The notes under the pieces: model-generated
Databases searched by the model: none
Seen by the model: the letters and a program-made list of their open reading frames with translations, nothing else
What the model was told of the DNA's origin: nothing
From: an uncultured Pelagibacteraceae bacterium
GTDB lineage: Bacteria > Pseudomonadota > Alphaproteobacteria > Pelagibacterales > Pelagibacteraceae
Length of the DNA: 64,000 nucleotides
Assembly: GCA_902587215.1 (NCBI GenBank)
Contig: CACIKJ010000001.1
Coordinates: 20,026 to 84,025 of the forward strand
Direction of reading: 5' to 3'
In this document: positions 1 through 64,000 of the stretch, one piece after another
How the letters are laid out: every line of letters starts with the position of its first letter
How positions within the stretch are numbered: the first letter of the stretch is position 1
Translations under genes and position numbers: made by a program

Positions 1-2
1 AA

Positions 3-1091
3 GGAGATTATAAACATTTTATGGCAAAAGAAATTGATGAGCAGCCAATGACAATTAAAAATTGTGTAAATGAATATATAGATAAGATTAGCAATTCCAT
101 TAATATTTATAATTTTCCATGGAAAAAAAATGATCTAAAATCAATATTATTAATAGGATGTGGCACAGCTTATCATTCGTGTTTAATGGCTAAATATTGG
201 TTTGAACAGATGACCAATCTAGATGTAAACGTAGATGTTGCTTCTGAATTTAGATATAGGAAAAACAAGTTTAAAAAAGATTGTTTATATATATTTGTTT
301 CTCAATCTGGAGAAACTGCTGATACTTATGCTGCTTTAGATTTATGTAACAAAAATAAAGTAAAAACATGTTCGATTGTAAATGTTGTTGAAAGTTCTAT
401 TGCAAGAGATTCAAAATTTGTACTGCCAATACATTGCGGTCCTGAGGTAGGAGTAGCTTCAACCAAAGCTTTTTTGGGACAAATGCTAGTTCTATATATT
501 CTTTGTTTAAAATTGGCTAAAGATAGAAAAGAGATAGATAAAAAAATATTAAGTTCAAAGATAAAATCATTATTAGATTTATCAAAAAATGTTAAAAAAA
601 CCCTTTTAACTGAAGATCAAATTCAATTAGTTTGTAAAAGCTTTGCTGATGCAAAAGGCTCTATGTTTTTAGGAAGAGGTTTTTCCTACCCTATAGCTCT
701 GGAGGGTGCACTTAAGTTAAAAGAATTAGTTTATGTGCATGCTGAAGGGTACCCCGCAGGTGAAATGAAACATGGACCCTTGGCCCTAATTGAAAATGGA
801 ATGCCTGTTGTAGTCTTAGCTCCTAGAGATGAATATTTTAAAAAAACTATTTCAAACATGCAAGAGGTGATTGCTAGAGGAGCAAAAGTACTTTTAATTA
901 CCAACAAAAGCAAAGATGAAGTAGTTCATGAAAACATTTGGCAATCTATAAAAGTAGAAAATACAATTGATGATTTATTGCCTTTTCTTATTACTGTTCC
1001 ATTACAAAAACTTGCCTATCATTCTGCATTAAACAAAGGATATGATATAGATAAGCCAAGAAATTTAGCAAAATCTGTCACTGTTGAATAA
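3..1091 (+). CDS. glmS: Glucosamine-6-phosphate synthase (isomerising), C-terminal SIS domains; 5' truncated by window edge
   Basis: Frame is open from base 3 (GDYKHFMAKEIDEQP, typical GlmS); SIS motifs CGTAYHS, SQSGETADT, LGRGFSYPIALEGALKLKE, C-terminal DKPRNLAKSVTVE. Confidence 0.95.
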   Translation, partial: GDYKHFMAKEIDEQPMTIKNCVNEYIDKISNSINIYNFPWKKNDLKSILLIGCGTAYHSCLMAKYWFEQMTNLDVNVDVASEFRYRKNKFKKDCLYIFVSQSGETADTYAALDLCNKNKVKTCSIVNVVESSIARDSKFVLPIHCGPEVGVASTKAFLGQMLVLYILCLKLAKDRKEIDKKILSSKIKSLLDLSKNVKKTLLTEDQIQLVCKSFADAKGSMFLGRGFSYPIALEGALKLKELVYVHAEGYPAGEMKHGPLALIENGMPVVVLAPRDEYFKKTISNMQEVIARGAKVLLITNKSKDEVVHENIWQSIKVENTIDDLLPFLITVPLQKLAYHSALNKGYDIDKPRNLAKSVTVE

Positions 1092-1126
1092 TTGATAAAC
1101 TCTGTTAAAACAATTTAAAGTTGAAT

Positions 1127-2506
1127 ATGAAAAAATGGAAATTAAATAGTTGGAGAAATTATCCTGTTAAACACATCCCAACTTATGAGGATGAGAAGGA
1201 ACTGAATTCTGTTCTTGGTAAATTGAAATCATTTCCTCCTTTAGTTTTCGCAGGTGAAACAAGACATCTTAAGCAGCAATTAGCTGAAGTAGTTGATGGT
1301 AAGGCATTTTTATTACAAGGTGGAGATTGTGCAGAAAGTTTTGCCGAATTTAATCCAGACAATATAAGAGATTATTTTAAAGCAATATTGCAAATGTCTC
1401 TCGTTTTAACTTATTCTGCGTCATTACCAGTAGTGAAACTTGGAAGAATTGCTGGGCAATTTTCAAAACCGAGAAGCGCTCCTACTGAAAAGCAAGGAGA
1501 TATAGAGCTGCCCAGTTATTTAGGAGATAATATTAATGGAATAGAATTTACAGAGAGGGCCAGAAAGCCAGATCCAAAAAGATTATTTAAAGCTTATTCT
1601 CAAGCAGCATCCACGCTTAATTTAATTAGAGCTTTTTGCCATGGAGGATTTGCAGATTTAAAAAAAGTTCATTTATGGAATTTAGGTTATATTAAAAATA
1701 GTCCACAAGCCGCTAAATTTAAAGAGCTTGAGGATAAAATTGCAGATGCACTCGCATTTATGGAAGCATGCGGAATTACTGCTGAGTTTAACAGAAGATT
1801 AAAAACTGTAAACTTCTGGACGTCACATGAAGCTTTACTTCTTCCCTTTGAGGAAAGCATGACAAGAATAGATTCAACAACTGGAGAGTATCATGATACA
1901 TCAGCACATTTTGTTTGGATTGGTGATAGAACTAGACAACTTAATGGTGGTCATGTCGAATTTTGTAGGGGTATAGAAAATCCGATTGGAATAAAATGTG
2001 GACCAACATCAGACCCAGAAGAAATAGTTAAAATTTGCAATGTAATAAATCCTAAAAATGAAAAAGGCAAAATCACTCTAATTTCCCGATTTGGGCACGA
2101 AAAAGTTGAGAAGTTTTTACCTAAATTAATTAGAAAAATTAAAAAAGAAGGCATTCATGTTGTTTGGTCATGCGATCCAATGCATGGAAATACAATTAAA
2201 TCTACAACGGGTTTTAAAACAAGACCATTTAATAATGTTTTAAAGGAGGTAAAAAACGTATTTGCAGTACATCAAGCCGAAGGAACTTTTGCAGGAGGAT
2301 TACACATAGAGATGACAGGTCAAAATGTGACAGAATGTACAGGTGGTGCTCAAAAAATATCTGATCAGGACTTATCTAGCAGATATCATACTCATTGTGA
2401 CCCTAGACTTAACTCAAATCAAGCCTTAGAACTAGCATTTTTGATATCTGACGAGATTAAAAAGAATACAATTTACAGCAGGACAAAAATACAAGCTGTA
2501 TCTTAA
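1127..2506 (+). CDS. 3-deoxy-7-phosphoheptulonate synthase, class II
   Basis: Class II DAHP synthase motifs LLQGGDCAESF, KLGRIAGQFSKPRS, WSCDPMHGNT; ATG at 1127 preferred over TTG at 1121. Confidence 0.93.
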   Translation: MKKWKLNSWRNYPVKHIPTYEDEKELNSVLGKLKSFPPLVFAGETRHLKQQLAEVVDGKAFLLQGGDCAESFAEFNPDNIRDYFKAILQMSLVLTYSASLPVVKLGRIAGQFSKPRSAPTEKQGDIELPSYLGDNINGIEFTERARKPDPKRLFKAYSQAASTLNLIRAFCHGGFADLKKVHLWNLGYIKNSPQAAKFKELEDKIADALAFMEACGITAEFNRRLKTVNFWTSHEALLLPFEESMTRIDSTTGEYHDTSAHFVWIGDRTRQLNGGHVEFCRGIENPIGIKCGPTSDPEEIVKICNVINPKNEKGKITLISRFGHEKVEKFLPKLIRKIKKEGIHVVWSCDPMHGNTIKSTTGFKTRPFNNVLKEVKNVFAVHQAEGTFAGGLHIEMTGQNVTECTGGAQKISDQDLSSRYHTHCDPRLNSNQALELAFLISDEIKKNTIYSRTKIQAVS

Positions 2507-2530
2507 AAAAAAACAATTATTATCAGCATT

Positions 2531-3268
2531 ATGAATACTAAGGAAAAAATAAAATTCATTTCTAATTGGATAGGTAACTATGTAAAAGAAATGCCAGTTA
2601 GCGCTAAATCTTTAGTAATTGGTGTATCTGGAGGCATAGACTCTTCTGTCTCAAGCACATTGAGTGCAATGACAGGTTTAAAAACAATAGTTTTATGCAT
2701 GCCAATTAAACAACATAAATTTCAACATGATTTAAGCATTAAACATAAAGAATGGTTAATGAAAAATTTCAGTAATGTAGAAGGTCATATAATTGAGCTA
2801 GATGGATTATTTAAATCTTTTGAAAATAATTTATCAAATTTTAAAAATGATCATGGTTTCGCTAATTCTAGAGCAAGACTTAGAATGACAACTCTATATC
2901 AAGTGGCAGCAGCAAATAATGGTATTGTAGTAGGTACAGGGAATAAAGTTGAAGATTTTGGCGTTGGGTTTTACACAAAATATGGTGATGGAGGAGTAGA
3001 TATTTCTCCAATAGCAGACTGTAATAAGTCAGAAATTTGGGAGATTGGGAAAGAATTAAATATCTTAAAAGAAATAATTGATGCACCACCAACAGATGGC
3101 TTATGGGATGATGGAAGAACGGATGAGGGACAACTTGGAATGAGTTATAAAGATATAGAAATTGCAATGAATGATCCAAAATCCCCAAATAGAGAAAAAT
3201 ACGAAAAAATAAGGCTTACAAATCTACACAAAATGGAGCCAATTCCAGTCTGTATAATTCCTAGATAA
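2531..3268 (+). CDS. nadE: NH3-dependent NAD+ synthetase
   Basis: SGGIDSS P-loop-like ATP motif, GTGNKVEDFGVGFYTKYGDGGVDISPI. Confidence 0.9.
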   Translation: MNTKEKIKFISNWIGNYVKEMPVSAKSLVIGVSGGIDSSVSSTLSAMTGLKTIVLCMPIKQHKFQHDLSIKHKEWLMKNFSNVEGHIIELDGLFKSFENNLSNFKNDHGFANSRARLRMTTLYQVAAANNGIVVGTGNKVEDFGVGFYTKYGDGGVDISPIADCNKSEIWEIGKELNILKEIIDAPPTDGLWDDGRTDEGQLGMSYKDIEIAMNDPKSPNREKYEKIRLTNLHKMEPIPVCIIPR

Positions 3269-3312
3269 TCTAGGATTCACAAAACACTTAATTCAGTATA
3301 TTCCTAGAAACA

Positions 3313-4674
3313 ATGAGCAAAGATATATTTTTAACTAATTCTTATGGAAATAAAAAAGAGAAATTTATTCCATTAGATCCTAAAAATATTGGTATGTATG
3401 TATGTGGTCCAACAGTATATGATGACCCACATATTGGTAATGCAAGACCATTAGTTATTTTTGATATTTTATTTAAAATTCTCAAATTAAAATATAAAGA
3501 TAGTTCAGTAATTTATGTAAGAAATATAACAGATGTAGATGATAAAATTATTACATCATCAAAAGAAAAAAAAATATCAATTTCTGAACTAACAAATAAG
3601 ATTACAAATAATTTTCATCAAGATTGTAAATATTTATTTTGTGAAAAACCAACTCAAGAACCAAAAGCAACTGAAAATATTGAATTAATGATCAAAATGA
3701 TATCTGATTTAATATCTAAAGGCTTTGCTTATCAAAAAAATAAGCATGTATATTTTGAGGTCAAAAAATTTGAAGATTACGGAAAATTATCAAATAAGGA
3801 ATTAGACCAATTAATTGCAGGCTCTAGAGTAGAAATTTCTGAAAATAAAAAAAGTCCTGAAGATTTTGTGTTATGGAAACCTTCAAATAATGATGAACCT
3901 CATTGGCCATCACCATGGGGTAATGGAAGACCGGGTTGGCATTTAGAGTGTTCAGTTATGTCAAAAAAATATTTAAACGATGAATTTGATATACATGGTG
4001 GCGGGAGAGATCTAATTTTTCCTCACCATGAAAATGAAATTGCACAATCTAGATGTGCAAATAATACAAAGTCCTTCGCAAAATATTGGTTACACAACGG
4101 GTTTATAACAATGTCTAAAGAAAAAATGGCAAAATCTCAGGGAAATATTTTAAAAATAAAAGACTTTAAACATAAAGTGAGCGGTCAAGTTTTAAGATTT
4201 GCATTAATTAATGCACATTATAGACAGCCCTTAGACTGGAATGATGAATTAATTAAAAATTGCCAGAATACATTGGATAAATGGTATTCAGTTTACACTA
4301 AAGTTAATAATTTAAATGTATTACCTGATGAAATTCTTGAACCATTATTTGATGATCTTAATACACCTGGATATATTTCTAAATTACATGAACTTTACTC
4401 TTTGGCAATTAAAGGTGGTCATGCAGAAAAGGAATTATTTAATAAAGCATGCAATTTTATTGGTTTATTATTAGAAGATAATGAAAAATGGAGATCTTAT
4501 AAGAAAACAAACATAAAAATTTCTGAAAAAGAAATACTTAACAAAATAAATGAAAGAAATTCTGCAAGAAAAAACAAAAATTTTGAATTAGCAGATAAGA
4601 TAAGAGATGAACTGTTCGATTCTGGTATTCTAATTGAAGACAAAAATGATACAACATTATGGAAATATAAATGA
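3313..4674 (+). CDS. cysS: Cysteinyl-tRNA synthetase
   Basis: MYVCGPTVYDDPHIGNARP, HGGGRDLIFPHHENEIAQS, KMAKSQGN (KMSKS-like). Confidence 0.96.
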   Translation: MSKDIFLTNSYGNKKEKFIPLDPKNIGMYVCGPTVYDDPHIGNARPLVIFDILFKILKLKYKDSSVIYVRNITDVDDKIITSSKEKKISISELTNKITNNFHQDCKYLFCEKPTQEPKATENIELMIKMISDLISKGFAYQKNKHVYFEVKKFEDYGKLSNKELDQLIAGSRVEISENKKSPEDFVLWKPSNNDEPHWPSPWGNGRPGWHLECSVMSKKYLNDEFDIHGGGRDLIFPHHENEIAQSRCANNTKSFAKYWLHNGFITMSKEKMAKSQGNILKIKDFKHKVSGQVLRFALINAHYRQPLDWNDELIKNCQNTLDKWYSVYTKVNNLNVLPDEILEPLFDDLNTPGYISKLHELYSLAIKGGHAEKELFNKACNFIGLLLEDNEKWRSYKKTNIKISEKEILNKINERNSARKNKNFELADKIRDELFDSGILIEDKNDTTLWKYK

Positions 4675-6272
4675 GCAAAGAGAAATTATATATTTTTGAT
4701 ACGACTTTGAGAGATGGTGCGCAGACACAGGGTGTGGATTTCTCAATTGATGATAAATTAAAAATTGCTAAATCTTTGGACGATTTGGGTGTTGATTATA
4801 TTGAAGGAGGGTGGCCTGGTGCAAATCCAACAGACACCGAATTTTTTCAAAAAATTGAAAAACTGAATAATTCTACTTTAACTGCTTTTGGAATGACAAA
4901 AAAAACAGGCAGAAGTGCTGAAAATGATCCTGGCCTTTCTGCGTTATTGAATACTAATACACCTGCAATTTGCTTAGTAGGTAAGTCTTGGGATTTTCAT
5001 GTAGATATAGCACTTGGAATATCCAAAGATGAAAATTTAGGAAATATTTCTGAAAGTGCTAAACATTTTGTTAGTCAAAAAAAAGAATTTATGTTTGATG
5101 CAGAACATTTTTTTGATGGATATAAAAATAATAAAGATTACGCATTATCCTGTATTAAAGCAGCCTTTGAAAATGGAGCTAGATGGATTGTACTTTGTGA
5201 TACAAATGGTGGTACCTTGCCGAATGAAGTATTTGATATTGTTTCAGAGGTAACAAAAATTATACCTGGAAAAAATTTAGGAATTCACGCACATAATGAT
5301 ACCGAAAATGCTGTTTCAAATTCTCTTTCTGCTGTTCTTGCAGGTGCAAGACAAATTCAAGGAACAATAAATGGTTTAGGAGAAAGATGTGGAAATGCTA
5401 ATTTAATGTCTATTATTCCAACTTTACATCTAAAAAGAGTATTTAAAGAAAAGTTTGTAACTAATATTAAAGAGGAAAATATAAAAAAACTTACACAATG
5501 CTCAAGGTTGTTAGATGAAATACTTAATAGAAAACCAAATCAACATCTTCCATATGTTGGTGCCTCTGCATTCTCTCACAAAGGAGGGTTACATGTATCA
5601 GCAGTTCAAAAAGATCCTAAAACTTATGAACATATAGAACCAAAATTGGTGGGTAATTCAAGAAATATCATTGTTTCAGATCAGTCAGGAAAATCCAATA
5701 TCATTTCTAGACTAAACTCGATTGGTATCGATTTTGAAGAAAATGATCCTAAGATAAAAAAATTATTAGATGAAGTAAAGGGTAGGGAATTTATTGGCTA
5801 TAGTTATGATGGTGCAGATGCATCTTTCGAATTATTAGCTAGGAGAATTATTGGTACAATTCCAAGATATATTTCAATTAATGATTATGAGGTAACTGTA
5901 AAAAAAAAATCTAAAGATGAAATAGTATCATATGCGAAAGCAAAATTAGTAGTTGATAATAATTCAATTTTATGTGAAGGCGAGGGCAATGGACCTGTAC
6001 ATGCATTAGATAATGCTATTAGAAATAATATTGATAAGCTGGCAAAATATTCTGAATATTTGAAAGATTTAAAACTTGTTGATTATAAAGTACGAATTCT
6101 CAATACTGGGACAGAAGCAACAACAAGAGTGTCTATTGAAAGCACAGACTCAAAAGGAAAAAATTGGTTTACAATAGGAGTTTCACCCAACATAATTGAT
6201 GCATCATTCAAAGCTTTAATAGATAGTTTAGATTATAAATTATTTAAAGATAATGCTCCTGCAAGCAGCTAA
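4671..6272 (+). CDS. cimA: Citramalate synthase / 2-isopropylmalate synthase-like (HMGL family with LeuA dimer domain)
   Basis: TLRDGAQTQGVDFS, GIHAHNDTENAVSNSL, C-terminal LeuA-type regulatory domain; ATGA overlap with cysS. Confidence 0.82.
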   Translation: MSKEKLYIFDTTLRDGAQTQGVDFSIDDKLKIAKSLDDLGVDYIEGGWPGANPTDTEFFQKIEKLNNSTLTAFGMTKKTGRSAENDPGLSALLNTNTPAICLVGKSWDFHVDIALGISKDENLGNISESAKHFVSQKKEFMFDAEHFFDGYKNNKDYALSCIKAAFENGARWIVLCDTNGGTLPNEVFDIVSEVTKIIPGKNLGIHAHNDTENAVSNSLSAVLAGARQIQGTINGLGERCGNANLMSIIPTLHLKRVFKEKFVTNIKEENIKKLTQCSRLLDEILNRKPNQHLPYVGASAFSHKGGLHVSAVQKDPKTYEHIEPKLVGNSRNIIVSDQSGKSNIISRLNSIGIDFEENDPKIKKLLDEVKGREFIGYSYDGADASFELLARRIIGTIPRYISINDYEVTVKKKSKDEIVSYAKAKLVVDNNSILCEGEGNGPVHALDNAIRNNIDKLAKYSEYLKDLKLVDYKVRILNTGTEATTRVSIESTDSKGKNWFTIGVSPNIIDASFKALIDSLDYKLFKDNAPASS

Positions 6273-6991
6273 TGTATCATAATAATATTTCATTTATCTT
6301 ACATAAGCCTCAATTATCAGAAAACATAGGCGCATGTGCAAGGGCAGTTAAAAATTTTAATTTTAGCAAATTATTTTTGATTAATCCTAAACCAATTTTT
6401 CCAAACGATAAAATTTTAGCGACCTCTGTTGGAGCAAAAGATATTATAAAAAAAGCAAAGGTTTTCAAAACTCTTGAAGAATCTTTAGGTAAATATGATA
6501 TCTTAATCGCAACTTCTGCACGTTTTAGAAATAAAAATATTAAACATATAACTCTCGTCGACCTAAAAAAAATCGATTTTTCAAAAAAAATTGGTTTTTT
6601 ATTTGGCTCCGAAGCGTCAGGTTTATCTAATAACGAAGTTAGTTATGCTGATTATACTTTACAAATTCCTAGTAATGAAAGTTTTAAATCCTTAAATTTA
6701 TCACATAGTCTTATTATTATTGCCCAGGTTGTGAGTGGATTATTTTCAGTCGACAGAAAAAGATTTGAAAAGTCAAAAAAAATTAAATACGCATCAAAGA
6801 AAGATATTAATAATATGATAGCTCTGTGTATAAAAAATCTAGAGGAGAGAGAATTTTTTTATCCACATGAAAAAAAACCAATTATGTTAGAAAATCTGAG
6901 AAGTATATTTTTTAAATTAAACCTTTCCCAAAAAGAAACTCGCATATTATCAAGTGTATTTGCTGGTTTAACAAAAAAAAAGGTTGATTGA
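6272..6991 (+). CDS. SpoU-family RNA methyltransferase (TrmJ-like)
   Basis: N-terminal PQLSENIGACARAVKNF, LFGSEASGLSN, LNLSHSLIIIAQ. Confidence 0.85.
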   Translation: MYHNNISFILHKPQLSENIGACARAVKNFNFSKLFLINPKPIFPNDKILATSVGAKDIIKKAKVFKTLEESLGKYDILIATSARFRNKNIKHITLVDLKKIDFSKKIGFLFGSEASGLSNNEVSYADYTLQIPSNESFKSLNLSHSLIIIAQVVSGLFSVDRKRFEKSKKIKYASKKDINNMIALCIKNLEEREFFYPHEKKPIMLENLRSIFFKLNLSQKETRILSSVFAGLTKKKVD

Positions 6992-7027
6992 CAAAACTTA
7001 TCTTCTGCTTATAAAGCCGAATATTCA

Positions 7028-7645
7028 ATGACAAAAAGATTAAACTCTAAACATAAAGTAGATAGAAGGTTGAAAGTTAACTTATGGGGAAGGCCTAAAA
7101 GTCCATTCAATTCTCGAGCATACCCTCCGGGGCAACACGGACAAACAAAGTCTTCAAAACCATCAGATTTTGGGGTCCAACTTCAGGCCAAACAAAAATT
7201 AAAATCTTATTATGGCAACATGAATGAGAGACAATTTAGGAATTTATATAAAAAAGCAATTATGGCAAAAGGTAATACTGCTGAAAATCTTATTGGATTA
7301 TTAGAGAGAAGATTGGATGCAGTTGTATATAGATCAAAGTTTGCGAATACAATATTTTCATCAAGACAATTAATTAATCACGGCCATGTAAAAGTTAATG
7401 GAAAAAAAGTAAATATTTCTAGCTACCAAGTTAAAGAAGAGGATTCTATTGAAATAAGAGATAAATCTAAACAATTGGCAATAATTGATGTTGCAATGGC
7501 AAGTAAAGAAAGAGAAATTCCTGAATATATTCAAGCAGATGAAAAAAATAAAAAAGTAAAATTTGTAAGAATACCTAAGTTTGAAGAAGTACCATACCCA
7601 GTTGTTATGGAACCTAGCCTGGTTGTTGAATATTATTCTAGATAA
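7028..7645 (+). CDS. rpsD: 30S ribosomal protein S4
   Basis: S4 N-terminus with YPPGQHG, S4 domain [15 protein letters not shown]...[18 protein letters not shown]. Confidence 0.96.
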
Positions 7646-7978
7646 TTATTTTTTATATTCAATTCCTTTAGATTCTAAATAATTTTTCAATTCACCATTT
7701 TCAAACATTTCTTTAACGATATCACAGCCTCCAATAAATTCCTTTTTAATATAAAGTTGTGGTATTGTTGGCCAGTCACTAAATACTTTGATTCCTTCTC
7801 TCAGTTTTTGGTCTTCTAGAACATTTACACCTTTAAATTTCACATCTAAAATTTTCAACATATTTGATACTGCCATTGAGAAACCGCACTGTGGTGCATC
7901 TGGTGTTCCTTTCATGAATAAACATACTTCGTTATTATCTATTTCATTTTTTATTAAATCATTTGTTTGTTGGTCCAT
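7646..7978 (-). CDS. grxD: Monothiol glutaredoxin (Grx4/GrxD type)
   Basis: FMKGTPDAPQCGFS monothiol CGFS motif, WPTIPQLYI, EFIGGCDIVKEM. Confidence 0.95.
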   Translation of the reverse strand: MDQQTNDLIKNEIDNNEVCLFMKGTPDAPQCGFSMAVSNMLKILDVKFKGVNVLEDQKLREGIKVFSDWPTIPQLYIKKEFIGGCDIVKEMFENGELKNYLESKGIEYKK

Positions 7979-8209
7979 TTAATTCTCCTTTGTTTTGATA
8001 GCTAACGCATGAAGTTCATTTCCCATTTTGCCTTTTAATGAGTTATAAACCATTTTATGCTGCTCTATTTTGGTTTTACCTGAAAACTGTGATGAAGTTA
8101 TTGTTGCAGAGTAATGATTTCCATCTCCAGCCAAGTCTTGAATATCAATCGTTGCATCAGGCAAAGCCTCTTTAATTAAATTTTCAATTTCTTTTAAATC
8201 CATTGCCAT
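7979..8209 (-). CDS. BolA family protein
   Basis: Short BolA fold (GDGNHYSATI...HKMVYNSLKGKMGNELHALAIKT), adjacent to CGFS glutaredoxin. Confidence 0.92.
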   Translation of the reverse strand: MAMDLKEIENLIKEALPDATIDIQDLAGDGNHYSATITSSQFSGKTKIEQHKMVYNSLKGKMGNELHALAIKTKEN

Positions 8210-10404
8210 TAGTTACTCATATATTCCTTTAACCAATATTTATGTGCATCTGATAATTCTTCAATAGGTAAATTTATATCACCTTTAAAAGTGAGGTTTT
8301 TTTCCTGTATAATCCCCAAATCATCATAATGTACTGAATTATTATTTAACATTTCAACAACTTTCAGGATATTATCTTTTGGTATTTCAACTATATAACG
8401 TGCTTGGTCCTCCCCAAAAAAATATTCATATTTGTTTGTCAAACCTTTTAAACTATTTATTTTAAGACCTTTCTTGCCACTAATACACATTTTAGAAACT
8501 GCAGTTAAAATTCCACCTAGAGAAACATCATGACATGAAACAATAAGTTTATTTTCAATTAATTTTAAAATTGTTGTCCCAATATTTTTTTCATTAAATA
8601 AATTTACACTTGGTGGAGGGCCTTTTTTTTCATTTAAAACATCTCTTGCAAATATACTTTGATCTAAATGACCTTCAGTTTTTCCAATTACATAAACAAT
8701 ATTGTTTATTTTCTTAAAATCCATAGTTATCATATTTTCATAATCTTTAATCAAACCGACCCCACCTATTGTGGGAGTGGGCTTGATACCTTTATCTTTT
8801 GTTTCATTATAAAATGACACATTGCCTGAAACGACAGGAAAATCTAAAAATTTGCTTGCCTCAGTTATTCCGTCAACACATTCTACAAATTCTCCCATAT
8901 TTTTTTCTTTTTCTGGATTACCAAAATTTAAACAATTAGTTATAGCAATCGGTTTTGCCCCTACGGAAATTAAATTTCTCCAACTTTCACACACTATTTG
9001 TTTGCCTCCACTAATTGGATGTGAAAAACAATAGGATGCTGATGAGTCTACACTAGCTGCTATAGCTTTTTTTGTACCATGAACTCTTACAACACCAGAA
9101 TCTCCACCTGGTTTTTGAATTGTGTCACCCATTACTGTGTGATCATACTGATCCCAAATCCATTTTTTATCTGATATATTTGGATTATTTAAAATCTTTT
9201 TAAGACAATTTGACAAACTTAATGACTTGAAATTATCTTTATTGAACTTTAATTTTTGTGGTAGTTTAGTTTTTTTCCATTTTCTATCATAAACAGGTGC
9301 ATTTTCTGCTAATAGATCTATAGGGATTTCTGCAACTTTAAGATTATTAAATATTATTTCTATTTGCTTAGAATCTGTTGTTTTTCCAATTACAGAAAAA
9401 TCTAAATTCCATTTATCAAAAATTTTCTTTGCGTAATCTTCTTTGCCACTCTCTAAAACAATTAACATTCTTTCTTGGCTCTCAGATAACATTATTTCAT
9501 ACGGAGACATGTTTTCTTCTCTACAGGGAACTTTATTTAAGTTTAGTTCAATTCCTAAATTACCTTTAGATGCCATCTCGACACTAGAAGATGTTAATCC
9601 TGCAGCACCCATGTCTTGAATTGCAATTATTGAATTGTCTGCCATTAACTCCAAACAAGCTTCAAGTAAAAGTTTTTCAGTAAAAGGATCACCAACTTGT
9701 ACAGTGGGTTTTTTTTCCTCTATCTTATCGTCAAATGTAGCAGAAGCCATGCTTGCTCCATGAATCCCATCTCTTCCTGTTTTAGATCCTACGTATATTA
9801 CTGGTTTATTTATTCCAGCAGCCTTAGAATAAAATATTCTATTTTTATTTACTAGACCAAGCGTCATTGCATTTACTAAAATATTACCATTATATGACTC
9901 ATCAAATAATGTTTGTCCTGCTATAGTTGGAACACCGATACAATTACCATATCCTCCAATACCTTTAACAACTCCTCTTAATAAATTTTTTGTTTTTTTG
10001 TGTTGTGGAGATCCAAAATGAATTGAATTTAGGTTTGCTATAGGTCTCGCGCCCATTGTGAAGACATCTCTCATAATTCCCCCAACTCCAGTAGCAGCAC
10101 CTTGATAGGGCTCAATAAAGGATGGGTGGTTATGACTTTCTATTTTGAAAACAATTGCGTCTTCATCACCTATGTCTATTACTCCCGCATTTTCTCCAGG
10201 ACCTTGGATTACTTGCTTTCCTTTGGTGTGAAGTTTTTTTAAATGTCTCCTAGATGATTTATAAGAACAATGCTCATTCCACATTGCAGAAAATATTGCT
10301 AGTTCTGTAATGTTTGGAATACGATTTAATAATTCACAAATTTTTGAATATTCTTCTTTTTTTAATCCAAGATCTATTGCTGTTTCTTCAGTAATTTCTC
10401 TCAT
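8209..10404 (-). CDS. purL: Phosphoribosylformylglycinamidine synthase subunit II
   Basis: 731 aa small Pur[40 protein letters not shown]; followed by purQ and purS. Confidence 0.97.
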
Positions 10405-11087
10405 TTAAGATTTCCCAAAAGATTTTCAAAAAATATGGAGCCATCCTCACCAGATAGGTATTTATCTATCATTCTTTCTGGATGTGGCATCATTCCTAAA
10501 ACATTTTTATTTTTATTAAATATCCCTGCTATATTTTTTATTGCTCCATTTGGATTATTTTCCTCATTTTCTAATCCTTTAGAGTCACAGTAAGTGACAG
10601 CAATTTGGTTATTATCTTCTAAAGACTTTAATTCTTGTTCTGAACAGAAGAAATTTCCCTCATTGTGAGCAATATGAAGTTCTAAAATATCTTTTTTTAT
10701 GTTTTGAAAATACTTATTTTTTTTGTCTTTAATCTTAACAAACACATTTTTACAAATAAAATTAAGATATTTGTTTTGTTGAAGAATACCAGGTAATAAA
10801 CCAGTCTCAGTTAATATTTGAAATCCATTACAAATACCAAGTACCAATCCTCCTGAATTTGCGAAATCAATAACTGATCGAATTATTTTTGATTTTGAAG
10901 CAATACTTCCACATCTTAAATAATCACCATAGGAAAAGCCACCAGGGAGCACTATTAAATCACTTTTAGGTATTGATTGGTCATTATGCCAAACCATTTG
11001 ATTTTTGAAACCATATTTGCTTAATGCAACATTCATGTCTCTATCACAATTAGAACCAGGAAAAATAATTACCGAAGATTTCATCAA
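10401..11087 (-). CDS. purQ: Phosphoribosylformylglycinamidine synthase subunit I (glutaminase)
   Basis: [34 protein letters not shown]. Confidence 0.97.
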
Positions 11088-11090
11088 TAA

Positions 11091-11324
11091 TTAAACAATT
11101 TTATAGTCTTCTATCACAAGATTAGCTAACAGTTTTTTACACATTTCTTCAACCTGCAACTTAGCTTTATCCTCATCTGTTTCACTTATGTCTATTTCAA
11201 AAAACTTCCCTTGTCTTACCTCTGTAACATTATTAAAACTCATTCCATTTAATGTTTGTTGGATTGCTTTGCCTTGAGGATCTAAGACACCATTTTTTAA
11301 AGTGACTATAACTTTTATTTTCAT
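11091..11324 (-). CDS. purS: Phosphoribosylformylglycinamidine synthase subunit PurS
   Basis: VTLKNGVLDPQGKAIQQTL...VEEMCKKLLANLVIEDYKIV. Confidence 0.95.
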   Translation of the reverse strand: MKIKVIVTLKNGVLDPQGKAIQQTLNGMSFNNVTEVRQGKFFEIDISETDEDKAKLQVEEMCKKLLANLVIEDYKIV

Positions 11325-12106
11325 TATTTTTTCTTAATTTTTACTGCAGTAGGTTTTAGAAATTTAATTGGTCTAATATTGTTAACTTGTTCATGTAAAA
11401 TTCCAAGTCTTCTAGCAACTTCTTGATAAGCCTCAACTATATTTCCTAAATCTTTTCTAAATCTGTCTTTATCTAATTTTTTGTCGGTATCTGCATCCCA
11501 CAATCTACATGTATCAGGGCTAATTTCATCAGCTAGAATAATTTTTCCATCTGATTTTCTTTTTCCAAATTCTAATTTAAAATCTATTAGTTTAATATTA
11601 ATACTCCTAAACATTCCTTGTAAAAAGTCATTTACACGTAAACATTGTTTGGAAATTAAATCAAGTTCATGCGATGTTGCCCAGCCGAATGCATCTATAT
11701 GTTCTCTTGTAATAAGTGGATCACCAAGCTCATCATTTTTATAGTAATATTCAATTAAAGGTTTATTTAAAATAGTACCATCTTCGATGTTTAATCTTTT
11801 AGTTAAAGAACCTGTTACAATATTTCTCACAACAAATTCAATAGGAATTATTTCTACAAAATCAATTAATTGTTCTCTCATATTAAGACGTTTTACTAAA
11901 TGATTTTGAATGCCAATATCCTTTAAAGCAGATAAAATATGTTCTGAAATCCTGTTATTTAAAATTCCTTTACCTTCAATATTGGCTTTTTTTTGATTGT
12001 TAAACGCAGTTGCGTCATCTTTAAAATGTTGAATTACCAGGTTTTTATCAGTTGACGCAAATATGATCTTTGCTTTTCCTTCGTATAATTTTTTTCCTTT
12101 TTTCAT
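11324..12106 (-). CDS. purC: SAICAR synthase
   Basis: LYEGKAKIIF, KDDATAFNNQKK, DEISPDTCRLWD. Confidence 0.97.
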   Translation of the reverse strand: MKKGKKLYEGKAKIIFASTDKNLVIQHFKDDATAFNNQKKANIEGKGILNNRISEHILSALKDIGIQNHLVKRLNMREQLIDFVEIIPIEFVVRNIVTGSLTKRLNIEDGTILNKPLIEYYYKNDELGDPLITREHIDAFGWATSHELDLISKQCLRVNDFLQGMFRSINIKLIDFKLEFGKRKSDGKIILADEISPDTCRLWDADTDKKLDKDRFRKDLGNIVEAYQEVARRLGILHEQVNNIRPIKFLKPTAVKIKKK

Positions 12107-13398
12107 TATTTAAAAACTCTTTTAAAAATAAAGTTTACATTTTTAAAGTGTTTAGAATAATTAAAAATTGATTTTAATTTCTTTTCACCAATAATATTCA
12201 TAATTTTTTTATCATTAGATATTAGATCAAATAAATTTTTATTTTCATCAAAACATCTTTTTGCATAAGTTTGCACAATTTTATATGATTTTTCTCTTGA
12301 TATACCTTTTTTTGTAAGCTCCAACATAATCTCCTGAGAAAAAATTAATCCTTTTGTTAAATTTAAATTTTTAACCATTTTTTTCGGATAAATAATCATT
12401 TTATCCAAAACATTTGCTAATCTTACTAAAGCAAAATCTAATGTAATATTTGAGTCTGGTCCAATATTTCTCTCTACACTTGAGTGAGATATATCCCTCT
12501 CATGCCACAAAGCAATATTTTCAAGTGCTGGGATAGTATGGCTTCTTATAATTCTTGCAAGACCAGTTAAATTTTCACTTAAAATAGGATTTTTTTTATG
12601 TGGCATTGCAGAAGATCCTTTTTGATCTTTTGAAAAAAATTCCTGCATTTCATATACCTCTGATCTTTGTAAATGCCTTATCTCAGTTGCAACTCTCTCA
12701 ATACTTCCAGCAATAATTCCCAAAACAGAAAAATAATGCGCATGTCTGTCTCTAGGTATTATCTGAGTAGAAATTGGCTCTGGATATAATTTTAATTTTT
12801 TTGCTACATAAGCTTCAACCCTTGGATCAATATTTGCAAATGTTCCTACCGCCCCAGATATTGCACATGTAGAAATATCAAATATAGCACTAGAAAGTCT
12901 TTTTTTATTTCTTTTAAATTCTTCGTAAAATGATGCTAGCTTTAAACCAAATGTTATTGGCTCTGCGTGAATTCCATGGCTTCTACCAATACAGGGTGTA
13001 AATTTATATTTTTTTGCTTTTTTTTTCAGTACAGAAAGAATTTTATCAATATCTTTTAATAATATTTCACCAGATTGTTTTAATTGAATATTAAAAGCTG
13101 TATCTAGAATATCTGAAGATGTCATACCTTGATGAAGATATCTTGCTTTAATACCAGATTGTTCTGTAATTGATGTAAGGAATGCTATAACATCATGTTT
13201 TACCTTTGCCTCAATGTTATGAATTCGTTTCACCTTTATTTTTGCTTTTTTTCTTACTACTGAAGAAACACCCTTAGGTATAAATTTGTATTTTTCCATT
13301 GCTTGTGCTGCTGCAATCTCAATATCTAGCCAGATCCTATATTTGTTTTCCTCAGACCAAATGGCTTTAAGTTCTTTTCTAGAATATCTATCAATCAT
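12106..13398 (-). CDS. purB: Adenylosuccinate lyase
   Basis: MIDRYSRKELKAIWSEE, GSSAMPHKKNPILSENL. Confidence 0.97.
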   Translation of the reverse strand: MIDRYSRKELKAIWSEENKYRIWLDIEIAAAQAMEKYKFIPKGVSSVVRKKAKIKVKRIHNIEAKVKHDVIAFLTSITEQSGIKARYLHQGMTSSDILDTAFNIQLKQSGEILLKDIDKILSVLKKKAKKYKFTPCIGRSHGIHAEPITFGLKLASFYEEFKRNKKRLSSAIFDISTCAISGAVGTFANIDPRVEAYVAKKLKLYPEPISTQIIPRDRHAHYFSVLGIIAGSIERVATEIRHLQRSEVYEMQEFFSKDQKGSSAMPHKKNPILSENLTGLARIIRSHTIPALENIALWHERDISHSSVERNIGPDSNITLDFALVRLANVLDKMIIYPKKMVKNLNLTKGLIFSQEIMLELTKKGISREKSYKIVQTYAKRCFDENKNLFDLISNDKKIMNIIGEKKLKSIFNYSKHFKNVNFIFKRVFK

Positions 13399-13400
13399 TA

Positions 13401-14168
13401 TTAATATGGGGGTTTATTATATCCTTTAACAGATTCTGTAAAAATTTCATATCCATTTTCAGTGATACCAACAGTATGTTCAAATTGTGCTGATAAAGAC
13501 TTATCTTTAGTTACGGCTGTCCAACCATCATTTAAAATTTTAACATCATATTTCCCGGCATTAATCATTGGTTCAATTGTAAAAGTCATACCTGGGTAAA
13601 TTTCCATACCAGTATTTTTTTTTCCGTAGTGTAAAATATTAGGAGACTCGTGAAATGTATTACTAATTCCATGACCACAAAAATCTCTCACAACTGAATA
13701 TCCTTTATTTTCAACAAAATTCTGAATCTTATTACCTATATCTCCCAACTTAATACCTGGTTTTAATATCATTATTGCACTCATCATTGACTCATAGGTA
13801 GCATCAATCAAATTATTTGCTTTAACAGATGAGTTTCCTATCGTAAACATTCTACTTGTATCACCGTAATATTCATTAACAATTGCTGTTACATCTACAT
13901 TTACCACATCACCATCTTCTAAAATTCGATCAGATGGTATTCCATGGCAAACAACATGATTTAAAGATGTGCAAAGTGATTTTTTAAATCCTCTGTAAAA
14001 CTGAGGAGCTGAATACCCGCCGTTATCTTTAATAAATTCATAAGCTAATTGATCGATTTTATCTGTAGAGATGCCAGGTTTAATATAATCAGTTAACATA
14101 TCCAATGTACTTGAAGCAAGTTTACCTGCGGTTCTCATTCTTTCAAATTTTTCTTTATATTTAGTCAT
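13401..14168 (-). CDS. map: Methionine aminopeptidase type I
   Basis: NHVVCHGIPSDRILEDGDVVNVDVTAIVNEYYGDTSRMF, GHGISNTFHESPNILHYG; ATG at 14168 preferred over TTG 14174. Confidence 0.96.
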   Translation of the reverse strand: MTKYKEKFERMRTAGKLASSTLDMLTDYIKPGISTDKIDQLAYEFIKDNGGYSAPQFYRGFKKSLCTSLNHVVCHGIPSDRILEDGDVVNVDVTAIVNEYYGDTSRMFTIGNSSVKANNLIDATYESMMSAIMILKPGIKLGDIGNKIQNFVENKGYSVVRDFCGHGISNTFHESPNILHYGKKNTGMEIYPGMTFTIEPMINAGKYDVKILNDGWTAVTKDKSLSAQFEHTVGITENGYEIFTESVKGYNKPPY

Positions 14169-14847
14169 GCTCAATTTTAATTTTTTTTTCTATAACAATT
14201 TCTTTTGAGTTTAATTTGCATCTATATGCAATAAATTTTAAACCTTTTTTTTTGGCTTTAATAAAATTGTTATAATAATCTGAATCTATATCTTTTGCTA
14301 TTCTAAATTTTGAAATATTTTGAATTTGTACTAAAAATAAGACGTGGGGTTTGTAACCTTTGCTTAAAGATTCTGTTAATTTTTTTAAGTGTTTTGTACC
14401 CCTAGAGGTTACAGCATCAGGAAACTCTGCAATATCATTATTTCTATTAAGGGTAACGTTTTTTACTTCAATTAGTTTATTATCGCATAAAAAATCAAAC
14501 CTCGTGTCACCTGAATACTTAAATTCTGACTTTATTTTTTTAATTGATGAAAATTCTTTTAGTAATTTATTGTTTAAAGCATGTTCAACAATACGGTTGG
14601 CTCTATGAGTATTTACTCCTACAATCTTTTGATTTACCTTGATCATTTCGAGTGTAAATTTTAACTTTCTTTTTGGATCATCTGCTCTTGAAATCCAAAC
14701 TTCATTACCTTTATCCAACAAACCAAGCATAGATCCAGTATTTGGACAATGTGCTGTGATCACTTTATTATTTACTTCAACATCAATAAAAAATCTTTTA
14801 TACCTTTTAATTAATTTGCCTTTAATTAAACTGTTGGTAAATTTCAT
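14161..14847 (-). CDS. sfsA: Sugar fermentation stimulation protein homolog SfsA
   Basis: FIDVEVNNKVITAHCPNTGSMLGL, EVKNVTL, FPDAVTSRGTKHLKKL. Confidence 0.93.
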   Translation of the reverse strand: MKFTNSLIKGKLIKRYKRFFIDVEVNNKVITAHCPNTGSMLGLLDKGNEVWISRADDPKRKLKFTLEMIKVNQKIVGVNTHRANRIVEHALNNKLLKEFSSIKKIKSEFKYSGDTRFDFLCDNKLIEVKNVTLNRNNDIAEFPDAVTSRGTKHLKKLTESLSKGYKPHVLFLVQIQNISKFRIAKDIDSDYYNNFIKAKKKGLKFIAYRCKLNSKEIVIEKKIKIEHD

Positions 14848-14869
14848 TTTAATTTATTTATATTAAGAA

Positions 14870-15622
14870 ATGACAAATAAAAAAGAAATAACTGCTGGTA
14901 TTATCATTATTGGGAATGAGGTTTTATCTGGAAGAACAAAGGATATTAATACAAGCACACTAGCAAAATGGTTAAATTCACTTGGTATTGAGGTGAAAGA
15001 GGCGAGAGTGATTCCTGATTTAGAGTCAATAATTATAGAAACGGTTAATAATTTAAGAAAAAAATTTGATTATATTTTTACAACAGGTGGAATTGGACCA
15101 ACGCATGACGATATTACAGCAGAGTCCATTTCTAAAGCATTTAGTTTAGAATATGGTTTTCACAAGCAAGCATACAGTATTTTAGAAAAATATTATAAAC
15201 CTGGTGAATTTAATGATGGAAGACAAAAAATGGCAAAAATGCCGACATCAGCAAATTTAATATTAAACCCAACAAGCGGAGCTCCTGGGTTTTATGTTGA
15301 AAATGTATTTTGTTTACCTGGTGTTCCATCCATTCTCCAATCAATGATTGGAGGTTTAAATAATGTATTAATAGGCGGTGACCCAATCTTAAATTTAACT
15401 ATAAGCTTAAGAACAGTTGAGAGTGAAATAGCAAAATCTATTACTAACATTCAAAATAAAAATAATGATGTTGAAATTGGAAGTTATCCTTTCTTTAGAG
15501 CAGGTAGATTAGGTGTATCAATAGTTTTAAGATCAGCAAATAAAAAAAAATTAGATTTATGCAATGCAGAAATATTGGAGTTTGTAAAATCAAAAAATAT
15601 TGAAATTATAGAGGAAACCTAA
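14870..15622 (+). CDS. Competence/damage-inducible CinA N-terminal-like (MoaB/Mog fold) protein
   Basis: GNEVLSGRTKDINTSTLAKWLNSLG, TTGGIGPTHDDIT, GAPGFYVENVFCLPGVP. Confidence 0.88.
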   Translation: MTNKKEITAGIIIIGNEVLSGRTKDINTSTLAKWLNSLGIEVKEARVIPDLESIIIETVNNLRKKFDYIFTTGGIGPTHDDITAESISKAFSLEYGFHKQAYSILEKYYKPGEFNDGRQKMAKMPTSANLILNPTSGAPGFYVENVFCLPGVPSILQSMIGGLNNVLIGGDPILNLTISLRTVESEIAKSITNIQNKNNDVEIGSYPFFRAGRLGVSIVLRSANKKKLDLCNAEILEFVKSKNIEIIEET

Positions 15623-16029
15623 TGCTTTATTTTGCTTATGGAAGTAATTTGAACCATTTTCAAATGAAACGAAGGTGCAAAGACTCGATATTTATAAAAA
15701 AATATGAATTAAAAGGATTCAAACTAAATTTTAGAAGCAAATATAGAGCTGCCGATATTGAAAAAAAAAAAAATTCTATTGTACCTGGTGCATTATTTGA
15801 AATATCAAAAAGTGACGAAAAAAAACTAGATGTATATGAGGATTTTCCAATATTATATAAAAAATTATATTTTAAATATTATAATAAAAAAGTAATGACT
15901 TATATTATGAATAATAAAAGTGAATTTCGCTATCCTACTGAAAGATATCTAAATGTTGTAAAAAAAGGATATATAGATTGTGGATTAGATAAATCATATT
16001 TAATTAAAGCACTAGATCCAAATAAATAA
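15622..16029 (+). CDS. Gamma-glutamylcyclotransferase-like (AIG2/GGCT fold) protein
   Basis: N-terminal YFAYGSNLN, VPGALFEISKSDEKKLDVYED. Confidence 0.75.
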   Translation: MLYFAYGSNLNHFQMKRRCKDSIFIKKYELKGFKLNFRSKYRAADIEKKKNSIVPGALFEISKSDEKKLDVYEDFPILYKKLYFKYYNKKVMTYIMNNKSEFRYPTERYLNVVKKGYIDCGLDKSYLIKALDPNK

Positions 16030-16032
16030 TTA

Positions 16033-16722
16033 ATGTACACAAAAAAAAATTCTTTTTTAAGAGGAGTTAGTGACGTTTTACCTCTAATGATACCAGTAGT
16101 TCCCTTTGGTATAATATTTGGTGCTATCGGAATTGAATTAGGTTTTGGACCGTACATTACTTTTGCAACATCAATTATTATTTTTAGTGGCGCAAGTCAA
16201 ATTGTGATAATTCAACTTTTGTCAGCCGGAGCTTCTTCAATTGTTGCTATCACCTCATCATCAGTTGTTAGTACTAGACATCTTTTATACGGAGCAGTGT
16301 TTAACCAATATTTAAATCATCTTTCGATATACTGGAAACTAGGGTTGTCTTATTTATTAACCGACCAAGCTTTTGCAGTTTCTAATGAATATTTTAAGGA
16401 AAATACAGAAAACAAATTTAAACATTATCATCTAATTGGTTCGGGTCTAACATTATGGCTTATTTGGCAATTTACTACTCTTATTGGTATATATTTAGGA
16501 TCTATTGTACCCGATGAACTAGGATTAACTTTTACAATACCACTCACATTTTTAGCTTTATTGGTAAATTATTTTAGAAAAATTGATCATTTAATAGTTA
16601 TTTTAATTTCAGGATTGCTATCAATTTTATTTTATGACGCCCCCTTTAAATCATACATTATAATCTCAAGTATCTTTTCATTATTAGTCGCAACAATTTT
16701 AATAAGATTTAAAAAAAAATGA
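16033..16722 (+). CDS. azlC: AzlC-family branched-chain amino acid transport protein
   Basis: PLMIPVVPFGIIFGAIGIELGFGP, SGASQIVIIQLLSAGAS, SSSVVSTRHLLYGA; followed by AzlD-like gene. Confidence 0.9.
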   Translation: MYTKKNSFLRGVSDVLPLMIPVVPFGIIFGAIGIELGFGPYITFATSIIIFSGASQIVIIQLLSAGASSIVAITSSSVVSTRHLLYGAVFNQYLNHLSIYWKLGLSYLLTDQAFAVSNEYFKENTENKFKHYHLIGSGLTLWLIWQFTTLIGIYLGSIVPDELGLTFTIPLTFLALLVNYFRKIDHLIVILISGLLSILFYDAPFKSYIIISSIFSLLVATILIRFKKK

Positions 16723-17036
16723 GCTTATGGATTTCAATAATTGTAGCTGGATTAATTAATTATCTTACTAGACTAGGTTCAGTTTTAATCATAAATCCAA
16801 AAAGAATGAGTGAAAAAACAAAGCAGGTTTTAAATTATGTGCCTTCTGCTGTTTTTCCTGCAATAATCTTCCCAGCAGTTTTTTTAGATTTAAACGAGAA
16901 TCTAGTGCGGCTTAATGATCCAAAAGTATTATCAATATTAGTTGCTTTTATTTCCGGCTTAATAACAAAAAATTTAATTGTTACAATATTATCGGGTCTA
17001 ATTTGTTTTTGGATTTTATTATTTGTGATTTTTTGA
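16719..17036 (+). CDS. azlD: AzlD-family membrane protein
   Basis: About 105 aa, multi-TM, YLTRLGSVLI...YVPSAVFPAIIFPAV; 4-nt overlap with azlC. Confidence 0.87.
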   Translation: MSLWISIIVAGLINYLTRLGSVLIINPKRMSEKTKQVLNYVPSAVFPAIIFPAVFLDLNENLVRLNDPKVLSILVAFISGLITKNLIVTILSGLICFWILLFVIF

Positions 17037-17057
17037 ATTCTAATATAGTTAATCATC

Positions 17058-18824
17058 ATGTTAGTTTCAGATAAAAATAAAGGATATAAAATAGACTTAA
17101 TCCTTATAAATTTATTAATTTTTATAATTTTTCCATTTAATTTAGCAAATCTTGAAAATTATAATGCTCAATTTAATATATTTTTATCTATTGTTTTAAT
17201 TGTAATAATATCAAGTACCTTTTCGATTATTTTTTTTTACATAATTAAAAAAATACTATCTAAATATGAAATCAATATTTTTCATTACTTTGAAAATTTT
17301 ATTAAATTTAGTTTATTATGGATTTTTTTAACTGGAATGTTTTTTCCAGTAACAGGTGATCACGATGCATTTCTAAATTTAAGTATAAGTTTGGGTGGAA
17401 AATTTGTAATTATTTTGAAATTTTTGGTTACTATTTTTCTATTTTTTATTTTAGTAAAAACTAAGTTAAGCAAAATTTTTTTTAGATTTGTTTTAATTTA
17501 CTTATTGATTAATCTTTTAATAATCTCAACCAATATTGATTTTACATTTAAAAAAGATAAAAAAATTGAAACAAAAATTAATCATTTTGGTGAAAAAAAT
17601 CTTATAGTTATAAGTTTTGATGGAATATCCGATATTAAGATGTTTGATGAAATAATTTCTAATCCCGAATTAAAAAAATCTCTTAAAGATTTTACATATT
17701 ATAAAAATGTTACATCGTCGTGGCCTGCTACTAATGGTTCAATTAATGCAGAATTAATTGGAAATAATTTAAATTTTGAGTCTCCTAATCCAGATTATAA
17801 TAATATTTTAAATGATAAAAAATTAGATGTATCAGTTTACTCTAGCTATGAACGTATGGTTTATAATAAGGAAAATACAATGCTCAAAGGAAGTTATAAG
17901 AATTATTCCAACTCCTATGAATTATCAAAATATATCGAAAGTTATTTTTTAGGTTCAATTGGTAGATGGGCAACATATTTATCTGTATCTTTAGTAAAGC
18001 CTATTTTTTATATTCCGATTTATAAGAAATTTATTAATTTAATAGCTTTCGACAATAAAAATCAAATTAATCCATTTGAAAAAATAAATACGCCAGCTTT
18101 TATTGATTTACTAGAGTATGATTTAATATTTGATGAGATTGTGATTGATAAAAACTTGAAAAATACAGTTAGAATGTACCATTTTATATTTAGTCATTGG
18201 CCAGTACAAGTAAACCGAAATTGTGAAGAAGTAAATTCTCTTACCAATATAATTTCTTATGAGCAAGAAGCAGAGGTTATTAAGTGTTTGGCAAAAAAAA
18301 TTAATAAAGTAATTAAAATACTTATAGATAAAAATATTTATGATAATTCAATGATTGTTTTTAAATCAGATCATGGCAAACCAAACTATGTTCAATTAAT
18401 TTACTCAACTAGTTTCTTCGATCTAATTAAAGAAAAAAAATATGATAAATTTTATAAAGATTATCCTTATAATTTGACAATAAACAAATCTTTTTATTGG
18501 GGATATGGCAGATACAAACCATTTATAATGATCAAGGATGCAAAAACCAAAAGAGATCAAATTAATTTTTCAGAAAAGCATGTATTTTTACATGATCTAA
18601 GTTCAACTTATTGTAATTTTCTCTATGAAGAAGAAGATTGCAAGAAATATCAAAGAAATAACCTTGCTTTAGATGACAGCTTATTTAAAGAATTCAATTA
18701 TGATATTTTTTTACCATTAAGAGGAAATTCATTTGCAGATCCAAAAGGTTACAAAAAGTATTCGATTTCAAATAAAGTACCTCTGATTGACTCTCTAATT
18801 GAAAATAATATTAGACTAAAATAA
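17058..18824 (+). CDS. Membrane-anchored sulfatase / alkaline-phosphatase superfamily protein
   Basis: Several N-terminal TM segments, then LIVISFDGISDIKMFDE...SSWPATNGSINAELIG and MIVFKSDHGK metal-site-like motif. Confidence 0.65.
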   Translation: MLVSDKNKGYKIDLILINLLIFIIFPFNLANLENYNAQFNIFLSIVLIVIISSTFSIIFFYIIKKILSKYEINIFHYFENFIKFSLLWIFLTGMFFPVTGDHDAFLNLSISLGGKFVIILKFLVTIFLFFILVKTKLSKIFFRFVLIYLLINLLIISTNIDFTFKKDKKIETKINHFGEKNLIVISFDGISDIKMFDEIISNPELKKSLKDFTYYKNVTSSWPATNGSINAELIGNNLNFESPNPDYNNILNDKKLDVSVYSSYERMVYNKENTMLKGSYKNYSNSYELSKYIESYFLGSIGRWATYLSVSLVKPIFYIPIYKKFINLIAFDNKNQINPFEKINTPAFIDLLEYDLIFDEIVIDKNLKNTVRMYHFIFSHWPVQVNRNCEEVNSLTNIISYEQEAEVIKCLAKKINKVIKILIDKNIYDNSMIVFKSDHGKPNYVQLIYSTSFFDLIKEKKYDKFYKDYPYNLTINKSFYWGYGRYKPFIMIKDAKTKRDQINFSEKHVFLHDLSSTYCNFLYEEEDCKKYQRNNLALDDSLFKEFNYDIFLPLRGNSFADPKGYKKYSISNKVPLIDSLIENNIRLK

Positions 18825-18903
18825 AATATAAAAATTGCCTTAAAATTTATAAGTCAAATACTTAATTGATTTATTAAATTTTATTTGATAATCAAATATT
18901 TGA

Positions 18904-19113
18904 ATGAAATTTATTTTAAAAATATTAATTTTTTATCTCGCTACAATAAATGCATCTTTTGCGTATTTAGACCCTGGCTCTGGGAGCGTTATTTTGCAGG
19001 CGATAATTGGTTTTATTGCTGCAATTTTTGCAACATTATCTTTTTACTGGGGTAAATTAAAATTATTTATTTTAAAGCTTTTTAAAAAAGAAAAAAAATC
19101 TGAAAAAGAATAG
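18904..19113 (+). CDS. Small membrane protein with signal/TM and AYLDPGSGSVILQ motif, unknown function
   Basis: 69 aa; hydrophobic N-terminus, YLDPGSGS, one further TM, YWGKLKLF, Lys-rich tail; directly follows sulfatase. Confidence 0.7.
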   Translation: MKFILKILIFYLATINASFAYLDPGSGSVILQAIIGFIAAIFATLSFYWGKLKLFILKLFKKEKKSEKE

Positions 19114-19133
19114 TTAAATTATAGATTAATTTA

Positions 19134-19958
19134 CTAATCAAAAAAAATTTTATTAATAAATAAATCTCTCAGCTCACTTTTATTTATAAACTTATAATAA
19201 TTATTCTCTTCTATGCTTAAATTTATATTTTTATAGTTTTCAAGCGAAACATCTTCACTTAACATTTTATTTAATAGAAATACTCTTATTGCAGGATCAA
19301 AAAAAGAGAACCAGATATTGTATAAGTCAGAAGTTTTTAATTTTAAGCTATCAGGAAAATAAATTTTTTTAAAGTTTTTTTCAAATCTTTCAATAATTTT
19401 TCCATTATCAATTTTCTTATCCATTAAAAAAAAAGTAGCACCTACGTTATTGTGATATTTTATACTATTTAAGGTTCCGTCAGCTCCTCTTACTTTATAC
19501 ATATATCCAGGATGTATGTGATAAAAATTTTTTTTTGTATCTAAAATACTTTTTAAAATATTGTTATTTGTGTTTAAAAAATTTTCTTCTTTCAAGTTTT
19601 TAAAATAATTTATATTCAGTTTATTGTTGATATCTGGATGTTTAGCAAATTCAATATTTTTTAATTTATAAATATTTTCAAACTTGTACATTTCAATTAA
19701 AAAATCTTTATCTAAATTAAAGTATTCTTCAATTTTTTTTACAAGTGACAAAATATTCTTTGATTTTAGATATCCTAAAGTATTTTTAAAAGTTGTGTAA
19801 TAACGAAGTTTTAAAAAAATTTCGTTAAAAATAATTTTATTATTTAAATAAATAACTTTATTTGCAAATAATTTTTTTTTAATTAATAAATATAAATATG
19901 CTCTTGCAATTGGATTTTCTGAAAAAATTAGAGTAATTTCTTTTACGTAATTAGACAT
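19134..19958 (-). CDS. Formyltransferase-fold protein (formyl_trans_N-like)
   Basis: HIHPGYMYKVRGADGTLNSIKYHNNVGATFFLMDKKIDNGKII resembles the HPSLLPxYRG...GVTxHxMxxxIDxGxII core. Confidence 0.6.
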   Translation of the reverse strand: MSNYVKEITLIFSENPIARAYLYLLIKKKLFANKVIYLNNKIIFNEIFLKLRYYTTFKNTLGYLKSKNILSLVKKIEEYFNLDKDFLIEMYKFENIYKLKNIEFAKHPDINNKLNINYFKNLKEENFLNTNNNILKSILDTKKNFYHIHPGYMYKVRGADGTLNSIKYHNNVGATFFLMDKKIDNGKIIERFEKNFKKIYFPDSLKLKTSDLYNIWFSFFDPAIRVFLLNKMLSEDVSLENYKNINLSIEENNYYKFINKSELRDLFINKIFFD

Positions 19959-19964
19959 TTTAAA

Positions 19965-20663
19965 TTAATTTTTTTTTTGCATTACATAAAATAATCTATC
20001 TTTATCGTAAAAATTTCCAAAATCATAATAGTTGTTATCTAATATAAAATAGTCTTTTTTAAGTTGATCAATTATTTTTATAAAATTTTCCCTTTTTTCG
20101 TACAAAGGATTATGAGATTCCACTATTAGAATTCCATTTTTATTTAATATATTATTAATTTTAATAAAATATTTGTTGCTATCTTCAATACCTTTGTCAA
20201 AAGTTGAGTGATTTGCTAAAGATAACACAACATCAAAATTTGATTTAAATTCATATTTAATAAAATCGTCAGCTATAAATCTTAAATTTTTAATATCAAA
20301 ATAATCTTTAACTTTATTTGCAACTTTAATTAATGTTGGATTATGATCTATACCCACTCCATTTGTAAAATTATTTTCAATTGATATCGGAATTGCACCA
20401 ATATTTGTTCCAATATCTAAAAAAGATTTACCATTTAAATATTCACTTAGTTTTAGCTTATTAATTCTCTTTTCAGTATTTCTAAGACCTTTGAGATTTA
20501 TACTTGGAATACTTTGATAAAAAAAACCTTCGCCATAATCATAAAATTCATTACTTTTTTCTTTTACAATATTTGTAACGCTTTCTCTTATAGGCTTATG
20601 TTTATCAAAACTTATTTTGTGTAAGAATAAGTTAAAGTTGCTTAAAAGTTTAGCTAATTTCAT
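19965..20663 (-). CDS. Class I SAM-dependent methyltransferase
   Basis: Motif I SFLDIGTNIGAIPISI, VGIDHNPTLIKVA, FDVVLSLANHSTFDKG, LIVESHNP. Confidence 0.8.
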   Translation of the reverse strand: MKLAKLLSNFNLFLHKISFDKHKPIRESVTNIVKEKSNEFYDYGEGFFYQSIPSINLKGLRNTEKRINKLKLSEYLNGKSFLDIGTNIGAIPISIENNFTNGVGIDHNPTLIKVANKVKDYFDIKNLRFIADDFIKYEFKSNFDVVLSLANHSTFDKGIEDSNKYFIKINNILNKNGILIVESHNPLYEKRENFIKIIDQLKKDYFILDNNYYDFGNFYDKDRLFYVMQKKN

Positions 20664-20818
20664 ATTTTACTATAGTGTAAATCTTGATAGTAAAAAAGCT
20701 TTTTTTCAAAAGATTTATAATGGCATAAAAGTTCAGATTTGATAATAATCATGCAAATTAAATAAAATAAATTTTACATTAATATGTTTTTCAAAAATAT
20801 TTATTTCAATACAAAAAA

Positions 20819-23143
20819 ATGTATAAGTTAAAAAATAAAGCAGAAAATTTAGATATACTAAAGAAAATATTTCAAAACAGTAAAGCTATAAATATACCAT
20901 CTTACTTTTATTTTAATTTAAAAGATCTAAAAAAAAATGAAGATAGGGTTGTAAAAAAAATTTATTTATTTAATAAAAAATACACATTAATTATAAGATC
21001 TGCATCTATAGATGAAGATAAATTAAATTTATCTAATGCAGGAAAATACGATTCAAAAATAGTAAATAAAAACACCCCAGATTATGAAATTAAAAAAATT
21101 TTAAGATCATTCATCAAGCAATTTAAATCTAATAAAGATAAAATCATTATTCAAAAAATGATTACAAATGTTGATTACTCTGGAGTAGTTTTTACAAGAG
21201 ATATTAACCACAATAGTCCATATTATGTAATTAACTATGATGATACTGGAAAAACAAATCTTATAACTTCAGGTGCAGAAAATCAAAGAATAAGGTCATT
21301 AGTAGTTTACAAAAATAAGATTAAAATAAAAAATAAATTTAAAAAACTTATTTCATATTTGGAAAAAATCCAAAAAAAAATTAAATTAGAAAGGTTAGAT
21401 ATTGAATTTGCTCAAAAAAAAAATACAATTTTTTTATTTCAAATTAGAAAGCTGCCTAAACAGAAATTTCAATCTAAATTAAATTTAAACTATAATTTTA
21501 GTGGAGCATTAACAAATATAGAAAAAAAAATTAAAAAATTAACATCAAAAAATCCAATGCTTATTGGAAATAAATCAGTTTTTAGCAACATGTCTGATTG
21601 GAACCCAGCAGAAATGATTGGTGACAAACCCTATCCCTTATCTGTAAGCATTTACAAAGAGCTTATTACTGATGACGTGTGGAGAAAACAAAGACTAATT
21701 TATGGTTATAAAGATGTATTTCCTAATCCATTAATGTTTACATTTGCCGGTTCTCCTTACATAGATTTAAGAGTAGATTTTATTAGTTTTTTACCTAAAA
21801 ATTTAAGTAACTCTGATTCTAATTTTATTGTAAATAAATATTTAGATAAAATCCAAAAAAATCCAGAAATACATGATAAGATAGAATTTAATTTAATTGA
21901 AACATGCTACTCATTTAACTCCAGAAAAAGATTAGAAAAAATATTTAATGGAAAATTACTTAAAAATTATTTATCTAGTCTAAAAAAACTCACTGAAAAT
22001 ATATTTAAAAACAATTTACTTAAAAAGGATAAAGAAAAAATAAATCTTTTTGAAAATCGACTAAATTTAATTTCAAAACAAAAAATAAACCCTATTCAAA
22101 AAATCTTTTATTTATCTGAAATAACAAAAAATTATGGAACACTTCCATTTGCAGGACTGGCAAGATGTGCGTTTATTTCACAAAGATTACTTTTGGACTT
22201 AAGATCAAATAAACTTATTAGTGATGAGGAGTTTGAAAATTTCTTTTCTTCAATACCCTCGGTAACCAATATATTTAATAATGATTATATTGATCTTAAA
22301 AACAAAAAAATTACTAAATCTAAGTTTATTAAAAAATATGGACATTTAAGGCCATCAACATATGATATAAATTCGTACAATTATCGAGAAGGTTTTGCTC
22401 AATATTTTTCAAAATTTAATAAAAAAAATAAAAAAAAGAGTAAGAAAATATCATTTTCTAAACATAGAATAATAAATAACTTATTAAAAAAAGACCTAAA
22501 AATTAATTATGAGCAATTTAAAAATTTTATAGTTGAGTCAATATATTTAAGGGAATATTCAAAATTAATTTTTACCAAAGGTGTAAATATGATTTTGGAA
22601 ACCTTACTAGAGCTAGGAAAAGAAATTAAAATATCAAGAAATGAATTAAGTTTTATTGAGTTTAAGAAAATACTTAATTTTCACTCAAACCTTGAGTCAG
22701 CTAAATTAAAAAAAACTCTCCAGGATGAAATAAAAAAAAATAAATATGAATTTGAAATGGCAAAATTAATTAAGTTGCCAGATGTAATTTTAAATGAAAA
22801 AAATATTTATGAATTTTATGAGAATTTGAGTAAACCAAACTTTATTACATTAAATTCTGTTATTGGGGAAACTTGTGAAGTAAAATCAAGAAACGTAAAT
22901 AAAATTAAAAATAAAATTGTATTAATTAAAAATGCTGACCCAGGTTATGATTTTATTTTTAATCATGAAATAAAAGGGCTCGTAACACAATTTGGTGGAG
23001 CTAATTCACATATGGCTATAAGATGCTTAGAACAAAATATACCTGCTGTTATAGGAGTCGGTAAAATTAGATATCAAGAAATTATTAAATCAAAACAATT
23101 AATTATTAATTGCGAAAAAAAACATATAAAATTAATAAAATGA
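20819..23143 (+). CDS. PEP-synthase-like kinase (PPDK_N ATP-grasp plus phosphohistidine swivel domain); proposed L-glutamine kinase (Cj1418-like)
   Basis: IIRSASIDEDKLNLSNAGKYDS, IIIQKMITNVDYSGVVFTRD, SDWNPAEMIGDKPYPLSVSIYKELITDDVWRKQR, swivel GGANSHMAIRCLEQNIPAVIGVG; neighbours match the Cj1417/Cj1416 types. Confidence 0.7.
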   Translation: MYKLKNKAENLDILKKIFQNSKAINIPSYFYFNLKDLKKNEDRVVKKIYLFNKKYTLIIRSASIDEDKLNLSNAGKYDSKIVNKNTPDYEIKKILRSFIKQFKSNKDKIIIQKMITNVDYSGVVFTRDINHNSPYYVINYDDTGKTNLITSGAENQRIRSLVVYKNKIKIKNKFKKLISYLEKIQKKIKLERLDIEFAQKKNTIFLFQIRKLPKQKFQSKLNLNYNFSGALTNIEKKIKKLTSKNPMLIGNKSVFSNMSDWNPAEMIGDKPYPLSVSIYKELITDDVWRKQRLIYGYKDVFPNPLMFTFAGSPYIDLRVDFISFLPKNLSNSDSNFIVNKYLDKIQKNPEIHDKIEFNLIETCYSFNSRKRLEKIFNGKLLKNYLSSLKKLTENIFKNNLLKKDKEKINLFENRLNLISKQKINPIQKIFYLSEITKNYGTLPFAGLARCAFISQRLLLDLRSNKLISDEEFENFFSSIPSVTNIFNNDYIDLKNKKITKSKFIKKYGHLRPSTYDINSYNYREGFAQYFSKFNKKNKKKSKKISFSKHRIINNLLKKDLKINYEQFKNFIVESIYLREYSKLIFTKGVNMILETLLELGKEIKISRNELSFIEFKKILNFHSNLESAKLKKTLQDEIKKNKYEFEMAKLIKLPDVILNEKNIYEFYENLSKPNFITLNSVIGETCEVKSRNVNKIKNKIVLIKNADPGYDFIFNHEIKGLVTQFGGANSHMAIRCLEQNIPAVIGVGKIRYQEIIKSKQLIINCEKKHIKLIK

Positions 23144-23736
23144 AAAAAATTGGACTATTATTGAGAGTAGATAAATTTGGAAAGTATAAGGAAACAAGAG
23201 ATAATATCGATACAAGATTTATTTATTTGTTTCAAAAACTTAATTTCGAACCAATTTTAATTCCAACAAGTATTAAAAATATTGAATTATTTATTGCAAA
23301 AATGTCTCTTGATGGAATTATACTTTCACCAGGAGGCAATCCATTAAAGAATGATATAAGAAAAAAAAATGAATTTAAAATCATTAAATATTGTATTAAA
23401 AAAAAAATTCCAATACTTGGAATATGTAGAGGCGCTCAAATAATTAATCTTTATTTTAAAGGCACATTAAAAAAAGTTAAAAATCATGTAAGAAAAAATC
23501 ATCAAATATTTGGCAACATAATTAAAAATAAAAAAATAAAAGTAAATTCATACCATGATTTAGGTTTTGATAAAAAAATGCTTGGACGTAACTTAATTGT
23601 AAATGCATTTAGCAAGGATCAGGTAATAGAATGTTTTTCTCATAAAAAGTTTAATATTTTGGGTTTAATGTGGCATCCAGAAAGAAATAAAAAAATCAAT
23701 CTTTTTGATATAAATATCATAAAATCATTTTTTTAA
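23140..23736 (+). CDS. Class I glutamine amidotransferase / C26 peptidase; proposed gamma-glutamyl-CDP-amidate hydrolase (Cj1417-like)
   Basis: LSPGGNPLKND, nucleophile elbow GICRGAQIINLYF, MWHPERN; ATGA overlap with upstream kinase (track start at 23110 is an upstream TTG). Confidence 0.72.
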   Translation: MKKIGLLLRVDKFGKYKETRDNIDTRFIYLFQKLNFEPILIPTSIKNIELFIAKMSLDGIILSPGGNPLKNDIRKKNEFKIIKYCIKKKIPILGICRGAQIINLYFKGTLKKVKNHVRKNHQIFGNIIKNKKIKVNSYHDLGFDKKMLGRNLIVNAFSKDQVIECFSHKKFNILGLMWHPERNKKINLFDINIIKSFF

Positions 23737-24458
23737 TGGAATTAGTAATTTTAGCAGCTGGTAAAGGAAGCAGAATATTTAAATCAATAAATAGAAATAA
23801 GTGTTTGATAAAAATTCATAAACAAACTCTTATCGAGAAAATTATTAATGATGCAGTCTCCTTAAAATTATTTACAAAAATAAATGTTGTTACTGGTTAT
23901 AGGAAAAATAAAATTATAGAAAAACTAAAAAATTATAAAGTACATTTTATTTTTAATAAAGATTTTAATAAAAAAGAAATGCTTCATTCTTTAAAGTTAG
24001 GTATTAAAAATTGTAAAAATGATACGTTAGTTACTTATTCAGATATTATTTTCTCAAAAAGAGTTTTTCAGGACATCAACTTAAACAAAAAAACGAATTA
24101 TATATTACCCGTATTAAGAAACTGGAAAAAAGTGTGGAAGATAAGAAAGAAAGAAATTATTGATGATTGTGAAAGTTTAAATTTTGATAGAAACTTTTAT
24201 CTTACGGATATAGGAAAAAAAATAATTAAAAATTTACCCAAAGGTCAATTTATGGGTATTTTTTTTATTCCAAAAAAAAAAATAAAAAAAACTATGAAGT
24301 ATATTGACCAAAATAAAAATAATAAAAAAATGCATACAACGAGTTTTATAGATTATCTAGTTACCAAAAAACAAAAAATAAAATGTATAGTTAAAAATTA
24401 TAATTGGTATGAATTTGATGACATTGAGGATTTAAAAAATTTCAAAAAACAGTATTAA
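23736..24458 (+). CDS. Nucleotidyltransferase (LicC/MobA-like); proposed CTP:phosphoglutamine cytidylyltransferase (Cj1416-like)
   Basis: LAAGKGSRIFKSINRNKCLIKI, NKDFNKKEMLHSLKLGI, LVTYSDIIFS; start overlaps stop of upstream gene. Confidence 0.72.
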   Translation: MELVILAAGKGSRIFKSINRNKCLIKIHKQTLIEKIINDAVSLKLFTKINVVTGYRKNKIIEKLKNYKVHFIFNKDFNKKEMLHSLKLGIKNCKNDTLVTYSDIIFSKRVFQDINLNKKTNYILPVLRNWKKVWKIRKKEIIDDCESLNFDRNFYLTDIGKKIIKNLPKGQFMGIFFIPKKKIKKTMKYIDQNKNNKKMHTTSFIDYLVTKKQKIKCIVKNYNWYEFDDIEDLKNFKKQY

Positions 24459-24966
24459 ACTTTTTGAAAAACAAATGAATTAATAAAGAAAATATAATAA
24501 ATATTGTTGTTAAAATAAAATAATTTTCTGAATTAATATATATAAATATAGCCCCAATTAGATAATTTAATATGTAATAATTTTTTCTATTAAATTTTAA
24601 AAGATTGGCAAGTTTTTCAAAAAAATAATAAGCAATTAATATATTTAGTATCATCCAGTAAAAACTTAAATATAATAAATCATAAGAAAAAAATTTAATT
24701 GTTTTTAAGCCAATAAATTGAGATGGCAATTCCATATCAGAAAATAAATGAATAATTAAGCCTAGACACATACCGGATATAAAATATAATTTTTTAAATT
24801 CATTGCTATTTTTTAATAATATAAAAAATAATAAAAAAATTATTACACTATGGGTCAAAATAGATCTATGACCTATATAATCTATTAAAAAAAAGTCAAA
24901 GTCTGGATAGGTCAATCCAACAACAATACCAAAAAAATAGTTAATATTAATTAATTTAGTTTTCAT
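24442..24966 (-). CDS. YdjM-like (DUF457-type) membrane-bound metal-dependent hydrolase
   Basis: GLTYPDFDF, GHRSILTHS, GLIIHLFSDM, several TM segments; ATG at 24966 preferred over TTG at 25011. Confidence 0.65.
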   Translation of the reverse strand: MKTKLININYFFGIVVGLTYPDFDFFLIDYIGHRSILTHSVIIFLLFFILLKNSNEFKKLYFISGMCLGLIIHLFSDMELPSQFIGLKTIKFFSYDLLYLSFYWMILNILIAYYFFEKLANLLKFNRKNYYILNYLIGAIFIYINSENYFILTTIFIIFSLLIHLFFKKFNTVF

Positions 24967-25005
24967 TTTATAAATTTTTTTTATAATTAAATTATTATAA
25001 AACCT

Positions 25006-26145
25006 ATGCAATTTAAAAAATTATATATTTTAAAAGAGTTATATAAATCCTTTTTTTCATTATTATTTTCTCAAATTAACAAAAAAAAAGATTTTGTTTT
25101 TTATTCAGAATCTTTATTTTATAAAAATTATTATTATGATTTATTAAATAAATTGAATAATAAAAAAAAATCAGTGTCAATTTTGAGTTCAGACATTAAT
25201 GAATATTTGGATCTTAAAAATAATAATTTCAATGTTTATTTCATAGGAACGGGTTTTTTTAGAATTTTAGTATTTAATATTATTAACTGCAATAATTTTT
25301 TAATGACTATGACGGATATAGGTAACAATCTAAATAAATCAAAATTTTGTGACAAATACATTTATTTTTTTCATTGCATGCATAGTACTCATAAAATGTA
25401 TACTGAAAAAGCTTTTGATAATTATAATGTTATTTTTACAATAGGTCAGTTTCAAACAAAAGAAATAATCAAAAATGAAAATGTTAATAAACTCAATAAA
25501 AAGAAAATATTTGAAACCGGTTATTTTTATTTAGATTTCCTTGAAAAAAATTGTAATAAAAAAATAAGCGATAAAAAAAATATTTTATTTGCTCCAAGTT
25601 GGAATTATGACCAAAATAATTTATTTAACAATCATGGATATAATATTATAGACAAACTGTTAAAAAGTAACTTTGAATTAACTTTTAGACCTCACCCTGA
25701 AATTATCAAAAGAAATAAGAATGAATATATTAAAATAATTAATCAATTCAAAAATAATAATTCTTTTAAAATAGATAATCATCATTCTAATATTTACTCG
25801 ATGGAAAAAGCCTCACTTTTGATTACCGATAACTCCTCAATTGCTGTTGAATACTCGTTTGTATTTTATAGACCTGTAATTTTTATTGATTACAAAGATA
25901 AAATACATAATAAAAATTACGAGAAAATAAGTAATTTTACTTTCGAGGGTGATTTTAAAAACAAAATTGGGATTTCTATTTCTAATGATCAAATAGATAA
26001 TTTAGGACAAATTTGCGAACAATCAATTTCAAATTCATTTTCAAAAAGAAATGAGATCGACAAAATAAAAAAAGAATACCTATCAAACATCTCAAACTCT
26101 GTTGATACAGCTTGTAAAATATTAACTGATGTGACATTCTCATAA
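25006..26145 (+). CDS. CDP-glycerol glycerophosphotransferase-like (TagB/TagF-type) transferase
   Basis: YIYFFHCMHSTHKMYTEKAFDNYN, IFETGYFYLDFL, ILFAPSWN, FRPHPE, LITDNSSIAVEYSFVFYRPVIFID. Confidence 0.72.
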   Translation: MQFKKLYILKELYKSFFSLLFSQINKKKDFVFYSESLFYKNYYYDLLNKLNNKKKSVSILSSDINEYLDLKNNNFNVYFIGTGFFRILVFNIINCNNFLMTMTDIGNNLNKSKFCDKYIYFFHCMHSTHKMYTEKAFDNYNVIFTIGQFQTKEIIKNENVNKLNKKKIFETGYFYLDFLEKNCNKKISDKKNILFAPSWNYDQNNLFNNHGYNIIDKLLKSNFELTFRPHPEIIKRNKNEYIKIINQFKNNNSFKIDNHHSNIYSMEKASLLITDNSSIAVEYSFVFYRPVIFIDYKDKIHNKNYEKISNFTFEGDFKNKIGISISNDQIDNLGQICEQSISNSFSKRNEIDKIKKEYLSNISNSVDTACKILTDVTFS

Positions 26146-26216
26146 ATAAAAAAATTTTACTTATTACCCTTGTTCAATTATAAATATTAGCATAAATACT
26201 CATGAAATTCATTAAT

Positions 26217-26302
26217 GCCCTCGTGGTGAAATTGGTAGACACAAAGGACTTAAAATCCTTGCCCATTTGGGAGTGCCAGTTCGAGTCTGGCCGAGGGCAC
26301 CA
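26217..26302 (+). tRNA. tRNA-Leu (UAA), CCA encoded
   Basis: Acceptor GCCCTCG/CGAGGGC, long variable arm, anticodon TAA, GTTCGAGTC T-arm, 3' ACCA. Confidence 0.95.
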
Positions 26303-26307
26303 CTAAA

Positions 26308-27081
26308 ATGAAAAATTTGTTAATAGTTTCAGACAAAAATAAAAAATCGGAAAATATCAAATTAAAAGTTTTAAAAAAAGTTCAAAACACACAATTCAAA
26401 AAAAGAAAATTAATAATAGTTATTGGTGGAGATGGATTTATGCTTCAAACTTTAAAGAAATTTTATAAATATAAAAAACCTTTTTATGGAATAAATTCAG
26501 GAGATTATGGATTTTTAATGAATAAATTTTACGAAAAAAATTTTTTAAAAAATATATCTAAATCTGATTTAATTAAAATATCACCTCTGCAAATGATAGT
26601 TAAAAATAAGTTTAATAAAATAAAAAAATCAATAGCTATTAATGAAATATCAATCTTACGACAAAGCAGACAGGCAGCGTCAGTTTCAATTAAAAACGGC
26701 TCTAATTATGTTATTAAGAAATTAAGGGGGGATGGTTTGCTTGTTTGTACTCCAGCAGGAAGTACTGCTTATAATCTCTCAGTTCATGGTCCAATTTTAA
26801 ATCTAAATTCAAATAAATTAGCAATCTCACCTGTAAGTCCATTTAGACCAAGAAGATGGAAAGGTAAAATTGTAAGCAATAAGTCAAAAATAATAATTAA
26901 AAATTTAAACCCAAAGAAAAGACCTATAAGTGCTGTAGCTGATAACGTAGAAGTTCGTAATGTTGTGGAAGTAAAAATCAGTGAGAATAAAAAAATTATG
27001 TTTAACCTTATGTATAATAAAAATAAATCAATAGAAAAAAAAATTAAAATCGAACAACTTAGAAAAGAAATTGGAAAGTAA
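26308..27081 (+). CDS. nadK: NAD kinase
   Basis: IVIGGDGFMLQTLKKFY, YGINSGDYGFLMN, LRGDGLLVCTPAGSTAYNLS. Confidence 0.92.
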   Translation: MKNLLIVSDKNKKSENIKLKVLKKVQNTQFKKRKLIIVIGGDGFMLQTLKKFYKYKKPFYGINSGDYGFLMNKFYEKNFLKNISKSDLIKISPLQMIVKNKFNKIKKSIAINEISILRQSRQAASVSIKNGSNYVIKKLRGDGLLVCTPAGSTAYNLSVHGPILNLNSNKLAISPVSPFRPRRWKGKIVSNKSKIIIKNLNPKKRPISAVADNVEVRNVVEVKISENKKIMFNLMYNKNKSIEKKIKIEQLRKEIGK

Positions 27082-27082
27082 A

Positions 27083-27922
27083 TTAATAGGTGTCACATAT
27101 AACCGATATACAACTATTATTATTAAAATCCCAAAAATCAGTATAAATATTTGTAAAAAATTTATCCATGTTGTTATTTATAAAATCACTGTTGTTACTT
27201 GTATAAGCAAAGACAAAAATACCTTTTCTAACTAGTTTAGCATATATTTCTTTATTTTTTATTATATCTTCAGAATGTGCGGTTACGATTTTAATATTGT
27301 TTTCTATTACAAAATCATAATCCTTGAAATTAAATGAATAAACTGGATTTATTATTTTATTTTTAACAGAATAAATAAAGTTTTTTTTACCAAATATCTC
27401 AATTAAAATTCTATTTTTATCGAATTTAAAATCTTTATATATTTTTTCAAAATTATTTGTTTTATCGGTTAAAAAATAAATATCACTATTCTCACCAAAT
27501 ATTTTATTTATTTGATCTACTTCTAAAGGTTTATATTTATTGAATAGTCTTAAATTTAAAAATTCATCATATAGAATTGCGTTTTCATTGGTATTTATAT
27601 AATTTGAATTGTTTTTAAAAGAAATCCAATCATGAACTCCAACAAATTTGTTATCTAGAGTTTCTTTTAAATCTATTTCAATTATTTTAAAACCTAAACT
27701 AATACTTTGATTTATTGCTTCTAGGGAATTAGTATATTTGATATTTTCGATTCCACCACCAGCGTGAGCAATAAATTTATATTGTTTTTCATTTAACTTT
27801 TCTAATAGCTCCAGATTATATATTGGTTGCTTATTAATATTATTGAAAACTATAAAAATTAATAACAACAATATTATAATAACAGTTAAAATTTTAATTA
27901 AATGTTTACTTCCAAAAATCAT
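27083..27922 (-). CDS. Glycerophosphodiester phosphodiesterase-like (GDPD fold) membrane-anchored protein
   Basis: N-terminal TM; IAHAGGGIENIKYTNSLEAINQSISLGFKIIEIDLKETLDNKFVGVHDW. Confidence 0.65.
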   Translation of the reverse strand: MIFGSKHLIKILTVIIILLLLIFIVFNNINKQPIYNLELLEKLNEKQYKFIAHAGGGIENIKYTNSLEAINQSISLGFKIIEIDLKETLDNKFVGVHDWISFKNNSNYINTNENAILYDEFLNLRLFNKYKPLEVDQINKIFGENSDIYFLTDKTNNFEKIYKDFKFDKNRILIEIFGKKNFIYSVKNKIINPVYSFNFKDYDFVIENNIKIVTAHSEDIIKNKEIYAKLVRKGIFVFAYTSNNSDFINNNMDKFFTNIYTDFWDFNNNSCISVICDTY

Positions 27923-29367
27923 AATAAAAATTAGATATTTTATAAATATTATTTTCTAGGCTTTTAAAATATTTATCATAGTCGAAAAAATCTCTTGTTT
28001 CAAAAATTGTATAACCCAATCCGAGTCTATCGCCATAATTTAAATTTAATGATTGTAGAATTGTTGGAAAAAAATCATAATGTGTCATCAGAGATCTTTT
28101 TTGTATTTTTTTATCTGTTAAAATTCTACCATAAATTGATCTATCCAAATTTTTATTTATTGCCAAAGTATTTTTATGATTATTGTATATGTCATCCATT
28201 GGATACAAATGGTCTCCTAGTAAAACAATAGAAACACTATCTTTGTAACTATCAAAAATATTTTCAATAAATTCATGTAAACTTGTGGCCGTACAATGAA
28301 TCGAATTAATCAAATCATCATTGCTTAGATCATTATTTTTACATGTTGGATCTACATAACCAGGAAAATGATTATCAGTAGTTAAAATTGTGATATTAAA
28401 ATTTTTATTTTGCTGTTTATATTTTTTTATCTCATCAAAAGCCTTTTTGAAAATGACACTATCGTTTACACCATTAGACCAGGAATTTTTGGGTATGTTA
28501 TTTTGTTTATCAAAGTATTTTTTTTCAAATATTTGATCATATCCATGATTAGAAAAAAAAATATCCATTGCATGAAATGATATCTCACCTGAATAAATTA
28601 ACGTATTACTATAGTTATTAATTTTTAAAATGTCACCTAAACAAGTAGCATTTGGTAAAAAACTCTTCATACCAAAAACATTTCTTTGATGTTTTAATTT
28701 ATCTTTTTTATAAATTAATCTAGTATCAAAAATGCCTATTGGTTTTTGGGGAATACCACATTGAGTTGAAACAATACTCCCAATCGTAAAGTTATTAAAT
28801 TTTGTCTCTAAAAAAAATGGAACTTTTTGTGATGGAAAATTAAGTTTTTCCATAATAGAATTTTCAAACGCAGGATTTTCTAAATAATTTTCTTCAAAAG
28901 ACTCAATGTATATTAAAATTAGGTCTTTTTTGTTTTCTTTAATAAAAGATTTATTTAAATTTGCCTCTATATAATTATTTTTCAAAAATTGATTATCATT
29001 TTCAATATTAATACTTTCAAAAAAATTTATTCTTTCTAAATTAAAAATAGTAACGACAACAAAAAAAATTGAATTAATTAATATTAATTTTAATGTAAGA
29101 ATTTTTTTTTTGAAAATTTTATATTGTGTAAATAAAATAATAATACAAAATAAAATTGGTGCATATATACAATATTCGATAAATTTATTTATTACATAAT
29201 CGTCAGCATCAACTAACCCTTGAAATCCAAAATTTATATTTATTAATATTAAATCAAAACTAACATTTCCAAAGTATCTGTTGATCCATAAATTAAAAAA
29301 AATAGAAAATAGGCCAATAAAAATTATGACTGTTAAAAAAAACAGATTTTATAATTTTTTCATACAT
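27906..29367 (-). CDS. LTA-synthase-like sulfatase; ORF track gives 27906..28985 only, N-terminal TM part continues upstream with an apparent frameshift at 29335-29342
   Basis: Catalytic part LILIYIESFEENY, NFTIGSIVSTQCGIP, ILTTDNHFPGY, SIVLLGDH; upstream open frame encodes FNLWINRYFGNVSFDLILININ...KFIEYCIYAPILFCIIILF. Confidence 0.7.
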
Positions 29368-29461
29368 TCAAATATAGAAACTAAGTATATATATGAGTAA
29401 ATCAATTACTAATTATTTATTGAATATTTAATTTAAGAATTTCTTGATTTTATTAATTTTC

Positions 29462-29537
29462 TGGTGCCCCCACACGGACTCGAACCGCGGACCTACTGAT
29501 TACAAATCAGTTGCTCTACCAGCTGAGCTATAGGGGC
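29462..29537 (-). tRNA. tRNA-Thr (UGU), CCA encoded
   Basis: Reverse complement GCCCCTATAGCTCAGCTGGTAGAGCAACTGATTTGTAATCAGTAGGTCCGCGGTTCGAGTCCGTGTGGGGGCACCA. Confidence 0.96.
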
Positions 29538-29575
29538 ACGTTTTGTTTTTTAGTACTTAATTTAATAAGATCAAG

Positions 29576-30313
29576 TTATTTTTTAATAGAATTTATATGA
29601 TGAAATACAATTGATGCACTATTTGCAAGATTTAAACTTTCAATTTTATTACTGATTTCGATTTTAACAGTAAAGTCTAGATATTTCTCTGTATGTTTTT
29701 TCATTCCATATCCTTCTGAACCAAAAACTAATACATTATTTCCTTCCCATTTTATTTCATTTAAATTTTTATTAGCAGATCCATCAAAACCATATATCCA
29801 AAAATTTTTTTCTTTTAATGATTTTAATGTTGAATTTATATTAGAAACTATAAATATATTTAAATGCTCAATACCTCCGCTGGCCGCTTTATGCATTAGC
29901 TTGCTTTTTTCAGGATAATCTCTTTCTCTCACTATTAGTCCATCAATATTAAATGCACTTGCACTTCTTATAATTGAACCAATATTTCTTGGATCTGTTG
30001 CACCTGCAAGACAAACAAAATTTAAATTATTTTTATTTTTTATATATTCTTTAAGTTCAATTTTGTCTAATTTTTCAACCTCAGCAACAAAACCTTGGTG
30101 TAAAATATTTTCATTTCTGCAGTAATTGTCTAATTCTTTTTTAGTTTTAAAAAATACTTTTAAATTTGTAAGTAAATTTTTATTTGGACTTTCTCGATGA
30201 ATTGTCTTTTTACTTTCTTCAGTTAAAAATATTTTAAGAACTTTTCTCTCATTATTTTTAAGCGCTTCAATAACGGGGTGTTTTCCAACTATAAAATATG
30301 ATGATTTATTCAT
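29576..30313 (-). CDS. rlmB: 23S rRNA 2'-O-methyltransferase RlmB/TrmH family
   Basis: FIVGKHPVIEAL, GATDPRNIGSIIRSASAF, VFGSEGYGMKKHTEKYLD, SLNLANSASIVF. Confidence 0.9.
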   Translation of the reverse strand: MNKSSYFIVGKHPVIEALKNNERKVLKIFLTEESKKTIHRESPNKNLLTNLKVFFKTKKELDNYCRNENILHQGFVAEVEKLDKIELKEYIKNKNNLNFVCLAGATDPRNIGSIIRSASAFNIDGLIVRERDYPEKSKLMHKAASGGIEHLNIFIVSNINSTLKSLKEKNFWIYGFDGSANKNLNEIKWEGNNVLVFGSEGYGMKKHTEKYLDFTVKIEISNKIESLNLANSASIVFHHINSIKK

Positions 30314-30336
30314 TTTGACCTTATTTTACACGTTTT

Positions 30337-30365
30337 TTGATAGATTTTACCATAAATTCTAATAT
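30337..30365 (+). promoter_or_regulatory. Candidate sigma70 promoter for tRNA-Tyr/tRNA-Gly/tuf
   Basis: TTGATA, 17-nt spacer, TAATAT. Confidence 0.4.
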
Positions 30366-30400
30366 TGCAATTATAAGATAAAAATATATAAACCGCCTGT

Positions 30401-30420
30401 TGTTTAAGCTTTATTAAACA
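30401..30420. repeat. Perfect 7-bp inverted repeat TGTTTAA-GCTTTA-TTAAACA upstream of tRNA-Tyr
   Basis: Direct sequence inspection. Confidence 0.6.
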
Positions 30421-30446
30421 TGTGGACACTCTTCCATTTAAAATCT

Positions 30447-30532
<86 letters not shown>

Positions 30533-30569
30533 TTTAATATTGTTTAAACAGGAGCGAACACTTGGGTTT

Positions 30570-30643
30570 GCGGGTGTAGTTCAGTGGTAGAACACTAGCC
30601 TTCCAAGCTGGTTGCGTGGGTTCGATTCCCATCACCCGCTCCA
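30570..30643 (+). tRNA. tRNA-Gly (UCC), CCA encoded
   Basis: GCGGGTG/CACCCGC acceptor, anticodon TCC. Confidence 0.96.
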
Positions 30644-30679
30644 AATGAAATAAAAATTATAAGTGAGGTAAAAAATATA

Positions 30680-31870
30680 ATGTCAAAAGAAAAGTTTAAT
30701 AGATCGAAGCCACATTGTAATATTGGAACAATTGGCCACGTCGATCACGGTAAAACAACTCTTACGGCTGCAATTACAAAAGTATTGTCAGAGTCTGGTG
30801 GAGCGCAATTTACTGCATATGATCAAATTGATAAAGCACCTGAAGAGAAAGAAAGAGGTATTACTATTTCTACGGCTCACGTTGAGTATGAAACTGATAA
30901 AAGACATTATGCTCACGTAGATTGCCCAGGTCACGCTGACTATGTTAAAAACATGATAACAGGTGCAGCGCAAATGGACGGCGCAATATTGGTTGTAAAT
31001 GCAGCTGATGGTCCTATGCCACAAACAAAAGAACATATACTTTTAGCAAGACAAGTAGGAGTTCCAGCAATTGTAGTATTTTTAAATAAAGTTGATCAAG
31101 TTGATGATAAAGAAATGATTGATTTAGTTGAAGAGGAAATTAAAGAACTTTTAACTTCATATAAGTTTCCAGGAGATAAAACTCCAATAATTAAAGGTTC
31201 AGCATTGGCAGCAGTTGAAGGAAGAGATGAAGCTATTGGCAAGAATGCAATTATGGAATTAATGAAAGCAGTTGATGATTTCATACCACAGCCTGATAGA
31301 CCAAAAGATAAACCTTTTTTAATGCCAGTTGAAGATGTTTTCTCTATTTCTGGAAGAGGTACAGTTGTAACAGGAAGAGTTGAACAAGGTGTTGTAAAAA
31401 CTGGAGAAGAAATAGAAATTGTTGGCATAAGAGAGACAAAAAAATCTGTATGTACTGGTGTTGAGATGTTTAGAAAAATTTTAGATACTGGTGAAGCAGG
31501 TGATAACATAGGAGCTCTTTTAAGAGGAGTTGAAAGAGAAGATGTTGAAAGAGGTCAAGTATTATGTAAACCAGGCTCTGTTACACCACATACTAAATTT
31601 GAAGCTCAAGCATACGTATTGAAAAAAGAAGAGGGCGGAAGACATACTCCATTCTTTACTAAGTACAGACCACAGTTTTATTTTAGAACTACAGATGTTA
31701 CGGGTGAAGTTGAATTACCAGCGGGTACTGAAATGGTAATGCCAGGTGACGATGCTAAATTTACTGTTAAACTAATTACTCCTATTGCAATGAGTGAAAA
31801 ATTAAATTTTGCGATTAGAGAAGGTGGTAGAACAGTAGGTGCTGGAGTAGTAACTAAAATTATAGAGTAA
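30680..31870 (+). CDS. tuf: Elongation factor Tu
   Basis: [48 protein letters not shown]. Confidence 0.99.
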
Positions 31871-31878
31871 AACTCCAT

Positions 31879-31954
31879 AGGAGTGTAGCTCAATTGGTAG
31901 AGCGCCGGTCTCCAAAACCGGAGGTTGGGGGTTCGATTCCCTCCGCTCCTGCCA
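31879..31954 (+). tRNA. tRNA-Trp (CCA), CCA encoded
   Basis: AGGAGTG/CGCTCCT acceptor, anticodon CCA, GGTTCGATTCC. Confidence 0.96.
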
Positions 31955-31971
31955 TTAAGTATAAGGATTTT

Positions 31972-32163
31972 ATGAAGAACCCATTAAAATTTTTCCAAGA
32001 AGTTAAAAATGAAGCTTTTAAAGTTTCATGGCCCACGTCTAAAGAAACCATTCAAGGATCTTTAATGGTAGCAGCCATGGCAATTATCGCATCTTTATTT
32101 TTTCTTCTTTTAGATCAAATTTTAAAGTTTTTCTTAGAAATAATCTTGCAAGTGAGTTTTTAA
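31972..32163 (+). CDS. secE: Preprotein translocase subunit SecE
   Basis: 63 aa; FFQEVKNEAFKVSWPTSKETIQ plus TM; between tRNA-Trp and nusG. Confidence 0.94.
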   Translation: MKNPLKFFQEVKNEAFKVSWPTSKETIQGSLMVAAMAIIASLFFLLLDQILKFFLEIILQVSF

Positions 32164-32693
32164 TGTCAAATTGGTTTATAGTACAATCTCATTCAAGCTT
32201 TGAAAATAAAGTTGCGCAACAAATTAAAGATGAGGCTGATAAGAATAAAATTGCAGATAAAATTGAGGAAATAATAGTTCCAACTCACGATGTGACAGAA
32301 GTTAGACGAGGAAAAAGAGTACAAAGAAAAAAGAAATATTTTCCTGGTTATGTACTAATTAAATGTGAAATGACAGATGACATATATCATATGATTAAAT
32401 CTTTGAAAAAGGTTAGTGGTTTTTTAGGGTCAAAGGGTTCTCCTGTGCCTGTATCAGACAAAGAAATTGAGAAGATTTTAGGTGAAATAAAAGATGGTGT
32501 AGTTCAACCAAAATCTGGTATAGATTACGCGATTGGTGAAAAAGTTCAGGTAATAGATGGACCTTTTGCATCCTTTAGTGGTTTGGTAGAAGAAATTGAT
32601 GAAGACAAGTCTAAAGTTAAAGTTTCTGTATCAATATTTGGTAGACCAACCCCTGTTGAGCTTGAGTTTAACCAAGTAGAGAAGGTAAGTTAA
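32163..32693 (+). CDS. nusG: Transcription antitermination protein NusG
   Basis: [47 protein letters not shown]. Confidence 0.97.
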
Positions 32694-33121
32694 TGGCAAA
32701 AAAAGAAATTGCGGGATATGTAAAATTACAGATCAAAGGTGGTCAAGCTAATCCAGCTCCTCCAGTTGGCCCTGCTTTAGGACAAAGAGGAATTAATATA
32801 ATGGATTTTTGTAAAGCATTTAATGAAAAAACCAAAGGCTTAATGGGAAAACCTGTTCCAGTAATAATAACTGTTTATAAAGATAAAAAATTTGATTTTA
32901 TAATTAAAACACCACCAGCAACTTACTATATCAAAGAAAAATTGAAATTAAAAAGTGGATCATCAGAACCGGGTAGAAATATTGTTAAATCAATTACAAA
33001 AAAACAATTAGAAGAAATAGCGAAAGAAAAAATGGCTGATCTAAATGCACATGATACAGAACAAGCAGCAAAAATTATAGCAGGATCAGCAAGATCAATG
33101 GGTATTGAGGTTAAAGAGTGA
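32693..33121 (+). CDS. rplK: 50S ribosomal protein L11
   Basis: [33 protein letters not shown]. Confidence 0.98.
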
Positions 33122-33810
33122 TGAGGTCTAAAAGATATAAAAATATACTTAACGATAACGCAGACGTTTCCTCTAAATCTATAAAAGAAATACTGCCAAA
33201 TATTAAGAAAAATTGTACAGCTAAATTTGATGAGTCAATCGATTTGAGTGTTCAAATTAATAACAAACAAAAAAAAGGTGAAGTGAATATAAGAACAATT
33301 GTAAATATGCCATCTGGTATAGGTAAAAAAATCAAAGTCGCTGTAATTTGTGATGAGGCAAAAAAATCTTCTGCAGAAAAAGCTGGCGCGGATCTCGTCG
33401 GTGGCGATGATTTAATTGAAAAAATTAAAAATGGAGAGCTAAACTTTGAAAAGCTGATATGTACGCCTAAAATGATGATAAGTTTATCAAAACTTGGTAA
33501 GATTTTAGGTCCTAAAGGCTTGATGCCAAATCCAAAACTTGGAACAGTTACAGAAGATATTGAACAAGCAGTTAAAAGTGCCAAAGCAGGACAAGTAGAG
33601 CTTAAAAATGATAAAGATGGAAATATTGGACTTAGCTTAGGAAAAAAATCATTTACAGATGATAAAATTATATCCAATTTTAATGCAATAATAGAAACTT
33701 TAGAAAAAGAAAAAGGAAACAACTCTTTTAAAGGTGAAATGATTAAAACTGTTTATTTAACATCTACAATGGGTATTTCTTATAAACTTAAATTAGACAA
33801 GAATTTTTAA
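33121..33810 (+). CDS. rplA: 50S ribosomal protein L1
   Basis: MMISLSKLGKILGPKGLMPNPKLGTV; TGATG junction with rplK. Confidence 0.97.
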   Translation: MRSKRYKNILNDNADVSSKSIKEILPNIKKNCTAKFDESIDLSVQINNKQKKGEVNIRTIVNMPSGIGKKIKVAVICDEAKKSSAEKAGADLVGGDDLIEKIKNGELNFEKLICTPKMMISLSKLGKILGPKGLMPNPKLGTVTEDIEQAVKSAKAGQVELKNDKDGNIGLSLGKKSFTDDKIISNFNAIIETLEKEKGNNSFKGEMIKTVYLTSTMGISYKLKLDKNF

Positions 33811-33811
33811 T

Positions 33812-34318
33812 ATGAATAAAGATCAAAAAAAAAACTATATTGAAAAAATGACAAGCGATATAGATAAATCTCAGGCTCTAATTGTTACTCATTATCAAGG
33901 TTTAAATATGCCACAACTTGACCAACTAAGAAAACAGATGCGAGAACATGGTATTATATTTAGAATTACAAAAAACAGAATTACCAAAATTGCACTTGAA
34001 AAAACAAGAGCAAAAGAATTAAGTAAATTATTCGAAGGACCAACTGCTGTAGCATTATCTGATGATGCAATTACTTCAGCAAAAATTCTTACCAAATTCT
34101 CTAAAGAAAACTCCAAATTAAAAATTTTAGGTGGAATCATGGGAGATGAGATTCTTGACGTAGCAGCAGTTCAAAATGTAGCAACTTTACCAACTTTAGA
34201 TGAGGCAAGAGCTAAAATTGTAGGTATTTTGAGGTCTCCTGCGCAAAAATTAGCAACTATTTTACTTGCGCCTGCCACAAAAATCGCTATTTTGGCGAGC
34301 GAAAAATCTAAAAAATAA
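33812..34318 (+). CDS. rplJ: 50S ribosomal protein L10
   Basis: ALIVTHYQGLNMPQLDQLRKQMREHG...KNRITKIAL. Confidence 0.96.
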   Translation: MNKDQKKNYIEKMTSDIDKSQALIVTHYQGLNMPQLDQLRKQMREHGIIFRITKNRITKIALEKTRAKELSKLFEGPTAVALSDDAITSAKILTKFSKENSKLKILGGIMGDEILDVAAVQNVATLPTLDEARAKIVGILRSPAQKLATILLAPATKIAILASEKSKK

Positions 34319-34336
34319 CCAGGGACACAAAAAAAA

Positions 34337-34705
34337 ATGGCTGACTTAAATAAAATTATAGACGAATTATCAAGTTTAACAGTTGTAGAAGCTGCTGAAC
34401 TTTCAAAACAACTAGAGGAAAAATGGGGTGTTACAGCTGCAGCAGCAGTGGCAGCACCAGCAGCAGCTGGAGCAGCTGCACCAGCAGAAGAAAAGGATGA
34501 ATTCACTGTCGTTCTTGCTTCTGGTGGAGATAAAAAAATAAACGTAATTAAAGAAATCAGAGCAGTAACATCATTAGGTTTAAAAGAAGCTAAAGATTTA
34601 GTTGAAGGAGCACCTAAGGAAGTGAAAGCTGGCGTAAACAAAAAAGAAGCAGAAGAAATCAAGAATAAACTAGAAGCTGCAGGCGCTAAAGTAGAACTCA
34701 AATAA
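34337..34705 (+). CDS. rplL: 50S ribosomal protein L7/L12
   Basis: Ala-rich hinge, [39 protein letters not shown]. Confidence 0.98.
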
Positions 34706-34732
34706 TTAACTTAAATAATTTTATTAAGTTAA
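34706..34732. promoter_or_regulatory. Inverted repeat (9 bp arms) between rplL and rpoB; candidate attenuator or processing hairpin
   Basis: TTAACTTAA-ATAATTTTA-TTAAGTTAA, perfect arms. Confidence 0.5.
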
Positions 34733-34749
34733 TAAGCTAAAAATATTTA

Positions 34750-37700
34750 ATGGATTTATCTTTTACAGGTAAAAAAAATATAAGAAAAAATTTTGGTAAA
34801 CTGAAAGAAAGTTTATCAATTCCTAATCTTATTGAAGTACAAAAAAATTCCTATAAGCAATTAACTGAATTTAATCCAGATATAGAAGCGCACCTGGTTA
34901 AAGGCTTTGATAGAGTGTTCAAAGGAATTTTTCCTATCGAAGATATAAATGATAAAGCAACTTTAGAATATGTTTCATATAGGTTTGATAAACCAAAATT
35001 TGATGTAGATGAATGTATTTCTAGAGGACTAACATATTCTGCAGCATTAAAATGTACACTTAGGTTAGTTGTCTATGAAATTGACGCCTTAAATAATACT
35101 AAAGAAATATTATCTGCAAAAGAGCAAGAAGTTTATATGGGTGAAATACCTATGATGACTAATAGTGGTACGTTTATAATAAATGGAGTTCAAAGAGTAG
35201 TTGTTAATCAAATGCACAGAAGTCCAGGTGTATTTTTTGATCATGATAAAGGAAAATCCCACGCAAGTGGAAAATTGTTATTTAATTGTAGAGTTATTCC
35301 TAATAGAGGTTCATGGTTAGATTTTGAATTTGATGTAAAAGATTTATTATATTTCAGAATTGATAGAAAAAAGAAAATATTAGTAAGTACACTTCTACTT
35401 GCGCTTGGATATTCAAAAAATGATATTGTTAATGAGTTTTATGAGAAAGAAACTTACACATATGATGATAAAAGTAAAAAATGGAAAACAAAATTTGATC
35501 CAGAAAATTATAAATCTAAGAATTTTTCAGAGGAAGTAATAGATGCAAGAAATAATAAAGTAATTATCAAAGCTGGTGAAAAAATTAATTTTCTTAATGC
35601 AAAAAAACTACAAAATGACGGTCTTAAATATATCTATATAACAACAGCCTCTCTTGTTGGAAAGTTTCTGCATAAAAAAATTTCACTGGATGAAGCAAAT
35701 AATTTTAATATTGGAACAGAGCTAAATGAGACAATTTTAGAGAAATTTATAGAAAATAATATTTTTAGTTTAGAGATATCAAAAACAAATCCAATTAATA
35801 AAGGCCCATATCTTTTAATTACATTACTTAATGATAAAAATGAAACAAAGAATGATGCAATAAATGATATTTATAAAGTATTAAGACCTGGAGAACCTCC
35901 TACAATAGAAATTGCTACTCAAATTTTCAATAATCTTTTTTTCAGTTCTGAGAGATATGATTTGTCAGATGTTGGAAGAGTTAAGATGAATTCAAGATTA
36001 AATTTAAATTGTTCTGACAAAATCACCATATTAAGAAATGAAGACATACTTTTTATAATTAAGAAAATGTTAGAGCTAAGAGATGGAAAAGATGAAATTG
36101 ACGATATAGACCATTTAGGCAATAGAAGAATAAGGTCTGTTGGTGAATTAGTTGAAAATCAATCTCGTATGGGTGTTTACAGAATGGAGAGAGCGATTAA
36201 GGAAAAAATGACAACTATTGATGTAGAGTCAGCTATGCCGCAAGATTTAATTAATGCAAAACCTTTAACAGTTTCATTAAAAGACTTTTTCGCTACTTCT
36301 CAGCTATCACAATTTATGGATCAAACAAATCCTTTATCTGAGATAACTCATAAAAGAAGAGTTTCTGCCCTTGGACCCGGTGGTCTTACAAGAGAAAGAG
36401 CAGGCTTCGAAGTTAGAGACGTCCATCCAACTCATTATGGTAGAATATGTCCGATAGAAACTCCAGAAGGACCGAATATAGGATTAATAAATAGTTTATC
36501 AACTTACTCTAAAATAAATAAATATGGGTTTATTGAGAGCCCTTACAAAAAAGTGGAGAATGGTAAAGTAATTGAGAATATAGAATACCTCTCAGCAATG
36601 GAGGAGACCAAGTACACTATAGCTCAGGCTAATTCAAAACTTGATAAAAATGGAAAATTTACTGAAGAGTTAGTTTCTTGTAGGCAAAATTTAAATTTTA
36701 TTTTGGCTAAACCTGAAAATGTAGACTACATAGACGTTTCACCAAAACAACTTGTATCTGTTGCCGCATCTTTAATTCCATTTTTAGAAAATGATGATGC
36801 GAACAGAGCTCTAATGGGATCAAACATGATGAGACAAGCAGTTCCATTAATGAAACCAGAGGCTCCATTAGTTGGAACAGGTATTGAAAGTGATGTTGCT
36901 TTAGACTCTGGAGTGACTATTGTTGCAAAAAGGGATGGGATTGTTGATAAAATTGATGGTAAGAGAATCGTAATTAAAGCTTCTGAAGAAAAAGATTTCA
37001 CAAAATCTGGTGTTGATATTTACAATTTACAAAAGTTTAAAAGATCAAATCAAAATACTTGTATTAATCAAAAACCTCTTGTTCGTGTAGGAGATAAAGT
37101 AAAATCAGGAGATATTATAGCAGATGGACCATCAACTAAAGTTGGTGAACTTGCTTTGGGAAAAAACGTGACAGTGGCCTTTATGCCTTGGCAAGGATAT
37201 AATTTTGAAGATTCAATTTTAATTTCAGAAAGATGTGTCACAGATGATGTCTTTACCTCAATTCATATAGAAGAATACGAGGTAATGGCAAGAGATACAA
37301 AGTTAGGAGAGGAAGATATTACAAGAGATATTCCAAATGTGAATGAAGAATCGTTAAAGAATCTAGATGAGTCAGGAATTATTTATATAGGTGCTGAAGT
37401 TAAACCTGGAGATATTTTAGTTGGAAAAGTTACTCCAAAAGGTGATTCAGCCTCTGGTCCTGAAGAAAAATTACTTAGATCTATTTTTGGTGAAAAAGCT
37501 ATAGATGTAACAGATACCTCATTAAGAATGCCAAGTGGAAGTGGTGGTACTGTTGTTGATGTCAGAGTATTTAACAGACATGGTATTGAAAAGGATGAGA
37601 GATCAATAATTATTGAAAGATCTGAGATAGAGAGTGTACAACAAGATAAGCTTGTTGAGGAAGAAATATTACAAAGAAGTATCAAGCAAAGAGCTACATC

Positions 37701-38835
37701 TATATTATCTGGCCAAAAAAATGAGAAAAAGATTAAAAATCTTGATGCTGGTCAGATATTTGATGAGACTAAAATCAAAGAAATACCGATTAATGATCTA
37801 TTTAAAATATCTGTGAATGATAAAAATGCTGTTGAAGGTATGAGCAAACTCAAAGATCAATATAATAATGCAAACCTTGATATCCAAAATAGATTTGAAG
37901 ATAAAGTTTTAAAAATTCAACAAGGTGATGATTTACTGCCAAGTGTAATGAAAATGGTAAAAGTCTTTGTTGCAATGAAAAGAAGATTAAGACCTGGAGA
38001 TAAAATGTCTGGTAGACATGGAAATAAAGGTGTTGTTAGTAAGATAGTACCTGTTGAGGATATGCCTTATTTAGAAAGTGGTCAGCCAGTAGATATTGTT
38101 TTAAACCCTTTGGGTGTTCCTAGCAGGATGAATGTTGGTCAAATTTTAGAAACTCATCTCGGATGGGCATGCTCAGAGCTTGGTAATAAACTTAAAAATT
38201 TAATTAATAAAATGACAAAAAAAATTGAAAAAAATCAAGATATTAAAAAAATCTTTAACACAGTTTATGGTGAAGAAGCATACAACAAAACAATTGAAAA
38301 GTTGTCTGTTAATGAATTTAGTGACTACCTAGAAAATATGAAAAATGGAATTCCTATAGCAACACCAGTTTTTGATGGAGCAAAAGAGGCAGATGTAACA
38401 AGAATGCTTAAAATTGCAGAGTTACCTGAAAGTGGACAGACATATCTTTGGGATGGCAGAACAGGTGAAAAGTTTGATAGACCAGTAACTGTTGGAACTA
38501 TTTACATGTTGAAATTACATCATTTAGTTGAGGACAAAATTCATGCAAGGTCTACTGGACCATACAGTTTGGTTACACAGCAGCCTTTAGGTGGTAAAGC
38601 GCAAAATGGAGGTCAAAGATTTGGAGAGATGGAAGTTTGGGCTCTGGAAGCTTATGGCGCATCTTATACTTTACAAGAGATACTTACTGTAAAATCAGAT
38701 GACGTTGCTGGAAGAGTTAAAGTGTACGAGACAATCGTTAAAGGTGAAGAAAATTTTGAATCAGGAATACCAGAATCTTTTAACGTTTTAATAAAAGAAA
38801 TAAAATCTTTAGCATTAAATGTGGAGTTAAATTAA
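34750..38835 (+). CDS. rpoB: RNA polymerase subunit beta
   Basis: [55 protein letters not shown]. Confidence 0.99.
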
Positions 38836-38843
38836 ACTAACCT

Positions 38844-41800
38844 ATGAGTAGAGAATTATCAGATTTATTTAAAGACAAATCAATTTCAGAAACGCAAAAT
38901 TTTAGCAACATTAAAATTACCTTAGCAAGTCCTGAAAAGATAAAATCTTGGACATACGGTGAAATTAAAAAACCTGAAACAATTAATTATAGAACCTTTA
39001 GACCTGAGAAGGATGGTTTGTTTTGTGCAAGAATATTTGGGCCAATAAAGGATTATGAATGCTTGTGTGGAAAATACAAAAGAATGAAATTTAGAGGAAT
39101 TATTTGTGAAAAGTGTGGAGTAGAAGTAACAAAATCAAACGTGAGAAGAGAAAGAATGGGTCATATTAATCTAGCTACTCCCGTTGCACATATTTGGTTT
39201 TTAAAATCTCTACCAAGTAGAATTTCATTAGTGATAGATATGAAACTCAAAGAAGTTGAAAAAGTTTTATATTTTGAAACTTTTATTGTAATTGAGCCTG
39301 GTCTTACAGGTCTTAAAAAAAATCAATTGTTAAGTGAAGAGGAGTTGATCAAATATCAAGATCAATACGGCGAGGAGTCTTTTTCAGCAGGAATTGGAGC
39401 AGAGGCTATTTTAGAAATATTAAAATCAATAGACCTTAAAAATGAGAGAGAAAAACTATCTAAATCAATAAAAGAGACAAAATCAAAGGTAACAGAAGAA
39501 AGAAATGTAAAACGATTAAAATTAATTGACTCATTTTTAGAGACTGGCAACAAACCTGAATGGATGATCTTAACTACTATACCTGTTATTCCACCAGAAT
39601 TAAGACCATTGGTGCCCCTAGATGGTGGAAGATTTGCAACCTCAGATCTTAATGATTTATATAGAAGAGTAATAAATAGAAATAATAGACTTAAGAGATT
39701 AATCGATCTTAAAGCACCTGATATAATAATAAGAAACGAAAAGAGAATGTTGCAAGAGTCAGTAGACGCATTGTTTGATAATGGTAGAAGAGGACGAGTT
39801 ATTACTGGTACAGGAAAAAGACCTCTTAAATCATTGGCAGAAATGCTTAAAGGTAAACAAGGTAGATTTAGACAAAATTTATTAGGTAAAAGAGTCGATT
39901 ATTCTGGAAGATCAGTAATAGTTGTAGGACCAGATTTAAAGTTACATGAATGTGGATTGCCAAAAAAAATGGCATTAGAATTATTTAAACCATTTTTGTA
40001 CGCTAGACTAAATAAACTTGGTTTAGCATCCACAATTAAGCAGGCAAAAAAACTTGTAGAAAAAGAAAGAGATGAGGTATGGGACGCTTTAGAAATAATA
40101 GTAAGAGAACATCCAGTCTTACTTAACAGAGCTCCAACATTACATAGATTGGGTGTACAAGCTTTTGAGCCAAAATTAATAGAGGGAGACGCAATACAAT
40201 TGCATCCACTTACATGTGCAGCATTTAACGCAGATTTTGATGGAGATCAGATGGCAGTGCATGTTCCATTAAGTTTAGAGGCTCAACTAGAAGCAAGAGT
40301 GTTGATGATGTCAACTAATAATATTTTGAGTCCATCAAATGGCAAACCTATTATTGTACCAAGCCAAGATATGATATTAGGAATATATTATTTATCCCAA
40401 CCACCTTATCAAACTGAAAAAGTTGAAGGTTATTTTGTAAATACTGATGAAATACTTCAAGCATTAGAAAATGGAAGTATAAAAATACACTCTAGAATAA
40501 TTTCTAGATTTGCTACAATTGATGAAAAGGGAAATAAAAAATTTCAAAAATACACTAGTACGGCAGGAAGATTTTTACTTGCCGAAATAATTCCGAAAAA
40601 TATTAATAATAAATTTTCTCTGGTAGATAGATTGCTTCCAAAAAGAACAGTTTCAGAGGTGATAGATCATATATTTAGATTTTCTGGACAGAAAAGCACA
40701 GTTATATTTTGTGACAAATTAAAAGATTTAGGTTTTAAATATGCATTCAAAGCTGGCATATCTTTTGGAAAAGATGATTTGGTAATTCCAGAGAACAAAG
40801 AGCAATTAATTGAAGAGACAAAAAAATTAATATCGGAGTACGAAAACCAATATTCTGAAGGGCTTATTACTAGAGGTGAAAAGTATAATAAAGTTGTAGA
40901 TGCTTGGTCTAAATGTACAGATAAAGTTGCATCTGAAATGATGAAAAGAATTTCTGCAACAGAAGTAACAAAGGATGGCTTAAAAATTAATTCAGTATTT
41001 ATGATGGCAGATAGTGGAGCTAGAGGATCTGCAGCACAAATGAAACAGCTTGCAGGTATGAGAGGATTGATTGCAAAACCATCAGGTGAAATTATCGAAA
41101 GTCCAATAACATCAAATTTCAAAGAGGGGCTTACAGCTCTTGAGTATTTTAATTCTACTCACGGAGCAAGAAAAGGACTGGCAGATACAGCTTTAAAAAC
41201 TGCCAATTCAGGATACTTAACAAGACGATTGTGTGATGTGGCCCAGGATCTAACTGTAAGTCAAAAAAAATGTGATAATCCAGGATTTATTCAGCTAAGT
41301 GAAATTATAGAAGGTGGCAATGTTATAGTTAGTCTTTCAGAAAGAGCCTTAGGAAGAGTCTCAGCTAAAGACATAAAAAACCCTATTACAGGAGATGTAA
41401 TAATTAAAAAAGAACAAATGATTAATGAAGAAGCTTGTGAAAAAATAGATGCAGCTGGTGTTAAAAATATTGATGTTTATTCAGTAATAACATGTAGTTT
41501 ACCAGAGGGAGTTTGCTCAACTTGTTACGGCAGAGATCTATCTCGTGGGATATTAGTTAACGTAGGTGAGGCAATTGGAATGATATCTGCACAATCAATT
41601 GGAGAACCTGGTACCCAGCTAACTATGAGAACATTTCACGTTGGTGGAACAGCATCGATTAAACAAGAAAGTCAAATTGTTACTAAGTCTAAAGGAACAT
41701 TAAAAATAATTAATACGAATTTAATAGAGGACTCTAAAAAAAATCTAATCGTTATGGGAAGAAACACTCAACTTTCCATTGAGGATGATAAAGGAATGCA

Positions 41801-43010
41801 AATAGCTGTTTATAAAGTTCCCTATGGATCAAAACTTTTCTATCAAAATGGAGATAAAATAAATCAAAATACAAAAATTTGTGAATGGGATCCATACACT
41901 ACACCTGTAATAGCTGAAAAAAGCGGTATAGCAAACTTTGTAGATTTAATAGACGGAGTGTCTATAGCTGAAACAACAGATGATGCAACCGGCATATCTA
42001 CAAAAACTGTGATTGATTGGAAAACACAATCTAAAAATACAGATTTAAAACCACGAATTACTCTAAGAGATGAAAAAGGAAATGTTATAAAAAAAGCTGA
42101 TGATAATGAAGCCAGGTATTATCTAGTACCTGACTCAATTTTATCAGTTTCGGATGGTCAAAAAATACATGCTGGAGATGTAATAGCAAGATTACCTAAA
42201 GAAACTTCTAAAACAAAAGATATTACAGGAGGATTGCCTAGAGTGGCTGAGTTATTTGAAGCACGAAAAGCAAAAGACAGTGCAATTATAGCAGAAAACG
42301 ATGGAAAAGTAATTTTTGGGAAAGAAGTAAGAGGAAAACAGAGGATTACTATAGAGGGGGAAAATGGTGATAGTTCTACATATTTAATTCCTAAAGGCAA
42401 ACACATAAACTTTAACCAAGGTGAAAAAATTAAAAAAGGTGAATATTTATTAGACGGCCAACCATTGCCACACGATATTTTAAGAATTTTAGGCATCAAA
42501 GAACTGACTGAGTATTTTGTAAACCAAGTCCAAGAAGTTTATAGACTACAAGGTGTAATTATAAATGATAAGCACATAGAGGTTATCTTAAGACAAATGC
42601 TTAAGAAAATTGAGATTAAAATTCCTGGGGACTCAAATTTTTTACCAGGAGAAATAATTGAAAAAACAAATTTTGATGAATTAAATTCTAAATTAAAAGC
42701 TGAAAATAAAGCCCCAGCCGTAGGAGAAAGAATTTTAATGGGAATAACCAAAGCATCTTTACAAACAGAGTCGTTTATTTCAGCTGCTTCATTCCAAGAA
42801 ACTACAAGAGTATTAACTGATGCTGCAATTAAAGGAAAAACGGATAAACTTAAAGGATTAAAAGAAAATGTTATTGTAGGTAGACTAGTGCCTGCAGGAA
42901 CTGGCTCAGTAAAAGTTACTTGGAACTCAAAAGCTGTTCAAGATGATAAGAATTTCTTAGCTGAAAAAGATAAACAGGAAACATTAGAAAATCAGCCTAC
43001 AAGCCAGTAA
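38844..43010 (+). CDS. rpoC: RNA polymerase subunit beta'
   Basis: [12 protein letters not shown] catalytic motif, [22 protein letters not shown] zinc site. Confidence 0.99.
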
Positions 43011-43038
43011 AATCAATACTTTTTTACACCCTTTTAGT

Positions 43039-43066
43039 TTGACAAATCCAATTTTTTAAGTATTTT
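43039..43066 (+). promoter_or_regulatory. Candidate sigma70 promoter for str operon
   Basis: TTGACA (43039-43044), 16-nt spacer, TATTTT (43061-43066). Confidence 0.35.
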
Positions 43067-43081
43067 GGCGATGTTTTTTGG

Positions 43082-43142
43082 TTGGAATGTAGTACTAAGT
43101 ACTAAACGCTGCCAAACTAGCCGCTGAAAAGTTTCATTCCAA
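43082..43142 (+). promoter_or_regulatory. Structured 5' leader candidate upstream of rpsL
   Basis: Closing stem TTGGAATG (43082-43089)/CATTCCAA (43135-43142), internal hairpin TAGTA-CTAAG-TACTA (43090-43104). Confidence 0.5.
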
Positions 43143-43157
43143 AAAAACAATAATATT

Positions 43158-43529
43158 ATGCCAACTGTAAACCAGTTATTGAGAAAAAAAAGAGTTAGAC
43201 CTAAAACAAGGAATAAAGTTCCCGCTTTAGAAAAGTCACCTCAAAAAAGAGGTGTCTGTTTGAAAGTTTATACAACAACACCAAAAAAACCTAATTCTGC
43301 ATTAAGAAAAGTTGCCAGAGTTAGATTATCAAATGGTCATGAAGTAATTTCTTATATTCCAGGTGAAGGTCACAATCTACAAGAACATTCAGTAGTTTTG
43401 ATCAGAGGAGGAAGAGTTAAAGATCTTCCTGGTGTTAGATATCATATATTAAGAGGTAACCTAGATACTCAAGGCGTAACTGCAAGAAAACAACAAAGAT
43501 CAAAATACGGAGCTAAAAAGGGTAAATAA
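43158..43529 (+). CDS. rpsL: 30S ribosomal protein S12
   Basis: [25 protein letters not shown]...DLPGVRYHI. Confidence 0.99.
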
Positions 43530-43534
43530 AAGAT

Positions 43535-44005
43535 ATGTCTAGAAAAAAAAGAGCTCCGAAAAAAATCCCAGTGGTAGATCCTAAATTTAAATCCTCAATT
43601 ATACCAAAATTAGTCAATTCAATAATGTATGATGGAAAAAAAACTACAGCAGAAAAAATAGTTTACGATGCATTGAACAAAATTAAATCTAAATCTAAAG
43701 ATGAGCCAATTAATGTTTTTAATGAAGCTATTAATAATATTAGACCTACTGTTGAAGTTAGATCACGAAGAGTTGGTGGTGCAACATATCAAGTACCAGT
43801 CGAAGTTAGACCGAAAAGATCACAAGCATTAGCCTTAAGATGGTTGATAGATGCTTCTAGAAAAAGAAAAGACAAGACTATGTCAGATAAATTATTTAAT
43901 GAAATTTTTGATGCTTATAATAATAAAGGTTCATCAATTAAAAAAAAGGAAGATACTCATAAAATGGCGGAGTCTAATAAAGCATTCGCACATTATAGGT
44001 GGTAA
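43535..44005 (+). CDS. rpsG: 30S ribosomal protein S7
   Basis: [32 protein letters not shown]. Confidence 0.99.
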
Positions 44006-44011
44006 TTTTTT

Positions 44012-46090
44012 ATGTCTAGAACTCACGATATAGATAAATATAGAAATATTGGCATCATGGCACACATAGATGCTGGTAAAACTACTACAACTGAAAGAGT
44101 ATTATACTATACAGGAAAAAGTCACAAAATTGGTGAGGTACATGATGGTGCTGCAACAATGGATTGGATGGAACAAGAGCAGGAAAGAGGAATAACAATA
44201 ACATCAGCAGCTACAACTTGTTTTTGGAGAGATCATAGAATTAATATTATAGACACACCCGGACACGTTGATTTTACAATTGAAGTGGAAAGATCTTTAA
44301 AAGTTTTAGATGGTGCAGTAGCAGTTTTTGATGGTGTTGCTGGAGTTGAACCACAATCAGAAACAGTATGGAGACAAGCGGATAAATATAAAGTCCCTAG
44401 AATATGTTTTGTAAATAAATTAGATAGAACAGGTGCTGATTTCTTCAGATGTGTAGAAATGATTAAAGACAGATTGGGTGCCAAGCCTTTAGTTCTTCAA
44501 GTTCCTGTAGGAATGGAGTCATCTTTGAAAGGTGTTGTAGATTTAGTCAAAATGAAAGCTGTGATTTGGAAAGATGAGTCACTTGGCGCAGAATTTGAAT
44601 ACCAAGATATTCCTCAAGATTTAAAAGAAATATCGGATAAATATAGACAAGAACTTGTGGAAAGTGCTGTTGAGCAAGATGAAAAACTGATGGAAAGCTA
44701 TTTAAATGGTGATGAAATTAAGGAAGAAGATTTAATTAAATGTATTAGAAAAGGTTGTTTAAACTTTAGTTTTGTACCTGTAATCACAGGTTCTGCTTTT
44801 AAAAATAAGGGAGTTCAACCTCTTTTAGATGCTGTAGTTGATTTTTTACCAAGCCCAAAGGATTTAGGTTCTATTAAGGGAACAAAACCAAATACAGAAG
44901 ATGAAATAGAAATGAAATTTGAAGATAGTGCTCCCTTTTCAGCTTTGGCTTTTAAAGTTGCAAATGATCCATTTGTTGGAAGTTTAACTTTTATAAGAAT
45001 TTATTCTGGAACTGTTAAATCTGGAACTGGAATTTATAATACATCTAAAGATAAAGAGGAACGGGTTGGTAGAATGCTTTTAATGCATGCTAACTCAAGA
45101 GAAGATATTAAAGAGGCCAACGCAGGCGATATTGTAGCCTTAGCTGGACTAAAGCATACTATTACTGGTCATACGTTAGCGAATAAAGAAAACCCAGTTT
45201 TATTAGAACCAATGGAATTTCCAGATCCGGTTATTGAGATTGCAGTTGAACCTAAAAGTAAAGCAGATCAAGAAAAAATGGGAGAAGCTCTTGGTAGATT
45301 AGCTAAAGAAGACCCATCTTTTAGAGTTACTTCAGACGAAGAATCGGGACAAACAATTATAAAAGGAATGGGGGAATTACACTTAGATATAATTGTCGAC
45401 AGAATGAAAAGAGAATTTAAAGTAGAGGCAAATGTAGGTGCCCCACAAGTGGCTTATAGAGAGACTATATTAGGCTCAGCAGAAGCTGATTATACACACA
45501 AGAAACAAAGTGGAGGTGCGGGTCAATTTGCTAGAGTAAAATTACAATTAGAACCTTTGGAACCAGGCAAAGGAAGAGAAGTAGAGAATAAGATTAAAGG
45601 AGGCGCAATTCCAAAAGAGTTTATTCCTGGTGTTGAAAAAGGTATAGAAAGTGTTTCAGATAATGGAATTTTAGCTGGTTTTCCAATAATTGATTATAAA
45701 GTGACTATAGTTGATGGATTACATCATGATGTCGACTCAAGTGTTCTTGCATTTGAATTAGCTTCAAGACAATGTTTTAAAGATGCATGTCAAAAAGCTA
45801 CTTTAAAACTTTTAGAACCTGTTATGAGAGTTGAAGTTGTTACACCTGAGGATTATATGGGAGATGTAATTGGTGACTTAAATAGTAGAAGAGGTCAAAT
45901 AAGCACTCAAGAACAAAGAGGGAATGCTACAGTCATTACCGCAATGGTGCCATTAGCTAACATGTTTGGTTATATTAATGCATTAAGATCAATGTCTCAA
46001 GGTAGAGCTCAATATTCAATGTTCTTTAATCATTATGATAAAGTTCCACAAAATGTTCAAGACGAAGTAACAAAGAAAACAGGTACATAA
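44012..46090 (+). CDS. fusA: Elongation factor G
   Basis: [40 protein letters not shown]. Confidence 0.99.
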
Positions 46091-46091
46091 A

Positions 46092-46400
46092 ATGGATAAT
46101 CAAAATATTAGAATTAAATTAAGGGCTTATGATAATAAAATTCTAGATCAATCGACTGAGGAAATTGTTAACACCGTTAAAAGAACTGGAGCGAATATTA
46201 AAGGTCCAATACCACTACCTACTAAAATTGAAAGATATACAGTTTTGAGGTCACCACATATTGATAAAAAAAGTAGAGAGCAATTTGAGACTAGAACTCA
46301 TAAAAGATTAATCGATATAATTGAACCTACCCCTCAAACTGTTGAGGCATTAATGAAATTAGACTTAGCGTCAGGTGTTGATGTGGAGATAAAAATATGA
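46092..46400 (+). CDS. rpsJ: 30S ribosomal protein S10
   Basis: [44 protein letters not shown]. Confidence 0.98.
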
Positions 46401-47107
46401 GCAATTTACACTTAATTGGTAAAAAACTTGGAATGACGAGAGAATTTTATAGCTCTGGGTTGTCTGTACCTGTCACAGTTTTAAAAATGGAAAAAGCAAG
46501 AGTAATTGCATTAATTGATAAAGAAAAAAGAGGATATTCAGCCATACAAATTGGATTTGGAAATATTAAAAGCTCAAAACTTACAAAGCAAATGAAAGGT
46601 TTTTTTGCAAAAAAAAATACCGAGCCGAGAAAAAAATTAAAAGAGATAAGAATTGATAATTTAGCAGAATTTAAAGAGGGAAATGAATTTGGAATTGAAA
46701 TTTTTGAAAATGTTAAATTTGTTGATGTAAAGTCTAAAACAATTGGTAAAGGTTTTGCGGGAGCAATGAAAAGACATAACTTTGCTGGTTTGAGAGCTAC
46801 ACATGGAGTTTCAATATCTCATAGATCACATGGATCTACAGGTCAAAGGCAGGACCCTGGTAAAGTATTTAAAAATAAAAAGATGGCCGGTCATATGGGA
46901 GATAAATATAGAACGGTTCAAAATCTTGAATTAATAAAAGCAGATCCTGATCATCAACTTTTATATATTAAAGGGTCAATACCTGGATCAAAAAATACTG
47001 AAGTTACGGTCACTAAATCAATTAAAAATATAAATAAATCAACAATTACAGAAAAGTTAGAAGCTGCAAAAAAAGCAAAGAATATTTTAGATAAAAAGAA
47101 AAAATAA
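46397..47107 (+). CDS. rplC: 50S ribosomal protein L3
   Basis: [62 protein letters not shown]. Confidence 0.98.
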
Positions 47108-47109
47108 AT

Positions 47110-47733
47110 ATGAAACTAGAAAAATTATCATTAGATGGAAATAAAAATAGTTTAGAGATAACAGATAAAATCTTTACTAATAAAGTGAATAAAAAATTAA
47201 TAAGTGAGATTTTATATAAAAATATTGCAAATTTTAAAGGAAGAAAAGCTAAAACAAAGCAAAAGAATGAAATTGTTGGATCAACATCTAAAATTTATGC
47301 TCAAAAAGGTACTGGTAATGCAAGACATGCTAGTAGAAAAGCACCGTTATTTGTGGGTGGTGGTGTAGCACACGGACCTAAGGGAGAAAACGCATACAAA
47401 GTCAGAAAATTAAATAAAAAAGAGAAAAAATTAGGTTTATCTTCGATTATTTCAGAAAAAAATAATCTTAAGGACTTACTGATATTTAGTGATTTTAGTA
47501 AAACAATTAAAAAAACTAAAGAAATGTTTTCTTTACTAAAAAAATTTGATGCTACTAATTCAGTATTTATCTTAGATAAAAAATCAAATGAAAATATTAG
47601 TAGATCTTTAAAAAATATTCCAAACGTTAAAGTTTGCGATGTTACAAATTTAGCGCTCTATGATTTAATTAAATATAAAAAAATAGTTTTTACTGAAACG
47701 TCAATTAAAGATTTGGAGAAAAAGTTTTTATGA
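47110..47733 (+). CDS. rplD: 50S ribosomal protein L4
   Basis: KIYAQKGTGNARHASRKAPLFVGGGVAHGP; S10 order. Confidence 0.96.
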   Translation: MKLEKLSLDGNKNSLEITDKIFTNKVNKKLISEILYKNIANFKGRKAKTKQKNEIVGSTSKIYAQKGTGNARHASRKAPLFVGGGVAHGPKGENAYKVRKLNKKEKKLGLSSIISEKNNLKDLLIFSDFSKTIKKTKEMFSLLKKFDATNSVFILDKKSNENISRSLKNIPNVKVCDVTNLALYDLIKYKKIVFTETSIKDLEKKFL

Positions 47734-48023
47734 TTAAATCAAACATGTACGACTATATATTGAGTCCAATTGTTACTGAAAAATCTACTAACCATTCAGA
47801 ACAAAATAAAATTGTATTTAAAGTTAATAAGTATTTAAATAAAACGCTTATAAAAAAAAATATAGAAAAAATTTTTAAAGTTGAGGTCACAAAAATAAAT
47901 ATTGTTAATAAAAAAAACAGAATTAAATCAACTAGAGGAAAAAAAGTGAAAATACCAGGTTATAAAAAAGCGATTGTAACTCTTAAAAAGGGTCAAAATA
48001 TTGATTTAACAACAGGAATTTAA
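47730..48023 (+). CDS. rplW: 50S ribosomal protein L23
   Basis: SPIVTEKST...NKIVFKVNKYLNKT...KKAIVTLKKGQNID. Confidence 0.95.
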   Translation: MIKSNMYDYILSPIVTEKSTNHSEQNKIVFKVNKYLNKTLIKKNIEKIFKVEVTKINIVNKKNRIKSTRGKKVKIPGYKKAIVTLKKGQNIDLTTGI

Positions 48024-48027
48024 AAAT

Positions 48028-48855
48028 ATGGCTTTAAAACAATATAAACCTTATACAAAATCTACAAGATCAACAATATTGATTGATAGGTCCGGTCTTT
48101 GGAAAGGCAAACCGTATAAACCACTTACCGCTGCAAATAAATCAGTAAAAGGTAGAAATAATCAGGGTAGAATTACCTCTAGAAACCATGGAGGAGGTCA
48201 TAAGCAAAAATATAGAATTGTTGATTTTTATAGAAAGAAATTTGATGTTAAAGGATCAATTGAAAGATTGGAATACGATCCTAATAGGTCATGCCATATA
48301 ATGTTAGTAAAATTTGAAGATGGAGAAAAATCTTATTATCTAGCTCCTCAAAAGATTAAAGTTGGAGATGTTGTGCAAAATGGTCCAAATTCTGAAATAA
48401 AAGTAGGAAACGCTTTACCCTTGAAAGACATACCAGTTGGTATTGATATTCATAATGTAGAACTACATCCAGGTGGTGGAGGTAAAATCGCAAGAGCTGC
48501 TGGAGCCAATGTAACAATAACAGGATTTGACGGAAATTACTCTATAATAAAGATGACATCAGGGGAAATAAGAAAGATAGACTCAAGATGCCTGGCTACA
48601 ATTGGAGTTTTATCAAATCCGGATCAAAAAAACATAAGTATTGGTAAAGCTGGCAGATCTAGATGGCTTGGAAGAAGACCACATACAAGAGGGGTTGCGA
48701 TGAACCCAGTTGACCATCCACATGGTGGAGGTGAAGGAAAAACTGCTGGAGGTCGTCACCCAGTATCACGATCAGGAGTTTCTGCAAAAGGTTTAAAAAC
48801 AAGAGATAATAAAAGAACAGATAAATTTATTATAAGGAGAAAAAGTAAAAGATAA
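48028..48855 (+). CDS. rplB: 50S ribosomal protein L2
   Basis: [41 protein letters not shown]. Confidence 0.99.
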
Positions 48856-48857
48856 TT

Positions 48858-49160
48858 ATGGCTAGATCAATTTGGAAAGGACCATTTGTTGAGGAAAGCT
48901 TAATAAAAAAGGTTGAAAAGGAAAAAAATAATCCTAATAGAAAGCCAATTAAAACCTGGTCAAGAAAATCAACAATTTTACCTGACTTTGTTGGAATAAG
49001 TTTTTTGATTTATAATGGAAAAAAATTCATTCCTATAACAATTTCGGAGGATATGGTTGGACACAAATTTGGAGAATTTGCACCCACAAGACAATTTTTT
49101 GGTCATACACCAGCGGATAAAAAAGCTAAAGAATCAACAGATACAACGGCAAAAAAATAA
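48858..49160 (+). CDS. rpsS: 30S ribosomal protein S19
   Basis: [30 protein letters not shown]. Confidence 0.97.
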
Positions 49161-49164
49161 TTAT

Positions 49165-49560
49165 ATGAAAAAAAACAAAAAAAATATTGACACTAAAATT
49201 GTTAGAGCAATAAACAAAAATATTAGATCTAGTACAAGAAAACTTTCACCAATTTTAAAATCAATTGTTGGAAAAAGAGCTGAAGAAGCAATTAGAGATT
49301 TATCTTTTTCTGAAAAAAGAATTTCTCAAGATATTAAGAAAACAATATCCTCTGCTGTTGCTAATGCAGAAAATAATTTTCAATATGATATTGATAGACT
49401 TATTGTTAAAGAAGCATATTGCGGTAAACAAATAGTTATGAAAAGGTTTAGGGCAAGAGCTAAAGGAAGAGCCGCACCAATAAAAAAACCATATTCGAAT
49501 GTAACAATAGTTTTAAAAGAAAAAACACAGGAGTTAAAACAAGATGGGCCAAAAAGTTAA
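49165..49560 (+). CDS. rplV: 50S ribosomal protein L22
   Basis: L22 core ([19 protein letters not shown]...[25 protein letters not shown]); ATG at 49165, after rpsS stop. Confidence 0.95.
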
Positions 49561-50203
49561 TCCAATAGGTTTGAGGTTAGGAATAAATAAAGGCTGGGAC
49601 TCAGTCTGGTATGCAAACAAGAAGAATTTTGGAAATTATTTAATTGAAGACTTTAAAATTCGTGAACATATAAAAAAAACAGTTGTTAATTCAGGTGTAT
49701 CGAAAGTAATGATTGAGAGAACAACTAAAAAATGCTTTGTAACTATTTACACATCTAGGCCAGGTTTTGTTATAGGCAAAAAGGGAAGTGATATTGAGAA
49801 AATAAAAAAGAAATTATCTGACATAACTTCAAATGAGGTAGTTTTAAATATTAAAGAAGTGAAAAAACCAGAAACTAATAGCTACTTAGTTGCAGAAAAT
49901 ATTGCACAACAACTAGTCAAAAGAGTCTCTTATAGAAAAGCTATGAAGAGAGCTATGCAATCAGCTATAAGATTAGGTGCAAAAGGTATTAAAGTTGCAT
50001 TAAGCGGCAGATTAGGTGGAAATGAAATTGCAAGAACTGAGTGGTTAAGAGATGGAGCTATTCCTTCACATACTTTAAGAGCTGACATCGATTATGCAGA
50101 GTCAGAAGCTTTAACAACTTACGGTATTATTGGTGTTAAGGTATGGATATATAAAGGTGAAATATTTACAAGGGAGTTTAGTCAAGAGACGAATAAAAAT
50201 TAA
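49544..50203 (+). CDS. rpsC: 30S ribosomal protein S3
   Basis: [41 protein letters not shown]. Confidence 0.98.
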
Positions 50204-50205
50204 TT

Positions 50206-50613
50206 ATGTTACAACCAACTAGATCAAAATTCAGAAAAGCTCATAAAGGAAGAATTCATGGAGTAGCCTCGAGATGTAATTTGATGAATTATGGAGCTTA
50301 TGGATTAAAAGCAATACAGCCTGACAGAGTAATTTCAAAGCAAATAGAAGCTGCAAGAGTAGCATTAACTAGGCATATGAAAAGACAAGGTAGAGTTTGG
50401 ACAAGAGTTTTTCCAAACATTCCAGTTTCTAAAAAACCAACTGAAGTAAGAATGGGTAAAGGTAAAGGATCACCTGAATTTTGGGCGTGTAGAGTTAAAC
50501 CAGGAAGAATTTTATTTGAAGTTGATGGTGTATCAGAACAGATTGCAAAAGAAGCTTTATATAAAGCTTCAGCTAAATTACCAATTAAATGCAAATTCAT
50601 TAAGAGGATATAA
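50206..50613 (+). CDS. rplP: 50S ribosomal protein L16
   Basis: [44 protein letters not shown]. Confidence 0.98.
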
Positions 50614-50801
50614 TGAAAAAAAGTGATATTAAAAAGTTAACAAAAACAGAAATTTTAAAAAATTTAGAAAATTTTAAAAAAGACTTATTTAATTTAAGAT
50701 TCCAAAAAAATAATGGACAATTAAAGAATCCCGCAAAATTTAAAGAAACTAGAAAGAATATAGCACGATTAAAGACGATTATGAAAGGGAAACATGCCTA
50801 A
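50613..50801 (+). CDS. rpmC: 50S ribosomal protein L29
   Basis: 62 aa; [33 protein letters not shown]. Confidence 0.95.
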
Positions 50802-51030
50802 GAAAATTTTAGATGGAGTAGTTGTTAGTGATAAAGGAAATAAATCAATTACTGTTGTAGTTGAGAGAAAATTTAAACATCCAACTTTACAAAAAGTTGT
50901 TATGACAAAGAAAAAATATCATGTACACGACGAGAAAAATTCATTTAAAGAGGGAGATAAAGTGTCAATTATTGAAACAAGACCAATATCAAAAACAAAA
51001 CGATTTACAGTGTTAGAGGAAAAGTCATGA
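50794..51030 (+). CDS. rpsQ: 30S ribosomal protein S17
   Basis: [52 protein letters not shown]. Confidence 0.97.
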
Positions 51031-51395
51031 TACAAGTTCAAACAGAATTAACAGTAGCTGATAATACAGGAGCCAAGAAAGTTGAATGTATAAAAGTTTT
51101 AGGTGGCTCGAAAAGAAGATACGCAAGTATTGGTGATATTATTAAAGTATCTGTAAAAGAGGCTATACCAAAGGGTAAAGTGAAAAAGGGATCAGTGCAT
51201 AATGCGGTTGTTGTAAGAGTTAAAAAGGGCATTTATAGAAATGATGGATCAAAAGTGAAATTTGATAATAATGCTGCTGTTCTTACTGATGATAAAGGTG
51301 AACCAATTGGGACAAGAATATTTGGGCCTGTAACAAGAGAACTTAGGTTAAGAGGACAAATGAAAATCATATCTTTAGCACCGGAGGTTTTATAA
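51027..51395 (+). CDS. rplN: 50S ribosomal protein L14
   Basis: [40 protein letters not shown]. Confidence 0.98.
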
Positions 51396-51647
51396 ATGAT
51401 TAAAAAAGGAGCAAAGGTAAAGGTCTTAGTCGGTAAAGATAAAAAAAAAGAAGGTGAAGTAATTGAAATTGATAGATCTAATAATAGAGCAAAAATAAAA
51501 GGATTAAATCTTGTTAAAAAACATATGAAAACTACAAAAGAAAAAAAAGGTGGAATAATAACCAAAGAGAATTTCATCAATATTTCTAATCTTATGATTA
51601 TTGAAAAAACAAAGACATCTAAAAAGGAAAAGAAAGCTAAAGCATGA
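51396..51647 (+). CDS. rplX: 50S ribosomal protein L24
   Basis: [34 protein letters not shown]. Confidence 0.95.
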
Positions 51648-52198
51648 CACCTAGATTAAAAGACATGTATCAAAAAACTATTGTGCCAAGTTTGAAATCT
51701 AAATTTGGATATAAAAATGTTAACATGAGTCCAAAAATAGAAAAAATAGTAATAAATATGGGATTAGGTTTAGATGGAAATGACTCAAAAATAATAAAAG
51801 CATGTGAAAATGATCTATCTATGCTTACAGGACAAAAACCTGTTGTAACAAAATTTAAAAAATCGATTTCAAATTTTAAAACAAGAAAAGGAACAAGCGC
51901 TGGTTTGAAAGTGTCTTTAAGAAAAGACAGAATGTATGAATTTTTAGATAGATTAGTAAATATTGCTCTTCCAAGAATAAAGGATTTCAGAGGTCTATCG
52001 CCAAAAGGTTTTGACAAAAGTGGAAATTATACATTTGGAATTAAAGAACATATTATATTTCCAGAAGTAAATTTTGATAAAGTTGAAAAAATACGAGGAT
52101 TAGATATTACTGTTGTAATTAAATCACAAAATAAAGATCATAGTTATGAATTATTAAAACAATTTAATTTTCCATTCATAGAAAAGGAGACTAACTAA
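51644..52198 (+). CDS. rplE: 50S ribosomal protein L5
   Basis: [56 protein letters not shown]. Confidence 0.98.
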
Positions 52199-52503
52199 TG
52201 GCCAAAATGAGCTCAGTTAACAAGAATAATAGAAGAATGAAGCTTTCAAAAAAATTTTACAATAAAAGAATGAAGTTAAAAAAAATAGTAATGGATAAAA
52301 AAATTCCATTAGAGGAAAGATTTAAAGCACAACAAAAATTATCTAAATTGCCAAGAAATTCAGCAAAAACAAGAGTTGTAAACAGATGTCAAATAACAGG
52401 GAGACCCCATGGAGTTTATAGAAAGCTTAAAATTTCAAGGATCGCTCTAAGAAAATTAACCTTGGAAGGAAAAATTCCAGGTATGGTAAAATCAAGTTGG
52501 TAA
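52198..52503 (+). CDS. rpsN: 30S ribosomal protein S14
   Basis: [37 protein letters not shown]. Confidence 0.97.
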
Positions 52504-52513
52504 AGGAGTAAAA

Positions 52514-52909
52514 ATGAGTTTAAGTGATCCAATAGGTGATATGATAGCTAGAATTAAAAATGCTAGCTTAAGAAATTATAAAAAAGTTGAGATACCTTCA
52601 TCAAAATTTAAAACTAAGATTGCAGATGTTCTTAAAAATGAAGGTTATATAATTGATTATAAAGTTAATAATGTTGATGGCAAGGACTCATTATTAATTG
52701 ATTTAAAATATAATTCAGGAAATCCTGTCATTAACACTATTCAACGTATATCAAAACCCGGAAGAAGAATATTTTCAAGTGCAGAAAGTTTGCCTAAAGT
52801 AAGTAACGGCTTAGGTATTGCTATAATTTCAACTCCAAAAGGAGTAATGACCGATCAGGATGCTAGAAAAAACCAGGTTGGTGGTGAAATAATTTGTAAG
52901 GTGTTTTAA
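52514..52909 (+). CDS. rpsH: 30S ribosomal protein S8
   Basis: DPIGDMIARIKNAS, GLGIAIISTPKGVMTDQDARKNQVGGEIIC. Confidence 0.98.
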   Translation: MSLSDPIGDMIARIKNASLRNYKKVEIPSSKFKTKIADVLKNEGYIIDYKVNNVDGKDSLLIDLKYNSGNPVINTIQRISKPGRRIFSSAESLPKVSNGLGIAIISTPKGVMTDQDARKNQVGGEIICKVF

Positions 52910-53448
52910 TGTCTAAAATAGGAAAAATTAATATTGCAATTCCTGAAAAAGTCAAAGTTTCTTTAGATGGGTCGAGTTTAAAAATGGAAGGACCAATGGG
53001 AAAAGATCATTTAAACATGGATATAAATATATTTGAATTAAACATAAACGAGGGTAAAGAAGTTTCTATTAAACCAAAGGTCATAAATCAGCATACAAAA
53101 AGAATTTGGGGATTAAATAGAAGTTTAATAAATAATGCAATAATTGGTATCAATCAAGGATATTCAAAAACACTTGAGTTGACAGGAGTTGGTTTTAGAG
53201 CTGCAGTAAAAGGAAATTTATTAAATCTTCAAATAGGTTTTAGTCATGATGTTAATTATCAAATACCTGAAGGTATTAAAATAACAGTTGAAAAACAAAC
53301 AATAGTCAAGATTATTGGCTCAAACAAGCAACTTGTTGGATCTGTTGCTGCTAAAATTAAATCATTTAAAAAAACAGAACCTTATAAAGGTAAAGGTATT
53401 AAGGAACAAGGTGAATATATTTTAAGAAAAGAAGGTAAGAAAAAATAA
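52909..53448 (+). CDS. rplF: 50S ribosomal protein L6
   Basis: [36 protein letters not shown]-like motif ([23 protein letters not shown]). Confidence 0.97.
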
Positions 53449-53801
53449 TGAAACTAAATACATCAGATAGAAAAAAATTTAGAATTAGAAATAGGCTTAA
53501 AAAAAATAATCCAAATAATAGGATGAGATTGACTGTTTCAAGATCATCTAAAAATATTTCGGCACAAATAATAGATGATAAAAATAATAAAACATTAATA
53601 TCTGCAACATCAAATTTAAAGAGTTTAAAAGACTCTAAGAAAAAAAAATCTGAATTATCAGAAATCGTAGCAACTAAATTAGCAGAAAAGGCAAAAGAAC
53701 AGAAAATTACTAAGGTTTATTTTGATAGAAGTATATATAAATATCACGGTAGAGTAAGAATTTTTGCTGAAACACTCAGAAAAAATGGATTGGAATTTTA
53801 A
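53448..53801 (+). CDS. rplR: 50S ribosomal protein L18
   Basis: [45 protein letters not shown]. Confidence 0.96.
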
Positions 53802-53803
53802 AT

Positions 53804-54310
53804 ATGGAAAAAATTAATAACAATGAATTTTTAGAAAAATTAGTTCATATAAACAGAATAACAAAAGTAGTAAAAGGTGGAAGGAGATTTGGTTTTTCCG
53901 CTCTAGTAGTAGTCGGTAATCAAAATGGACAGATTGGGGTAGCCCATGCTAAAGCAAAACAAGTTCCAGATGCAATTAAAAAGGCAAATGAACTTGCAAG
54001 ACGAAAATTAGTAAAAATACCTTTAAGAGATGGAAGAACTATTCATCACGATGTTTATAGCAAAGATGGAGCTGGAAAAGTGTTATTAAGATCTGCACCT
54101 AAAGGTACAGGTATAATTGCCGGTGGACCAATAAGAGCTATCTGCGAAGTTTTAGGTATAAAAGACATAGTGGCAAAATCGTTAGGAACTGGTAACCCTC
54201 ACAACGTAATTAGGGCTTGTGTTAAGGCCTTGAAATTACAACATTCACCAAAAACAATTTCTTACTCTAGAAATAAAAAAATATCAGAAATTGTAGAAAA
54301 AAGAGGTTAA
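53804..54310 (+). CDS. rpsE: 30S ribosomal protein S5
   Basis: [48 protein letters not shown]. Confidence 0.98.
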
Positions 54311-54312
54311 CA

Positions 54313-54771
54313 ATGAAATTAAATTCAAAACTAAAAACAAAAGAATTAAAAAAACGTTTAGGAAGAGGCATCGGAAGCGGTAAGGGAAAAACTTCAGGTC
54401 GAGGTGTTAAGGGTCAAAAATCAAGAAGCGGTGTTGCAATTAAAAGTTTTGAAGGTGGCCAAATGCCACTATATAGAAGGTTACCTAAAAGAGGTTTTAA
54501 TTCATTAAAAAGCAAAAAATTAACTGCAATTATAAATTTATCAAAAATACAAGCTTTAATAGATAAAAAAATTATTTCTTCATCAGATAAAATTGATTTA
54601 AATTTACTGAGATCAAAAAAAATTGTTAAAAAAAGTGTAAAATATTTTAAAGTTCTTGGTACTGGAAATGTTAATATAAAAGTAAATATTGATACAAATT
54701 TATTATCCAAATCTGCTAAAGATAAACTTTCAAAATCAGGATCAACTTCTGCTGTTAAAGATAATGTGTAA
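54313..54771 (+). CDS. rplO: 50S ribosomal protein L15
   Basis: [45 protein letters not shown]. Confidence 0.97.
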
Positions 54772-56048
54772 TGAGCGCAAGTAATCAAAACGATTTAAGA
54801 AATAGAATTTTATTTACAATCTTTATTCTAGCAATTTATAGGTTAGGAACTTTTGTACCTTTACCTGGAATAGACCCTAATCAATTACAAGTTTTAATGG
54901 AGGGGAATCAAAAAGGTTTACTTGGCATGTTTAACGTTTTTGCAGGTGGTGCTATAAGTAGAATGGCAATATTTGCACTTGGTATAATGCCATATATTTC
55001 ATCATCAATAATAGTTCAATTATTGACTGGCGTATCTGACTATTTCAAAAACTTAAAATCACAAGGAGAAAAGGGTAGGCAAAAAATTACTCAAATAACA
55101 AGATATGGAACAGTTTTATTAGCCACAGTCCAAGGATATGGATTATCAGTTGGTTTAGAATCATCAGCAAATTTGGTTATAAATCCTGGAATTTTTTTTA
55201 AAATATCAACAGTCACAACTATTGTTGCAGGCACCATGTTTCTTATGTGGCTTGGCGAACAAATTACTCAAAGAGGTATTGGAAATGGAATTTCTTTAAT
55301 AATTTTTTCAGGAATAGTAGCAGAAATACCAAGAGCTCTTGCTACTACTTTTGAATTAGGAAGAACAGGCGCTTTGTCTACAATAGTAATTATATCTATT
55401 TTTGTAATATTAATTTTAACTATCATGTTTATTGTTTTTATGGAAAGAGCATTAAGAAAAATACCAATTAATTATCCAAAAAGACAAGTTGGAAATAAGA
55501 TTTATGGAGGTGATTCTTCTCACTTACCTCTAAAAATTAATTCAGCAGGAGTAATACCTGCTATTTTTGCTTCTGCATTATTATTATTGCCTATTACATT
55601 TTCAAATTTTAATATTTCACAAAACGAAACTTTTATGAACATTGCATCTTTCTTTTCTCAAGGTCAGCCGCTTTACATGTTATTATATGCATCAGGTATT
55701 ATATTTTTTACATTTTTCTATACCTCAATTACATTTAATCCAAATGAGACAGCAGAAAATTTAAGAAAATATGGTGGTTTTATTCCTGGTATAAGACCTG
55801 GTGAAAGTACTGCATTATATATTGAAAATATTTTAACCAAATTAACAACAATAGGTGCTCTTTATCTAACTTTGGTTTGTTTAATGCCTGAATTTTTAAT
55901 TGCAAATTACCCCATACCTTTTTATTTAGGAGGAACTTCAATATTGATTGTAGTTGTCGTTGCAATTGATACCGTTACCCAAATTCAGACAAGATTAATG
56001 AGCTCTCAATATGAGCAATTAATTAAAAAAACACAATTTGGAAAGTAA
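54771..56048 (+). CDS. secY: Preprotein translocase subunit SecY
   Basis: LPGIDPNQL, ALGIMPYISSSIIVQLL, multi-TM. Confidence 0.98.
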   Translation: MSASNQNDLRNRILFTIFILAIYRLGTFVPLPGIDPNQLQVLMEGNQKGLLGMFNVFAGGAISRMAIFALGIMPYISSSIIVQLLTGVSDYFKNLKSQGEKGRQKITQITRYGTVLLATVQGYGLSVGLESSANLVINPGIFFKISTVTTIVAGTMFLMWLGEQITQRGIGNGISLIIFSGIVAEIPRALATTFELGRTGALSTIVIISIFVILILTIMFIVFMERALRKIPINYPKRQVGNKIYGGDSSHLPLKINSAGVIPAIFASALLLLPITFSNFNISQNETFMNIASFFSQGQPLYMLLYASGIIFFTFFYTSITFNPNETAENLRKYGGFIPGIRPGESTALYIENILTKLTTIGALYLTLVCLMPEFLIANYPIPFYLGGTSILIVVVVAIDTVTQIQTRLMSSQYEQLIKKTQFGK

Positions 56049-56612
56049 GTGAATATAATTTTATTTGGACCTCCTGGTGCTGGAAAAGGCACACAATCAA
56101 AATATTTAGTAAAAAAAACAAATGGTTTTCAAGTTTCTACTGGAGATTTACTTAGAGATGAAATTAAAAATGAAACCGAAATTGGTAAAATAATAATTAA
56201 CGATATGAATGATGGAAAATTTGTAGATGATGAAATTATTAATAAAATAATTAAAAACATTATATTTGATCCAAAAAAAACAAATAAATTAATTTTCGAT
56301 GGATACCCAAGATCATTAACTCAGGCTAAAAATTTAGATATTATGCTTAATGACACAAATCAAAAAATAGATTTCATTTTTTTTCTAAATGTAGATAAAA
56401 ATACTATAGTTAAGAGAATTGAAAAAAGAAAAATAATTGAAAATAGATCAGATGATGAACTTAATACTATTCTTAGAAGATATGAAACATACATGAAAAC
56501 AACGAAACCTGTGCTAGAGTTCTACTCTAAAAAAGCAAATTTTCATGAGATTGATGGAGCTCTAGAAATTGATCAAATAACTAGAAAAATCGACACTTTT
56601 ATCAATGTTTAA
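56049..56612 (+). CDS. adk: Adenylate kinase
   Basis: GTG start; IILFGPPGAGKGTQSKYL, STGDLLRDE, FDGYPRSLTQA. Confidence 0.97.
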   Translation: MNIILFGPPGAGKGTQSKYLVKKTNGFQVSTGDLLRDEIKNETEIGKIIINDMNDGKFVDDEIINKIIKNIIFDPKKTNKLIFDGYPRSLTQAKNLDIMLNDTNQKIDFIFFLNVDKNTIVKRIEKRKIIENRSDDELNTILRRYETYMKTTKPVLEFYSKKANFHEIDGALEIDQITRKIDTFINV

Positions 56613-56616
56613 GACA

Positions 56617-56644
56617 TTGACTTTGATAAAACTTCTTATATAAA
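56617..56644 (+). promoter_or_regulatory. Candidate internal promoter upstream of rpsM
   Basis: TTGACT, 16-nt spacer, TATAAA in the 55-nt adk-rpsM gap. Confidence 0.4.
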
Positions 56645-56667
56645 AGGCACAATTTATCACAAAAATT

Positions 56668-57051
56668 ATGGCTCGTATTGCAGGTGTTAATATCCCACAA
56701 AATAAATTAGTTCACATCGGACTTACATATATATATGGAATTGGTGACAAGTTTTCCTCAAAAATTTGTAAAGCATTAAGCATACCTTTAAGTAAAAGAG
56801 TAAACGAACTTACAGACGATGAAATTTTAAAAATTAGAGAATATATAGATGGAAATTTTGTTGTGGAGGGAGATTTAAGACGTGATAACTCTTTAAGTAT
56901 AAAAAGATTAATTGACCTAGCATGTTATAGAGGAACAAGACATAAAAAAAAATTACCTGTCAGAGGTCAAAGAACAAGATGTAATGCTAGAACTAGAAAA
57001 GGTAAAGCCATAGCTATTGCAGGTAAAAAATTAACACCACTAAAAAAATAA
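56668..57051 (+). CDS. rpsM: 30S ribosomal protein S13
   Basis: [39 protein letters not shown]. Confidence 0.98.
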
Positions 57052-57057
57052 TAATTT

Positions 57058-57489
57058 ATGGCTAAAGAAGAGAAAAAAAAAGTCACAACTGAAAAAGAGA
57101 TAACAAAAAAGAAAAGCTATTCTAAAAAAAAAGCCAAAAAAAATATCTTAAATGGAGTGGCTTATGTTCAATCAACATTTAACAATACTATCATTTCAAT
57201 AGCTGATACAAATGGAAACGTTGTTTCCTGGGCGTCTGCTGGTCAAAAGGGATTCAAAGGATCTAGAAAATCTACTCCATACGCTGCTCAAGTAGCAGCA
57301 GATGCTGCTGCAGTAAAAGCCTTAGAATGTGGAATGAAAATTTTATCAGTTGAAGTAAAAGGTCCAGGATCAGGAAGGGAAACTGCATTGAGAGCATTAC
57401 AAGCTAGAGGTTTTAAAATAACTTCTATAAAAGATACTACCCCAATGCCACATAATGGAACTAGACCACCAAAAAAAAGGAGAGTTTAA
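57058..57489 (+). CDS. rpsK: 30S ribosomal protein S11
   Basis: [47 protein letters not shown]. Confidence 0.98.
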
Positions 57490-57492
57490 GAT

Positions 57493-58521
57493 ATGGAAAC
57501 TAGTAACGTAAATTTAAAAAATTGGAAATCATTAATAAAACCTTCAAAGATTGATGTTGATCAGAATGAGGAAAAAACTTTCGCTAAGGTAATTGCTGAA
57601 CCACTTGAAAAAGGTTACGGATTAACAATAGGTAACTCATTAAGACGAATTTTACTTTCTTCGATTCGTGGTACTGCTGTCACAGCAATACAAATTGATG
57701 GAGTTCAACATGAATATAGTTCTATAAAAGGTGTTAGAGAGGATGTTACAGACATAGTTTTAAATATTAAGTCTCTTGCTTTAAAAAGTAACTCTGAAGG
57801 AAATAAAAAACTTATTTTAGATGCCAAAGGCCCAGGAGAAATTAAAGCTTCACAAATTACACCTGTGCCTGATATTGAAATACTGAATCCAGATTTGGTT
57901 ATTTGTAATTTAGATGAAAATACAAATTTCCATATGGAGCTATTTGTTGGAAATGGTAAAGGTTATGTATCTGCTGAGCTAAATAAGCCAGAAGAACCAC
58001 CTCTAGGCTTAATACCAATTGACTCATTATTTAGTCCAGTGAAAAAAGTTTCTTATTCTGTAAGCACTGCAAGAGAAGGAAAGGCACTTGACTATGATAA
58101 ATTAACAATGGAAATTGAAACTAATGGATCAATAACAGCGGAAGATGCTTTAGCTTATTCAGCAAGAATTTTTCAAGATCAACTTGGCATGTTTGTTAAT
58201 TTTGATGAGCCACAAGAAATTAAAATTCAAGATCAACCTAAAGAGCCTGAATTTAATCAGAATCTTCTAAGGAAAGTTGACGAATTAGAATTGTCAGTAA
58301 GATCAATGAATTGCCTTAAAAATGATAATATCATTTATATCGGAGACCTTGTTCAAAAGTCGGAAGGTGAAATGTTAAGAACTCCTAATTTTGGAAGAAA
58401 ATCTTTAAATGAAATCAAAGAGGTCTTAAGTGGAATGTCTTTATATTTAGGAATGGAGATACCAAATTGGCCTCCAGACAATATTGCTGAATTATCTAAA
58501 AAATTAGAGGACGCAATTTAA
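57493..58521 (+). CDS. rpoA: RNA polymerase subunit alpha
   Basis: [46 protein letters not shown]. Confidence 0.98.
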
Positions 58522-58524
58522 TCA

Positions 58525-58962
58525 ATGAGACACAAGCTTGGCCATAAAAAACTAAATAGAACCTCTGAGCATAGAAAAGCTTTGATTAAAAATATGCTTA
58601 ACTCTTTGGTAAAATATGAGCAAATAACTACAACCTTACCAAAAGCTAAAGTTTTAAGACCACAAGCTGAAAAACTAATAACGATTGGTAAAACTGACAC
58701 TTTGGCTAACACAAAGCGATTAGTATCTAAATTACAAAATATCCAAATGGTTAACAAAATTAGAAAAAATTTATCAAAAAGGTATGAAACAAGAAAAGGC
58801 GGTTATACAAGAATAATTAAGGCTGGATATAGATATGGAGATAATGCTCCAATGGCTATAATAGAATTTGTTGATAGAGATCTAAATGCAAAAAGAATAG
58901 ATAAAAAGAACAAAACAGAAGATAAAAATAAAGAACAAGCTCCTATAACAAAAAAATCATAA
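58525..58962 (+). CDS. rplQ: 50S ribosomal protein L17
   Basis: MRHKLGHKKLNRTSEHRKALIKNMLNSLVKYEQITTTLPKAK. Confidence 0.98.
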   Translation: MRHKLGHKKLNRTSEHRKALIKNMLNSLVKYEQITTTLPKAKVLRPQAEKLITIGKTDTLANTKRLVSKLQNIQMVNKIRKNLSKRYETRKGGYTRIIKAGYRYGDNAPMAIIEFVDRDLNAKRIDKKNKTEDKNKEQAPITKKS

Positions 58963-58980
58963 AATTAAATCTTAAACAAA

Positions 58981-59886
58981 ATGCCCGAGGTGATCAAAAT
59001 AGATAATTCCTCGGTTGGACTTAGAATTGATAAATGGATTAAGATTAATTTAATAAAAATACCACAGAGCTTAATTGAAAAAGATCTTAGAAAAGGAAGA
59101 ATCAAAGTAAACAACAGAAAGGTTAAAAGCTCTTATAAATTAAATAAATTAGATAAAATATATCTTTTTAATTTTTCTTATAAAAATTTTATAAAATCAA
59201 AAAAAGTTTTTGTTCCAAAAGATACAATAATTAAAGAGGCAGAAAAAAATATAATCGAAAATAATACAGATTTTATTGTAATAAATAAAAAAAGTGGATT
59301 ACCTGTTCAGGGTGGCACAAAAATAAAAGAAAATATAATTAATGTTCTATCAAATAGTCAATATTTTGAAAATGCCCAACCATATATAGTCCATAGATTA
59401 GACAAAGATACATCTGGAGTTTTAATAATCGCAAAAAATAGAAATACAGCACAACAACTTACATCATTATTTAGAATAAGAAAAATACACAAAACATATT
59501 TAGCACTTTCATTTGGACATATAGATAAAAATAAAGATAAAATAGATAATAATCTAGTTAGATTTGAAGGAAATAAAAAAATACTTGAAAGAGCAATAAC
59601 TCATTATCAAAAAATAGATAGTAATAAAAATTTCACGCTTTTTAAATTAAAACCTATAACTGGACGTAAACATCAAATTAGAAAACATCTTACAGATCTT
59701 AAATGTCCAATTGTAGGTGATAAAAAATATTTTATAAAGAAACAAAATAAAAATAATAATTTAATGTTACATGCCTATGAATTGAAATTTATTCTTAATA
59801 ATAAAAGATATACTTTTAAAGCAAGCATTCCCGATTATTTTAGATCCTTTTTAATTAAGAATAATTTAAAACAGAAAGATTTTTAA
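58981..59886 (+). CDS. RluA-family pseudouridine synthase (RluC-like)
   Basis: S4-like N-terminus, VHRLDKDTSGVLIIAKN catalytic motif, LKPITGRKHQIRKHL. Confidence 0.92.
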   Translation: MPEVIKIDNSSVGLRIDKWIKINLIKIPQSLIEKDLRKGRIKVNNRKVKSSYKLNKLDKIYLFNFSYKNFIKSKKVFVPKDTIIKEAEKNIIENNTDFIVINKKSGLPVQGGTKIKENIINVLSNSQYFENAQPYIVHRLDKDTSGVLIIAKNRNTAQQLTSLFRIRKIHKTYLALSFGHIDKNKDKIDNNLVRFEGNKKILERAITHYQKIDSNKNFTLFKLKPITGRKHQIRKHLTDLKCPIVGDKKYFIKKQNKNNNLMLHAYELKFILNNKRYTFKASIPDYFRSFLIKNNLKQKDF

Positions 59887-60487
59887 TTAGATTTTCCTGT
59901 AATACTTTAATAAAATCAGAATATTTGACATTTGATAAGTCTTTAAGTCTTGCTACTTTTCTATTATCTAATCCACAAGGAATAATTTTTTTAAAGTAAT
60001 TTAAGTCATTATTGATATTCAATGAAAATCCATGGTAGGCGACCCACTTTTTAACTTTAATTCCTATTGCTCCAATTTTCTTACTCTCGTTATTTTGTGT
60101 AATCCAAATTCCAATATTTTTTCGATCACTCTTACTTAAAATTTTAAATTCATTTAGACTATTAATTATAGAATTTTCTAAGCTAATTATAAATTTTCTT
60201 ATATCCTTGTTTCTTTTGTTTAGATCTATAACAAGATAGCATACAAGTTGACCTGGCGCATGGCATGTAATTTTCCCTCCTCTATTAGTTTTAATCACTT
60301 TAATTGATTTATCTAAAACTTCTGATTTATTAAAGCTGGTCCCCGCCGTATAGATCAGTTTATGTTCTAGAAACCAAATTAATTCTTTTCCTTGATTATT
60401 TATTATTTTTTCCAACCTTTTTTCAAGCAATCTAATTGCATCATTATATTCTACAGGTTTTACTGATCTTTTTATCTCTATACTCAT
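59855..60487 (-). CDS. lipB: Octanoyltransferase LipB
   Basis: TNRGGKITCHAPGQLVCYLVIDL, IGAIGIKVKKWVAYHGFSLNIN, IPCGLDNRKVARL. Confidence 0.93.
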   Translation of the reverse strand: MSIEIKRSVKPVEYNDAIRLLEKRLEKIINNQGKELIWFLEHKLIYTAGTSFNKSEVLDKSIKVIKTNRGGKITCHAPGQLVCYLVIDLNKRNKDIRKFIISLENSIINSLNEFKILSKSDRKNIGIWITQNNESKKIGAIGIKVKKWVAYHGFSLNINNDLNYFKKIIPCGLDNRKVARLKDLSNVKYSDFIKVLQENLIKNLSVLNYS

Positions 60488-60538
60488 ATTAAATTTGTAA
60501 TATAAGGATATCGCTCAAAAAAACTAGGAATATCGATC

Positions 60539-61915
60539 ATGAGTTTGATAAAAAAAAATAAGGATAGAATTGTTAATTTTGAATTTAATAAGGAATATAT
60601 AAAGGTAATTACTGAAAAAATTTCTAGTAGCGATGCCTCTTTTATAAATAATTCTTTTAAAGAAATGCACCCTGCGGATGCGGCCGATATCATCGAGCAT
60701 TTATCTCAAGATGATAGAGAAAAATTAATTAAACTAACAAATTTTAAAATTGATCCATCTATTTTTATTGAATTAAATGAAGCTATTCAAACTGAGATAA
60801 CCAAATATTTATCAAATGAAAGTATAGTTTTTATTTTAAAGAATCTTGACTCAGATGATGCAATTAAAATTTTAGAAAATTTAGACGAAAAAAATAAAAA
60901 TGATGTTTTAAGCTCTTTACCACCAAAAGATAGATTTGTTTTACTAGAAAGTTTAAGTTATCCAGAAGATAGCGCTGCAAGATTAATGCAAAGACAATTT
61001 ACAGCGATTCCAAGTAATTGGTCAGTTGGCCAAACTATTGATTATTTAAGAGAAAATAGAGATTTGCCTGAGGAGTTTTTAGAAATTTTTATAGTTGATA
61101 ATGAATTTAAACCTATTGGAACTGTTCCATCATCAAAAGTATTAAGGACACCACGAGATACAAAAATGATTTCAATTACAAATGAAACGCAAATTTTAAT
61201 ACCTGTAGATATGGATAGAGAAGAAGTGGGCCGTATGTTTGAAAATTATAATCTTAATTCCGCATGTGTAGTTGATAAAAATGATAAACTTGTTGGCATG
61301 ATAACAAATGACGATGTACTAACGGTATTAGCTGAAGAGGCTGAAGAAGATGCTTTAAGATTAGCAGGAGTTGGTGATGAAGAAATAACTGACGGAATAA
61401 TGACTAAAACAAAAAGAAGATTCAATTGGTTATTACTAAATTTATTTACTGCTTTTTTGGCAACATGGGTGATAAGTCTATTTGGAGCAACTATTGAACA
61501 AATGGTAGCTTTAGCTTTTTTAATGCCAATTGTAGCTTCAATGGGAGGAAATGCTGGTATGCAAACTCTTGCAGTTACAGTAAGAGCCATTGCAACAAAC
61601 GATTTAACCGAAAATAATTTTTCACAGAACATTATTAAAGAATTCTCTATAGGTATTTTAAATGGGATAATTTTTGCATTTATCAGTGCTGTGATTGTCC
61701 AACTTTGGTTTCAGGACTCAATTTTGTCGTTAATAATTTCAATTTCAATGGTTTTAAATATGATAGTTGCTGGACTATTTGGAATACTTATACCAATAAG
61801 TTTAAAAAAATTTAAAGTGGATCCTGCAATTGCATCAAGTGTTTTTGTTACAACAATAACAGATGTTATAGGATTTTTGTCATTTCTTGGAATAGGTGCT
61901 TATTTTTTTTATTGA
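60539..61915 (+). CDS. mgtE: MgtE family magnesium transporter
   Basis: MgtE N domain (HPADAADIIEHL), CBS domains, C-terminal TM with MPIVASMGGNAGMQTLAV. Confidence 0.96.
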   Translation: MSLIKKNKDRIVNFEFNKEYIKVITEKISSSDASFINNSFKEMHPADAADIIEHLSQDDREKLIKLTNFKIDPSIFIELNEAIQTEITKYLSNESIVFILKNLDSDDAIKILENLDEKNKNDVLSSLPPKDRFVLLESLSYPEDSAARLMQRQFTAIPSNWSVGQTIDYLRENRDLPEEFLEIFIVDNEFKPIGTVPSSKVLRTPRDTKMISITNETQILIPVDMDREEVGRMFENYNLNSACVVDKNDKLVGMITNDDVLTVLAEEAEEDALRLAGVGDEEITDGIMTKTKRRFNWLLLNLFTAFLATWVISLFGATIEQMVALAFLMPIVASMGGNAGMQTLAVTVRAIATNDLTENNFSQNIIKEFSIGILNGIIFAFISAVIVQLWFQDSILSLIISISMVLNMIVAGLFGILIPISLKKFKVDPAIASSVFVTTITDVIGFLSFLGIGAYFFY

Positions 61916-62725
61916 TTAAATATTATCAATTAATCTTGTACCACTTTGCCAATAAGCAATAAATATTCTAAAATTTTTACCTGAAATATTTTTTGATAGA
62001 TTTTTATTGTTTCTTATTTCAAGGTATTCGATTTTATCACAAAATTTTCTAATTTGAGATTTATATGATTTTAATAATTTTATATTTACAAAATTTGAAG
62101 ATAATTTTTTTTTAAAACTAAATAATAGTTTTGAAATTTTTTCAGACTTATTAATAAATTTACTTGACAGCAAAATATTTCTTGAAGATAAAGGTAATTT
62201 ATTTGAATTTCTGATTGTTTTAAAAGAAACAATTTTTGATTTAGATTTATTTTGTAAATATTTCTTAATTAAATATATTTGTTGAAAATCTTTTTCTCCT
62301 AAAAATACATGTGAAGCATTTATGTTATTCATAAATCTATTCATGACTGCTAAAACTCCCTGAAAATGTCCTTTTCTATATTTTGCACATAAAACTATAT
62401 CTTTTTTAAGGATCTTGATTTTTTTATTAATACCTCTTTTATAAATTTCTTCATTGCTTGGTAAAAAAACGTAGTCAACTTTTAATTTTTTAAGAATAGA
62501 AATATCATTTTTAAAATTTCTAGGGTATTGTGCAAAATCTTTTTTATCATTAAACTGAGATGGATTGACAAAGATACTTACTAATGTTTTTTTAGTTTTA
62601 GACTTAGCAAATTTAATTAATGATAAATGACCTTTGTGCAATGACCCCATAGTTGGAACAAAGCCAACACTCTCATTAAAGTTAATTTTTTTATTTAAAA
62701 TATTAAAGCTTTTAAAAATTTTCAT
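61916..62725 (-). CDS. panC: Pantoate-beta-alanine ligase
   Basis: VGFVPTMGSLHKGHLSLI, SIFVNPSQF, FLGEKDFQQ; ATG at 62725 preferred over upstream start 62764. Confidence 0.92.
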   Translation of the reverse strand: MKIFKSFNILNKKINFNESVGFVPTMGSLHKGHLSLIKFAKSKTKKTLVSIFVNPSQFNDKKDFAQYPRNFKNDISILKKLKVDYVFLPSNEEIYKRGINKKIKILKKDIVLCAKYRKGHFQGVLAVMNRFMNNINASHVFLGEKDFQQIYLIKKYLQNKSKSKIVSFKTIRNSNKLPLSSRNILLSSKFINKSEKISKLLFSFKKKLSSNFVNIKLLKSYKSQIRKFCDKIEYLEIRNNKNLSKNISGKNFRIFIAYWQSGTRLIDNI

Positions 62726-62752
62726 ATATGATACTTGAATAAATATTACATT

Positions 62753-63568
62753 ATGATTAAACAAGCAATTATACCACTTGCTGGATTAGGTACAAGATTG
62801 TTACCTTTAACTAGTATATTGCCAAAAGAACTTTTGCCTATAAATGGCAAACCTGGATTAGAATATATTTTAGATGAATGTATAAATGCAGGAATTAAAG
62901 AAATAATTTTTATTATCTCAAATAAAAAAAAAATTATAAAGAAATATTTTTATAATGATAAATTTTATAAAAATATAATTAAGAAAAAAAAAGATAAACG
63001 ATTAAAATTTGAATATAATAAAATATTAAAATATAAAAAAAAGATTAAATTTGTTTACCAAAATAAACCACTTGGCACCGGTGATGCAGTTTTAAAAACT
63101 AAAAATCTTATTAGCGGTTCACATTTTTTAATTTTATTTCCTGATGATTTGATTATCAAAAAAAATTGTTCAAAAGAAATGATTTCACTGCATAAAAAAT
63201 TTAAATGCTCAATTATGGCATCTATTAAAGTTAAGAGACAAGATGTAAGCAGATGGGGTGTATTTTCTATAAAAAAAAAATTAAATAGAAGAAACTTTAT
63301 TATTAATGATGTGATAGAAAAACCTAGCCAAAAAAATGCTCCTTCCAATAATGCTGTTATAGGAAGATATATTTTACCAAAAGATATTTTTAAGAAACTT
63401 GAAATACAAAAAAAAGGTGTTGGTGGCGAAATACACATTACAGACTCAATAAGAGAATTAATTAAATCCGATTATAATTTTATAGGCCATAATTTTGCCG
63501 GTAAATATTTAGACTGTGGAACTATGAAAGGTTATATAAATTCTTCATTAGAAATTTCTAAATTATGA
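62753..63568 (+). CDS. galU: UTP-glucose-1-phosphate uridylyltransferase
   Basis: AIIPLAGLGTRLLPLTSILPKELLPI, NKPLGTGDAVLKTK; ATG at 62753. Confidence 0.93.
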   Translation: MIKQAIIPLAGLGTRLLPLTSILPKELLPINGKPGLEYILDECINAGIKEIIFIISNKKKIIKKYFYNDKFYKNIIKKKKDKRLKFEYNKILKYKKKIKFVYQNKPLGTGDAVLKTKNLISGSHFLILFPDDLIIKKNCSKEMISLHKKFKCSIMASIKVKRQDVSRWGVFSIKKKLNRRNFIINDVIEKPSQKNAPSNNAVIGRYILPKDIFKKLEIQKKGVGGEIHITDSIRELIKSDYNFIGHNFAGKYLDCGTMKGYINSSLEISKL

Positions 63569-64000
63569 AATTATGTATGATTGGTACAGGCTACGTTGGT
63601 CTTGTCAGTGGTGTTTGTTTTGCTGACTTGGGTAATGATGTTATATGTGTAGATAAAAATATATCTAAAATAAATCAACTAAAAAAATCAATTATCCCTA
63701 TCTATGAACCAGGTTTAGATGAATTGGTTAAAAAAAATTATAAAGCTGGAAGATTAAAATTTTCAACAAATTTAGCAGAGTCTGTTCAAAAATCAGAAAT
63801 AATTTTTATTTGTGTTGGAACGCCAACTATTAAAAATAAATATGAAGCAGATTTATCCCAGGTTATTTCTGTGGCAAAAGAAATTAGTATAAATATTAAA
63901 TCATTTAAAATAATAATTAACAAATCTACGGTACCAGTTATGACTGGTGATAAATTAGAAAAGATCATTTCTAAAAAAGTAAAAAAAAAATTATTTAGCG
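63565..64000 (+). CDS. ugd: UDP-glucose 6-dehydrogenase, 3' truncated by window end
   Basis: MKLCMIGTGYVGLVSGVCFADLGNDVICVDKN...IYEPGLDELVKKN...GTPT; ATGA overlap with galU; not in the ORF track because it runs off the end. Confidence 0.92.
   Translation, partial: MKLCMIGTGYVGLVSGVCFADLGNDVICVDKNISKINQLKKSIIPIYEPGLDELVKKNYKAGRLKFSTNLAESVQKSEIIFICVGTPTIKNKYEADLSQVISVAKEISINIKSFKIIINKSTVPVMTGDKLEKIISKKVKKKLFS

Follow-up and report, generated by a model that had tools for sequence, protein, structure and literature searches.

A putative CDP-phosphoramidate locus with a TagF-like gene in a variable island of a SAR11 genome

Phosphorus-nitrogen bonds are rare in biology, and the enzymology of the phosphoramidate capsule group comes from Campylobacter. 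A locus in the window, as we call the whole 64,000-nucleotide stretch of DNA analysed here, raises the question of whether this chemistry also occurs in SAR11, the order to which the source genome (G000, a MAG that is 60% complete) belongs judging by its kinase sequence and the gene order around it. Parts of the C. jejuni phosphoramidate chemistry are set out in two earlier reports (PMC11800397; PMC6429109), and in that organism the methyl-phosphoramidate group is a phage receptor (PMC8949473). In the literature collection that was searched, pairing phosphoramidate with SAR11 or Prochlorococcus returned nothing on the topic. The preliminary description of this DNA had read three of its genes as a putative CDP-phosphoramidate operon and had called a phosphorus-spending surface modification surprising in a phosphorus-limited oligotroph. 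This judgement carries less weight given that 18% of SAR11 cells are already reported to have phosphonate pathways, which have been tied to the surface glycans of Prochlorococcus and SAR11 (PMC8931226). Those phosphonate (pepM) clusters likewise have been proposed to place unusual phosphorus groups on oligotroph surface glycans (PMC8931226), but they rely on P-C chemistry and other enzymes, whereas the chemistry considered here is P-N.

The putative biosynthetic trio

The three co-directional genes have the open reading frames originally described (Table 1), with stop and start codons overlapping as ATGA between kinase and hydrolase (23140-23143) and as TAATG between hydrolase and nucleotidyltransferase (23734-23738). 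The hydrolase likely starts at the ATG at 23140, giving 198 residues and an end at 23736, while the mechanical reading frame begins with TTG at 23110. The encoded proteins consist of a PPDK_N (ATP-grasp) plus PEP-utilizers mobile domain, a class I GATase/Peptidase_C26 domain and a MobA-like NTP transferase domain, respectively. The trio has the same order and overlaps and similar sizes as in the C. jejuni O-methyl phosphoramidate pathway (Cj1415-Cj1418, Cj1421/Cj1422), at 38, 37 and 27% identity, and the match claimed at the outset was reproduced against a verified Campylobacter MeOPN locus (L174), which includes an NF058596 transferase. Conservation in relatives was also found: hydrolase and nucleotidyltransferase adjoin the kinase in 18 of the 19 other Pelagibacterales kinase loci, and of the 120 kinase loci compared, which come from many phyla, 113 have all three genes, so that the association is not due to chance.

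Table 1. Features of the candidate phosphoramidate island, by position in the window
Feature	Position	Strand	Basis or remark
Membrane protein with alkaline-phosphatase/sulfatase-fold domain (phosphotransferase-like)	17058..18824	+	PF00884; invariant Thr225
69-aa membrane protein with YLDPGSGS motif	18904..19113	+	Same kind in other TagF-type loci
Formyltransferase-fold protein	19134..19958	-	Invariant His-x-His replaces the usual Asn-x-His motif
Class I SAM methyltransferase, divergent from kinase	19965..20663	-	PF13847, 47.9 bits
L-glutamine kinase homologue (Cj1418 type), ATP-grasp and phosphohistidine swivel	20819..23143	+	NF004508, identity to L174; swivel His731
Gamma-glutamyl-CDP-amidate hydrolase-like class I amidotransferase (Cj1417 type)	23140..23736	+	NF045546 best model
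LicC/Cj1416-like nucleotidyltransferase, likely CTP:phosphoglutamine cytidylyltransferase	23736..24458	+	240 aa, L174 identity, tree
TagF-like (PF04464 superfamily) GT-B transferase, proposed phosphoramidate transferase	25006..26145	+	Fold, profile
tRNA-Leu(taa), right border of variable island	26217..26302	+	Next to nadK

The 774-residue kinase reaches 760.6 bits against NF004508, well over the cut-off of 501, in the same family as the L174 kinase (1173 bits), with which it shares 37.7% identity across 761 aligned residues. His731 aligns with the L174 swivel His737, the DWNPAEMIG and ADPG segments are kept and the motif GGANSHMAIR is present; in the kinase tree the protein groups with SAR11 kinases at a support of 100. 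By sequence it is a member of the Cj1418 family, and phosphorylation of glutamine is its predicted activity.

For the hydrolase, NF045546 is by far the best NCBIfam model (133.3 bits, E 1.1e-38; next best model 55), at a score below the cut-off of 250 that none of the SAR11 homologues scored reaches, and the other amidotransferases of six SAR11 genomes obtain at most 46 bits against the same model. Identity to L174 is 37.2% across 183 residues. The motifs GICRGAQ and HPER, noted from the start, contribute the catalytic Cys, His and Glu, which align with those of L174. A PuuD or anthranilate-type amidotransferase was rejected on the score gap, although the hydrolase is set apart in the amidotransferase tree at a support of only 53%.

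While the type assignments first given for kinase and hydrolase stand, the one for the nucleotidyltransferase is less secure, as this protein is divergent and the weakest match of the trio (26.9% identity to L174 over 234 residues). It scores 88.9 bits against a Campylobacter trio profile and is not its genome's best match, since an HTH-fused nucleotidyltransferase on contig C24 reaches 130.2 bits. Its sole PDB match is LicC (E 4e-5). In a tree computed without LicC and PntC references, it falls within the trio set, where it groups at a support of 98 with the SAR11 trio enzymes of loci L036 and L047, and it is likely a CTP:phosphoglutamine cytidylyltransferase.

The trio of the island probably encodes CDP-phosphoramidate synthesis, a reading supported by the kinase score, by the best model of the hydrolase and by the conservation of the trio in SAR11 relatives. 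After phosphorylation of glutamine by the kinase, the nucleotidyltransferase would couple N-phosphoglutamine with CMP from CTP to form gamma-glutamyl-CDP-amidate, from which the amidotransferase-type hydrolase would cleave off glutamate to yield CDP-phosphoramidate. It is quite improbable that the trio instead acts on another amide or amine and yields some other metabolite that is N-phosphorylated or CDP-activated; the low identity of the nucleotidyltransferase, the sub-threshold hydrolase score and the distant position of the SAR11 clade in the kinase tree would fit this, but almost every locus retains a hydrolase-like enzyme next to the kinase, the catalytic Cys, His and Glu being present in those aligned, and a step that removes a glutamyl group argues for glutamine as the amide donor. 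That the kinase is a relative of PEP synthase or rifampin phosphotransferase with an unrelated role is barely credible: the ATP-grasp and swivel domains are common to these enzymes, yet the corresponding models give at most 32 and 23 bits, respectively, against 760 for NF004508, and the domain search found no PEP-binding C-terminal domain in the kinase.

Accessory genes and genomic setting

A unit of three genes, as first delimited, proved too narrow, since the trio lies among a set of accessory genes, all within 17058-26145, that differs from the Campylobacter set. Unlike the C. jejuni pathway, the window trio has neither a Cj1415-type kinase nor a DUF2972/NF058596 transferase as neighbour, its methyltransferase belongs to a different cluster, and TagF-like, formyltransferase-fold, membrane phosphotransferase-like and DPGSGS proteins are found instead. 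None of the non-trio proteins of the island is named by Pfam or NCBIfam as a Cj1421/Cj1422-type (NF058596/DUF2972) transferase, and within the set of kinase loci only those of Campylobacterota contained the cluster to which the NF058596 protein belongs.

The AlphaFold model of the TagF-like protein (pLDDT 91.4) has TagF (3l7m) as its best PDB match in Foldseek (E 7.9e-11, TM about 0.6), and the profile of its family matches TagF and TarL sequences. The window protein lies below the PF04464 gathering score, which homologues in three other loci (L061, L075, L094) exceed. With TagF/TarL it has in common the fold and conserved motifs, among them the RPH and D-x-S segments; it differs in being short and single-domain and in standing beside the trio in a Gram-negative oligotroph, with no CDP-glycerol synthase over the cut-off in G000 or in G022, a genome with a window-like accessory set. 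The formyltransferase-fold protein (pLDDT 81) matches sugar N-formyltransferases by structure and by profile and has invariant H147, H149 and D184. The membrane protein, in which PF00884 falls just under its cut-off (it is over the cut-off in L061 and L062), has invariant D188, T225, D438 and H439, and its family occurs in nine loci, all with a TagF-like gene; the methyltransferase family (seven loci) is similarly confined to loci with such a gene. The DPGSGS protein is also found in eight other TagF-type loci and in L058, while two further matches to the pattern, in L123 and L134, are another sort of sequence.

The island occupies a tRNA-Leu/nadK hotspot, which varies from one SAR11 genome to another, and the gene order around the window kinase matches other genomes of the genus. 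The kinase occurs in about 7% of SAR11 genomes, often beside a Cj1415-type APS-kinase homologue; 11 of 19 SAR11 loci have this gene close to the trio. Other SAR11 trio loci, for example L032, L035 and L038, have the trio and the kinase clade in common with the window but carry this APS-kinase (CDPn kinase) homologue and, in some cases, genes for sugar biosynthesis, NeuB among them; both are missing from the window and from L036 of G022.

Proposed transfer of the phosphoramidate group

The window represents a second locus type, without a Cj1415-type neighbour and with the TagF-like accessory set in its place. Among the 120 kinase loci, 29 have the TagF-like gene and 43 the APS-kinase homologue, and none has both (Fisher p 2.8e-7). 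This value is not taken as proof, because the split requires only three changes on the kinase tree and leaves two informative independent pairs (p 0.5), so that shared ancestry accounts for much of the exclusion. Of the 74 loci that lack the APS-kinase homologue, 40 have a match to a broader TagF-like profile within 8 kb, compared with six of the 43 that carry it.

Since the locus has no Cj1415-type 3'-kinase, we tentatively propose a direct transfer, in which the putative TagF-like transferase would place phosphoramidate from CDP-phosphoramidate on a hydroxyl group, either of a surface glycan or of a precursor linked to a lipid, and free CMP. The methyltransferase, formyltransferase-fold and Thr-nucleophile membrane proteins might tailor or move the group or its acceptor. 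Two other accounts of this step have to be weighed. It is unlikely that the TagF-like protein is a conventional phosphotransferase that uses CDP-glycerol or a CDP-alditol to build a teichoic-acid-like polymer, with another enzyme adding phosphoramidate; C. jejuni capsule loci can indeed hold a CDP-glycerol-using TagF-like domain together with methyl-phosphoramidate genes (PMC11924219; PMC8949473), but no TagD-type glycerol-3-phosphate cytidylyltransferase exceeds the cut-off in G000 or G022 and none was seen in the island, and in many loci the TagF-like gene directly follows the trio. Less likely still is a pathway exactly as in C. jejuni, with 3'-phosphorylation by an unlinked APS-kinase homologue, an unlinked transferase and a TagF-like protein that builds something else. 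A shortened APS-kinase homologue does lie at the end of contig C24 of G000, unlinked to the trio, which leaves room for a 3'-phosphorylated donor in this genome, and other SAR11 loci carry such a gene next to the trio; yet a full-length APS-kinase homologue is missing from G022, which is 99% complete and shares this accessory set, and the strong TagF-type loci in the set of 120 all lack such a gene.

The trio, in the company of putative attachment enzymes that differ from those of Campylobacter, suggests that this rare phosphorus-nitrogen chemistry may also decorate SAR11 cells, with a surface glycan as the predicted acceptor. There may be a second widespread branch of phosphoramidate use, equally tentative, that relies on direct TagF-like transfer without 3'-phosphorylation in SAR11 and several other phyla and has methyl-, formyl-fold and membrane phosphotransferase-like tailoring proteins of its own. 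Should the reading of the island hold, the same activated phosphoramidate would be made by bacteria that are among the most abundant in the ocean as well as by members of many other phyla. The genes would stand in surface-glycan loci and variable islands, at which pressure from phages and grazers is expected, an unrecorded form of organic phosphorus would be added to the marine phosphorus cycle, and a CDP-phosphoramidate-dependent TagF-like transferase would be predicted to exist.

As for the APS-kinase homologues of SAR11, whose position near the trio speaks for the CDP-phosphoramidate reading, PAPS synthesis is disfavoured as their role, because neither an ATP sulfurylase over the cut-off nor CysD was found in 15 trio-bearing SAR11 genomes that were searched. 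One genome (G219) carries a second APS-kinase-type gene beside a weak PF01747 match, a caveat to the lack of ATP sulfurylase. In six loci, an APS-kinase-type domain is fused to the glutamine kinase.

Conservation of the trio and nearby APS-kinase homologues

The window lies on contig C1 of an assembly that belongs to the SAR11 order and comprises 721 kb at 60% completeness. The three ORFs that the preliminary description had read as a putative CDP-phosphoramidate operon are present as described; the hydrolase most likely starts at the ATG at 23140, overlapping the kinase stop, and its own stop overlaps the nucleotidyltransferase start. The kinase matches the L-glutamine kinase family NF004508 with 760.6 bits (cut-off 501; next NCBIfam model 32 bits). 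For the hydrolase, the best NCBIfam model is that of gamma-glutamyl-CDP-amidate hydrolase, NF045546, at 133 bits, which lies under the curated cut-off of 250, with the runner-up at 55 bits; across six SAR11 genomes, trio hydrolases score 97–152 bits with NF045546 and all remaining amidotransferases at most 46. The nucleotidyltransferase gives weak matches to MobA-like and LicC-like enzymes.

In C. jejuni, Cj1415–Cj1418 convert glutamine, ATP and CTP to 3'-phospho-CDP-phosphoramidate (PMC11800397). A search with NF045546 covered 398 genomes of the class of the Helicobacteraceae genome G298, and 58 exceed the cut-off. Among these is the Campylobacter-type reference locus L174, a bona fide methyl-phosphoramidate locus, since its kinase (NF004508, 1173 bits) and hydrolase (NF045546, 328 bits) are clustered with an APS-kinase-family protein and with an O-methyl phosphoramidate transferase of NF058596. 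Compared with L174, the window proteins show 37.7% (kinase), 37.2% (hydrolase) and 26.9% (nucleotidyltransferase) identity; the swivel His and the catalytic Cys/His/Glu are conserved, as are both the DWNPAE and the ADPG segment.

An NF004508-type kinase exceeds the cut-off in 17 of 298 genomes of the order, with strong partial matches in 5 more. The hydrolase accompanies the kinase in 18 of 19 such loci examined, and a conserved CDP-phosphoramidate-type trio in a subset of SAR11 genomes is well supported. An APS-kinase homologue lies near the trio in 11 of the 19 loci; a Cj1415-type function (CDP-phosphoramidate kinase) is predicted for it, supported by the fact that neither ATP sulfurylase (PF01747 kind) over cut-off nor CysD was found in 15 trio-bearing genomes, the window's own included. 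Outside the SAR11 phylum, glutamine kinase is fused to an APS-kinase (CDPn kinase) domain in six loci (L100, L107, L112, L113, L115, L122) from MAGs labelled Gammaproteobacteria, Bryobacteraceae and Acidobacteriaceae. One large clade of long kinases (including L031, L054 and L061) carries a nucleotidyltransferase-like N-terminal extension of about 180–200 residues.

A TagF kind of locus

We compared 120 kinase loci (three duplicates) from SAR11, plasmids, Campylobacterota and a scan of genome contigs, the latter contributing 80 out of at least 557 relatives. Hydrolase and nucleotidyltransferase accompany the kinase in 113. An APS-kinase homologue occurs in 43 and a TagF-like gene in 29, both together in none, a contrast limited by the kinase tree, on which the two kinds need just three changes and form only two phylogenetically independent informative pairs. 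With a broader TagF-like profile, a match lies no more than 8 kb away in 40 of the 74 loci that lack the APS-kinase homologue and in 6 of the 43 that have it. The window and the trio locus of its relative G022 (L036) are instructive: their kinases fall inside a SAR11 clade with many carriers of the APS-kinase homologue, yet the accessory set of both loci is that of the TagF kind. The accessory families of this kind are all in the window, spanning 9.1 kb. The near-complete G022 has no full-length APS-kinase homologue; in G000, the window's genome, a truncated one lies on contig C24. A second accessory branch using a TagF-like transferase is proposed. In a Prochlorococcus single-cell genome (L103), the trio is followed by a PF04464 TagF-like gene.

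Features of the window and of two further loci
Feature	Location	Strand	Remark
Membrane protein	17058-18824		alkaline-phosphatase fold, invariant Thr; family restricted to TagF-kind loci
Small DPGSGS protein	18904-19113		seen in nine TagF loci and L058
Formyltransferase-fold family	19134-19958		mostly in TagF-kind loci
Methyltransferase	19965-20663		family restricted to TagF-kind loci
Kinase	20819-23143
Hydrolase	23140-23736
Nucleotidyltransferase	23736-24458
Small integral membrane protein	24442-25011	-	between nucleotidyltransferase and TagF-like gene; no match in Pfam/NCBIfam-type family searches
TagF-like protein	25006-26145	+
RF01823 match	43065-43149	+	rpsL sRNA family
Azospirillum protein	L053, 6627-9143		adjoins trio; C-terminal APS-kinase domain after weakly sulfotransferase-like region
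Possible second tailoring locus of G000	L189 (C24), 4991-9064		HTH-fused nucleotidyltransferase, then phnD/phnC/phnE-like transporter genes

Putative transferases of the window

The TagF-like protein falls under the PF04464 cut-off, which its homologues exceed, and its family profile matches TagF and TarL sequences. Its AlphaFold model (mean pLDDT 91.4) has TagF 3l7m as top PDB match (E 7.9e-11); next come UDP-GlcNAc 2-epimerases and further proteins of GT-B fold, including a CMP-bound capsule polymerase, 8a0c. A search of G000 and G022 turned up no TagD-type cytidylyltransferase over cut-off. TagF enzymes transfer alditol phosphate from a CDP donor, so CDP-phosphoramidate would be a chemically close donor, and by analogy the TagF-like enzyme may use it. 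The same alditol phosphate transfer from a CDP donor is described for a TagF-like domain of C. jejuni (PMC11924219). The putative formyltransferase is assigned by fold (pLDDT 81; top matches sugar N-formyltransferases); where the sugar formyltransferase 6v2t has N-I-H, its family has an invariant H-x-H.

Island site and a possible second locus

The trio and its partner genes occupy a site which, in nine of ten other genus genomes, is bounded by genes up to g15622 (plus azlCD where present) and by tRNA-Leu(taa)-nadK, with a gap of 1.4 to 13 kb; in the tenth, the stretch retrieved took in tRNA-Leu and nadK only. The trio is absent from this site in all ten. Phosphonate genes occur in 18% of SAR11 cells, so that phosphorus-rich surface chemistry is not unprecedented in this group (PMC8931226). 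L189 is possibly a second P-N or P-C tailoring locus: with the Campylobacter Cj1416 profile, its HTH-fused nucleotidyltransferase scores 130 bits versus 89 bits for that of the window trio. The truncated APS-kinase homologue of L189 sits at the contig end.
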